A stretch of DNA of 45,478 nt from Betaproteobacteria bacterium HGW-Betaproteobacteria-12 (GTDB taxonomy: Bacteria; Pseudomonadota; Gammaproteobacteria; Burkholderiales; Rhodocyclaceae): the NCBI GenBank assembly GCA_002842345.1, contig PHCU01000011.1, positions 1 through 45,478 of the forward strand. The letters are read 5' to 3'. Within the stretch, counting starts at the first letter, position 1; every line of letters starts with the position of its first letter. Below, in pieces: positions 1 through 45,478 of this stretch. The notes under the pieces are model-generated. The model was not told the origin of the DNA. It did no database searches and saw nothing but the letters and a program-made list of their open reading frames with translations. The position numbers and the translations under genes are program-made.

Positions 1-1
1 C

Positions 2-3000
2 CGTGGCCGGCAGGATCGCCCGGCAGCCCGCCGCCAGCTCGCCCGAGCCGTCGCTGCCGCCGATATGGTCTGGGTCGATGCGCCGCATGCCACCGTCGAA
101 GCCTTGCTCGTCGACCTGCTCGGCGCCGCCGCCAAGGCCCGCCACGTCGTCTGGATCGGCGCCGAAGGCAAGCCGGGCGGTGAGCCGCTGGCCGATTATC
201 TGCGCCACGGTGGCGAGGCCAACACCCGCCACGCGCTGACCCTGGCCGCCCGCCGTCTGGCCGGCCAGACGGGCGAAAAGGCCCTGGTCGGCCTGCCGCC
301 ACCGCGCCCCTGGCCGCGCCAGGGGCTGTACCACCCGGACGCCCCCGATTTCTTCGCCGACGTCGAAGCGCTGCAGCAGTGGCGGCCGGGCGACCGGCCG
401 GCGGTGGCGATACTCGTCCATCGCCATCACTTCATCAATGGCGAGACCGCCTGGCTCGATGACTGGTTGCGCCGCTTCGCTGCCCGGGGCCTGTTTGCCT
501 ACGCGGTGTTCGGCCAGCACCTCGACGCCCGTGGCCTGCGCGAGCTGCTGGTGGCCAAGGTGGAACGCCGCGAGACGGGGACCGAAAAAGCCCACCCCGA
601 CGTGCTGGTGCTACACCAGCTGGCCTCCAAGGGGGCCGAACTGCAAGCGCTGTTCACCCGCTGGCAGGTGCCGGTGCTGTCGGCGCTGCCCTACCGGCAC
701 GGCGACACGGCCGCCTGGCAGGCCGACCCAAGCGGCCTGCGCCTGGCCGACACGCCTTTCTACCTGTTCCAGCCGGAAGCGGCGGGGGCCATCGATCCGC
801 TGATCGTCGCCAGCTATCCCGGCGAACGCCGGCCGGCCGAACTGATCGCCCGCCAGGCCGAGGCCGTCATCGCCAAGGCCGCCCGCCTGATCGCGCTGCA
901 GCGTAAGCCGAATGCCGACAAGCGCCTGGTGGCGATGGTCTACAACTACCCGGCCGGTGGCAGCAATTTTGGCGCCTCCTTCCTCAACGTGCCGCGCAGC
1001 CTGGAAAACGTCAGCGCCGCGCTGATCCATGCCGGCTACCGAACGCAGTCGCTGCCCGAGGCCGGCTGGGTGGCCAACCTGCAGCCGTTGCTGCGCGCCT
1101 ATTACAGCGGCGCCGGCCTGCGCGCGTTGCTCGCCGACGATTACGCCGCGGCGCTGCCGCTGCGTGACTACAAGGCCTGGTGGGATGCCCAGCCGGCCGC
1201 TGTGCGCCAGCGCATCGCGGCGCGCTGGGGGCAACCGGAAGCCAGTCGCTACGTGATCGACTGGCAGGGCGAGCCGGTATTCGTCATTCCCCGCCTGCAA
1301 CTCGGCAACGTCTCGGTGCTGCCGCAGCCGCCGCGCGAGGAAACCCTGCATCGCGGCCAGAACCCGTTCTCGCACAAGAGCGGCGTGCCGCTGTCGCACC
1401 ACTATCTGGCGGTCTACCTGTGGGCGCGCCAGGCCGATGCGCTGATCCATTTCGGCACGCACGGCACCCAGGAATGGGCGGGCGGCAAGGCGCGCGGCCT
1501 CGACGTGCAGGACGACGCGCTGCTGCCGCTCGGCGACGTGCCGGTGATCTACCCCTATATCGTCGACAACCTCGGCGAGGCGCTGACCGCCAAGCGGCGT
1601 GGCCGGGCGCTGCTGCTCAGCCATCGCACGCCGGTGCTGGCTACCACCGGCCTGGCGCCGGGCATGGGGGAGTTGCACGATCTGATGCACCAATGGGCCA
1701 TCGCCGACGACGGGCCGACCAAGCAGGCGGTCGGTGCCCGGCTGCTGGCGCTGATCGTCGACAACCGCCTGCATCACGACCTGAAATGGCCGGTCGAGCG
1801 CGTGCGCCAGGAGCTTGATGCCTTCCTCGACGCCCTGCATCCCTGGCTCGACCAGCTCGCCCACGGCAGCCAGCCGCGCGGCCTGGCGGTGTTCGGCGCT
1901 GCCCCGGAGCCGGCGCTGCGCCGCCAGCTGATCCTGCAGACCTTGCGCACACCGCTGCTCGATGCGCTGGGCGAGGATGTCGACGAAACCTTCCTGATGG
2001 ACTACCGGCAGATCGAAACCTCGCGCCCGATGCGCTGGCTGCAGGCGGCGCTGGTCGATGCCGAGGCGGCCAGCCGGCTCGACCTGCGGGCCGAAGCGAA
2101 CGCCAGCGCCGTACCCAACCGGGCCGGCAGCCGGGACATCGATGCCGACGCGCTGCGCGCCCTGGCCGAACGGGCGCAGGCCCTCGACCGCCTGTTTTCC
2201 GGCGACAACGAGATGCCGGCGCTGCTCGCCGCGCTCGACGGCCGCTTCATCCCGGCCGCCTATGGCGGCGATCCGATCCGCAATCCCGACAGCCTGCCGA
2301 CCGGTCGCAACCTGGTCGGCCTCGACCCCAGCCGCCTGCCGACGCAGCAGGCCTATACCGTCGCCCAGCTGATGTTCGACCAGTGGCTGGCCGACTGGCG
2401 CGAGAAACACGGCAACAAGCCGCCCGAGCGCCTGGCCCTGTCGCTGTGGGCCGGCGAAACCCTGCGCCACCAGGGCGTCATGGAAGCCCAGGCGCTGGTC
2501 GCGCTGGGCGTTCGGCCGGTCTGGGACGAGGCAGGGCGGCCGCGCGGCGTGGCGGTGATACCGGCCGGCGAACTCGGCCGGCCGCGCGTCGATGTGCTGC
2601 TCAGCGTCACCGGCTCCTACCGCGACCAGTTTCCGGCGCTGATGGCCCTGGTCGACACTGCCGTCGCCGCCGTTGCCACGGCCGAGCCGGAAGGGGCCAT
2701 TGTCCGCCACAGCCGGACGGTAGCCGGCGAACTGCGGCGCCATGGGGCAGCTAGCGCCTTGGCCGAACGCCTGGGCCGCGCCCGCGTCTTCGGCAATGCC
2801 AGCGGCGACTACGGCACCGGCATCGCCGACGCCGTCCTCGACGACCGCCTCAAGCAACGCGACGATCGCCTCGGCCAGCTTTTCCTGCAGCGCATGAGCC
2901 AGCCCTACGTCGATGGCGTGGCCCTCGCCGATGTCGCGTCGGGTCTTGCCGCGCAGGCGCTCGGCGCGCAGTTGCGGCGCACCGACGCGGCGCTGCTGTC

Positions 3001-3814
3001 GCGCAGCTCGCACCTGTACGGCATGGTCAATTCGGACGATCCCTTCCAGTATCTCGGCGGTCTCGCCGCAGCGGCGCGCACGGCCGGCCGGGCGGCGCCG
3101 CTCGAACTGTTCGTCAGCCAGTTGCAGAACGCCGACGAACCGCATGCGCAAACAGCGCAGCAGAGCATCGCCATGGAAATGCAGGCGCGCTACCTGCATC
3201 CCGGCTGGGTCGCGGCGCTGCAGAAGGAAGGCTACGCCGGCACGCTGCAGGTGCTGAAGGCGGCGCAATTCGCCTGGGGCTGGGAGAGCGTTGTCGACGA
3301 TGCGGTGCGGGCCGATCACTGGCAGGGCTTTCACGATGTCTTCGTCAAGGACAAGCACGGCCTCGGCGTGCCCGACTGGCTGCGCAGCCACCCGCAGGCC
3401 TATGCGCAGACGCTGGAACGCCTGATCCAGGCCGCCCGCCACCAGCACTGGACGCCGGATGCCGCAACCCGGCGTGAGCTGGCGACGCTGTACCGGGAGC
3501 TGACGGCGGAAGCGCCGCTGGCCCAGCCATCGCGCGCCGTCGAAGCCTGGGTGGCCAGCGAGCTGCCCGGCACGCCGGGCAAAAAGGGCAGTGGCGTAGC
3601 CCGGCTGGCGGCCGGTCAAACGGCGCAGCCGGCCAGCCCCGAGGCGACTGCCGGTGGCCAGCCAGCCGAGGCCTATCAAGCGGTGCGCGGCGAAAAGCTG
3701 GCTCGTCGCCCGGACACGGCGCCGCCCTTGCCGGCCTGGCTGGCGTTGCTGCTGTTGCTGCCGCTGGCCGGCGGTGCGTTCCGGCAGCGCGTGGCGACTA
3801 ATGGGAACCACTGA
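2..3814 (+). CDS. cobN: CobN-type cobaltochelatase large subunit, 5'-truncated by window edge
   Basis: The frame is open from base 2, so the N-terminus lies outside the window; about 1270 residues are present against roughly 1250-1400 for the family. CobN is the large subunit of the ATP-dependent chelatase that inserts cobalt into hydrogenobyrinate a,c-diamide (aerobic B12 route), and is homologous to magnesium chelatase BchH/ChlH. Visible signatures are the YNYPAGGSNFGASFLNVP block, HFGTHGTQEW followed by the PYIVDNLGEA block, and DYGTGIADAVLDD. The C-terminus has a Pro/Ala-rich linker and then a hydrophobic stretch (LALLLLLPLAGGAF) followed by Arg residues. That looks like a membrane anchor, which cytosolic CobN lacks. 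CobN paralogues with such tails are, from memory, often beside TonB-dependent B12 or metal uptake genes, so a role in corrinoid or metal uptake is possible. The CobS/CobT partners are not in the window. Confidence 0.9.
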   Translation, partial: RGRQDRPAARRQLARAVAAADMVWVDAPHATVEALLVDLLGAAAKARHVVWIGAEGKPGGEPLADYLRHGGEANTRHALTLAARRLAGQTGEKALVGLPPPRPWPRQGLYHPDAPDFFADVEALQQWRPGDRPAVAILVHRHHFINGETAWLDDWLRRFAARGLFAYAVFGQHLDARGLRELLVAKVERRETGTEKAHPDVLVLHQLASKGAELQALFTRWQVPVLSALPYRHGDTAAWQADPSGLRLADTPFYLFQPEAAGAIDPLIVASYPGERRPAELIARQAEAVIAKAARLIALQRKPNADKRLVAMVYNYPAGGSNFGASFLNVPRSLENVSAALIHAGYRTQSLPEAGWVANLQPLLRAYYSGAGLRALLADDYAAALPLRDYKAWWDAQPAAVRQRIAARWGQPEASRYVIDWQGEPVFVIPRLQLGNVSVLPQPPREETLHRGQNPFSHKSGVPLSHHYLAVYLWARQADALIHFGTHGTQEWAGGKARGLDVQDDALLPLGDVPVIYPYIVDNLGEALTAKRRGRALLLSHRTPVLATTGLAPGMGELHDLMHQWAIADDGPTKQAVGARLLALIVDNRLHHDLKWPVERVRQELDAFLDALHPWLDQLAHGSQPRGLAVFGAAPEPALRRQLILQTLRTPLLDALGEDVDETFLMDYRQIETSRPMRWLQAALVDAEAASRLDLRAEANASAVPNRAGSRDIDADALRALAERAQALDRLFSGDNEMPALLAALDGRFIPAAYGGDPIRNPDSLPTGRNLVGLDPSRLPTQQAYTVAQLMFDQWLADWREKHGNKPPERLALSLWAGETLRHQGVMEAQALVALGVRPVWDEAGRPRGVAVIPAGELGRPRVDVLLSVTGSYRDQFPALMALVDTAVAAVATAEPEGAIVRHSRTVAGELRRHGAASALAERLGRARVFGNASGDYGTGIADAVLDDRLKQRDDRLGQLFLQRMSQPYVDGVALADVASGLAAQALGAQLRRTDAALLSRSSHLYGMVNSDDPFQYLGGLAAAARTAGRAAPLELFVSQLQNADEPHAQTAQQSIAMEMQARYLHPGWVAALQKEGYAGTLQVLKAAQFAWGWESVVDDAVRADHWQGFHDVFVKDKHGLGVPDWLRSHPQAYAQTLERLIQAARHQHWTPDAATRRELATLYRELTAEAPLAQPSRAVEAWVASELPGTPGKKGSGVARLAAGQTAQPASPEATAGGQPAEAYQAVRGEKLARRPDTAPPLPAWLALLLLLPLAGGAFRQRVATNGNH

Positions 3815-3917
3815 GCAATCGCACCGTCCACCACAGACGGAAGGCGGCGACCGGGCATCCGGCCGATTCGCCAGCAGGAACAGGCATCCACCCCAAGGAC
3901 TCCAACAAGGATCTATT

Positions 3918-4520
3918 TTGACCACTTTCAGTAGTATCCCGGCCGCCGCCAGGCCGGCCGCTACCGACAGCATCGTGTTCGGCATGGGCTGTTTCTGGGG
4001 CGCCGAAAAGCGCATGGCGGCCATTCCCGGCGTGCTCGATGTCGAAAGCGGCTACGCCAACGGCGAGATCGCCGGTACCTACGAAGCGGTGCTGGCCCAC
4101 GAACGAATGCTGCAATGGGGCAAGAGCACCCGGCGCAACCATGCCGAAGTGGTCAAGGTCACCTTCGACCCGGCCCGGGTCGATGTCGAACATGTGCTGA
4201 TCCAGTTCTGGGAAAGCCACAACCCGACGCAGGGCGACCGGCAGGGCAACGATGTCGGCAGCAACTACCGCAGCGCGGTCTATACCCACGGCGACGCCCA
4301 GCAGGCCATCGCCCGGAAGACCCGCGATACCTATCAGGCGGCACTGACCGCCGCCGGCCGCGGCACGATCACCACGGAAATCGCGCCGCTGGAAAGCTAC
4401 TTCACGGCCGAGGAATACCACCAGGATTACCTGGTCAAGAACCCGAACGGTTACTGCGGCCTGGGTGGCACCGGCGTCAAATATCCGCAAGTCGAAGGCG
4501 CTGCCGCCCCGACCGCTTGA
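3918..4520 (+). CDS. msrA: Peptide methionine sulfoxide reductase MsrA
   Basis: MsrA reduces methionine-S-sulfoxide, free or in proteins, using thioredoxin. The catalytic GCFWGAEK motif puts the nucleophilic Cys at residue 25, and NPNGYCGLGGTG near the C-terminus supplies a likely resolving Cys at about residue 180. The HNPTQGDRQGNDVG substrate-pocket block is intact. The frame extends upstream without an ATG. I chose TTG at 3918 because AAGGA sits 8-12 bases before it and because the protein then has the usual length (200 aa). It follows cobN by about 100 bases on the same strand. No signal peptide is seen, so it is probably cytosolic. Confidence 0.9.
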   Translation: MTTFSSIPAAARPAATDSIVFGMGCFWGAEKRMAAIPGVLDVESGYANGEIAGTYEAVLAHERMLQWGKSTRRNHAEVVKVTFDPARVDVEHVLIQFWESHNPTQGDRQGNDVGSNYRSAVYTHGDAQQAIARKTRDTYQAALTAAGRGTITTEIAPLESYFTAEEYHQDYLVKNPNGYCGLGGTGVKYPQVEGAAAPTA

Positions 4521-4592
4521 GGATCCTCGGCTAAAGCCTAGCTTTTCATGAGCTAGCGGTCGTATTTCCTGTCCTTAATACTCGGCGGACCC

Positions 4593-7454
4593 ATGAACGT
4601 GGTCGCGATGCGCAAGGAGAGGGGGGGCATCGATCCCGCGCAGTTGCTCGCGGTGGTCGGCGCCGTGGTGCGCGAGGCGCGCCCGAACGTGGCGCCGCCG
4701 CAGGTCACGCTCGACAGCGCACTGGAGAAGGATCTCGGGCTCGACAGTCTGGCGCGCGTCGAGCTGGTGCTGCGCCTGGAACGCGAGTTCGCGGCAAGCC
4801 TGCCTGAGCAGGCGCTGGCGACCAGCGAAACGCCGCGCGACCTGCTGCGCTTTCTGCTCGGCAGCGCCGGTCAGGCGCCGCAAGCCGCCGCGCACAGCCT
4901 TGTCAGCCTGGTGCGGTCGGACGGTGTGCGCGCGCCGAACGAAAGCCAGGCGCGGACGCTGACCGAGGCGCTGGCCTACCACGTCGAGCGCCAGCCCGAC
5001 CGGCTGACGGTGTTCATGTACGAGGAGCAGCAGGAGTTTCCCCTCAGCTACCGCGCGCTGTGGGACGGCGCGCTGGGTTACGCGGCGCAGCTCGTGCAGG
5101 CCGGCCTGCAGCCCGGGCAGATGGTGGCGATCATGCTGCCGACCGGCCGGGAGTACCTGTATGCGTTCTACGGGGTGCAGCTCGCCGGCGGCGTGCCGGT
5201 GCCCCTGTACCCGCCGGCGCGGCTGAGCACCATCGAAGACCACATGACGCGTCACGTCGGCATCCTGAACAACGCCGGCGCCGTGATCATGATCACCGTG
5301 CCCGAGGCGAAGGCGCTCGCCTACCTGCTGCGCGCGCGGGTCGAATCGCTGCGCACGGTGCTGGTACCGGCCGATCTCGCTGGCAGCGGCGCGGGTTTCT
5401 CGCCGGTGCCCGGCCGACCCGGCGATATGGGATTCCTGCAGTACACCTCGGGCAGCACCGGCAGCCCCAAGGGCGTGGTGCTGTCGCACGCCAACCTGAT
5501 GGCCAATGTGCGCGCCATGGGCGCGGCGGTGAAGGCCAGTCCGGAAGACGTGTTCGTCAGCTGGCTGCCCCTGTACCACGACCTCGGGCTGATCGGCGCC
5601 AATTTCGCCGCGCTGGTGCTCGGCTTTCCCACTGTGCTGATGTCGCCGCTCGCCTTCCTGGCCCGGCCGGCCAGCTGGCTGCGCGCCATCCACCGCCACC
5701 GCGGCACGATCTCGGGCGGCCCGAACTTTGCCTTCGAACTGTGCCTGCGGCGCATCCCGGACGCGGAGATGCAGGGCATCGACCTGTCGTCCTGGCGCTT
5801 CGCCTTCAATGCCGCGGAACCGGTCAGTCCGGACACCATCGTCCAGTTCGAGCAGCGCTTTGCCCAGTACGGGCTGCGCCGGAACTGCCTGGCGCCATCC
5901 TATGGCCTCGCCGAGTCCTCGGTCGGCGTCGCGATCACCCCGCCGGGCACCGCCTGGCGCGCCGACCGGCTCGACCGCGAGCGCTTCACCCGCTCCGGGC
6001 AGGCCGTGTTCGCCGGCCCCGGCGACCTGTCGCCGCTGGTGGTGATCGGCTGCGGCACGCCGATCCCCGGCCACGACATCCGCGTGGTGGATACGGCGGG
6101 GTTCGAACTGCCCGATCGCCAGGAAGGTCTGCTGCAATTCCGCGGCCCTTCGTCCACCTCCGGCTATTACCGCAATCCGGCGGCGACGAAGACGCTGTTC
6201 GCCGGCGACTGGCTCAACACCGGCGATCGCGCCTACCTGGCGGAAGGCGTGCTGTTCATCACCGGCCGCGAGAAGGACATCATCATCCGCGGCGGTCGCA
6301 ATATCAGCCCCTACGAACTCGAGCATGCGGTGGGCGATCTGGCCGGCGTGCGCCGCGGCTGTGTCGCGGTGTTCGGCAGCACCGACGCGGCGAGCGGCAC
6401 CGAGCGCGTGGTGGTGCTGGCCGAGATGCGCGAGGGCGACGCATCACGGCACGCGGATCTCCGGTGGATGATCAATGAACTGGCGATCGGCCTGATCGGT
6501 GGGCCGGCCGACGACATCGTGCTGGCGCCGCCGGGGACGGTGCCCAAGACGTCCAGCGGCAAGATCCGCCGCGTCGCTGCGCGCCAGTACTACGAGCGCG
6601 GGCCGGCGGCCGTGCAGCCGCCAGCGGTGTGGCGCCAGTTCGCACGCCTGATGCTCGCCGGGGCGGCACCGCAGTTGCGGCGCGGGGCGCGCACGCTCGG
6701 CGGCCTGCTGTTCGCGCTGCGCGCCTACGCCGTGTTCGGCGCGCTGTTCCCGCTGGCACTGGTGGTCGCGCCGTTGGCCTCGGTGCCGGCCTGCTGGCGG
6801 GTCGGCGGTTTCGTGGCGCGCTGGTTCCTGCGCCTGTCGGGCATCCCGGTGGTCGCGCACGGGCTGGAACACCTCGATACCGGCGCGCCGGTGGTGGTCG
6901 CGGTCAACCACACCAGCTACCTCGACGCGGTCGTGCTGCTGTCGCAGCTGCGCTATCGCGGCTACGCCTTCGTCGCCAAGCGCGAGTTCCAGGACAACCC
7001 GCTGATGCGCCGGCTGCTGGCCGGCTACGGCACACGCTTCATCGAGCGCTTCGACGTGGCGAAGAGCGCCGAGCAGGCCAACGAACTGGCCGTGGCGGCG
7101 CGGCAAGGCGTGTCGCTGATCGTCTTCCCCGAGGGCACGCTGACGCGCCACACCGGCCTGCGGGCGTTTCGCACCGGCGCCTTCCAGGCGGCGGCGTCGG
7201 CCGGCATCGCCGTGGTACCGATCGCGTTGCGCGGCGTACGTTCCGTGCTGCGCGACGAAACCTGGTACTTGCGCCGCGCCCCGGTGGCGATGACGGTGGG
7301 CGCCCCGATCCGCCCCGCCGGCACGGACTGGGCCGCGGCCGTGGCGCTGCGCGAGGCGGTGCGTGCCGAGATCCTGCGTGGCTGCGGCGAGCCCGACCTG
7401 GCCGCAGCGGGAGGCGCACTCGACGAAGTGCAGGTCGGCCAGTCCCGATCGTAG
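4593..7454 (+). CDS. ACP / fatty-acyl-AMP ligase / 1-acylglycerophosphate-type acyltransferase fusion
   Basis: This 953-residue protein has three domains. Residues ~10-90 are an acyl carrier domain with the phosphopantetheine site DLGLDSLAR (Ser52). Residues ~110-680 are an adenylate-forming domain with YTSGSTGSPKGVV (~284-297), SWLPLYHDLGLIG, a GREKDIIIRGGRN block and PKTSSGKIRR. The LPLYHD and PVPLYPPAR blocks favour the fatty-acyl-AMP ligase (FAAL) group over acyl-CoA ligases. A hydrophobic stretch at ~705-745 precedes a PlsC-like acyltransferase with NHTSYLD (~772-778) and FPEGT (~844-848). Inferred action: a fatty acid is adenylated, loaded on the fused ACP and passed to a lyso-lipid or other acceptor at the membrane. 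E. coli Aas is the closest well-known functional analogue but has no fused ACP. The ATG at 4593 has only a weak ribosome site; ATG 4608 is an alternative. Substrate unknown. Confidence 0.85.
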   Translation: MNVVAMRKERGGIDPAQLLAVVGAVVREARPNVAPPQVTLDSALEKDLGLDSLARVELVLRLEREFAASLPEQALATSETPRDLLRFLLGSAGQAPQAAAHSLVSLVRSDGVRAPNESQARTLTEALAYHVERQPDRLTVFMYEEQQEFPLSYRALWDGALGYAAQLVQAGLQPGQMVAIMLPTGREYLYAFYGVQLAGGVPVPLYPPARLSTIEDHMTRHVGILNNAGAVIMITVPEAKALAYLLRARVESLRTVLVPADLAGSGAGFSPVPGRPGDMGFLQYTSGSTGSPKGVVLSHANLMANVRAMGAAVKASPEDVFVSWLPLYHDLGLIGANFAALVLGFPTVLMSPLAFLARPASWLRAIHRHRGTISGGPNFAFELCLRRIPDAEMQGIDLSSWRFAFNAAEPVSPDTIVQFEQRFAQYGLRRNCLAPSYGLAESSVGVAITPPGTAWRADRLDRERFTRSGQAVFAGPGDLSPLVVIGCGTPIPGHDIRVVDTAGFELPDRQEGLLQFRGPSSTSGYYRNPAATKTLFAGDWLNTGDRAYLAEGVLFITGREKDIIIRGGRNISPYELEHAVGDLAGVRRGCVAVFGSTDAASGTERVVVLAEMREGDASRHADLRWMINELAIGLIGGPADDIVLAPPGTVPKTSSGKIRRVAARQYYERGPAAVQPPAVWRQFARLMLAGAAPQLRRGARTLGGLLFALRAYAVFGALFPLALVVAPLASVPACWRVGGFVARWFLRLSGIPVVAHGLEHLDTGAPVVVAVNHTSYLDAVVLLSQLRYRGYAFVAKREFQDNPLMRRLLAGYGTRFIERFDVAKSAEQANELAVAARQGVSLIVFPEGTLTRHTGLRAFRTGAFQAAASAGIAVVPIALRGVRSVLRDETWYLRRAPVAMTVGAPIRPAGTDWAAAVALREAVRAEILRGCGEPDLAAAGGALDEVQVGQSRS

Positions 7455-7526
7455 GCCGGCGACAGCCCCGTGGTTCCCGGTCAAGCCGCCGGTCACAGCA
7501 GACCATCCCGCTTTCTCGGCGTTGGC

Positions 7527-7542
7527 TGTCGCAAAAGCGACA
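7527..7542 (+). promoter_or_regulatory. Candidate NifA upstream activator sequence
   Basis: The motif TGT-CGCAAAAGCG-ACA fits the NifA consensus TGT-N10-ACA exactly, and the internal bases extend the dyad (TGTCGC/GCGACA). It lies 80 bases upstream of the -24/-12 element at 7607, within the usual activator-site distance. A 6-base dyad alone could be chance; the spacing to a sigma-54 motif raises its weight. Confidence 0.6.
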
Positions 7543-7606
7543 AGCGCAGCAGCAAATCGCCCGGCCTACCGGAGCGGATGTCCGGTGTTTACCGGGATCG
7601 CCACGC

Positions 7607-7621
7607 TGGCATCGCTTTTGC
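7607..7621 (+). promoter_or_regulatory. Candidate sigma-54 (RpoN) -24/-12 promoter
   Basis: TGGCATCGCTTTTGC matches the consensus TGGCAC-N5-TTGC, with GG (7608-7609) and GC (7620-7621) exactly 12 bases apart. The predicted transcript start is near 7633, giving a leader of about 26 bases before the rhodanese ATG at 7659. Confidence 0.65.
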
Positions 7622-7658
7622 GTGGTTACCGCCATCGCGTCCAACCGTCCCGCCCGCC

Positions 7659-7997
7659 ATGCCACTTACCGAACCCCCCAGCTTTCGCTGCCTGTCCGCT
7701 GCCGAAGCCCTCGGCCTGATCCGCGACGAAACCGCGGTGACCGTCTTCGATGTCCGCGACATGGCCCATTATCAGCGCGGCCATCTCGACGGCGCCGCCC
7801 ACCTGTCCGAAGATCGCCTGCTGGCCTGGATGCGCCGCCTGGCCAAGGATGCGCCGGTGGTCATCTACTGCTACCACGGCAACGCCAGCAAGACCTACGC
7901 GCAGATGTTCGTCGATTTCCGCTACACCCGCGTCTTCAGCGTTGATGGTGGCTACGAGGCGCTGGCCGCGGTGCCGGCGGCAACGGCCGCGGCATGA
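7659..7997 (+). CDS. GlpE-like single-domain rhodanese (thiosulfate sulfurtransferase)
   Basis: Rhodaneses move sulfane sulfur from thiosulfate or persulfides to thiol acceptors. At 112 residues this is a single rhodanese domain of GlpE size. FDVRDMAHYQRGH is the CH2A-type block, and the active loop CYHGNAS places the catalytic Cys at residue 71, the same loop as E. coli GlpE. The frame is open upstream, but ATG 7659 starts the conserved domain and lies just after the predicted sigma-54 start site. The stop overlaps the next ATG by 4 bases. The NifA/RpoN-like promoter suggests sulfur supply under nitrogen-fixing conditions; this is inference. I recall a rhodanese (rhdN) in Azotobacter nif regions. 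Confidence 0.85.
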   Translation: MPLTEPPSFRCLSAAEALGLIRDETAVTVFDVRDMAHYQRGHLDGAAHLSEDRLLAWMRRLAKDAPVVIYCYHGNASKTYAQMFVDFRYTRVFSVDGGYEALAAVPAATAAA

Positions 7998-8362
7998 GTG
8001 CCGCGCACGTCGCCAGCTGGGTGCAGACGCACGCCCTGACGCCCAGCGACATCGACTGCATCACCACGGTGATGCTCAAGATCCTCGATGGCAAGTGCAA
8101 GATGGGCAGCGTCGAGAAGATCGTCATGGCCCAGCTTTACGACGCTGTGCAGCACCGTGACGGCGAGCGCTTCGGCGGCGAATACCACTGGTTGATCGCC
8201 CGTGCCCGCGCCGCTGCCGAGGAGGAGCTGAAGAACCTCCTTTACGAAAAGCGGGTGCTGGCCGAGACCATGCTGTCGCGGCCGGTGATGAAGGCCTTCA
8301 AGGCAATGCTCCGCGAAGAGGGGCTGTTCGCCGGCCTGCTCGAAGAGGAGGCAGCGGCATGA
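7994..8362 (+). CDS. Small conserved protein between rhodanese and GST, function unknown
   Basis: A 122-residue, mostly helical, charged protein with no signal peptide or membrane segment. It has two cysteines close together (IDCITTVMLKILDGKCKMG, Cys22 and Cys36) and an acidic C-terminus ending in LLEEEAAA. Its ATG overlaps the rhodanese stop (ATGA), and its own stop overlaps the GST start, so the three products are almost certainly translationally coupled. I do not recognise the family. From context it may assist sulfur or thiol chemistry. Confidence 0.8.
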   Translation: MSAAHVASWVQTHALTPSDIDCITTVMLKILDGKCKMGSVEKIVMAQLYDAVQHRDGERFGGEYHWLIARARAAAEEELKNLLYEKRVLAETMLSRPVMKAFKAMLREEGLFAGLLEEEAAA

Positions 8363-8991
8363 CCATGAAGTTCTACATGACCCCCGGCTCGTGCTCGACA
8401 GGCATCCACATCCTGCTCGAGGAATGCGGCCTGGTCTTCGAGGCCTGGCTGGTCAACCTGCTGGCCGGCGATCAGTACAAGAAGGACTATCTGGCGATCA
8501 ATCCCAAGGGCAGCGTGCCGGCGCTGGTGCTCCACGACGGCACGGCGCTGACCGAGTTCTCGGCCATCGCCTGGTGGCTGGCGCGCCGCTATCCGAAGCG
8601 AAAACTGCTGCCGGAAAGCCTGGCCGACGAAGTGCAGGTGCTCAGCGTGCTGAATTACGCCGTGCACACCCTGCATACCCAGGGCTTCGCCCGCATCTTC
8701 ACCACCGAGCGCTTCGCCCCGAGCAGTTGCGACCATGAATCGGTCAAGGCCCAGGGCCGGCAGATCGTCGACCAGGGCTTCGCCATCGTCGATCGCCAGC
8801 TGGCCGGCCGCGACTTCGTCGTCGATCACTTCACCATCGCCGACGCGGCGCTGTTCTACGTCGAGTTCTGGGCCGAGCGCATCGGCATCCCGCTGCCGGA
8901 CAACTGCGCCGCCCACTACCGCCGCCTGCTGACCCGGCCGGCGGTGCGCCAGGTGCTGGCCGAAGAGGGCTACGCCTCGGCGTTGCGTTAG
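8359..8991 (+). CDS. Glutathione S-transferase-like protein
   Basis: This 210-residue protein has an N-terminal thioredoxin-like domain beginning MKFYMTPGSCSTGIHILLEE, with NPKGSVPAL and the cis-Pro region before TEFSAIAWWLARR, then an all-helical C-terminal GST domain containing the FTIADAALFY N-capping block. Ser/Cys at the PGSCS position suggests a beta-class-like or Ser-type active site. It overlaps the upstream gene by 4 bases; ATG 8365 is an alternative start. As third gene of the putative NifA/RpoN operon it may protect oxygen- or thiol-sensitive metalloenzymes, but its substrate cannot be read from sequence. Confidence 0.85.
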   Translation: MTMKFYMTPGSCSTGIHILLEECGLVFEAWLVNLLAGDQYKKDYLAINPKGSVPALVLHDGTALTEFSAIAWWLARRYPKRKLLPESLADEVQVLSVLNYAVHTLHTQGFARIFTTERFAPSSCDHESVKAQGRQIVDQGFAIVDRQLAGRDFVVDHFTIADAALFYVEFWAERIGIPLPDNCAAHYRRLLTRPAVRQVLAEEGYASALR

Positions 8992-9150
8992 GCGACGATC
9001 TTCCGTCTTCTTGAACAAGGCCCCGGCATTTCGGTCAAACCTTTCGGCGCCTCGGGTCTGTCAGCACTCCTGCCCGGGGACTGTCTCGGCATTGCGCGCC
9101 AACTCAGGCGCCGACGATCAGGCCAGCCATCCAGCCAAAGGAGACCCCCG

Positions 9151-10479
9151 ATGATCCTCAACGACGAACTCAGTCTTTCCTATTCCGGCGCCAGCACCGA
9201 CAGCCTGGCCCTCTATCGCCGCGCCTTGCATCAATTCGCCTGCTACATCGAAGACCCGGTCGCCAGCGTCGATACCGCCATCGCGCAGCGCCCGGATTTC
9301 GTCATGGCCCATGTGCTCAAGGCCTACCTGCACCTGCTCGGCACCGAGCCGGCCGGCCTCGCCGTCGCCCGCGAATGCCTCGACGCCGTCCAGCAACTGC
9401 CCAGCAACCCACGCGAACGCGGCCACATCGAGGCGGTCAGCCAGATGCTCGACGGCCAGTGGCAGCGCGCCGGGCGCCTGCTCGAAGACCTGTCGATCGA
9501 CTTCCCGCGCGATAGCCTGGCGCTGCAAGCCGGCCATCTGACCGATTTCTACGTCGGCAATACCCGCCTGCTGCGCGACCGTATCGCCCGCGCGCTGCCG
9601 GCCTGGTCGCCGAGCATGCCCGGCTATCACGCCATTCTCGGCATGCACGCTTTCGGTCTCGAAGAGATGGGCGACTACGCCCGTGCCGAAGCCCAGGGCC
9701 GCGCCGCGCTCGAACGCGAAGCGCGCGACGGCTGGGCGCAGCACGCGGTGGCCCACGTCATGGAAATGCAGTGCCGCCCGCAAGACGGCATCGTCTGGAT
9801 GCGCACCGATCCGGGGGCCTGGTCCACCGACAGCTTCTTCAAGGTGCATCTGTGGTGGCACCTGGCCCTCTACCACCTCGAACTGGGCGAGATCGACGAA
9901 GCGCTGACGCTGTTCGACGGCCCGATCCACGGCGAGCGCTCGACCGTCGTGCTCGACCTGATCGACGCTTCGGCGCTGCTCTGGCGCCTGCAGCTGCGCG
10001 GCATCGACGTCAGCCGGCGCTGGCAGAGCGTCGCCGACGGCTGGCAGCCGATCGCCACCGCCGGCAACTACGCTTTCAACGACCTGCACGCGGTGATGGC
10101 CTTCGTCGGCGCCCAGCGTCCGGATGAAGTGGCGGCGGTGCTCGAGACGCAGCAATGGGCGATGCAGCGCAGCAACGACAACGAAGCCTTCACCCGCGAA
10201 GTCGGCCATCCGCTGGCGCTGGCCATCAAGGCTTTCGGCCAGGGCCGCTACGACGAGTGTGTACGCCTGATCCGCCCGGTCCGCGACATCGCCCAGCGCT
10301 TCGGCGGCAGCCATGCCCAGCGCGACCTGCTCGACCTGACGCTGATCGAAGCCGCGCTGCGCAACGGCCAGCACCACCTGGCCGCCGCCCTGTGCGCCGA
10401 ACGCCTGACGACGCGCGGTCACAGCCCGCTGACGCGGCAGTTGCTGGGCCGCTGCGAGCCGTTGCGGGCGGCGGCCTGA
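9151..10479 (+). CDS. TTC38-like tetratricopeptide repeat protein
   Basis: This 442-residue cytosolic protein is built of TPR-like helical hairpins. It resembles the TTC38 family, whose human member has about 469 residues. The block HAVAHVMEMQCRPQDGIVWM and the following WWHLALYHLELG are the parts I associate with that family. The function of TTC38 proteins is not established. A strong ribosome site (AAAGGAG) stands 8 bases before the ATG. The 159-base spacer from the GST gene shows no clear promoter. The next gene follows by 38 bases, so co-transcription with the VOC protein is plausible. Confidence 0.8.
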   Translation: MILNDELSLSYSGASTDSLALYRRALHQFACYIEDPVASVDTAIAQRPDFVMAHVLKAYLHLLGTEPAGLAVARECLDAVQQLPSNPRERGHIEAVSQMLDGQWQRAGRLLEDLSIDFPRDSLALQAGHLTDFYVGNTRLLRDRIARALPAWSPSMPGYHAILGMHAFGLEEMGDYARAEAQGRAALEREARDGWAQHAVAHVMEMQCRPQDGIVWMRTDPGAWSTDSFFKVHLWWHLALYHLELGEIDEALTLFDGPIHGERSTVVLDLIDASALLWRLQLRGIDVSRRWQSVADGWQPIATAGNYAFNDLHAVMAFVGAQRPDEVAAVLETQQWAMQRSNDNEAFTREVGHPLALAIKAFGQGRYDECVRLIRPVRDIAQRFGGSHAQRDLLDLTLIEAALRNGQHHLAAALCAERLTTRGHSPLTRQLLGRCEPLRAAA

Positions 10480-10517
10480 GCCACGGCGCTCGTCACTTCA
10501 TCCATAGGAGTACAAAA

Positions 10518-10997
10518 ATGGCCAGCAAGAACACCATTTGCCTCTGGTTTGACGGCACCGCACTCGAAGCCGCCCGCTTCTACGCCGAGACGTTTCCGGA
10601 CAGCGCCGTGGGCACGATCCATCGGGCGCCCGGCGACTATCCCTCGGGCCAGCAGGGCGATGTCCTGGTCGTCGAATTCACCGTTATGGGTATTCCGTGC
10701 ATCGGCCTGAACGGCGGGCCGGAGTTCAAGCACAGCGAGGCTTTTTCCTTCCAGGTAGCAACCGACGATCAGGCCGAAACCGACCGCTTGTGGCAGGCGA
10801 TTGTCGGCAACGGCGGTCAGGAAAGCGCCTGCGGCTGGTGCAAGGACAAGTGGGGGCTGTCTTGGCAGATCACCCCGCGCGCCCTTACCGCCGCGATCGC
10901 CGATCCCGATCGTGCGGCGGCCAAGCGCGCCTTTGCGGCAATGATGAAGATGGGCAAGATCGACATCGCGGCAATCGAAGCGGCCCGGCGTGGGTGA
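10518..10997 (+). CDS. VOC-superfamily protein, PhnB / 3-demethylubiquinone methyltransferase-like domain
   Basis: This 159-residue protein has the PhnB-like pattern: ICLWFDGTALEAARFYAETFPDS at the N-terminus, FTVMGIPCIGLNGGPEFKHSEAFSFQV in the middle, and WGLSWQITPR before a helical tail. Members of this glyoxalase-fold group are often misnamed 3-demethylubiquinone-9 3-methyltransferase; most lack a proven activity. TAGGAG at 10505-10510 supports ATG 10518. Transcription probably ends at the hairpin at 11051. Confidence 0.85.
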   Translation: MASKNTICLWFDGTALEAARFYAETFPDSAVGTIHRAPGDYPSGQQGDVLVVEFTVMGIPCIGLNGGPEFKHSEAFSFQVATDDQAETDRLWQAIVGNGGQESACGWCKDKWGLSWQITPRALTAAIADPDRAAAKRAFAAMMKMGKIDIAAIEAARRG

Positions 10998-11050
10998 CGC
11001 TCATCGATTGTGCGGCGGGGAGAGCGCCAGCGCGCCGCCAACATGAAGAC

Positions 11051-11079
11051 AAAAACGCCGGGGCAAGCCCGGCGTTTTT
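11051..11079. terminator. Bidirectional intrinsic terminator
   Basis: A perfect 12-base-pair stem (AAAAACGCCGGG with CCCGGCGTTTTT) around a 5-base loop, with an A-tract on one side and a T-tract on the other. It lies between the convergent VOC and OmpA-family genes and can serve both. Confidence 0.9.
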
Positions 11080-11097
11080 ACTGAAGTCGCAGCTGGC

Positions 11098-11646
11098 TTA
11101 CTGAACGCTCAGCAGCAGCTCGACCCGACGATTGGTGGCACGGCCCTTGGCAGTCGCGTTATCGGCGACGGGCTCAGCCTCGCCCCGGCCAACAGCCGTC
11201 ATCCGTGCCGCCTCGACGCCCTTGCCGGCAATGTAGGCAAGCACGGCTTTGGCCCGCGCTTCGGCAAGCGACTGGTTGTAGCGGGTGGCACCGGTGCTGT
11301 CGGTATGGCCCGTTACCGTGGCCTTGGCGTGCGGCACAGCAGTCATGGCCAGGGCAATCTGATCGAGGGCTTGATGGGCCGCGGGCTCGACCATGCTGCT
11401 GCCGGAAGCAAAAACCAGGGCCCCCGGCATGGTCACCCGCCAAGCATCGGCCGACTCGTCGAGCTTCAGACCCATCGGCTCGAGTGCAGCCAGCTGATTT
11501 TTGAGCTGGAGCAGGGGTGAGACGGTCTCCGCACTTGCCGCCATGGTTTGCGGCGTCGATTCGGCCGGCGGTTGAGGCTGCTGCTGACTGGCACAAGCGG
11601 ACAACAGGGCAAGGGAAGCGAAGGCGATCAGGGCAGTGGATTTCAT
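11098..11646 (-). CDS. OmpA-family outer-membrane lipoprotein
   Basis: This 182-residue protein has a signal peptide ending in the lipobox LLSAC (Cys18). Ala follows the Cys, so Lol sorting to the outer membrane is expected. After a short Gln/Pro/Ala linker comes an OmpA C-terminal peptidoglycan-binding domain: GHTDSTGATRYNQSLAEARA and GRATNRRVEL carry the conserved Asp and Arg that bind diaminopimelate. It probably tethers the outer membrane to the cell wall. ATG 11646 follows AAGAGG; a TTG two codons earlier is less likely. It is monocistronic with its own terminator. Confidence 0.9.
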   Translation of the reverse strand: MKSTALIAFASLALLSACASQQQPQPPAESTPQTMAASAETVSPLLQLKNQLAALEPMGLKLDESADAWRVTMPGALVFASGSSMVEPAAHQALDQIALAMTAVPHAKATVTGHTDSTGATRYNQSLAEARAKAVLAYIAGKGVEAARMTAVGRGEAEPVADNATAKGRATNRRVELLLSVQ

Positions 11647-11822
11647 GAACAACCTCTTGAGACGATGAATTGATTGGTCGGTGCGACGGTGATATCGCCC
11701 GTCGCGAAAAGTCGCACATCATATATCAATCGTCATAAAACGACAGCCACCCGTTACATGCCATCCGATTGGCTCTGGCTCCGACTACTCAGCTGGACGG
11801 CCCGCCTGCCGAACGGAAAGAC

Positions 11823-12218
11823 TTACCGCTGCCGTTGCGCCGCCAGAATCTCCGGCAGTTTCACCTCGATCCAGTCGGCCAGCGCTTCCACCTTGCGGCC
11901 GATTTCTTCGCCCAGGGGCGTCAGCCGGTATTCGACGTGCGGCGGCACGACCGGGTAGGAGATGCGCTCGACGAAGCCGTCGCTTTCCAGCCATTGCAGC
12001 GTCTGGGCCAGCATTTTCTCGCTGATGCCGTTCACCTTCCGGCGCAGGTCGCTGAAGCGGTGGGTGCCGTCGAGCAGGGCGACCAGCAGCAGCACGCCCC
12101 AGCGGCTGGTGACGTGCTTGAGCACTTCGCGCGACGGGCATTTTTCGGCGAACAGGTCGCCGCGCCGCAGCAATTCGGCGAGGCCGGGTTGATCCTGGCT
12201 GGCAGTGTCGTTATGCAT
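11823..12218 (-). CDS. qorR: HxlR-family redox-sensing repressor, QorR/YtfH type
   Basis: This 131-residue winged-helix regulator closely follows E. coli YtfH (QorR): CPSREVLKHVTSRWG, DGTHRFSDLRRKV, SEKMLAQTLQ and SYPVVPPHVEYRLTPLG. Cys27, just before the first DNA-binding helix, is the position used by HxlR proteins to sense quinones, aldehydes or oxidants. The reading frame is open far upstream, but ATG 12218 with AAGGTAAGG before it gives the family length. It is divergent from qorB, the classical ytfH/ytfG arrangement, so it probably represses qorB and itself. Confidence 0.9.
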   Translation of the reverse strand: MHNDTASQDQPGLAELLRRGDLFAEKCPSREVLKHVTSRWGVLLLVALLDGTHRFSDLRRKVNGISEKMLAQTLQWLESDGFVERISYPVVPPHVEYRLTPLGEEIGRKVEALADWIEVKLPEILAAQRQR

Positions 12219-12241
12219 TTTGACCTTACCTTTTGGTGCGT

Positions 12242-12254
12242 ACTTACGAAAAGT
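12242..12254. promoter_or_regulatory. Candidate QorR operator between qorR and qorB
   Basis: ACTT-ACGAA-AAGT is a short dyad in the 90-base divergent intergenic region. HxlR regulators commonly bind ACTT/AAGT-type half-sites. The dyad is short, so this rests mostly on position. Confidence 0.4.
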
Positions 12255-12308
12255 TAGCTTGGTCGTTATTCTGCCGGCTCCCCCCAATGAAATAAAGGAG
12301 TTTTCATC

Positions 12309-13172
12309 ATGATCGTCATCACCGGAGCCTCCGGCCAACTCGGCCGCCTTGTCATCGACGCCTTGCTGCAGCAACTGCCGGCCGGCGAAATCGTCGCCGC
12401 CGTGCGCCATCCGGCCAAGGTGGCGGACCTGGCGGCGCGCGGCGTCCAGGTCCGCCTGGCCGATTACGACCAGCCGGACACGCTGGCCGCGGCCTTCGCC
12501 GGTGCCGACCAGCTGCTGCTGATTTCCGGCAGCGAGGTCGGCCGCCGCGTGCCGCAACACCGCGCAGTGATCGCCGCGGCCAAGGCGGCCGGCGTCGGCC
12601 TGCTGGCCTATACCAGCCTGCTGCATGCCGATACCTCGCCCTTGCCGCTGGCCGCCGAGCACCGCGAGACGGAAGCCCTGATCGGCGCTGCCGGCCTGCC
12701 GGCAGTGATTCTGCGCAATGGCTGGTACACCGAGAATTACCTGGCGGGTGTGCCGGTCGCGCTGCAGCATGGCGCGTTGCTGGGCAGCGCCGGCGACGGG
12801 CGGATTGCCTCGGCAGCCCGTGCCGATTACGCCGCCGCCGCTGCCGCCGTACTGACCCGGGCCGACCAGGCCGGGCGCATCTACGAACTGGCCGGCGACG
12901 AGGCCTACACCCTGGCCGAACTGGCCGCCGAGATCACCCGTCAGGCTGGCCAGACAGTGGCCTACCAGAATCTGCCGGCAAGCGAGTTCACCGCGGTACT
13001 GCTCGCTGCCGGCCTGCCGGAAGGCCTGGCGACGCTGCTCGCCGAGTCCGATGTCGGAGCTTCGAAGGGCGGCCTGTTCGACGCCAGCCGGCAGTTGAGC
13101 CAATTGATCGGCCGGCCGACGACGCCGTTCGCGGCGCTGCTCAAGTCGCAACTGGCAGCGCAAGCCGCCTGA
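12309..13172 (+). CDS. qorB: NAD(P)H:quinone oxidoreductase QorB/YtfG type
   Basis: This 287-residue NmrA-like atypical SDR has the N-terminal dinucleotide motif GASGQLG. Blocks closely resemble E. coli YtfG: AYTSLLHADTSPL, LRNGWYTENYL, ARADYAAAAAAV, YELAGDEAYTL and SDVGASKGGLFD. The family reduces quinones with NADPH, limiting redox cycling. A ribosome site AAAGGAG precedes the ATG. Its divergent partner at 12218 is the matching QorR-type repressor. Confidence 0.92.
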   Translation: MIVITGASGQLGRLVIDALLQQLPAGEIVAAVRHPAKVADLAARGVQVRLADYDQPDTLAAAFAGADQLLLISGSEVGRRVPQHRAVIAAAKAAGVGLLAYTSLLHADTSPLPLAAEHRETEALIGAAGLPAVILRNGWYTENYLAGVPVALQHGALLGSAGDGRIASAARADYAAAAAAVLTRADQAGRIYELAGDEAYTLAELAAEITRQAGQTVAYQNLPASEFTAVLLAAGLPEGLATLLAESDVGASKGGLFDASRQLSQLIGRPTTPFAALLKSQLAAQAA

Positions 13173-13190
13173 GCCGGGGCATCTGGCGAA

Positions 13191-13212
13191 CCGGGAGGGC
13201 ACCGCCTCCCGG
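13191..13212. terminator. Possible hairpin between convergent genes
   Basis: An 8-base-pair stem CCGGGAGG/CCTCCCGG with a 6-base loop lies between qorB and the convergent methyltransferase. No T-tract follows, so a role as terminator is uncertain. Confidence 0.35.
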
Positions 13213-13260
13213 CTTCGGCGGCCTGGCCGTCCTATCGCTCCGTTGCTGGCCCGGAAGGCG

Positions 13261-14115
13261 TTAGGCCAGTTTTTGCGCAAGTGCTTTCGCTTCCGGTTTC
13301 CGGAAAATCTTCAGCAGATACAGCACGTCCTTGTGGACGATGGCCTTGTACAAAGCTGTTCCCTTGGCACCGGAAAATTGGCGCAAGGCAGCGGCGGCGA
13401 ATCTGGCCTGGCCAATGATTTCGGCCTTGCGTGTTTCCGCAGCGTCGAGCGCGCGAACGACGCCGGCGTTCAGCAGGTCTTCTTCCTCGACCAGCAGATT
13501 GGCGTTGGCGAAAGCCTGCTGTGTCCCTGCCATCATCTTGGGACTGCGCATATCCACCCAGCCGAAGCGGCCGCCGGGGCGAAGAACGCGTTCCACTTCC
13601 TGAACGAAGCGGTTCATGTCGCCATAGCAATGCGAGCTTTCGACATTGATCACGACATCGAACGAGGCATCGGGAAACGGGAGGCGCTCGGCGTCGCCTT
13701 CGACGAAGCGCAGATTGGCAACCTCGGCATGCCATTTTTTTGCTGACTCGATCGCCGTTGGCGAAAAATCGAGCCCGGTCATGGCCGCCGGCTGATAGTG
13801 CCGTGCCACCCAGGAAGCACCGCCGCCGCGTCCCGAACCCACCTCGAGAACATCTTTGCCTGCCAGGTCCAGCCTGGAGGCCAGGCGGTAATAAAGACCG
13901 ATGAAATAACGATCCTTTTCGTCTGCTGCCGCGAGCGGAAACGGGCTGCTGCCGGCTTCCGGCAGCCAGCCATAGTTCATGAAAGTCCAGTCGTCGCTCT
14001 TCCACTTCCGGGCGATGAACTGGTAGCAGGTCTTCCAGATGAGGCGATGGATGAACGGCGGCACCCGGCCTTCGTCGATGAACTGCAGTAATTTCTGGAA
14101 GGCTTTATCAAGCAT
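13261..14115 (-). CDS. Class I SAM-dependent methyltransferase
   Basis: This 284-residue protein has a Rossmann methyltransferase core: motif I DVLEVGSGRGGGAS (~90-103), motif II GLDFSPTAIE, motif III GDAERLPFPDASFDVV, and RVLRPGGRFGWVDMR. The N-terminal ~80 residues are helical. The layout resembles the lipid- or polyketide-type methyltransferases annotated as phthiotriol-dimycocerosate-like, but the substrate is unknown. Its ATG overlaps the end of the upstream metal-hydrolase-like gene by 8 bases, so the two are translationally coupled and probably act on the same or linked substrates. Confidence 0.85.
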   Translation of the reverse strand: MLDKAFQKLLQFIDEGRVPPFIHRLIWKTCYQFIARKWKSDDWTFMNYGWLPEAGSSPFPLAAADEKDRYFIGLYYRLASRLDLAGKDVLEVGSGRGGGASWVARHYQPAAMTGLDFSPTAIESAKKWHAEVANLRFVEGDAERLPFPDASFDVVINVESSHCYGDMNRFVQEVERVLRPGGRFGWVDMRSPKMMAGTQQAFANANLLVEEEDLLNAGVVRALDAAETRKAEIIGQARFAAAALRQFSGAKGTALYKAIVHKDVLYLLKIFRKPEAKALAQKLA

Positions 14116-14992
14116 GGTCGTCCTGGGGCTTCATCGCGCGTTCATTGAAATAGTCCCGCCAAGGCTGCGCATAGGCGCTTTCGGCACCGGCTGCCGGGAA
14201 GAAATTGGGTTTCAGGAACTGCAGGTAGTACCAGATGATGCGGCGGTAGTATCCCGGGGTGCCCAGCATGACCCACAGCAGCGCAACTTTCGTCTTCCAG
14301 CTGGTGGCGTAGCCACGGACTTGCAGCAGTTCGAGCGCGAGTTCGAGTTGCATCCGGGCGATGTAGTGGGTTGCCGTCAGCATGGCGCCACAGCGCAGGA
14401 AATAAGCCTGCCACCTCGGCAGCTTTGCCGAGGCCACCTGGAATACCTCGAACGCCACCGCCTTGTGTTCGATCTCCTCCAGCGCATGCCAGGTCCACAG
14501 CTCGCGATAGCGGGGGTCCGAGTCGGCAAGAATTTCCGGATACTTGAGGGTGATGTAGCCCAGGCAGGCAGTCAGGTGCTCCAGGCCAACGGTGACACTC
14601 AGGCATTCCAGTTTGCCCTTGACTGTAGCCAGCAGTTTTCTGATGCGCCCATAGACGTCTGCCAGCGGCAGGCCCTCGTCCTGGATCGCCCGGTTGTAGG
14701 CTTCGTGTTCGCGCGTGTGATAGGCCTCCTGCGCCGAGAATGCCTTGATGTCTTCGCGCAAACGCGGGTCGGTGACGTTGTCGGCGTAGGCATGGACGGA
14801 ACGAATGAAGAAACGCTCACCTTCCGGCAAGAAGAGGGAGAAGGCGTCGAAAAAAGCGGTCCGGACTTCGTTGTCGTCACACCATTTGGGCGCCGGCTGA
14901 CGGCCAATGCCGAAACTGATATTGCGTTTCGGAATTCTCGTTTCTGATTCGTCGCCAATTCCGTTGGAATCAACTGGCTCAGCATGATTCAT
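14108..14992 (-). CDS. Predicted metal-dependent hydrolase (PF10118-type)
   Basis: This 294-residue helical protein has a ferritin-like arrangement of metal ligands: HAYADNVTDPRLREDI, FSAQEAYHTREHEAYN (E and HxxxH), and WHALEEIEHKAVAFEVF (H, ExxEH). This ExxH...ExxEH pattern is the one expected of the PF10118 family, named predicted metal-dependent hydrolase, whose fold and ligands look more like a di-metal ferritin-like oxygenase. A ribosome site GGAG precedes ATG 14992. It is first gene of a two-gene unit with the overlapping methyltransferase. Substrate unknown; an aliphatic or lipid substrate is a guess from the second gene. Confidence 0.8.
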   Translation of the reverse strand: MNHAEPVDSNGIGDESETRIPKRNISFGIGRQPAPKWCDDNEVRTAFFDAFSLFLPEGERFFIRSVHAYADNVTDPRLREDIKAFSAQEAYHTREHEAYNRAIQDEGLPLADVYGRIRKLLATVKGKLECLSVTVGLEHLTACLGYITLKYPEILADSDPRYRELWTWHALEEIEHKAVAFEVFQVASAKLPRWQAYFLRCGAMLTATHYIARMQLELALELLQVRGYATSWKTKVALLWVMLGTPGYYRRIIWYYLQFLKPNFFPAAGAESAYAQPWRDYFNERAMKPQDDHA

Positions 14993-15080
14993 GCGGCTTA
15001 CTCCTGCATTATTTCGTGTTGCCAAGGGCGGCGGCCATGCTACCCGCTTTTCGCCTTCCTGCCCAAGCCGGCAGCGGGTT

Positions 15081-15908
15081 TTAGTCGGTTGCCGCCGCGC
15101 TGGCCCGCGACAGTGCCCGCGACAGCGCCGAGGCATTGATATAGCCGGCGTCGCGGGCGGCGCTCTTCAATCCCTTGCCCGCTTGCACGGCACGGCGGGC
15201 GATGGCCAGGCGGATGGCCGACAGGTATTTACCCGGCGTTTGCCGCATCACGTCGCGAAAGGTGTTGGCAAAGGCGGTGCGCGACATGCCGGCTGCTGCG
15301 GCCAGCGTTTCGAGCGTCCAAGGGTCTTGCGGCCGGCTGTGCATGGCGACCAGGGCGCGGGCGATGCGCGGGTCGGCCAGGCCGCTCAACAGTCCGCCGG
15401 TGCTTGTCGGGTGGGCGATCAGATGGCGCAGCAGGCCGATGAACAAGATGTCGCCGGCCCGGTCGAGCAGGGCTGGCTGGCCGCAACGCGGCGCCTGCAA
15501 TTCGGCGGCGATCAGGTCGATGACGTGGCGCAGCGAGGATTCGGCGCCGGCCAGCGACACCACCTGCGGTTCGGCGAATTCGCCCAGCAGTAGCGGGGCG
15601 ACTGGCCCGTCGAGCCATGCGCGGGCGCACATCAGGTGGCGCAAGTCGGCGGGCGATGCCGCTACCAGCGCATGCGCGGCGTCGGCCCGGCAGACGACGA
15701 TACAGGGTGCGGTCAGCACCTGGCTGGCGGTCGCCGGCAATTCGAGATGCAGATGGCCCGCGGCCAGCAGATAGAGATGCAGGCAGGGCGCCGGCTCGGC
15801 AGCAATCTCCAGGCGGGCAAAGTCGGGCGGCGCCAGACTGACCCGCACGCGCGGCGCCAGGCCGGCGAGCAGGGCAGACAGTCGATCGAGGCGGGCGGTG
15901 GCAAGCAT
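15081..15908 (-). CDS. AraC-family transcriptional regulator with cupin-type sensor domain
   Basis: This 275-residue protein has an N-terminal cupin-like sensor region (LHLYLLAAGHLHLEL, APCIVVCRADAAHAL) and a C-terminal double helix-turn-helix from ~180. The second half includes WTLETLAAAAGMSRTAFANTFRDVMRQTPGKYL and a slightly eroded second motif, ARDAGYINASALSRAL. I chose ATG 15908; the frame also contains an upstream TTG. It is divergent from the peroxiredoxin-like gene across 120 bases holding an inverted repeat, so it probably controls that gene. Confidence 0.88.
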   Translation of the reverse strand: MLATARLDRLSALLAGLAPRVRVSLAPPDFARLEIAAEPAPCLHLYLLAAGHLHLELPATASQVLTAPCIVVCRADAAHALVAASPADLRHLMCARAWLDGPVAPLLLGEFAEPQVVSLAGAESSLRHVIDLIAAELQAPRCGQPALLDRAGDILFIGLLRHLIAHPTSTGGLLSGLADPRIARALVAMHSRPQDPWTLETLAAAAGMSRTAFANTFRDVMRQTPGKYLSAIRLAIARRAVQAGKGLKSAARDAGYINASALSRALSRASAAATD

Positions 15909-15930
15909 GTGTACTAATGGCAACGATTAA

Positions 15931-16008
15931 TGAACGAAGATTGGCAGTGAGTTCAGCACAATGGCCCTGGTCGGTCAAGCCAGTCCGCCGCCCGAAAACC
16001 TTCGTTCA
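15931..16008. promoter_or_regulatory. Distant inverted repeat TGAACGAAG / CTTCGTTCA in the AraC-peroxiredoxin intergenic region
   Basis: Arms at 15931-15939 and 16000-16008 are perfect 9-base reverse complements, and flanking bases (GATT before the left arm, AATC after the right arm) extend the match. With 60 bases between arms, two regulator half-operators are likelier than a hairpin. Confidence 0.5.
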
Positions 16009-16028
16009 ATCAACCAAAGGATGCCCCC

Positions 16029-16577
16029 ATGTCGATTACTGCCCTGATGCCGCGCCAGCCGGTTCCCGCCCTCGATCTCGCCCTTACCGGTGGCGGCCGT
16101 TTCGTGCTCGGCGCCGACCCGGCCGAGCGCTTCGACCTGATCGTCTTCTACCGCGGCCTGCATTGCCCGATCTGCGCCAAGTACCTGCTGGAACTCGAAC
16201 GCCTGGCGCCGGAATTCGCCCAGCGCGGCGTCCGCCTCGTCGCTGTCAGCAGCGACGAGGCCGAGCGGGCCCAGGCGATGGCCGACAAGGTCAAGGCCGC
16301 GGGGATGAGCATCGGCTACGGCCTGAGCCTCGCCAGCGCCCGCCAGTGGGGGCTGTACATCAGCGCCTCGCGCGGCAAGACCTCGATCGGCATCGAGGAA
16401 CCGGCGCTGTTCAGCGAGCCGGGCGTCTTCCTGGTCCGCCCGGATGGCACGCTGTATTACGGCGCCGTGCAGACCATGCCCTTCGCCCGGCCACAGTTCC
16501 AGGATCTGCTCGGCGCCATCGATTTCGCCATTGCCCACGACTACCCGGCGCGCGGCGAATATGAGGGCGCGGTGTGA
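16029..16577 (+). CDS. Peroxiredoxin-like AhpC/TSA-family protein
   Basis: This 182-residue thioredoxin-fold protein has the active site YRGLHCPICAKYL, a CxxC where many AhpC-type enzymes have a single peroxidatic Cys. It then has LVAVSSDEAERAQAM and SEPGVFLVRPDGTLYYG. It should reduce peroxides or act as a thiol oxidoreductase. AAAGGA precedes ATG 16029. The AraC regulator upstream is divergent and its probable controller. No signal peptide, so cytosolic. Confidence 0.88.
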   Translation: MSITALMPRQPVPALDLALTGGGRFVLGADPAERFDLIVFYRGLHCPICAKYLLELERLAPEFAQRGVRLVAVSSDEAERAQAMADKVKAAGMSIGYGLSLASARQWGLYISASRGKTSIGIEEPALFSEPGVFLVRPDGTLYYGAVQTMPFARPQFQDLLGAIDFAIAHDYPARGEYEGAV

Positions 16578-16698
16578 GTCTTGGGCCGGCCTGTCATTGC
16601 CCTGTTGCCGAGACGAGGGACATAAGCTAGAAAACACTTGAGAAATGATCGTTAAGATAATGATTAAAAATAAATTATTTATCAGTGACGTGGTGGTA

Positions 16699-16722
16699 TG
16701 CCATCTGCCATCTGCCATCTGC
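16699..16722. repeat. Short tandem repeat, three copies of TGCCATC
   Basis: TGCCATC occurs three times head to tail, plus TGC, in the AT-rich spacer upstream of the AAA ATPase gene. No function is evident; it could vary in copy number. Confidence 0.7.
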
Positions 16723-16775
16723 GTTCCGGCTTTCAGGTCTGCCGCGCCGCCATTCAGCGGCCCAATCTGCTAATC

Positions 16776-16808
16776 TTGCAAATCGAAACTTAAACTTTGG
16801 ATTTGCAA
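16776..16808. repeat. Perfect inverted repeat just upstream of the AAA ATPase start
   Basis: TTGCAAATC (16776-16784) and GATTTGCAA (16800-16808) are exact reverse complements separated by 15 bases, ending 15 bases before ATG 16823. It may be an operator or a leader hairpin close to the ribosome site. Confidence 0.6.
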
Positions 16809-16822
16809 AAAAGGCGGTGTCC

Positions 16823-17983
16823 ATGTATCCACGTCAAGCCCGCAACACGCTGGAACGGCTGGCCCGAGGCTTCCCGGTGCTGGCGTTGACCGGGCCGCGT
16901 CAATCCGGCAAGACCACGTTGGCGCGTGCCGCGTTTCCCGACAAGCCCTATGTTTCGCTGGAAAACCCGGATGAAAGCGATTTCGCCGAGCAGGATCCAC
17001 GGCGTTTTCTGGCGCGCTTGCCGGATGGGGCGATTCTCGACGAAGTGCAGCGTTGCCCGGCCTTGTTGTCCTGGCTGCAGGGCGTGGTCGACGAACGGCA
17101 GGTGATGGGGCAATTTGTGCTGACCGGCTCGGCCCAGTTCGACCTGATCGCCGGCATGAGCCAGTCGCTGGCCGGCCGGGTAGGGCGGGTCGAACTGCTG
17201 CCGCTGTCGCTGGCCGAAATGCAAGGCGGCAACTGCCTGCCGCCGACGCTCGACCGATTGCTGCTCAATGGCGGTTACCCGGCCATCTATCAGCGCGATC
17301 TGGCAGCAGGCGACTGGTTCCCCAACTACGTGGCGACTTACCTGGAACGCGACGTGCGGCAACTCATCGCCGTGCGCGACCTGTCGCGGTTTCAGCGCTT
17401 CGTCCGGATGTGCGCGGCACGTTCCGGGCAATTGCTCAATCTGACGGCGCTCGGTGCCGATTGCGGCATCTCGGCGGTAACGGCGCGCGACTGGCTGTCG
17501 GTCCTCGAGGCCAGCTATCTGGTGACCCGCCTGCCGCCGTATTTCCAGAATTTCGGCAAGCGCCTGGTGAAGACGCCCAAGCTCTATTTTCTCGACGTCG
17601 GCCTGATGACCTGGCTGCTCGGGATACGCGACGAAGCGTCGCTGGCCACCCATGCCGCCCGTGGCGCCCTGTTTGAAACCTGGGTGGTGTCAGAACTGAT
17701 CAAGCAACGCTTCAATGCCGGCCAGCCGGGCGACCTGTACTTCTGGCGCGATAGCGCCGGGCACGAGATCGACGTCGTATTCGAAAGCGCGGCCGGGTTG
17801 CAGGCGATTGAAATCAAATCCGGCAGCACCTTCGCGGCGGACTGGGTGGATGGACTGAAGAAATGGCAGAAATTCACCGGCGACACGCCAATCCGGAAGC
17901 CGATCCTGATTTATGGCGGAGAGGACAGCCATGAGCGGGAACAGTGTTTTGTTACGGGGTGGAAGAATGCGGGGTGGGGCTAA
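16823..17983 (+). CDS. AAA_14 / DUF4143 ATPase with nuclease-like C-terminus
   Basis: This 386-residue P-loop ATPase has Walker A GPRQSGKT (24-31) and Walker B AILDEVQ (Asp73, Glu74). LTGSAQFDLIAGMSQSLAGRVGRVELLPLS is the AAA_14 core signature, followed by a winged-helix and DUF4143 region. The C-terminal block GHEIDVVFESAAGLQAIEIKSG matches the D...ExK pattern of PD-(D/E)XK nucleases. The family is common, patchily distributed and mostly uncharacterised. ATG 16823 has AAGGCGG before it. The gene stands alone between core-like neighbours, followed directly by a transporter remnant, which suggests past insertion or rearrangement here. Confidence 0.88.
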   Translation: MYPRQARNTLERLARGFPVLALTGPRQSGKTTLARAAFPDKPYVSLENPDESDFAEQDPRRFLARLPDGAILDEVQRCPALLSWLQGVVDERQVMGQFVLTGSAQFDLIAGMSQSLAGRVGRVELLPLSLAEMQGGNCLPPTLDRLLLNGGYPAIYQRDLAAGDWFPNYVATYLERDVRQLIAVRDLSRFQRFVRMCAARSGQLLNLTALGADCGISAVTARDWLSVLEASYLVTRLPPYFQNFGKRLVKTPKLYFLDVGLMTWLLGIRDEASLATHAARGALFETWVVSELIKQRFNAGQPGDLYFWRDSAGHEIDVVFESAAGLQAIEIKSGSTFAADWVDGLKKWQKFTGDTPIRKPILIYGGEDSHEREQCFVTGWKNAGWG

Positions 17984-18055
17984 CTTGCATGCACCGGGGC
18001 GATTCAGTTAGAGAGATTTTTTAAATTCAAATACCTTTGGCCCGTTGGTTCTTTC

Positions 18056-18514
18056 AAGCGGGTGATCTGGATCTCGATCCTCGGCGTCGCTCCATTCACG
18101 CTGCTGCTGCCACATGTTGACCGGTTGTGGACTGCGCTGCTCTCGGTGATCATCGGCCTGATCCTGGCCTCGGCCTTCTCGGTCAGCCTGGTCTACGCCA
18201 GGGAACTCGTCCGCGGCAAAGTCGGCGCCATCTCCAGCCTGTTCTTCGGCATGGGCGGCATCGGCGCCGCGCTACTCGGCCAATTGGCCGACGCGACGAG
18301 CATCGAAACGGTGTACCAGGTTTGCGCCTACCTGCCGCTGATCGGGCTGCTAAAGGTGTTTTTGCCGACGATCAGGACAGAACACGAGGAACTGCTACCC
18401 GGCGATTACACCGCCGACAGGCTGTCCTTCAGCTTCGCGCGGCGAAAGTGCTCGACCACGAAGTCGATGAACACGCGGGTTTTGGCCGGCAGGATTTTCT
18501 GCGCCGGAAAGTAG
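18056..18514 (+). pseudogene. C-terminal remnant of an MFS transporter similar to fosmidomycin-resistance protein Fsr
   Basis: From about 18056 the frame reads KRVIWISILGVAPFTLLL, LSVIIGLILASAFSVSLVYA, GGIGAALLGQLADATSIE and QVCAYLPLIGLLKVFLP. This is the last ~115 residues of an Fsr-like transporter of about 400. Upstream sequence does not continue the protein, so the first ~70% is missing. Compared with the family as I recall it, four residues are missing in the segment between LFFG and MGGIGAA. The original stop is gone, and the frame runs over the 3' end of the convergent LysR gene to 18514. No start codon or ribosome site serves it. Confidence 0.75.
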
Positions 18515-19329
18515 AGGCAGAGGCTGCCGCCATCGACGTACCAGTCGGGCAGTAAGCGCAGCAGGCGGCCGTCGCGCAGGTAGGCGGCGGCGTGGGGCAG
18601 GCTGACCAGGGCAATGCCCTGGCCCAGGCTGGCCGCCAGGCAGGCGGCACCGGGGTCGCTCAGCGTCATGCGCGTTTTCAGACTGACCGGCCGCTGCTCG
18701 TTGGCCCTATTGCGCAGCGGCCAGGAACGGATGCGGCCGGTTTGCGGCGAGCGGATCAGGATGCCGTCGCAGTTGGCCAGGTCTTCCGGCTGCTCGACCG
18801 GCGGCTTGTCGTCGAGATAGTGCGGCGCGGCCACCAGAATGCGGTGGGCCGGCGCCAGCTCGCGGGCGATCACCCCCGGCGGCAGTTCGAAGCCGCCGCC
18901 GATGGCGGCATCGAAACCCTGGCCGATCAGATCCACCTGCCGGTTGTCGAAATGCCAGTCCGGCGTGATCCCCGGGTAAAGGGCGAGAAACTCGCCGAGC
19001 AAAGGCACCAGGTAATCCATGCCGAACGTCACGCCCATGCTGACCTTGAGCGTGCCGGCCGGCTGCCCGGCGGCGCTGCCCATGTTGGCCACCGCCGCCT
19101 TGATGCTGGCCAGCCCGTCGCCGACTTCGGCGAGAAAGCGTTCGCCATCCTCGGTCAGTGTCAGGCGGCGCGTACTGCGCAGGAACAGCCGCACCCCCAT
19201 GTCGGCTTCCAGCTTGGCGACATTCTTGCCGACCGCGGCCGGCGTCAGGCCGAGGCGCCGGGCGGCTTCGGCAAAGCTGCCGGCCTCGGCGCTGCGCACG
19301 AAACAATCGATGCCATTGAGCGTTTCCAT
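18406..19329 (-). CDS. LysR-family transcriptional regulator
   Basis: This 307-residue protein has the full LysR layout: an N-terminal winged helix-turn-helix (GIDCFVRSAEAGSFAEAARRLGLTPAAVGKNVAKLEA), then a periplasmic-binding-fold effector domain with GEFLALYPGITPDWHF and SLGQGIALVSLP. It is divergent from the SDR gene across 123 bases containing a perfect 11-base inverted repeat, the expected layout for a LysR regulator and its target. Its 3' end overlaps the transporter remnant on the other strand. Confidence 0.92.
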   Translation of the reverse strand: METLNGIDCFVRSAEAGSFAEAARRLGLTPAAVGKNVAKLEADMGVRLFLRSTRRLTLTEDGERFLAEVGDGLASIKAAVANMGSAAGQPAGTLKVSMGVTFGMDYLVPLLGEFLALYPGITPDWHFDNRQVDLIGQGFDAAIGGGFELPPGVIARELAPAHRILVAAPHYLDDKPPVEQPEDLANCDGILIRSPQTGRIRSWPLRNRANEQRPVSLKTRMTLSDPGAACLAASLGQGIALVSLPHAAAYLRDGRLLRLLPDWYVDGGSLCLYFPAQKILPAKTRVFIDFVVEHFRRAKLKDSLSAV

Positions 19330-19378
19330 CGTTCCACCATAAACCGTTGGTTCATTCTGAGTATAGGGATTATGGGCT

Positions 19379-19410
19379 ACTCAGTATCGATTAACACGCC
19401 GATACTGAGT
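19379..19410. promoter_or_regulatory. Perfect 11-base inverted repeat, probable LysR operator
   Basis: ACTCAGTATCG (19379-19389) and CGATACTGAGT (19400-19410) are exact reverse complements around a 10-base spacer. A third partial copy, CTGAGTAT, lies at 19357-19364. The site sits between the divergent LysR and SDR genes, 43 bases before the SDR ATG. Confidence 0.7.
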
Positions 19411-19452
19411 TCTCGGTCACGGCGATCCGTCGGACTAAACTTTGGAGACATC

Positions 19453-20208
19453 ATGTCGAACAGCACTCGCAACTCCCTGCAAAACAAAGTCGCCCTGGTC
19501 ATCGGCGGCTCCCGCGGCATCGGCGCCGCCATCGTCGAACGCCTGGCCGCCGAAGGTGCCGCGGTCGCCTTCACCTACGTCAGTTCGGCGCCGAAGGCCG
19601 AAGCGCTGGCCGCCGGCCTGCGCGCCCAGGACCGCAAGGTGCTGGCGATCCAGGCCGATAGCGCCGACGAGCCGGCGCTGCGCGCCGCCGTCGACACCAC
19701 CGTCAAAACCTATGGCCGCCTCGACATTCTGGTGAACAATGCCGGCGTGCTGGCCGTCGGGCCGCTGGAAGATTTCAGCATGGCCGACTTCGATCGCACG
19801 CTGGCCATCAACGTGCGCAGCGTTTTCGTCGCCATCCAGGAAGCGGCACGCCATATGGGCGAGGGCGGCCGCATCATCACCATCGGCAGCACCAACGCCG
19901 AGCGCATGCCCTTTGCCGGCGGCGGCGTGTACGCCATGAGCAAGGCCGCCATCGTTGGCCTGACCAAGGGCCTCGCCCGCGACCTCGGGCCGCGCGGCAT
20001 CACCATCAACAACGTCCAGCCCGGCCCGGTCGATACCGACATGAACCCGGACAGCGGCGAATTCGCCACCACGCTCAAAGGCCTGATGGCCCTGCCGCGC
20101 TACGGGCGTACCGAGGAGATCGCCAGCTTCGTCGCCTATCTGGCCGGGCCGGAGGCCGGGTATATCACTGGCGCCAGCTTGACGATCGATGGCGGGTTTG
20201 CGGCATGA
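19453..20208 (+). CDS. Short-chain dehydrogenase/reductase, BdcA-like
   Basis: This 251-residue classical SDR has a cofactor motif GGSRGIG (~17-23), NNAG, a catalytic YAMSK (YxxxK), and the C-terminal GYITGASLTIDGGFA block. PGPVDTDMNPDSGEFA resembles E. coli BdcA (YjgI). The frame is open upstream, but TTTGGAG eight bases before ATG 19453 fixes the start. The likely reaction is NAD(P)H-dependent carbonyl reduction; the substrate is unknown. It is probably controlled by the divergent LysR protein. Confidence 0.9.
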   Translation: MSNSTRNSLQNKVALVIGGSRGIGAAIVERLAAEGAAVAFTYVSSAPKAEALAAGLRAQDRKVLAIQADSADEPALRAAVDTTVKTYGRLDILVNNAGVLAVGPLEDFSMADFDRTLAINVRSVFVAIQEAARHMGEGGRIITIGSTNAERMPFAGGGVYAMSKAAIVGLTKGLARDLGPRGITINNVQPGPVDTDMNPDSGEFATTLKGLMALPRYGRTEEIASFVAYLAGPEAGYITGASLTIDGGFAA

Positions 20209-20292
20209 GCGGGGCGTGACGGGGCGCGGTCCAGCCCGTCGGTGACGGGCAGTCGGTTCGGCGCCACCGCTGATGCACGATCAATCGTTTTT

Positions 20293-21015
20293 TCAGGCGA
20301 GCGCCCGTGCCAGTCCGCTGAGCAGTTCTGCCCCGTCACCGCGCCACGCGGAACCATGCATGCACGCCAGAATCCGCGGCTGCAGCGCCGCCAGCTTGTC
20401 CAGCACCGGCAGCGTATTCGGCCCGTGGGCGTAGTAGTCCATCTGGGCGCGCATCGCTTCGCTCGGGCCGAGAATGTCGCTGTCGACGATGGGCGGATGA
20501 TCATCCCCGGGTTGCGTGAACAGATCGCCGCAGAGCAAGGCCTGGAGGCCATCGATCATCAGGTAGCCATTTTCCCAGCCATGCGGCACGTGCGGCGCAT
20601 CGATCCAGCGCACCGTGTAGCGACCGAGCGACAGGCTCTCCTGGTCGGCCAGCGCCACCGGCGCCCGATCGGCGATGTCGGTCACCGAGACCATGGCGGC
20701 AAGGCGACTGCACAGGGGTCTGGCGTTCGGCGCGACGGCGAGAAACTGATTCAGCGAGCCGCATTCATCGCTTTCGACATGCGAGAAGCCGATGTAATGC
20801 AGCTTCTCCAGCGGCACAACCGTGGCGATGGCATCGCGTATCTGCGGAAACAGCGCCCGGGGGCCGGTGTGAAACAGCAGCGATCGCTCGTCACGCAGCA
20901 GATACTGATTGAACGAGAAGCCACCAGGAACCACCGAGACCGGCGTATGGACGCGGAGCAGGCCATCGGCAATCTCGTCGATGCGTGTGCCATTCAGTTG
21001 AGATTCGGCATTCAT
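20293..21015 (-). CDS. Diiron metallo-beta-lactamase-fold protein, ODP / flavodiiron-like
   Basis: This 240-residue MBL-fold protein has HVESDE (His79, Glu81, Asp83) in place of the usual HxHxDH. His142/145, Asp164 (LLCGDLF) and His220 (ACMHGSAW) are also present. Glu in the second position and these spacings match the diiron centre of flavodiiron proteins and stand-alone oxygen-binding ODP proteins rather than zinc hydrolases. There is no flavodoxin domain. The likely role is O2 or NO sensing or reduction. His84 of flavodiiron proteins is Glu here. The start is ATG 21015 with GGGGTGA upstream. Confidence 0.8.
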   Translation of the reverse strand: MNAESQLNGTRIDEIADGLLRVHTPVSVVPGGFSFNQYLLRDERSLLFHTGPRALFPQIRDAIATVVPLEKLHYIGFSHVESDECGSLNQFLAVAPNARPLCSRLAAMVSVTDIADRAPVALADQESLSLGRYTVRWIDAPHVPHGWENGYLMIDGLQALLCGDLFTQPGDDHPPIVDSDILGPSEAMRAQMDYYAHGPNTLPVLDKLAALQPRILACMHGSAWRGDGAELLSGLARALA

Positions 21016-21124
21016 GATCGTCACCCCGGCGCCTTGCAACGACCATCTGACTGTTCGCCGACATTCAAGGTTCCGAACGGACACCGACCGCGCGGAACCC
21101 CATCTCCCGGCCCAACATCCGGCC

Positions 21125-21928
21125 TTACTGCGTGGTCGGCGAACGGCTCAGCAATTCCTTGCGGATGGCCATCAGCGCCTGGCTCGCCTTCGCCCGGTTC
21201 TCGGCGCCCATGCGCAGCATGATCCGCTGTCCGGCAGACCGCTCTTCCAGCGACTTGTCGGCATAGGTGTAGAGCACCTTCGGCTGCTCCAGCGCAATCG
21301 GCGGCGCCACGTCGGGCGTGGCCAACAGATTGTCGATCGCCTCGATCAGCCGGTCATTGAAAAAGCCGTCGGGGTAGCCCAGTTCGCGGTAGGCCTTCTG
21401 GAACACCGGATAGAAACTCACGTACATGTCGACCAGACGCCGCGGGTCGGCCGCCACCAAAATCTTCAGATAGCCGACATAACGCTGGTCATTGGCCGGC
21501 GCAATGCTCAGCCCGCCCGCCTGGCGATCAACCAGAAAAGCCCCGGCCACCGGCTTCACCGGCATCATCCTGGCCGGCGGCGGACGCCGCGGCAGATTGT
21601 CGATGGTCGCGACAAAGCGGCGGATCATCCGGTCGGAATAGAACAGGCTTTGCAGCGTCTTCTCGCCGAACAGCTTGGCCAGTGCCTGTCGGTACAGCGC
21701 CTCGCTTTGCTCGATATCGGGGAGCGGCGCTGCCGTGGGCTCGGCGGCCGGTAGCGGATGCCGCTCGACCGGCAATGGCGGCGGCGTCACGGCAGCCGGC
21801 GCCGGCGGTGGTGGGGGCGCCTCCACCATTGGCTCAGGCACCGGTACTTCCGGTTGGTACAGCCAGAAAGCGACACCGAGCCCCAAAGCGACGACGATGC
21901 CCAGCAGCAGAATCAACTTCTTTCCCAT
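21125..21928 (-). CDS. DUF3014-type membrane-anchored protein
   Basis: This 267-residue protein has one N-terminal transmembrane helix (~5-22, KLILLLGIVVALGLGVAFWLY), a Pro/Ala-rich linker of ~50 residues, then a soluble domain with LPDIEQSEALYRQAL, RRFVATIDNLPR and FYPVFQKAYRELGYPDGFFNDRL. The domain fits DUF3014, whose function is unknown. The bulk should face the periplasm. A strong AAAGGAG ribosome site supports the start. It precedes the L7/L12-like membrane protein's 3' end by 94 bases, so the two minus-strand genes could share a transcript. Confidence 0.75.
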   Translation of the reverse strand: MGKKLILLLGIVVALGLGVAFWLYQPEVPVPEPMVEAPPPPPAPAAVTPPPLPVERHPLPAAEPTAAPLPDIEQSEALYRQALAKLFGEKTLQSLFYSDRMIRRFVATIDNLPRRPPPARMMPVKPVAGAFLVDRQAGGLSIAPANDQRYVGYLKILVAADPRRLVDMYVSFYPVFQKAYRELGYPDGFFNDRLIEAIDNLLATPDVAPPIALEQPKVLYTYADKSLEERSAGQRIMLRMGAENRAKASQALMAIRKELLSRSPTTQ

Positions 21929-22022
21929 TGAAAACTCCTTTCAAGAGATCGAATATGGTTGCAATGGCCAAGCCGGAACGCAACATGGTGACGCCAAGTC
22001 TACGCCCCTGCAGCGGACGAGC

Positions 22023-22862
22023 CTACTCGCGCTTCCCGGACGTTAGCCAGGCCTCAACGACATCCTTGGCTTCCTTGAGACCGAGCCCGTGCGCCACGCG
22101 TACGCATTTGATGGCTTCGATCTTGTTGTCACGGGCCAGCGCCGCCATGGCATCCGGCGGCAGCGTTAGCCGATGCCGCGCCTGGTGTCCGATGTCCGTT
22201 CCCGGCTCGGCTTGCATATCCGTGAGATGCGCATCAGGCGGGTCAAGTTTCAGGCTTCTCACTTCTGCTCGTGCCGCCTTGAGCGGAATCCCGCGCTCCG
22301 CATGGATCAGCCGCACCGCATCGTTTTCGCGCCCGGCCGCGACCAGTTCACGAATCCGGCCCAGGATTTCGGCTTTCGGGTCGCGGCCGAACAGGGCATT
22401 GAGTTGCGCCGCCAAGCGCAGCAATTCGCCGTCGGGATCGCCGCTGTAAGCCCGGGTGAAGGGAATGACGCCCGTTGCCGTGCGCAAGACAAGGCGGCGC
22501 GAAAGTCCGCCACCCGTGCCCGGCTCATGATCGACAATCGCCTCCGCCGCCACGCATTCCACCGCACTGAATGCGACTTGCCCGGAATGCCGGGAAAACA
22601 GCGTCCGCCGCCGCCAGACGACGATTCGCGCGGCGCGTTTGAAGACGAAGCTGGCGTTCTCGTAAGTGACTAAAAAGGCGCCCAGAAAGAGCGCCGCGGC
22701 ACAGACTGAGCCAATGAACTGCTCGGCGTTCGCCGCGCCGACACGGAAGTGATAGAGCGCCAGGCCGGACAACAGCAAGCCGCCACCCAGGAGGAATTTC
22801 GCCAGCCCGCCGCCGTCGGCCACGGCCTCGATACTGCCATCCAGATGCTGTTTGATTTTCAT
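22023..22862 (-). CDS. Two-TM membrane protein with ribosomal L7/L12 C-terminal-like repeats
   Basis: This 279-residue protein has two transmembrane segments (~20-38 and ~50-68) and a ~100-residue mixed domain. It ends in a unit, ALARDNKIEAIKCVRVAHGLGLKEAKDVVEAWL, that closely resembles the C-terminal fold of ribosomal protein L7/L12. A weaker copy, IRELVAAGRENDAVRLIHAERGIPLKAARAEV, lies ~45 residues earlier, so the tail may hold two such units. L7/L12-like domains also occur in non-ribosomal bacterial membrane proteins of unknown function; they usually mediate protein contact. The ATG at 22862 has no strong ribosome site. Confidence 0.75.
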   Translation of the reverse strand: MKIKQHLDGSIEAVADGGGLAKFLLGGGLLLSGLALYHFRVGAANAEQFIGSVCAAALFLGAFLVTYENASFVFKRAARIVVWRRRTLFSRHSGQVAFSAVECVAAEAIVDHEPGTGGGLSRRLVLRTATGVIPFTRAYSGDPDGELLRLAAQLNALFGRDPKAEILGRIRELVAAGRENDAVRLIHAERGIPLKAARAEVRSLKLDPPDAHLTDMQAEPGTDIGHQARHRLTLPPDAMAALARDNKIEAIKCVRVAHGLGLKEAKDVVEAWLTSGKRE

Positions 22863-23048
22863 TGCAGGCTTTCATCTTGAGCGGGGGAGCGCGTCCGGAA
22901 CTTCGTGCAACGGCGTTCAGATCGGTTCGGGGCGATTCGCTCGGCGTACCTGATGGTAAATCGGGGCGACGCAGCACGCCAATTCGAAATCCCTATGCTT
23001 CTTTCCGCTGCCGCTGCACCGCAATTCGAAGCATGGAGATTGGCATCA

Positions 23049-23074
23049 TGTGATGCTATCGTTAATGCATTACA
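23049..23074. promoter_or_regulatory. Candidate VapBC autoregulatory operator
   Basis: TGTGATGC (23049-23056) and GCATTACA (23067-23074) match in 7 of 8 positions as an inverted repeat around 10 bases, ending 16 bases before the vapB ATG. VapB antitoxins typically bind such promoter dyads. Confidence 0.5.
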
Positions 23075-23090
23075 GAAAAAGGAGAACCCC

Positions 23091-23288
23091 ATGCGCACGA
23101 CGCTCGCCCTCGACGATGATTTGCTGGCCAAGGCCCAGGCCTTGACCGGGGTTTCGGAAAAAACCGCCTTGATCCGCGAAGCCCTGCGCGCGCTGATTCA
23201 GCGCGAAAGCGCCAAGCGCCTGGCGCTGCTCGGTGGTTCCGAGCCGCAACTCGACGACGTGCCAAGGCGGCAGACGGAGTCGGCATGA
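23091..23288 (+). CDS. vapB: VapB-type ribbon-helix-helix antitoxin
   Basis: This 65-residue protein has an N-terminal MRTTLALDDDLLAKAQALTG, the short beta-strand and helices of DUF2191/VapB antitoxins, and a C-terminal tail that would wrap the toxin. AAAAGGAG precedes ATG 23091. Its stop overlaps the toxin ATG (ATGA), giving translational coupling. It should neutralise VapC and repress the operon via the dyad at 23049-23074. Confidence 0.88.
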   Translation: MRTTLALDDDLLAKAQALTGVSEKTALIREALRALIQRESAKRLALLGGSEPQLDDVPRRQTESA

Positions 23289-23656
23289 TCCTGGTCGATA
23301 CCTCGATCTGGATCGACCATCTGCGCCAGCGCGACGAGCGCCTGAGCAAGCTGCTCGACCAGGGCCAGGTGCTGGCCCATCCCTTCGTGGTCGGCGAATT
23401 GGCCTTGGGTAACCTGCAGAACCGCGCGGTGATCCTCGACGCGCTACAGGATTTGCCGCAAGCACCGGTCGCCACTGACGGCGAGGTACTGAGCTTCATC
23501 CAGCAAAATGCCCTCTACGGGATGGGCATCGGCTACGTCGACGCACATTTGCTGGCAGCCGTACGTCTCGCGCCCGGCACCGCATTGTGGACACGGGATA
23601 TACGGCTGCTGGCAGCCGGCACGAGCTTGGGGTTGGTGGAAAACGGGGGGCATTGA
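23285..23656 (+). CDS. vapC: VapC-type PIN-domain toxin ribonuclease
   Basis: This 123-residue PIN-domain protein has all four expected acidic residues: Asp5 (LVDTSIWIDHLR), Glu38 (VGELALG), Asp86 (GYVDAHLL) and Asp105 (WTRDIRLL). VapC toxins are Mg-dependent endoribonucleases, often cutting initiator tRNA or 23S rRNA. It overlaps vapB by 4 bases and appears intact. Confidence 0.92.
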   Translation: MILVDTSIWIDHLRQRDERLSKLLDQGQVLAHPFVVGELALGNLQNRAVILDALQDLPQAPVATDGEVLSFIQQNALYGMGIGYVDAHLLAAVRLAPGTALWTRDIRLLAAGTSLGLVENGGH

Positions 23657-23706
23657 GCGAACGCCTTGCCGTTCTGCGCACAAGTCAGTGCGCGGCCCAC
23701 TTCCGA

Positions 23707-23750
23707 TATTTCGTAAATGTTTCCGACCCTTTGTTGCATTTCACGAAATA
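23707..23750. repeat. Inverted repeat between convergent vapC and higA genes
   Basis: TATTTCGT (23707-23714) pairs with ACGAAATA (23743-23750). Adjacent AATG/CATT extends the stem to about 12 base pairs with one bulge around a 17-base loop. It could end transcription from both sides, though there is no clean T-tract. Confidence 0.45.
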
Positions 23751-23766
23751 AAAGGGCGTCAGCTGA

Positions 23767-24078
23767 CTACGAATGGGCGTGAATCGGCTGGGCTACCAGC
23801 CGAACGCCGAGCGCCGCACAAACCTTGCTGATAGTTTCAAAACGTGGGCTGGCATCGGGGCGCAGCGCCTTGTAGAGCGCTTCGCGGGTAATCCCGGAGG
23901 CCTTGGCGATGTCGCTCATACCGCGTGCCCGGGCAATGGTGCCCAGCGCATCCGCCAATGCTGCCGGATCGTTTTCTTCCAGTACCACGGTCAGATATTC
24001 AGCAACGGCCTGCTCGTCCGGCAAATGCTCTGCCATGTCGAATTCAGGCAGATCGGTGATTTTGAATTTCCGGCTCAT
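23767..24078 (-). CDS. HigA-family addiction-module antidote (XRE-type HTH)
   Basis: This 103-residue protein has FDMAEHLPDEQAVAEYLTVVLEE followed by ADALGTIARARGMSDIAKASGITREALYKALRP. This is the conserved order of the putative addiction-module antidote family, with the HTH at ~50-85. It lies 3 bases after the RelE/HigB-like toxin gene, the usual toxin-first order. The antidote is intact while the toxin carries two stops, so it may now act only as a DNA-binding protein, or protect against related toxins elsewhere. Confidence 0.9.
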   Translation of the reverse strand: MSRKFKITDLPEFDMAEHLPDEQAVAEYLTVVLEENDPAALADALGTIARARGMSDIAKASGITREALYKALRPDASPRFETISKVCAALGVRLVAQPIHAHS

Positions 24079-24081
24079 CGT

Positions 24082-24378
24082 TCAATCCTCCAGCCTGGCG
24101 GCCAACTTGACGGCCTTGGCAATATCAGCGGTCTGCGTAGCCTTGTCGCCACCACCCAGCATCACAATCAACACCTTGCCGCGTTGCACCTAGTACATGC
24201 GCTAACCCGGCCCGAAGTGCTCTCGCATCTCAAACACGCCATCGCCAACCGGCTTCACATCGCCAAGATTGCCTTTCTGGGCTTTCTCCAGCCGGCGCGC
24301 CAGACGGCGATGCGTCATGCCGTCCTTGAGGCCGTTCAGCCATGCGGTGAACTCGGGAAGTGGCTTGATCGAGTACAT
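24082..24378 (-). pseudogene. HigB/RelE-like addiction-module killer gene with two in-frame TAG codons
   Basis: Starting at ATG 24378 (MYSIKPLPEFTAWLNGLKD) the frame is a killer protein of this module: RRLARRLEKAQKGNLGDVKPVGDGVFEMREHFGPG. It then meets TAG at codon 59, continues RMY, meets TAG at codon 63, and resumes VQRGKVLIVMLGGGDKATQTADIAKAVKLA to TGA at 24082. The reading frame is not shifted, so the full 98-codon gene is present apart from the two stops. In relatives, as I recall, codon 59 is the Tyr of GPGYR and codon 63 an aromatic residue. The toxin is presumably inactive unless amber codons are suppressed. Confidence 0.85.
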
Positions 24379-24448
24379 GGGAAAAGTGTAGTCGTTCGAT
24401 TACGGTTGGTCAATTTGTGGCAGCGCCAGGGAAATCGTGGTCCGTCCC

Positions 24449-24478
24449 TTGTTTCTGCTTGTTTCTGCCTTGTTTCTG
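24449..24478. repeat. Three near-tandem copies of TTGTTTCTG
   Basis: Copies at 24449-24457, 24459-24467 and 24470-24478 are separated by one or two bases, at the point where the AT-rich island begins. No known element is recognised. Confidence 0.6.
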
Positions 24479-24487
24479 AATATTTAA

Positions 24488-24502
24488 TTCGACCCTGGCC
24501 CC
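24488..24502. repeat. Left copy of an imperfect inverted repeat bracketing the ATPase/PIN-like pair
   Basis: TTCGACCCTGGCCCC lies ~20 bases outside the stop of the PIN-like gene. The right counterpart, GGGTCAGAGTGATTC at 26543-26557, is an imperfect reverse complement. Similar GACTCTGACCCC-like words are scattered between genes in many proteobacteria, in REP-like elements (from memory). Confidence 0.35.
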
Positions 24503-24519
24503 TTTTAGTTGATAACAAA

Positions 24520-25011
24520 CTATGGAACGCACTCGACATTTACACCATGTTTTATAAGCAATTTAGCTACAGGACCACATGAGCCTCTTAGCGTCTTTAG
24601 CCGTTTAGCCGCGGTACAGCTCTTTAAGGTTGGGTCAAAAAAATCAATGTCCTCTGTGTATAGAGAACACTCACCTTGCTTGGCGACCACGCTAAGAGCT
24701 AAACGGATATATACGAGATCCCGTCCAATAGGAAAACCACAGTTTTTTAGCTTTTTTTCTACCTCTCCATTTTTTGATGTAGGTAAAAACTGGATGGAGT
24801 CATCTTGAAGATGTGAAGAAAGCCAGACTTCAAACCACTCGAAATCAACAACGCCTCTCCATTCGGATTCTATTATTCTGCCGGAGTCATAATAAACAGG
24901 ATATGAAGATGTAATTTTTTCTAATAATTGCCTTGGGCAGCCACACAGATTATGTGGTTTTCCAATTTCCATTTGGAAGTATCCTTTGAACACATTTGCA
25001 TCTATCAGCAT
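24520..25011 (-). CDS. PIN-like small protein, partner of the upstream ATPase
   Basis: I do not recognise this 163-residue protein by name. Its acidic residues follow PIN order: Asp4 in MLIDANVFKGYF, Glu48/Glu50 in RIIESEW, Asp98 in GRDLVYIRLAL, and Asp121/Asp123 in LYTEDIDFFDP. A PIN-like nuclease is therefore a reasonable guess. Its ATG follows the ATPase stop by 21 bases with GGAAATTG as ribosome site, so the two are an operon with ATPase first. The gene is AT-rich compared with flanking DNA and uses rarer codons for this genome, pointing to horizontal transfer. It contains no signal peptide or membrane segment. Confidence 0.7.
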   Translation of the reverse strand: MLIDANVFKGYFQMEIGKPHNLCGCPRQLLEKITSSYPVYYDSGRIIESEWRGVVDFEWFEVWLSSHLQDDSIQFLPTSKNGEVEKKLKNCGFPIGRDLVYIRLALSVVAKQGECSLYTEDIDFFDPTLKSCTAAKRLKTLRGSCGPVAKLLIKHGVNVECVP

Positions 25012-25032
25012 CGAACAATTTCCATATTTAAA

Positions 25033-26352
25033 TTAAATATTTGCACGAGCTGTTGCTAACTCTCGTGCCTCTTTTAATCTCTCAGGAAAAAATCCGCCAG
25101 GCCAATCTGTTTTAAAAACCCCTCTTTTGTCAAGTTCAAGCTTTACCAGCTCTTTGCCATCAGGCGCTGGATTTACATAATAGACGTTAATATCATCGGG
25201 GCTTAGTTCGCCTGATGCAATATGTTTCTGAAGACGAACAATCAGATGTTCACTATGTGTCTCAATTATTGATTGAACCCCTCTCTTGCGTAAATCGAGG
25301 AAAAAATCTCCGAGTTCAGCCTGCGCTTTAGGATGTAGATGAATTTCAGGTTCTTCAACAATAAATGTGCTACCAGATGCCGAGTTTAACCCAGCCACAA
25401 GTACTGGAATTACTTGACTGTTTCCATACCCTACATCAGCAAAGTTCGCATACTCTTTCGTAATTGGATGCTGAACATGAATTTCAAAGTATCGGTCTGA
25501 AAGTGGCACTATTCTTATATCAGATGCAATCCCCGCAAGCGTGAGCCACTTAACAACGCTTTGCCGAATTCCACGTGACTTCTTACCTCTACGAATTGAA
25601 TCCATCGCAAGCATAGTCAAGGCATGCTCACCACTCGCGCCAACTTTTTGACGGCGTTCGCCGGTATAAAGATATGTGCGGGATGGTGGAACACGCATCG
25701 CGCCGACATACTCAACCGCCTGAAAAAAACGAGTAGTCGTATATGCATTACGACTGGATATACGTCCTTTTGAAATTGCTTGTTTTACAATTGGATCAGA
25801 ATCATCCATGGATCCACCAACGATCTGTCGCGGCAGAAAATTTCTTACGTCGAATCCACGGAATACTCCAGAATTAGACAAACTAGGAGGGACTTCTTTA
25901 TCGGCAAGGCGGCGAATAATAAACCGCTCTGAGTCCTCGTTGAACTCTGCACTTAGATGGTGTCGCCCATTTCCAAAACACTCAAGCCGTTTAAGAATTA
26001 CTTCCTTGAGTGCAGATCGGTATTTATAATGTAATCTAAAATTTATGCTTTTATCTGATTGTAATAGCATTCTATCTGGATTACTTTTTATGGTAAACGA
26101 AATATCTAGGTGACGCCTAGTGCCGCCCCCATGAATAACGTCTTTATATGTACCAAAGTCGCCCAACGCGCCATTCAATAAAAGTCGAACATTTGGGTCG
26201 TTACTTTCTAAAGTTTGACTCAGCAATCGAACAACTGAAACCGCGGAGGATTTTCCGGAGTTGTTTGGTCCGACAAAAATTGTAATTGGTGCAAAATCGA
26301 TATCCAATCGGCGAAAGCTTCTAAAGTTAAGCGCCGTTATGTTTTCTAGCAT
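25033..26352 (-). CDS. SMC/OLD-like AAA ATPase with DUF3696-type C-terminus
   Basis: This 439-residue ATPase begins ENITALNFRSFRRLDIDFAPITIFVGPNNSGKSS, with Walker A at 28-36. It has Walker B in FIVEEPEIHLHPKAQ (~338-352) and a switch His in IIETHSEHLI. The C-terminal FKTDWPGGFFPERLKEA matches DUF3696. There is no TOPRIM domain, so it differs from OLD and GajA nucleases. Such ATPases usually work with a separate effector, here probably the PIN-like protein that follows. The gene is markedly AT-rich and sits in an accessory island next to toxin-antitoxin genes. ATG 26352 with AGGAATA upstream is clear. Confidence 0.88.
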   Translation of the reverse strand: MLENITALNFRSFRRLDIDFAPITIFVGPNNSGKSSAVSVVRLLSQTLESNDPNVRLLLNGALGDFGTYKDVIHGGGTRRHLDISFTIKSNPDRMLLQSDKSINFRLHYKYRSALKEVILKRLECFGNGRHHLSAEFNEDSERFIIRRLADKEVPPSLSNSGVFRGFDVRNFLPRQIVGGSMDDSDPIVKQAISKGRISSRNAYTTTRFFQAVEYVGAMRVPPSRTYLYTGERRQKVGASGEHALTMLAMDSIRRGKKSRGIRQSVVKWLTLAGIASDIRIVPLSDRYFEIHVQHPITKEYANFADVGYGNSQVIPVLVAGLNSASGSTFIVEEPEIHLHPKAQAELGDFFLDLRKRGVQSIIETHSEHLIVRLQKHIASGELSPDDINVYYVNPAPDGKELVKLELDKRGVFKTDWPGGFFPERLKEARELATARANI

Positions 26353-26412
26353 TTGAATTATTCCTGTAATTTAAAATGTTTTTCCAGAAACACAATTAAG
26401 CCATTAAAAATT

Positions 26413-26439
26413 ATTATAATATTTTGTCTTTTCATTCAA
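26413..26439 (-). promoter_or_regulatory. Putative sigma-70 promoter of the ATPase/PIN-like operon
   Basis: On the minus strand a perfect TATAAT (26413-26418) lies ~60 bases before the ATPase ATG. A -35-like TTGAAT at 26434-26439 is 15 bases further; shifting by one base gives ATTGAA with a 16-base spacer. In AT-rich DNA such matches arise by chance. Confidence 0.4.
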
Positions 26440-26542
26440 TCGTTAACTCGGTAATCCAGTGGGTTAATTACGCGGCATATTGGCTTTTTCGGTGTTTGAA
26501 ATAGAACATAACCCGTTTTGGGTCATTCTTAATCAGGACAAC

Positions 26543-26557
26543 GGGTCAGAGTGATTC
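26543..26557. repeat. Right copy of the imperfect inverted repeat bracketing the ATPase/PIN-like pair
   Basis: GGGTCAGAGTGATTC is the counterpart of 24488-24502. A second related word, AAAGGGGTGTCAGA, follows at 26567-26580. The rest of the 284-base spacer 26353-26636 shows only the putative promoter and AT-rich sequence. Confidence 0.35.
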
Positions 26558-26636
26558 GACAGGGCGAAAGGGGTGTCAGAGATATTTTTGGTTTTGAAAT
26601 TGCAAATGCCTATTATCCCTTTGATTGATCTTAGGG

Positions 26637-27221
26637 TTAGGGAGCAAACAGCGAGGAAAAGTACGGTTTTCCAAAGTAGCCGGCAGCTATTAAAGCTCCT
26701 AAGAAGATAACAAGCGAAGCATACTTGGTAAGGATGAACGATAGCTCGCCGCGTTTTACACGCCGCCATTCATTCTTCAATACGCGCTGGCTCTCAGCCG
26801 TAAAAGACTCGGCTAAGCTGCTGACATGATCTTTCTCAAAGATCTTCGACGACGTCAACAATGCGTGGGTATCAGTAAGGTGCTGCAAGAGTTTTTGGTG
26901 CTCTTTTGGATTCAAGCGAAATCTAATTCGGCTGTACATCATCTCAGCTTGGCGTACCTCTTCGTCCTTTTCTTCTAAGTAGTTGAGCAGACTCTCCATG
27001 CTTTCGCCTCTATTTCGCTTTACACGAAGAAAGGAGGAAATTGTATTTATGTGAGAGAGAAACTCAGACAACTCCTCCCTTAATGCATCGATCCATGCTT
27101 GGCGAAACTCGGAGGTCTTCTGGTCCTTGGAGAGAACCGTGCTTACGAAGGATATGGACCCCGCAATAATGGCAGCGGAGATTGCACCGATGGCAGGGTG
27201 TGCGGAGGATGGGATTTCCAT
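26637..27221 (-). CDS. Two-TM membrane protein with helical central domain, unknown function
   Basis: This 194-residue protein has an N-terminal hydrophobic helix (~9-31, AIGAISAAIIAGSISFVSTV) and a C-terminal one (~168-188, YASLVIFLGALIAAGYFG). Between them is a ~130-residue charged helical region likely to form coiled coil. I chose ATG 27221, which opens directly before the first TM; a longer frame upstream adds an unlikely leader. It follows the gene at 27290-28249 by 68 bases on the same strand and probably shares its transcript. Small two-TM proteins beside unknown soluble proteins in accessory islands are often defence or toxin effectors; here that is only inference. Confidence 0.7.
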   Translation of the reverse strand: MEIPSSAHPAIGAISAAIIAGSISFVSTVLSKDQKTSEFRQAWIDALREELSEFLSHINTISSFLRVKRNRGESMESLLNYLEEKDEEVRQAEMMYSRIRFRLNPKEHQKLLQHLTDTHALLTSSKIFEKDHVSSLAESFTAESQRVLKNEWRRVKRGELSFILTKYASLVIFLGALIAAGYFGKPYFSSLFAP

Positions 27222-27289
27222 ATGCTCTCTAACGTGAAGGTCACCGGCACTGCGCGGGTTTATCGCGCAACGTCCGGTAGGCAAAAGGG

Positions 27290-28249
27290 TTATGCATTGA
27301 ATAGGTCACCGTTTGCTCCTTGGATTGGTGCTAGGTGACTAAAAATCAACTTGGGTCGCTTTGCTCCAATGCGACCTTTCTCATCGATTCTGTCAACGAC
27401 ACCAACTAGGCGGCAGCGATCAAAAAGCATTTGCTTAAACGGAACAATGTTGCCGGTATCTGGATATGCGGTGAGTATATGCCCTTGGTACTTAAAACCC
27501 ATTGAATGGGAGGTCTTGTTCTCGCGCGTAACCTCGCCTTCAAGAACAACTCTTTCGCCGTGAACCAACTCCGGAAACAGAACCTCTTCGGTAAGTTCTT
27601 CTTCATCGTCAGTAAAGATGGCTTTGTCATCTTGAGTGATAACTTCTGCATCAATTACATTTCCCTCGATCACGCCAACGGATAGAACGATCGTTGGGTC
27701 AATGTTCGATGCCAGTTTGTCCAGAATCTTTGGACTACAGCCAACATATAAGTCGAGATAGCGCTTTGGGACGAATAGATACTCTCCCCTCTCGTTCGGA
27801 ATGCCGACGAGTGTATTATCATCGGCGAACTTCACATTTTCGAAGCGACGTTGAAGCAAGTTACCAAGATGCTTTCCGATTCTTGCAACCCACTTGATTG
27901 CTTGCAGTGAAACCCGAAAAGCGTCCTTGAATCCGACGCCGTCGAAATCTCTTTCAGCCATCTTTTTTGCGGCATTGGTAAAGTACGCCGTTGCAACTAT
28001 GCCCATGCCAAGCTGTATCAACGTTCCGACATCTGACGGGATAGATGCTACCCATGAGCCTTTTTCGATTCGCACGGGAATCTCGAAATCAACATCCCTA
28101 AGCTCTGGATTCTGTGCCGCCATGAAATGGCGAATGGCCTCATCAAGTCCCAAGAGTGCTTTGGCGGATTTTCTGGCATCGAATGAGCCTGTTTCTAGGC
28201 GCTTGCCCTCGTACTTCACGAAGCCAATAGATTCGATTTCGTCGCTCAT
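27290..28249 (-). CDS. Conserved hypothetical protein with an N-terminal DEAIRHF domain, unknown function
   Basis: This 319-residue protein starts MSDEIESIGFVKYEGKRLETG, followed by ALLGLDEAIRHFMAAQNPEL. The middle has a hydrophobic stretch (~78-98, GTLIQLGMGIVATAYFTNAA) that might touch a membrane. The C-terminal half is beta-rich and acidic (TDDEEELTEE) and ends with an OB-like segment containing DRCRLVGVVDRIDEKGRIG. I recall similar proteins as unnamed, sporadically distributed genes. Its start is clear (ATG 28249), but the ribosome site is weak. It is the first gene of a likely two-gene unit with the two-TM protein. Confidence 0.7.
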   Translation of the reverse strand: MSDEIESIGFVKYEGKRLETGSFDARKSAKALLGLDEAIRHFMAAQNPELRDVDFEIPVRIEKGSWVASIPSDVGTLIQLGMGIVATAYFTNAAKKMAERDFDGVGFKDAFRVSLQAIKWVARIGKHLGNLLQRRFENVKFADDNTLVGIPNERGEYLFVPKRYLDLYVGCSPKILDKLASNIDPTIVLSVGVIEGNVIDAEVITQDDKAIFTDDEEELTEEVLFPELVHGERVVLEGEVTRENKTSHSMGFKYQGHILTAYPDTGNIVPFKQMLFDRCRLVGVVDRIDEKGRIGAKRPKLIFSHLAPIQGANGDLFNA

Positions 28250-28301
28250 GGAGATTGCACTCGCTCAGTTGGAAAAGACATAACGTGAAATCGACGTCAG
28301 T

Positions 28302-28339
28302 AAAAAAGTCCATATCTGGCTACTTTTTGCCAGATATGG
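28302..28339 (-). terminator. Intrinsic terminator on the minus strand
   Basis: A perfect 11-base-pair stem (CCATATCTGGC with GCCAGATATGG, 8-base loop) is followed on the minus strand by AC and six T residues. It ends transcription of the 28742-28380 gene, and possibly of sbcDC, before the accessory island. Confidence 0.85.
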
Positions 28340-28379
28340 ATACATATTTCCACCGCTGGACATCCCGAAATATCCATCG

Positions 28380-28742
28380 CTAGGCCTCCCCCACCATCCG
28401 CGTTTCGAGATTCAGAGACTTGATTGTCTTGAGCGGTAGCAACCAGAGTTTCCGGTCCGGGTGCCAGGTGGCGCCGGCTTCCTTGCTGTGCCGGCGCAGG
28501 TCGGTTTCGCCGTAGGCAACGCGTATCCAGGCGGTCTTTTCGGGTTTGGCCGGGCGTTCTTCGACGATCAGTTCGACCGTGGCCAGGCGACGATTCAGCA
28601 ACGGGTCGTGGCGGTAGCGGACGCAGAGCAGGGCATCGCCGAAGCGTTCCAGCCGACGCTTGGTGCCGGGAGCGCCGGGCAGGGGCCGTTTGATGGCGGA
28701 AGTTCCGGCGGCGCTGTGGTGGCGGGTCGTGCTGGCTGGCAT
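28380..28742 (-). CDS. Small conserved hypothetical protein
   Basis: This 120-residue basic protein has a conserved-looking core: ALLCVRYRHDPLLNRRLATVELIVEE, then WIRVAYGETDLRRHSKEAGATWHPDRKLWLLPL. I have seen this pattern in many betaproteobacterial genomes without a known function, sometimes near transposases. ATG 28742 is preferred; a TTG at 28760 is possible. It lies 114 bases downstream of sbcC on the same strand and ends at the terminator at 28302-28339. Confidence 0.7.
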   Translation of the reverse strand: MPASTTRHHSAAGTSAIKRPLPGAPGTKRRLERFGDALLCVRYRHDPLLNRRLATVELIVEERPAKPEKTAWIRVAYGETDLRRHSKEAGATWHPDRKLWLLPLKTIKSLNLETRMVGEA

Positions 28743-28856
28743 CGTCAGGCAGGCGAGCAAAAAGGATGGCGCAGCTTAGTTGACCACCGCATATGGCGCA
28801 AGCATCGATGCCGGTGATTGGCTCTTTTCCCGGGGCCTTGCGGCGTCTGCCCGGTA

Positions 28857-31800
28857 CTAAATGCTCAAGCGCGAATAGCCGACCCCGCCGCCCTTCTCCA
28901 CGCGGATCTGCGCCGGGATGCGTTCCTTCATGCCGTCGACGTGGCTGATGACGCCGATCATCTTGCCGCTGGCGTTGAGCGTGTCGAGGGCGTTCAGGGC
29001 GATTTCCAGGGTGTCGGCGTCGAGCGTGCCGAAGCCTTCGTCGAGGAACAGCGAGTCGATCGAAGTCTTGTGGCTGACCAGGTCGGAGAGGGCGAGCGCC
29101 AGCGCCAGGCTGACCAGGAAGCTTTCGCCGCCGGACAGCGTACGCGTGTCGCGGGCGGCTTCGCCCTGCCAGCTGTCGACGATGTCGAGTTCGAGCTCGC
29201 CGGTGCTTTTGCGGCGCAGCAGGTAGCGGCCGTGCAGGCGGGCGAGGTGACTGTTGGCCAGGTGCAGCAGGTGGTCGAGAGTCAGGCCCTGGGCGAACTT
29301 GCGGAACTTGTCGCCCTTGGCCGAGCCGATCAGGCTGTCGAGGCGTTGCCAGATGTCGGTCTCGGTGGTTTGCGCGGCGATCTGCGCGAACAGTGCCTGC
29401 TGGCTCTGCCGGGCCTGCTCGTCGCGGGCGAGCAGGGCGCGCTGGGCGCCGAGCTGTTCGCTGAGTTCGCGGCGCTGGGTTTCGAGTTGGGCGAGGGTGG
29501 CGTCGAGTTCGGCCAGTAGCGGCACCGGGATGTCGCCTGAATCGCCCGGCGGTGGCGTGGTTTGCAGGCGGAGCAGCTTGTCGCCGGCGGCCTTGAACAC
29601 GGCCTCGGCCTGCTGCTTGGCCAGATGCCGGGCTTCCTTCAATTGCAGCAGACGCTGGCGTTCGTCGGCCGGCAGCAGCGCCGCGCTGTAGGCGGCGAGG
29701 TCGGCGAAGGGGCTGGCGGCGAGCGCCGTCTGCCAGGCGGTGGATGCTTTGGCGAGGGCTTTTTGCTGTTGGGCGAGGGTGGTTTCGAGTTGTGACTGGC
29801 GGCCTTGTTGGGCGGCGAGTTGCTGGGTCAGGTCGGCGATGCGCTCGGCGCAGCGTGCGAGGGCGGTAGCCGGGTCGGCCGTGAGTTCGTCCGGTGTTGG
29901 CCCTTGCGCTGTGGTCGCCGGTTCGGCGGCGAGCGTTTGCCAGCGTTCCAGCCACTGTGCCGCCTGCGTCTGCGCGGCGTCGTGGCGGTCCAGTTGTTTG
30001 ACGAGGATTTCGGCCAGTTCCTGGCGGCGTTTCTGCGTTTGCTGCCAGTGCTGCCATTCGCCGTCGCGCTGCTGCAGCCAGCCGGCGGGTTCGGCGGGAA
30101 GTTCGTAGCCGGCGGCGACTAGTGTTGCGCCGAGCTTGGCGTCGAGGTCGGCTTGTTCCTGGACCAGGGTTTGCGCGGCTTTGGCGAGTTCGGCCTGGCG
30201 CAGCTGGCCGGTTTGCGTTGTCTGCTGTAGCAGTTTTTGCTGGTTGCCGGCGGCGAGCAGGGCCTGGGCGCTGTCGGCGGCGGTTTTGCCGGCGGCGTTC
30301 AGCGCCTGTTCGCCCTGGTCGGCGGCGTGCAGGCGCTCGGTGAGTTGGGTCAGTGCCTGTTCGGCGGTGTGGCGCGTGGTGGCGAGGGTTGCCGGCTCCT
30401 GCCAGGCGTCGACCGCCAGGGGCGTGGCGCTGGCCAAGCCGGCGAGCAGTTCCGTCCATTCGGTTTGGGCGCGGGCGATGTCCTGCGTCGTCCTGGCCTG
30501 CTGGGCCAGCCATTCCTTTTGCGTGGCCTGGGTCGAAGCCTGTTCGGCCTTGGCCTGCTGGCCTTTCTGGACGAGGGCTTCGAGCGCCGCCTGTTTGTCC
30601 TTGAGCGCGGTTTCGGTGGCCGAAACGTCGAGCGCCGCGTAGTCGGCAATGGCCGGGTGCTCGTGGGCGCCGCACAGCGGGCAGGCTTCGCCCGGCTGCA
30701 GTTGCCGGCGATGGGTTTCCAGGCTCTGGATGCGGCGTTCCTGGTCGAGCAGTTTCTGCTTGTCGGCGACCTGGCCGGCGAGTTCCTTGTGCTGTTCGCG
30801 CAGGCCGACCAGAGTTTTTTCCTGGGCTTCGATCTTGGCCTGCGCCTGCTGCAGTTGCGTCGCCTGCGTCGTTTGCTGCGCGGCCAGTTCGCGCCGGCGC
30901 CCGGCGACGGCGGCGAGTTGCTGCCAGCGGTTCACACTGGCCTGCGCGCGCTGCCAGTGCTGGCGCAGATCGGCCAGCTTCTGGCCGGCGAGGCGCCGGT
31001 TCTGTTCGGCCTGGGTTTTTGCCAGCGCGGCGTCGGCGGCGGTTTTGGCTTTTTCGGCGGTGTCTACGGCAACGCTTTGGGCGGCGAGTTGGCGGGCGGT
31101 TTCGGCGAGTTCCTCGGCGAGTTTCTGCTGGGCCTGCTGCTGGGCGGCGAGGTCGCGGCCGAGCTTGGCGCGCTGCTCGAACTGCTGGCGCCAGATGCCG
31201 AGGCGTTCACCGAGTTGGCCGCGTTGCGGCTGAGCGGCGCAGAAATCGTCGAGTTGTTTGGCTTCGTTCTGGCTTTGTTGCAGGGCTTGCCGCGCCTGGG
31301 CGGCGAGCTGGGCGCTGAACTGGCTGGCGGCGGCGTGTTGGGCGAGGTATTCGGCTTGCAGCTGATCGCGGGCGGCGTGCAGCGCCGTGAGTTCGGTTTC
31401 GGATTGCCGGCTGGCGGCGTCGGCCTGTTGCCAGTGCAGGTGCAGTGGCTTGAGGGTTTCGGCCGGTTCGCTGTCGGCCAGTTTCTGCAGTTCCGGCGCG
31501 GCGGCGGCGAGGGCGGTAGCGGCTTGCTGGCGCTTGCCGTCGGCGGCTGTGACTTCCTGTTCGCCTTGCGCCAGGTCGAGGCGCCACTGGCGCCGGGCTT
31601 GGGTTTGCTGGTGGCGGCGCTGGACGTCGATCAATTGGCTGTCGAGGCGGCCGGTTTCAAGTTGCATCGCGGCGCGCTGTTCGTCGCCGAGCAGTTCCAT
31701 GCCGGCGGCGCGGGCTTTCAGCTGGTCAAGCTGGCTCTTGGCGTCGCGCGCCTGTTCGAAGACCTTGCGCGAAATCTCGCCGTAGATCTCGCTGCCGGTC

Positions 31801-32324
31801 AGTTCTTCGAGCAACTCGGCGCGCTCGTTGGCGCTGGCGTTGAGGAAGGCGGCGAAACCGCCCTGGGCGAGCAGCATGGATTTGGTGAAGCGGGGGAAGT
31901 CGAGGCCGGTGATTTCGGCGATGCGCTTCAACTTGTCGTTGGTCTGGCTGCTGAGGACGGTGCCGTTGCCGGTTGCTAATTCAACTTTCGGCGCCTGCAG
32001 CGCGCCGTCGGCTTTGTCGCGTGCCCGGCGCTGGCTCCAGAAGGCGCGGTAGACGGCGCCTTTGACTTCAAACTCGACCTCGGCCAGGCAGTCGGCGGTG
32101 TGCCGCGTCATGATGTCGTTGTCGCTGGCCGAGATGGTCTTCAGGCGCGGCGTCTGGTGGTAGAGGGCGAGGCAGATGGCGTCGAGCAGCGTCGACTTGC
32201 CGGCGCCGGTCGGGCCGGTGATGGCGAACAGGCTGTTGTCGGTGAAGGGCGGTTGGGTGAAGTCGATGGTCCATTCGCCTTTCAGCGAATTGAGGTTCTT
32301 CAGGCGCAGGGTGAGGATCTTCAT
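28857..32324 (-). CDS. sbcC: Exonuclease subunit SbcC (Rad50-like ATPase)
   Basis: This 1155-residue SMC-like protein has the N-terminal Walker [14 protein letters not shown] (~38-50), long Gln/Ala-rich coiled coils, the zinc hook [13 protein letters not shown] near residue 547, and a C-terminal ABC signature [19 protein letters not shown]. It ends with Walker [13 protein letters not shown] and the D-loop/switch region. With SbcD it forms the complex that opens and trims DNA hairpins and protein-blocked ends. It overlaps sbcD by 4 bases. The E. coli protein is 1048 residues, so the coils here are longer. Confidence 0.96.
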
Positions 32325-33541
32325 GCGTCTTCCCCTTGCAGGCCGGCGACGATGGCGCGGTAGCGGTCGCTGAGCGCCTGTTGCAGTTCTTCGCTCAGTT
32401 CTTCCTGCTGCAGGCGGCGGGCGAAGACGTCGTGCGGGTCGAGTTCGTCCAGCGTTTCGCTGGCGGCGGCGTCCAGGCGGGCGGTGGCGGTGCCGCGCTG
32501 GCGGCGGATGCGCAGTACTTCGACCGGCCAGCCGTCGGTCAGCGCTTCGATGCGCGCCGGCAGGTCGGCCAGGTAATCGTCTTCGGCGACAGTGACTTCG
32601 AGCCAGGTCGGGCGTTCGCGGGTGCCGGCGGCGGCCGCGGCACCGATGGCGCCGGCCAGCGTGTCGAGGTTGCCGCTGACCGCGACCAGGCCCTGGAAGC
32701 GCGGTACTGGCAGCGGTGTGATGGTTTTTAAACCGTCGCTGTCGAGATCGACCAGCAGCATTTCCTGCTGCTGTTTGGCTTCATCAAAACTGAGCGGCAG
32801 TGGCGCGCCGCAATAGCGGATGTGTTCGTGCCCGCCGACTTTCTGCGGCCGGTGGATGTGGCCGAGCGCGATGTAGTCGGCCGGCGGGAAGGCGCTGGTC
32901 GGGAAGGCTTCGAGCGCGCCGACGTAGATTTCACGGACCGATTCGCTGGCGCTGGCGCCGACCGTGGTCAGGTGGCCGGTGGCGACGATCGGCAGCTTGC
33001 CGGGCAGGGTTTTCATCGTTGCCAGGGCGGCGGCGTGCACCGCCGCATAGTGCTGCTGGATGGCGTGCTGCAGCGACAACTGCTTGTCCTCGGCGCTTTG
33101 CCCGGCCTGGCTTTGCAGCACGTCGCGCGGGCGGACGAAGGGCACGGCGCAGACGAGGCAGCCGGGTTCGCCGTTGCGTTGCGGCAGGACGACGACCTGG
33201 CTGGCGGCGTCAGCCTGGGCGGCGGCGATCACCGTCGTGCCCAGCCGGGCCAGCAGTTCGCGGCTTTCGCCCAGGGTTGCCGGCGAATCGTGGTTGCCGG
33301 CGAGCAGAAGCAGGGCGACGCCGGCTTCGTGCAGGCGGACGACCAGCTGGCTGTACAGCTCGCGGGCGTAGGATGGCGGCGTGCCGGTGTCGAAAATGTC
33401 GCCGGCGATCAGCACGGCATCGACGGCCTGCGCCTCGACCTGTTCGAGCAGCCAGCCGATCAGCGCCTGATGCTCGGCCTGCCGGCTCTTGCCCATGAAA
33501 TGCTGGCCGAGGTGCCAGTCGGAGGTGTGGAGGAGGCGCAT
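32321..33541 (-). CDS. sbcD: Exonuclease subunit SbcD (Mre11-like nuclease)
   Basis: This 406-residue metallophosphoesterase has all nuclease motifs: DWHLGQ (Asp8, His10), AGDIFDTG (Asp48), [16 protein letters not shown] and GHIHRPQ. The C-terminal ~100 residues cap and bind SbcC. It is first in the sbcDC operon, and its stop overlaps the sbcC start by 4 bases. Confidence 0.96.
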
Positions 33542-33644
33542 GGGAATGGAAAAACGAAAGAGGGCGATTCTAAGCCGAACCGGTCAGCGGCCGGGCTGGT
33601 GTTCCCATCCAGTACCTTCACTTGCCGCGCGTCACGGCCGGCTC

Positions 33645-34331
33645 TTACGGGGCATCGTCGGGCTTGAATTCGACCGCCAGGTCGATGGTGAAGGCGCGTC
33701 CGCGCAGGCTTTCGGGAACCGCGGTGTGGCCGGCGGTCAGGAACATCATCTCGAGCGCCGCCTGGTCAATGATCGGGTACTCGCTGCTGCTCAGCAGCTT
33801 GATGCTGATCGGCGCACCGCTTTCCGAGATCGCCAGGCGCATGGCGACCCGGCCTTGCCAGCCGGCATCGCGGGCAGCCTGCGGGTAGCGGCGGAACTGC
33901 CCGGCCTTCCGGCCGAGCGCCAGGTGGTACTCGCGCAGGCCGGCGACGTCGATTCCCGTGCGCAACGGTTCGACTGGCTGCGCATCCGGTTCCGCCTGTG
34001 CCGGCGCGGGCTCGGCCGCGGTCTCTATCGGCGGCCGTTCGGCCGGTACCGGCGCATAACGGCGTTCCTCGGGCTGGCGCGCCGGCGGTGTTTCGATCGG
34101 TTCGGCCGGGCGCGGCTGGGGCTGTTCAGTGGGCGGTGCCGTGACTGGGCTGTGCAGTTGGGCGCGCAAGTCGCCGCGTCGCGCCGCAGAGGGTTCAGAC
34201 AACAACAAGCCGGGCGCCTGCCAGAGGATCAGCGCATGAATGAGGAGCGAACCGGTCAGCGACGGCAGCAGGCGGCGCCTGTCGCCAAGCCGGCGAACGG
34301 TTCCGGCGCCTGGGTGAAATGGTACGGACAT
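33645..34331 (-). CDS. TonB-family protein
   Basis: This 228-residue protein has a cytoplasmic basic N-terminus, one transmembrane helix (~24-44, LTGSLLIHALILWQAPGLLL), a ~75-residue Pro/Glu/Ala-rich spacer and a TonB C-terminal domain: RRYPQAARDAGWQGRVAMRLAISESGAPISIKLLSSS and IIDQAALEMM. TonB passes proton-motive energy to outer-membrane receptors, with ExbB/ExbD; neither is in the window. A second protein of similar layout lies at 35112-35930. No good ribosome site is seen before ATG 34331. Confidence 0.85.
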   Translation of the reverse strand: MSVPFHPGAGTVRRLGDRRRLLPSLTGSLLIHALILWQAPGLLLSEPSAARRGDLRAQLHSPVTAPPTEQPQPRPAEPIETPPARQPEERRYAPVPAERPPIETAAEPAPAQAEPDAQPVEPLRTGIDVAGLREYHLALGRKAGQFRRYPQAARDAGWQGRVAMRLAISESGAPISIKLLSSSEYPIIDQAALEMMFLTAGHTAVPESLRGRAFTIDLAVEFKPDDAP

Positions 34332-34471
34332 CCCAAGGAGTATGGTCGGGCGAAGCGGCGGCGGTCAATGCTTGGAACCCACCCGGCAAGCGCGGTCTAA
34401 GGTTCCATGACCCGCCGCGGCGGGGGCAGGTTCCGGCTCCGTCGCGTCATCCGCGGGCGAGGAGATTGATC

Positions 34472-35068
34472 ATGATCATGAATCACATTCCGAGCATGCT
34501 GGTTTCCGAGAAGACCGGCTGGGAAGAAATCGACAAGTCCAATTATTCGGCGCGCTGGTTCTTCCGCAGTCTGGTCACGCCGCTGTCGCTATTGCCGCCG
34601 GCCATGTACGCCTATGCCGAGCTGGTCCATCCCGGCGTGATCTTTCCGCTGTCGATGCCGGCCCTGACGGCCATGCAGTTGCTGGTGACCGGCATCGTGT
34701 TCTACGTGATGCAGTTGCTGATGGTGCCCTACATGGCGATGCTGATTCAGCGCATGGCCAAGGGGCGCGACCATGATCCGGGTTACGACGGCGCCTACGC
34801 CCTGGCCGCTATCGCACCGGTGCCGCTGTGGCTGTCGTCGCTGTCCCTGCTGGTGCCCAACCAGGGCTTCGTGATCGGCGTCGGCATCGCCGCCTGGATC
34901 GCGGCGCTGGCCCTGATCCGGCATGGCGTGCGGCCGTTGCTGCATATCGACGACGAGAAGACCGCGCACTACATCGCCAACATGGTCTCGCTGGGTGGTA
35001 TCGCCGCCGGCATCGGCCTGCTGGTCGTGTCGGCGATGGTCCTCAGCCTTCTGCTCGGCGCCTGGTAA
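34472..35068 (+). CDS. Yip1-family-like multi-pass membrane protein
   Basis: This 198-residue protein has an N-terminal amphipathic region with GWEEIDKSNYS and five likely transmembrane segments. The pattern of a W-x-x-I opening before the first helix suggests the bacterial Yip1 family. GAGGAG stands 7 bases before ATG 34472; a second ATG follows two codons later. It is divergent from the TonB-like gene at 34331 and convergent with the one at 35112. Function unknown. Confidence 0.7.
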   Translation: MIMNHIPSMLVSEKTGWEEIDKSNYSARWFFRSLVTPLSLLPPAMYAYAELVHPGVIFPLSMPALTAMQLLVTGIVFYVMQLLMVPYMAMLIQRMAKGRDHDPGYDGAYALAAIAPVPLWLSSLSLLVPNQGFVIGVGIAAWIAALALIRHGVRPLLHIDDEKTAHYIANMVSLGGIAAGIGLLVVSAMVLSLLLGAW

Positions 35069-35111
35069 GCGCCGGTCGTTTCGGCAAGCTCGAGCGGCCG
35101 TCGCCGCCGGT

Positions 35112-35930
35112 TCAGCGACAACGGCCGCCGCTCATCCGGGAGAAGCCGGGGGCGCCGTCGTCGCTGGTCGGGCGGATGCAGATGGTGATGCCGAGTGAGC
35201 GGGCGGCCTTGTCGATGTCCGGTGGAAAAGGCGAAAACGGGACCGAACGTTCGACGACCGACCGGATATAGGCAATTTCGTCGGCCTGGTCGCCGGCATT
35301 GAGCACGACGAAGGATTTCAGCGAGCCATCGGAGTTCAGCCGGAAATGGATGGCGGCGGGGCGCACGCCCTGGCCACGCCGATCGTTGCCGACATGCTGG
35401 GCGCTACGGTTGAGGCGCCGCACCAGGCCGTCCAGATACAGCTCCAGGCTGAACGGGTCGGCCGGCGGACCGCCCGGGCGGAGCTCCAGCAGCGCTTCGC
35501 CGGCTTCATCGCGGGCCGCCATCTGCCGACCTTGTTCGCGCGCCATGACCCGCGACCGTTCGGCCAGCGTTGGCTTGGCGGAGGCTCCGGGCTGCCTGGC
35601 CAGTTCCTCCAGGAAATTATCCATTTCCGCCTTCTCGGCCGCGGTCCAGGTCGGTTGCGCCGTTTCCCGCGGCCGTTCAGCCGTCAGTCGGCGCGGTCGC
35701 GGTGTCTTGCTGGCGGGAGCCGCATGCTGGGCGGCGGGGGCTTCGCTGCTCTCGACCGGCGCTTGGCTGGCCGGGACGAAGCGTGCCTCCAGGCGCGCGG
35801 CGGCCGCCGGGCGAGCGGTTGGGGCATGCTGCGGAGCCAGCAGCAATAGCAGGTGAATGGCCAGTGAAATCGCAAACGCCCAGAGCAGGGGGCGCCGCGC
35901 CGGCGAGAGAGCGATCGACATCGGCGCCAT
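35112..35930 (-). CDS. TonB-like single-TM periplasmic protein
   Basis: This 272-residue protein has one N-terminal transmembrane helix (~16-32, [18 protein letters not shown]), an Ala/Pro-rich linker, a helical stretch ([18 protein letters not shown]), and a C-terminal TonB-like domain ([36 protein letters not shown]). The [11 protein letters not shown] unit is typical of TonB C-terminal domains. ATG 35930 is used; ATG 35921 is equally possible. It is the second TonB-like gene within 2.3 kb. Confidence 0.75.
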
Positions 35931-36044
35931 TTTAAGCGGGGCAGCATCCCGGGCTCGCGCTTTTGTCCGCGTGGCCGGCTTGCCGGAGCGGCTGGGGAGC
36001 GCCCGAACCCGGCCCGAAACCCCGGCTCGCCAAGCCGCCTCAGG

Positions 36045-36050
36045 TATAAT
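36045..36050 (+). promoter_or_regulatory. Probable -10 element of the purL promoter
   Basis: A perfect TATAAT stands 35 bases before the purL ATG in otherwise GC-rich DNA. No good -35 is visible at the right distance. Confidence 0.5.
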
Positions 36051-36084
36051 GCCGGCCTTCCCGCCTAACCCGAAATCACTCCCC

Positions 36085-39000
36085 ATGGCCGACATTCTTT
36101 GCCTCAAGGGCGACGCCGCCTTTTCCGCCTTTCGCCTGCAACGCCTGACCAATCGCCTGACGGCTGCCGTGTCGGATATCGAACGGGTAGACGCCGATTA
36201 CTGGCATGTGGTGGCGCAAAAGCGTGCGCTGACCGCCGACGAGCGGGCCAAGCTGGCGGCGCTGCTGGAAGAGCGGACCGCCCGGGCCGATCAGGGCGAA
36301 CTGTTCCTGGTCACGCCGCGCATCGGCACCATTTCGCCGTGGTCGTCGAAGGCCACCGATATTGCCTTCAACTGCGATCTGGAACCGGCCATCGAGCGCA
36401 TCGAACGCGTCGTCGCCTTCCACGTCGTGCTGCGCAACAACCGGGCGCTGAGCGCCGACGAGCAGAAGACCGTCGCCGGCCTGCTGCACGACCGGATGAC
36501 CGAATCGGTGCTGCCGGGCTTCGCGGCCGCCGGCGAACTGTTCCGCCATTTCGAGCCGAAGCCGCTGGCGACCGTCGACGTGCTGGCCGGCGGCAAGGCC
36601 GCGCTGGTCGACGCCAACGGCGCGCTCGGCCTGGCGCTGTCCGACGACGAAATCGATTACCTGCTCGACGTGTTCACGAAGGCCGGCCGCAACCCGACCG
36701 ATGTCGAACTGATGATGTTCGCCCAGGCCAATTCCGAGCACTGCCGGCACAAGATTTTCAACGCCTCCTGGGTGATCGACGGCCAGGCCAAGGACAAGAC
36801 GCTGTTCGGCATGATCCGCGAAACCCATGCCGCCAACCCGCAGGGTACGGTGATGGCCTACGCCGACAACGCCTCGATCATCGAAGGTGCGACCATCCAG
36901 CGTTTCTACCCGGATGCCGACCGCGGCTATTCCTACAAGGAAGAGCTGACCCATATCCTGACCAAGGTCGAGACGCACAATCACCCGACGGCGATTTCGC
37001 CGTTTCCCGGCGCGTCCACCGGTTCCGGCGGCGAAATCCGCGACGAAGGCGCCACCGGCAAGGGTTCCAAGCCGAAGGCCGGCCTCTGCGGTTTCTCGGT
37101 CTCCAACCTGAACCTGCCGGATGCGCCGCAGCCCTGGGAGCATGCCTACGGCCGGCCGTCGCGCATCGCCTCGGCACTGGACATCATGCTCGAAGGCCCG
37201 ATCGGCGCCGCCGCCTTCAACAACGAATTCGGCCGCCCGAACCTGACCGGCTATTTCCGTACCTATGAGCAGGATGTCGCTGGCGTCGTTCGCGGTTACC
37301 ACAAGCCGATCATGATCGCCGGTGGTCTGGGCAGCATCCAGGCCGAGCAGTCGTTCAAGGATGAAACCTTCCCAGTCGGCACGCTGTTCGTGCAATTGGG
37401 CGGCCCCGGCATGCTGATCGGCCTGGGCGGCGGCGCTGCCTCGTCGATGACCGCCGGATCCAATGCCGAAGACCTCGATTTCGCCTCGGTCCAGCGCGGC
37501 AACCCGGAAATCCAGCGCCGTGCCCAAGAGGTGATCGACCGTTGCTGGCAGATGGGCGCCGATAACCCGATCCTGTCGGTGCACGACGTCGGTGCCGGCG
37601 GCGTTTCCAACGCCCTGCCGGAACTGGCCCACTCGGGCGGCGTCGGCGCCAAGTTCGACCTGCGCAAGGTGCCGATCCTGGAGCCGGGCATGTCGCCGGC
37701 TGAAATCTGGTCCAACGAATCGCAGGAGCGCTACGTGCTGGCCATTCCGCCGAACCGTATCGGTGAATTCCAGGCGATGTGCGAGCGCGAGCGCTGCCCG
37801 TTCGCCGTAGTCGGTGAAGCCACCGGCGACGGCCATTTGACGGTGACCGACGCCCACTTCGGCGTCAATCCGGTCGACATGGAAATGGAAGCGCTGCTCG
37901 GCAAGCCGCCACGCATGACCCGCGACGTCAAGCATGAGCCGGAAACTTTCGTCTCCTTCGACGCCACCGCCATCGAACTGAAGGACGCCGCCTATCGCCT
38001 GATGCGTCTGCCGACCATCGCCGACAAGACCTTCCTGATCTCCATTGGCGACCGCTCGGTCGGCGGTATGACGGCGCGCGACCAGATGGTCGGCCCGTGG
38101 CAGGTGCCGGTGGCCGATGTCGCGGTGACGACCATGGGCTACCAGGGTTACCTCGGCGAAGCCTTCGCCATGGGCGAGCGCACCCCGCTGGCGGTGTTCG
38201 ACGCGCCGGCGTCCGGCCGTATGGCCATCGGCGAGGCGCTGACCAACCTGGCTGCCGCCGACGTCGGCGAACTGGGCAAGGTCAAGCTCTCCGCCAACTG
38301 GATGGCGCCCTGCGGCGTCGCTGGTGAAGACGCCCGCTTGTTCGACACCGTCGAAGCGGTGTCCGAGCTGTGCAAGGCGATCGGCGTGTCGATCCCGGTC
38401 GGCAAGGATTCGCTGTCGATGCGCACCGCCTGGGAAGATGGCGGCGAGAAGAAGCAGGTGGTGTCGCCGCTGTCGCTGGTGGTGACCTCGTTTGCCGCGG
38501 TGGGCGACGTGCGCAAGACGAAGACGCCGCAACTGGCCGTCGATCAGGGCGAAACCGAACTGCTGCTGCTCGACCTCGGCCAGAATCGCCTCGGCGGCTC
38601 GGCCCTGGCCCAGGTGTACAACGCCACCGGCAGCGAGGCGCCGGACGTCGACGATCCGGCCAAGCTGAAGGGCCTGTTCGACGCGGTGCAGAAGCTCAAT
38701 CACGATGGCCTGCTGCTGGCCTATCACGACCGTTCCGACGGCGGCCTGTTCGTTGCCGCCTGCGAAATGGCTTTCGCCAGCCGCCGCGGCGTCTCGCTCG
38801 ATCTCGACGGCCTCTGCTACGACGCCGGCGCCGGCGATGTCGATGGTTCCGAGAAACGCCCCGACCTGCTGGCCGGCCGCGATTTCGAGCATATCGTTCG
38901 CGCCCTGTTCAACGAAGAACTCGGCGCCCTGATCCAGATCCGCCGCGCCGACCGCGAAAAGGTGACGTCGGTGCTGCGCGCCCTGCGCGTGCCCTACCAT

Positions 39001-40017
39001 TTCGTCGGTCACATCAACGAATGGGACGAGATCCGCGTTACCCGCAACGCCAAGCGCGTGCTGCGCGAAAAGCGCGTCGACCTGCAACGCGCCTGGTCGG
39101 AAACCAGCTACCAGATGCAGACGCTGCGCGACAACCCGAGCTGCGCCCAGCAGGAATTCGACCGCATTCTAGACACCAGCGACCCCGGCCTGACGCCGAA
39201 GGTCACTTTCGATCCGCAGGACGATTTCACCAAGGTCTATCAGGATCTGAGCGGCCGTCCGCGCGTAGCAATCCTGCGCGAGCAGGGCGTCAACAGCCAT
39301 TATGAAATGGCCGCCGCCTTCGACCGCGCCGGCTTCGCGTCGGTCGACGTGCATATGAGCGACATCCTCGCCGGCCGCGTCAGCCTCAAGGACTTCAAGG
39401 GCCTGGTCGCCTGTGGCGGCTTCTCCTACGGCGACGTGCTCGGCGCCGGCCAGGGCTGGGCCAAGACCATCCTGATGCACGAAGTCTGCCGCGACGAGTT
39501 CGCCGCCTTCTTCAATCGTCCGGATACCTTCGCGCTGGGCGTCTGCAACGGCTGCCAGATGATGAGCGCGCTGAAGGCTATCATCCCCGGTGCCGAACAT
39601 TGGCCGGCCTTCCGCCGCAACAAGGTCGAGCAGTTCGAAGCGCGTTTCGTGATGACCGAGATCCTCGATTCGCCGTCGATCTTCTTCGCCGGCATGGAAG
39701 GCTCGCAAGTGCCGATCGTCGTTTCGCACGGCGAGGGTCGGGCGGTGTTCGACAATGCCGACGACCAGAGCAAGGTGCTGTCCGCCGTGCGCTACGTCGA
39801 CAACAAGGGCGAGCCGACCGAGGCCTATCCGTACAACCCGAACGGTTCGCCGAACGGCCTGACCGCCGTGACTACGGCCGACGGCCGGTTCACCATCATG
39901 ATGCCGCACCCGGAACGCGTCTTCCGCACCGTGCAGATGTCCTGGCACCCGGAAAGCTGGGGCGAGGACTCGCCGTGGATGCGGATGTTCCGCAACGCGC
40001 GACGCTGGGTCGGCTAA
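36085..40017 (+). CDS. purL: Phosphoribosylformylglycinamidine synthase (long form)
   Basis: This 1310-residue enzyme of purine synthesis converts FGAR, Gln and ATP to FGAM. The order is an N-terminal linker domain, two AIRS-like halves ([44 protein letters not shown]; later [17 protein letters not shown] and [11 protein letters not shown]), and a C-terminal glutamine amidotransferase. There GVCNGCQMM holds the catalytic Cys1154, and HPERVFR holds His1275 and Glu1277. It matches the ~1295-residue E. coli enzyme. The frame is open upstream, but ATG 36085 gives the family N-terminus. A TATAAT lies 35 bases upstream and a strong terminator follows. Confidence 0.97.
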
Positions 40018-40030
40018 AGACCGGCCCGAC

Positions 40031-40066
40031 AAATGAAAAAAGCAGCCTCGGCTGCTTTTTTCATTT
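40031..40066. terminator. Bidirectional intrinsic terminator after purL
   Basis: A perfect 16-base-pair stem (AAATGAAAAAAGCAGC with its complement) is closed by a CTCG tetraloop, with A- and T-tracts on either side. It separates purL from the convergent CZB gene. Confidence 0.92.
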
Positions 40067-40083
40067 GGGCGGCGAGTTGGCGA

Positions 40084-40428
40084 TCAGGGCTTGAGCGGCT
40101 CGCGCGCATCACCCAGTCGATCGATGACACGGTGTGCCGCTTCGTTGAGATCGGGGAGCAGGAGGTCGGCCGAATCGCCGAGACCATTATTGCTAAGGTC
40201 GATGATTTCGTTGGCCAGCGCATGAAAATGACGGTCGGCAGCGAGCAGGGCGGCCAGGATGCTGTTGTTGCCTGCGGCCACTTCCGGACTCAGGCAGCTT
40301 TCCAGGGTGCAGCCACGATGCTCGGAGAGCGGCATATCCGCGTAATCGCCGCCGGCGAAGGCATTGATGAACTGGCGGCGCCAGTGGTTGTGCAAACGTA
40401 TGGCGCCGTCGATATCGATACGCGTCAT
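40084..40428 (-). CDS. Stand-alone CZB (chemoreceptor zinc-binding) domain protein
   Basis: This 114-residue protein is little more than one CZB domain: IDIDGAIRLHNHWRRQF with His13, HRGCTLESCLS with Cys40, and ADRHFHALA with His67/His69. These form the His-Cys-His-His zinc site of the family. CZB domains are usually attached to chemoreceptors or diguanylate cyclases and sense zinc or oxidants such as hypochlorite; a lone copy may work in trans. GGAGAC precedes ATG 40428. It shares the terminator at 40031 with purL. Confidence 0.82.
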   Translation of the reverse strand: MTRIDIDGAIRLHNHWRRQFINAFAGGDYADMPLSEHRGCTLESCLSPEVAAGNNSILAALLAADRHFHALANEIIDLSNNGLGDSADLLLPDLNEAAHRVIDRLGDAREPLKP

Positions 40429-40569
40429 GGGCGGGAGTCTCCGTCGGGTTGAGTGCTGGGGGCAAGCACGCACCGCCCTCAGCCGAAGCCCGAATTATGC
40501 CGCAGACCGCCGCTGCGGGTCAGTGGGGAAATCGCTATCCGCCCGGAAAATCCGCCGTAGCGATTACTT

Positions 40570-40881
40570 TCAGGAGAGTCCGAGACGGACGGGGCACCAG
40601 GTGCCGGTCAGCCGGGCCAGGCGCCTCCACAGGCCGGCGAGGCGCGGCGGCCGTTCCAGACGGAGGCGCCCGCCGCCGCCGATGCTTTCGAGCAACGCCA
40701 GACCGTTGCTGGCGAGGCGGTAGCTCTGTCCGGCGCGCAGGAAAACGTCGCCGGCTTCGCCCTCGACCGTCAGCCAGATGGTGCCGGCGGTGCACCGCAC
40801 GCTCAGGCCGCGCGCTTCGCGCAGTGAAAGCGGATGGTTGTCGGCGAGGCACAGCTCGCCGGAACCCAGATCGATTTTCAT
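40570..40881 (-). CDS. DUF2917 protein
   Basis: This 103-residue protein has the DUF2917 pattern GTIWLTVEGEAGDVFLRAGQSYRL, preceded by a strand-rich start (MKIDLGSGELCLADNHPLSL) and followed by a basic tail. The family looks like a small cupin-like fold of unknown function. It is divergent from the MocR-type regulator gene across 148 bases containing several copies of an AACTGT half-site, so it is probably under that regulator's control. Confidence 0.8.
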   Translation of the reverse strand: MKIDLGSGELCLADNHPLSLREARGLSVRCTAGTIWLTVEGEAGDVFLRAGQSYRLASNGLALLESIGGGGRLRLERPPRLAGLWRRLARLTGTWCPVRLGLS

Positions 40882-40933
40882 GGCGTTCTCCGGCTGGACT
40901 ATGGATGGCAGTGTAGATTCCGCCTGGCCGGTG

Positions 40934-41017
40934 ATACAGTGGCAATGAAGTGAAATTGTGACCAGTACAGTTCCTGTTGTCGGCAACTGTGCTGCTGGCA
41001 AATGGCGTCAACTGTAT
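40934..41017. promoter_or_regulatory. Cluster of AACTGT/ACAGTT half-sites, probable MocR operator region
   Basis: AGTACAGTT (40964-40972) and AACTGTGCT (40985-40993) form an inverted repeat matching in 8 of 9 positions. AACTGT recurs at 41010-41015, a direct repeat at 25-base spacing, and ATACAGT lies at 40934-40940. Mixed direct and inverted repeats are what PdxR-type MocR regulators bind. Confidence 0.6.
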
Positions 41018-41029
41018 TGGTGAATCCCG

Positions 41030-42448
41030 ATGAGCGAATTGTTGCGTTACGAAAAGCTGGCCGCCGAACTGGAAGGCATGATGGCCGACGGCGCGCTGCG
41101 CCATGGCGACCGTCTGCCGTCGGTGCGGCGTCTGTCGCAGGAACGCCGGTTGTCGGTGTCGACGGTGGTGCAGGCGCTGCGCCAACTGGAGAGCCGCGGG
41201 CTGGTCGAGGCCCGGCCGCAATCCGGCTATTTCGTGCGCCGCCCGGGGCCGGTGCGGGCCGAGCCGACCCGGCGCTCGACGCCGGAGACGGCGGTGCCGG
41301 TCGATGTCACGCAGCGTCTGGTGCGCGTGCTGCAGGCCGGCTGTCAGCCGCTGGTGGCACCGCTGGCGGCAGCCCTGCCGGCGGCGCAGCTGCTGCCGGT
41401 GGCGGCGCTGCAGCGGCTCTATGCCGGCGTCGCCCGGCGGCATCCGAAGCTGCTCGAAGGCGGCAGCCACGTCAACATGAACGAGCCGGCGCTGGTCCGC
41501 CAGTTGGTGCGCCGCTCGCTGGCCTGGGGCGGGCCGCTGGCCAGCGACGAGATCGTCATCACCAATTCGTGCACCGAAGCGCTCGGCCTGTGCCTGCGGG
41601 CGGTGACCAAGCCGGGCGATACCGTCGCCGTCGAGTCGCCCGGCTATTACCTGATGCTGCAGCTGCTGGAAACGCTCGGCCTGCGCGCCCTGGAAATTCC
41701 GACCGACCCGCGCCACGGCCTGTCGGTCGAAGCGCTGGAGCTGGCCAGGCGCCACGGCGGCATCGCCGCCTGCCTGCTGGTGCCGAACGCCAGCAATCCG
41801 CTGGGCAGCGTCATGCCCGACGACAAGAAGCGCCAGCTGGCGGCGCTGACGGCGGCGCGCGGCATCGCGCTGATTGAGGACGACATCTATGGCGACCTGC
41901 ATTTCGGGTCGCAGCGGCCGTGGCCGATCAAGGCTTTCGACACGGCCGGCAACGTCATGCTGTGCTCGTCCTTTTCCAAGAGCCTGACCCCGGCGCTGCG
42001 CATCGGCTTCGTCGCCGCCGGCCGCTACCGCTCGGCCATTGCCTTGCAGAAGACGATCACCAGCGGCGGCACCAATCCGATCACGCAGAACGTGCTGGCC
42101 GAATATCTCGAATCGACGGCCTTCGAGCGCCATCTGCGCGCCTTGCGCCGGGCCTACGAGCAGCAGGTCGAGGCCATGCAGGCAGCGGTCGGCCGGCATT
42201 TTCCGGCGGCGACGCGGCTTTCCCAGCCACAGGGCGGCTACGTGCTGTGGGTCGAGCTGCCCGAGGAATTCGACACGACGCAGCTGTACGAGCGCGCCAT
42301 TGCCGAGAACCTGGCTTATGTGCCGGGCGAGTTGTTTTCGGCCAGCGGCATGTATCGCAATTGCCTGCGCCTCAATTGCGGCAACCCGCATACGCCGGAA
42401 ATCGAGGACGCGGTGCGCCGCCTGGGAAGGGTGATCAGTGGCGCCTGA
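41030..42448 (+). CDS. MocR-type GntR regulator with aminotransferase-like domain
   Basis: This 472-residue protein has an N-terminal GntR winged helix (LPSVRRLSQERRLSVSTVVQALRQLESRGLVEARPQSGYFV) and a fold-type I aminotransferase domain. The PLP lysine is at residue 317 in SSFSKSLTPALRIGF; NPLG and DDIYGDL are also present. MocR proteins use PLP or an amino-acid adduct as effector. The ATG at 41030 lies 13 bases past a half-site, so autoregulation is likely. Its divergent partner encodes a DUF2917 protein. Confidence 0.92.
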   Translation: MSELLRYEKLAAELEGMMADGALRHGDRLPSVRRLSQERRLSVSTVVQALRQLESRGLVEARPQSGYFVRRPGPVRAEPTRRSTPETAVPVDVTQRLVRVLQAGCQPLVAPLAAALPAAQLLPVAALQRLYAGVARRHPKLLEGGSHVNMNEPALVRQLVRRSLAWGGPLASDEIVITNSCTEALGLCLRAVTKPGDTVAVESPGYYLMLQLLETLGLRALEIPTDPRHGLSVEALELARRHGGIAACLLVPNASNPLGSVMPDDKKRQLAALTAARGIALIEDDIYGDLHFGSQRPWPIKAFDTAGNVMLCSSFSKSLTPALRIGFVAAGRYRSAIALQKTITSGGTNPITQNVLAEYLESTAFERHLRALRRAYEQQVEAMQAAVGRHFPAATRLSQPQGGYVLWVELPEEFDTTQLYERAIAENLAYVPGELFSASGMYRNCLRLNCGNPHTPEIEDAVRRLGRVISGA

Positions 42449-42540
42449 GGCGGCGAAGGGGCGGCAAACTACGGTATCATTGGCGACTTTTGGCAGGCTG
42501 CGCCCTGCCGTCCTGAACGATTTCGAAGGATTTTCTCGTC

Positions 42541-44421
42541 ATGTTCGACGCAGTCCGCAATAACAAGATCATCACCCAGGCGATCCTCGGTCTGATTGCC
42601 ATCACTTTCGCCTTCTTCGGTCTTGAGTCCTATGTCCGCGATCCGGGCTCGGCCAACGACGTGGCGAAAATTGGCGATCTGAAGATCAACCAGCAGCAGT
42701 TCCAGCAGGCCATGCGCGACCAGCAGGACCGCATGCGGGCTCAACTGGGCGAAAAGTTCGATCCGAAGATGCTCGATGCGCCGGAAGCGCGCAAGGCCAT
42801 CCTCGATGACCTGATCAACCAGCGTCTGCTGATGCTCGAGGCCAACAAGCACCGGATGTTCGTCAGTGACGAGGCGATCCGCCAGACCATCCTCGGCATC
42901 CAGGCCTTCAATGTCGACGGCCGGTTCTCCAACGAACGTTACGATGCCGCCCTGCGTGCCCAGGGCATGACGCCGGCCGGCTTCGAAGCCCAGCTGCGCC
43001 AGGACATGACGCTGCAGCAACTGGCTGGGGCGGTGGCCCGCTCGAGCATTACCGCCAATACCGTGGTTAACCGGATCCTGTCGCTGCAGACGGAAAAGCG
43101 TGATGTCTCGGAAGTCCGGATCGCGCTGGATACCTATCTGGACAAGGTCAAGCTCGCCGACGACGCGGCGAAGAAGTATTACGACGAGAACAGCAAGCAG
43201 TTCCAGGTGCCCGAGCAGGCTGTCGCCGAGTACGTGGTGTTGTCGATGGAGGGCATCGGCGAACAGCTGGCGGTTACCGAGGCCGAGATCCAGGCCTGGT
43301 ACGACGGTCATCGCCCGCAATATGAACAACCGGAAGAGCGCCGTGCCAGCCATATCCTGATCGCTTCGGAAAAGCTCGGTGCCGACAAGGCACGTGCCAA
43401 GGCCGACGAACTGCTGGCTGAAATCCGCAAGAATCCTGGCAGCTTCGCCGAACTGGCCGGCAAGAACTCCGATGATCCGGGCTCGGCCAGCAAGGGCGGC
43501 GACCTCGGCTTCTTCGGCCGCGGCATGATGGTCAAGCCGTTCGAGGACACCGCTTTCTCCCTGGGTGAAAGCGAGATTTCCGGTGTCGTCGAATCCGATT
43601 TCGGCTTCCACATCATCAAACTGACCGGTATCCATGCCGCCAAGCTCAAGCCGCTGGCCGAAGTCCGTGGCCAGATCGAAGCGGAATTGAAGAAGGCTGC
43701 AGCCTCGCGCAAATTTGCCGAAGCCGCGGAAGCCTTCAGCAATACCGTCTATGAACAAGCCGACAGCCTGACGCCGGCGGCCGAGATGTTCAAGCTCAAG
43801 GTCATCCGTTCCGGCTGGCTGCAGCGCCAGGCCAACCCGGCCAACGGTCCGCTGGCCAACGAGAAGCTACTGGGCGCACTGTTCGGCGAGGATTCGATCA
43901 AGAACCGGCGCAACACCGAAGCGGTCGAGATTGCCACGAACACGCTGGTCGCCGCCCGCCTGGTCGATTACAAGCCGGCAACGCTGCAGCCCTTCGAGGG
44001 CCTGAAGGCCAGCATCGAAACCCTGTTGCGCCGTCAGGAAGCCCAGATCCTGGCCGCCAAGGACGGCGAAGCCCGCCTGGCGGCCCTGAAGAAGGGCGAA
44101 GACAGCCTGGCCTGGGGCCCCGGCAAGGTGGTCTCGCGCATGGATGCACGGGCCATCCCGCCGCAGGCCGTGCCCGCCATTTTCCGCATGGATGCCGCCA
44201 AGTTGCCGGCCTACGCCGGCGTCGATCTGCCGGGCAGCGGCTATGCCCTGTTCCGCCTCAATCGCGTCGAGACTGGCGTCGCGCTCGACGAAGCCAGCCG
44301 CAAGGCCCTGCAGGGCCAACTCGACAACTTCTCGGCGCAAGAGGAAATCCGCCTGTTCCTGGCCGCGCTGCGCAGCCGCTACAAGGTGGAAATCAACCAG
44401 GGTGCGCTGGAAAGCAAGTAA
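42541..44421 (+). CDS. ppiD: Periplasmic peptidyl-prolyl isomerase / chaperone PpiD (SurA N-terminal and parvulin domains)
   Basis: This 626-residue protein has one N-terminal transmembrane helix (~10-28, IITQAILGLIAITFAFFG), a SurA-like chaperone region (INQQQFQQAMRDQQDRMR and DLINQRLLMLEANKH), a parvulin domain at ~266-362 (RRASHILIASEK to SDFGFHIIKLTGI) and a C-terminal helical region. It matches PpiD, which is anchored in the inner membrane near SecYEG and helps fold exported proteins. TATCAT at 42475-42480 may be its -10. A strong terminator follows. Confidence 0.93.
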   Translation: MFDAVRNNKIITQAILGLIAITFAFFGLESYVRDPGSANDVAKIGDLKINQQQFQQAMRDQQDRMRAQLGEKFDPKMLDAPEARKAILDDLINQRLLMLEANKHRMFVSDEAIRQTILGIQAFNVDGRFSNERYDAALRAQGMTPAGFEAQLRQDMTLQQLAGAVARSSITANTVVNRILSLQTEKRDVSEVRIALDTYLDKVKLADDAAKKYYDENSKQFQVPEQAVAEYVVLSMEGIGEQLAVTEAEIQAWYDGHRPQYEQPEERRASHILIASEKLGADKARAKADELLAEIRKNPGSFAELAGKNSDDPGSASKGGDLGFFGRGMMVKPFEDTAFSLGESEISGVVESDFGFHIIKLTGIHAAKLKPLAEVRGQIEAELKKAAASRKFAEAAEAFSNTVYEQADSLTPAAEMFKLKVIRSGWLQRQANPANGPLANEKLLGALFGEDSIKNRRNTEAVEIATNTLVAARLVDYKPATLQPFEGLKASIETLLRRQEAQILAAKDGEARLAALKKGEDSLAWGPGKVVSRMDARAIPPQAVPAIFRMDAAKLPAYAGVDLPGSGYALFRLNRVETGVALDEASRKALQGQLDNFSAQEEIRLFLAALRSRYKVEINQGALESK

Positions 44422-44475
44422 GTATCGGGCCGGGGCTGTCGCGGCCCCGGAATCGGTCCCGTCAAAGGACAAAAG

Positions 44476-44509
44476 AAAACGCCGAACGGTTTGCACCGTT
44501 CGGCGTTTT
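44476..44509. terminator. Bidirectional intrinsic terminator between ppiD and fabI
   Basis: A perfect 15-base-pair stem (AAAACGCCGAACGGT with its complement) around a TTGC loop, flanked by A- and T-tracts, lies between two convergent genes. Confidence 0.92.
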
Positions 44510-44540
44510 GCTTTGGCCGGCGGCCGCAGCCGCCGCTGAA

Positions 44541-45338
44541 TCAGGCCGGCAGCGGCTCGGCGTTGCCCAGGGCGGTGGTGTTCATGCCGCCGTCGACGTA
44601 GAGGATCTCGCCGGTGATGCCGCTGGCCAGGTCGGACAGCATGAAGGCGGCGGCATTGCCAACTTCCTCGATGGTCACGTTGCGGCGCAGCGGGGCATGG
44701 TGCGAGTTGTAGGACAGCAGCTTGCCGAAGTTGCCGATGCCGGAGGCCGCCAGGGTCTTGATCGGACCGGCAGAAATGGCGTTGGCGCGGATGCCTTCTG
44801 GGCCGAGGCAGAAGGCCAGGTAGCGCGTGGCGGCTTCGAGACTGGCCTTGGCCAGGCCCATGGTGTTGTAGTTCGGCATCGTGCGCTCGGCGCCCAGGTA
44901 GGAGAGGGCGAGGGCGGCGCTCTTGCGGCCCTGCATCATCGGCCGGGCGGCCTTGACCAGCGCCGGGTAGCTGTACGACGAAATCTCGTGGGCGATGCGG
45001 AAGGATTCGCGCGACATGCCTTCGAGGAAGTCGCCTTCGATCGATTCGGTCGGCGCGTAGGCGATGGAATGCACCAGGCCGTCGAGACCGTCCCAGTGCT
45101 TGCCCAGTTCGACAAACAGGTTGGTGATCTGCTCGTCGCTACCGACGTCGAGCGGGAACACCAGTTTGCTGTCGAACTCGGTGGCGAACTTGTTGATGCG
45201 ATCGATGAAGCGCTCGTTCTGGTAGGAAAAAGCCAGTTGGGCGCCTTCACGATGGCAGGCCTTGGCGATGCCATAGGCAATGGAATGCTTGGACAGCAAT
45301 CCGGTGATCAGAATCTTCTTGTCGGCGAGAAAGCCCAT
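44541..45338 (-). CDS. fabI: Enoyl-[acyl-carrier-protein] reductase (NADH) FabI
   Basis: This 265-residue enzyme does the last reduction of the fatty-acid elongation cycle. It has the FabI-type cofactor motif [20 protein letters not shown], and the active site Tyr147, Tyr157 and Lys164 in [18 protein letters not shown], at nearly the E. coli positions (146, 156, 163). The GGAG ribosome site before ATG 45338 is strong. It lies 43 bases downstream of the ETF-QO stop on the same strand and may be co-transcribed with it. It is the target of triclosan and isoniazid-type inhibitors in other bacteria. Confidence 0.96.
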
Positions 45339-45381
45339 GTGTTGTTCTCCCTAAGGGGTTTAGCCGGCGGATTATAAAGCA

Positions 45382-45478
45382 TCACATGTTCGGATAGGTC
45401 GGTCCTTCGCCGCCTTGCGGCACTACCCAGTTGATATTTTGCGTCGGATCCTTGATGTCGCAGGTCTTGCAATGCACG
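45382..45478 (-). CDS. Electron-transfer flavoprotein-ubiquinone oxidoreductase, C-terminal end (cut by window edge)
   Basis: Read on the minus strand from 45477, the last 31 codons give [18 protein letters not shown], then [13 protein letters not shown] and TGA. This is the conserved C-terminal [4Fe-4S] segment of ETF-QO, with two of its cluster Cys residues visible. The enzyme passes electrons from ETF to ubiquinone at the inner membrane, for fatty-acid and amino-acid oxidation. The rest lies beyond the window. Confidence 0.88.

Follow-up and report, generated by a model that had tools for sequence, protein, structure and literature searches.

The window, i.e., the whole stretch of DNA that was analysed (45,478 nucleotides), is a complete contig (C155) of its assembly and contains a compact predicted operon of three genes that is preceded by two promoter-like elements (Table 1). 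The first gene codes for a rhodanese and the last one for a glutathione S-transferase-like (GST-like) protein; the gene between them is referred to below as the middle gene and its product as the middle protein. Both junctions, rhodanese/middle gene and middle gene/GST-like, are ATGA overlaps, as claimed in the first-pass annotation of this DNA. The rhodanese scores 87.2 bits with the GlpE model, below the curated cut-off of 102, and the GST-like protein scores 118.3 bits with the GstA model, below the curated cut-off of 198, so that neither can be assigned to the respective equivalog. The same annotation had found no nif genes in the window and, indeed, a tblastn search with 16 nif/rnf protein queries produced no match there at E ≤ 0.001. 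Upstream of the operon (4593-7454), the window encodes a 953-aa fusion of an acyl carrier domain, an AMP-binding (fatty acyl-AMP ligase-like) domain and an acyltransferase.

Table 1. Predicted genes and promoter elements of the operon (positions in the window)
Feature	Coordinates	Strand	Basis and characteristics
NifA-type upstream activator sequence TGT-N10-ACA, TGTCGCAAAAGCGACA	7527..7542	+	sequence pattern; conserved in relatives
sigma-54 -24/-12 element TGGCAT-N5-TTGC, TGGCATCGCTTTTGC	7607..7621	+	sequence pattern; conserved in relatives
single-domain rhodanese, 112 aa	7659..7997	+	PF00581, 62 bits; CYHGNAS loop
middle gene, 122 aa	7994..8362	+	all-helical predicted fold; invariant C22 and C35; no Pfam/NCBIfam family
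glutathione S-transferase-like protein (GST-like), 210 aa	8359..8991	+	PF13409 and related; PGSCS motif near the N-terminus

The putative activator site is a perfect 6-bp dyad around AAAA. The -24/-12 element starts 80 bp downstream of the start of this site, stands 37 bases ahead of the rhodanese ATG and has its GG and GC 12 bases apart, a spacing that counts among the marks of this regulon; both parts of the original description, an exact TGT-N10-ACA motif with an extended dyad and a -24/-12 element 80 bases further on, are therefore accurate. This element is the sole TGGCAY-N5-TTGC sequence without mismatches within the window. Taken singly, however, the motifs are unremarkable: the window has 3 copies of TGT-N10-ACA where 3.5 are expected and, if one mismatch is allowed, 6 of the -24/-12 pattern where 8.8 are expected. 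It is the combination of the two that carries weight. Between the two motifs, there is no IHF-like site nearer than 3 mismatches. Two more TGT-N10-ACA sites, 116 bp apart (26377-26508), precede an AAA_15/AAA_21 ATPase gene on the minus strand; their surroundings contain no -24/-12 match at one mismatch or fewer.

Relatives of the middle protein were collected from a family sample of genomes and from named genome records (80 kept of 148), and comprise, after removal of 8 duplicates, 93 unique loci including the window (L numbers below); tblastn against plasmid records gave no match. Many of the loci are close kin, so that the counts are not independent. Matches to the -24/-12 pattern (at most one mismatch, 2.2 kb upstream) number 53, in 46 of the 93 loci, whereas the opposite strand has 12 and a downstream stretch used as a control has 7 on each of its strands. 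The motif pair at a spacing of 60-90 bp is present within 2 kb in 24 of the 93 loci, against none on the opposite strand and a mean of 0.04 in 200 shuffles. Within 3.2 kb, the pair is found in 43 loci with up to two mismatches and in 29 with up to one; the respective controls are 2 and 1 on the opposite strand, 1 per strand of the downstream stretch in both cases, and means of 0.35 and 0 in 60 shuffles. The other 50 loci have no pair at 60-90 bp with up to two mismatches in these 3.2 kb, some owing to contig ends.

The association is tightest for loci with the gene order of the window. Whenever the rhodanese gene directly precedes the middle gene and a GST gene follows it, the pair is present (18 of 18 loci, the window and 17 relatives), and among all loci with the rhodanese directly before the middle gene, 19 of 25 have the pair. 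Four of the six without a pair at 60-90 bp (L080, L097, L102, L103, L106, and L123) have one at 101-111 bp, further upstream. Locus L107 is counted through its second-best -24/-12 match, at 83 bp, the better match being at 114 bp. In 12 same-type loci, picked for having the motif, mean pairwise identity is 0.84 in the activator site (0.74 in its free N10) and 0.88 in the -24/-12 element; the corresponding values are 0.24 for the sequence immediately upstream, 0.37 for the spacer and 0.46 for the downstream sequence. Thus, the alignment of upstream regions that was proposed along with the first description finds the motifs conserved ahead of many orthologues. The spacings form two groups, of 12 pairs at 65-70 bp and 30 pairs at 77-83 bp, apart from two pairs at 89 bp; the groups differ by about one helix turn which, in our own reading, would follow from a need for the activator to face the polymerase. 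Locus L096 has two complete composites upstream, at -1533/-1456 and -462/-384 relative to the middle gene.

The host assembly (4.52 Mb in 312 contigs, 95% complete, 6.88% contamination) contains nif genes together with nifA and rpoN. Profile searches identified nifH, nifD, nifA (674 bits, cut-off 528.85) and rpoN (460 bits, cut-off 277.35), the genes whose presence the first-pass annotation had proposed to check; nifK-, nifN-, nifX-, DUF269-, iscA-, nifU-, nifB- and rnf-like genes were identified by eye from translations. A composite pattern consisting of TGT-N10-ACA, a gap of 45-75 bp and TGGCRY-N5-TTGC has 4 sites in the 4.5 Mb of this genome, versus 0 for the control, the same pattern read backwards. 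These sites are located ahead of iscA-nifU, ahead of nifB, ahead of the operon described here and at a contig end; looser motif pairs stand ahead of nifH and the rnf genes. The fourth composite (C257, 26757-26848; locus L174) faces the contig end about 100 bases away and, because it points there, a further nif-regulon gene may lie just past that end. In 24 relatives, all chosen for having the middle gene, 83 joined motifs were found versus 3 in the control; two pairs of these places overlap, five are sites at the operon by coordinates, and most of the others were counted only. Given the contamination of the bin, the nif contigs could belong to another organism; against this, the chromosome record of Dechloromonas SSB2 (itself a MAG) has the operon, the composite and nifD all on one record.

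The middle gene occurs mainly in genomes with nifD-family matches. In the family sample, the gene is present in 21 of 199 genomes and a nifD-family match in 93 (83 over the cut-off); all 21 genomes with the middle gene have such a match, 20 of them over the cut-off and one (G066) below it (hypergeometric probability 3e-8, uncorrected for kinship). Conversely, 72 of the 93 nifD-positive family genomes are without the middle gene, which therefore is optional among diazotrophs; within the genus of the window, G112 has nif genes without the middle gene and G147 has neither. Among further genomes, all 48 that were searched, drawn from those of the 80 record loci, have a nifD-family match, over the cut-off in 39; in the remaining 9, no nifD match reaches the cut-off, and some of the matches score like paralogues or fragments. 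In a class sample of 274 genomes, 7 have the middle gene, 32 have a nifD-family match, and 6 have both. The single exception (G487) has no nifD match, and genes resembling nifZ, iscA, nifU, nifS, nifV and cysE are recognizable by eye within 10 kb of its middle gene. The middle-protein family is thus rarely seen outside genomes with nif genes.

Of the observations that the first-pass annotation had named as refuting its view, two, a genome without nifA and a lack of motif conservation at orthologues, are contradicted by these results, and rpoN is present as well. The original suggestion that the operon is an outlying member of the nif regulon therefore gains support, and control by NifA and sigma-54 appears very likely as judged from the sequence patterns. 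NifA itself would then be the activator, and the three genes would be co-transcribed.

The middle protein is well conserved. In the 93 sequences, 19 positions are invariant, among them W9, D21, C22, K29, D32, K34, C35, M37, Y49, R87, E91, P97, V98, M99, and K100; a partly different set of 76 sequences also has 19 invariant positions, again including C22 and C35. Two AlphaFold models, built from 21 and 76 sequences (pLDDT 89.5 and 89.4, respectively), predict an all-helical fold of six helices and a low-confidence tail helix. The protein from the window has no Pfam or NCBIfam match at E ≤ 1, and the 76 members show scattered weak matches, each to at most 2 members (best E 0.0058 in Pfam and 0.019 in NCBIfam). 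The best match among PDB sequences has E of 0.1, and Foldseek found no match at E ≤ 0.001 for the 21-sequence model in PDB or for the 76-sequence model in BFVD. Assignment to a known family or fold was accordingly dropped, as no Pfam, NCBIfam, PDB or BFVD relative was found. The two invariant cysteines suggest metal or persulfide chemistry. The family is not mentioned in the available portions of open-licence papers (PMC3916325, PMC8467165, PMC2820453, PMC8907163, PMC3464626, PMC10581106, PMC13382767, PMC9945222, PMC3912193, PMC6606865, PMC9769520, PMC12811062), and it might have an earlier name. Altogether, the middle protein is probably an unrecognised helper of nitrogenase.

The same gene is also found in operons led by other genes, for which the pair was sought with up to two mismatches, at a spacing of 55-125 bp, in 4 kb upstream. 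In the SagB-like type, 6 of 10 loci have the pair (L067, L109, L110 and L112 from Azotobacter, L133, and L137); L124, L129, L150, and L157 have none under these settings, and in L129 and L150, the rhodanese and GST genes are present with an extra gene between. The NifX-like-led type has the pair in 9 of 16 loci (weak in L115), the AAA-led type in 8 of 11, and the remaining loci of other types in 5 of 23. In Azotobacter vinelandii (L110), the pair, with a spacing of 79, ends 37 bp ahead of the SagB-like frame. Azotobacter has a rhodanese, rhdN, in its nif region; the A. vinelandii counterpart of the operon is a different locus, about 26 kb from a nifD-family match which we take to be anfD. The gene for the SagB-like nitroreductase (L110:7149-8828 and relatives) heads the Azotobacter-type operon, right behind the NifA-type switch. 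According to PMC8467165, azo2278 of Azoarcus BH72, with two predicted nitroreductase domains, is 490-fold induced. Because genes that we read as pot genes follow the operon in L110, Avin_48770, a hypothetical gene beside the pot operon that is associated with reduced fitness on glycerol and sucrose in PMC12811062, probably lies nearby. An AAA ATPase of about 565 aa (L131:8314-10008 and relatives) is encoded next to the middle gene in 14 of the 93 loci.

With respect to the function, we infer, as a real but far from assured possibility, that the operon handles or protects the metal-sulfur clusters of nitrogenase, that is, provides a sulfur- and thiol-handling accessory set for cluster biogenesis or repair. 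Under this scheme, when fixed nitrogen is scarce, NifA would bind the TGT-N10-ACA site and activate sigma-54 polymerase at the -24/-12 element, so that the rhodanese, the helical middle protein and the GST-like protein would be made together with nitrogenase. The rhodanese would carry sulfane sulfur, the GST-like protein would use glutathione to load, unload or protect cysteine thiols, and the helical protein with its two cysteines might serve as a carrier or adaptor, with a NifX/NifB-type FeMo-cofactor-domain protein as its partner in many relatives.

The main alternative, which is itself quite conceivable, is that the operon is controlled by NifA and sigma-54 but serves general redox protection of N2-fixing cells (persulfide, thiol or oxygen stress) and has no part in the assembly of cofactor or clusters. 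Rhodaneses and GSTs typically deal with sulfane sulfur and oxidative stress, and the operon is optional among diazotrophs. In addition, the GST Achr_5670 of A. chroococcum, which may or may not correspond to the operon GST, is induced with N2 fixation and classed as oxidative stress response in PMC9945222. The neighbourhood of the middle gene, however, argues against a purely protective role. A PF02579-like gene adjoins or overlaps the middle gene in 27 of the 93 loci (tblastn; PF02579 confirmed for L110 and L183) and in L183, where the order established by eye is nifH, nifD, nifK, ... an LRV-type protein, mod-like genes, ... a PF02579 protein, a 97-aa protein, the middle gene, nifE, nifN, nifX, the middle gene sits between the PF02579 gene and nifEN; both observations point to cofactor work. 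L184 and L185 have an AAA-ATPase gene ahead of the middle gene, with nifE-, nifN- and flavodoxin-like genes in the same stretch, and in L185, a GST-like gene follows the middle gene; in L186, the middle gene is near nifU/nifS/nifV-like genes. Orthologues of the middle gene are thus located inside nif clusters in L183-L185 (the first-pass annotation had proposed to look for the same three genes there in relatives), and tblastn places a gene of nif or rnf type no more than 10 kb from the middle gene in 18 of the 93 loci. In L150 (3350-9345; Pseudomonadaceae UBA5811), the genes behind the operon code for a NifA-like activator, which at 473 bits stays under the nifA cut-off, and for a nifE-type protein, which passes its own cut-off with 675 bits; they may be part of an alternative nitrogenase system.

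It seems rather unlikely that the middle gene alone belongs to nitrogen fixation, with the rhodanese and GST genes being operon passengers. The company of the middle gene is variable, as such a scenario would have it: across the 93 loci, tblastn finds the rhodanese upstream in 35, the GST downstream in 37 and both in 26, and elsewhere, the middle gene is accompanied by the AAA ATPase gene, the PF02579-like gene or, in 19 loci, no tested neighbour, many loci being cut by contig ends (a SagB-like gene was found in 15 loci and a flavodoxin gene in 13). Nevertheless, the rhodanese and GST genes recur around the middle gene in two otherwise different operon types, one in Rhodocyclales and the other in Azotobacter and some Pseudomonas. 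Control by a sigma-54 activator other than NifA, with a coincidental TGT-N10-ACA match, is very improbable: the host does have 23 NifA-profile matches, of which the 22 below the cut-off probably are other sigma-54 activators, and the window contains TGT-N10-ACA by itself about as often as chance predicts, but in this genome, iscA-nifU and nifB have the same pair ahead of them, nifH and rnf have similar sites, and the activator site of the operon is conserved along with its spacing. Chance motifs ahead of an ordinary sulfur-metabolism operon, a reading that can draw on the chance frequency of each motif taken singly in the window, are hardly credible and were set aside on the conservation and shuffle tests (the pair is in 43 of 93 loci, whereas the opposite strand has 2 and the shuffles average 0.35; all 18 operons with the gene order of the window have it).

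A more specific form of the proposed role in nitrogenase cluster biogenesis is put forward here tentatively. The middle protein could be a new nitrogenase-assembly factor, a helical protein with two cysteines that, as a carrier or adaptor, would cooperate with NifX/NifB-type cofactor carriers or the AAA ATPase in the transfer, repair or protection of cofactor precursors. Diazotroph lineages would have rewired it into at least four operon types, often with the NifA/sigma-54 switch retained in one of two spacings that differ by a helix turn. Nitrogenase helpers encoded outside the textbook nif clusters are an open question of practical importance, e.g., for moving nitrogen fixation to new hosts. 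In the present case, the promoter, the co-occurrence and the gene neighbourhood all link nitrogen fixation to a well-conserved family for which neither Pfam nor NCBIfam has a model, and the model organism A. vinelandii has an orthologue of the middle gene, for which we met no name, behind the same kind of switch.

Several known systems resemble parts of this operon. GlpE and GstA belong to the same domain families as the operon rhodanese and the GST-like protein, both of which score below the cut-offs of those equivalogs. The NifX/NifB C-terminal domain type (PF02579) is resembled by the gene that adjoins the middle gene in the 27 loci mentioned above; the middle protein itself, predicted to be all-helical, shows no similarity to this family, and the operon in the window is without such a gene. 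A close parallel to the rhodanese is PST1303 of Pseudomonas stutzeri A1501, a rhodanese of the nif island annotated as 'thiosulfate sulfurtransferase glpE', for which the table in PMC2820453 gives an N2-fixation value of 53.99. This value belongs to PST1303; it makes induction of the operon rhodanese plausible and is no evidence about the operon rhodanese itself. PST1303 has a glutaredoxin-related gene, nifQ and nifB as neighbours, whereas the contig of the operon is free of nif genes; in that table, NifA and RpoN sites are marked at nifB, not at PST1303. Finally, NafU, a nitrogenase-associated factor of Azotobacter that was placed in the inner membrane, is raised in N2-fixing cells, a rise recorded for NafU, according to PMC8907163; unlike the operon of the window, NafU is encoded near nif clusters but, like the middle protein, it is a small, non-core protein limited to some diazotrophs.
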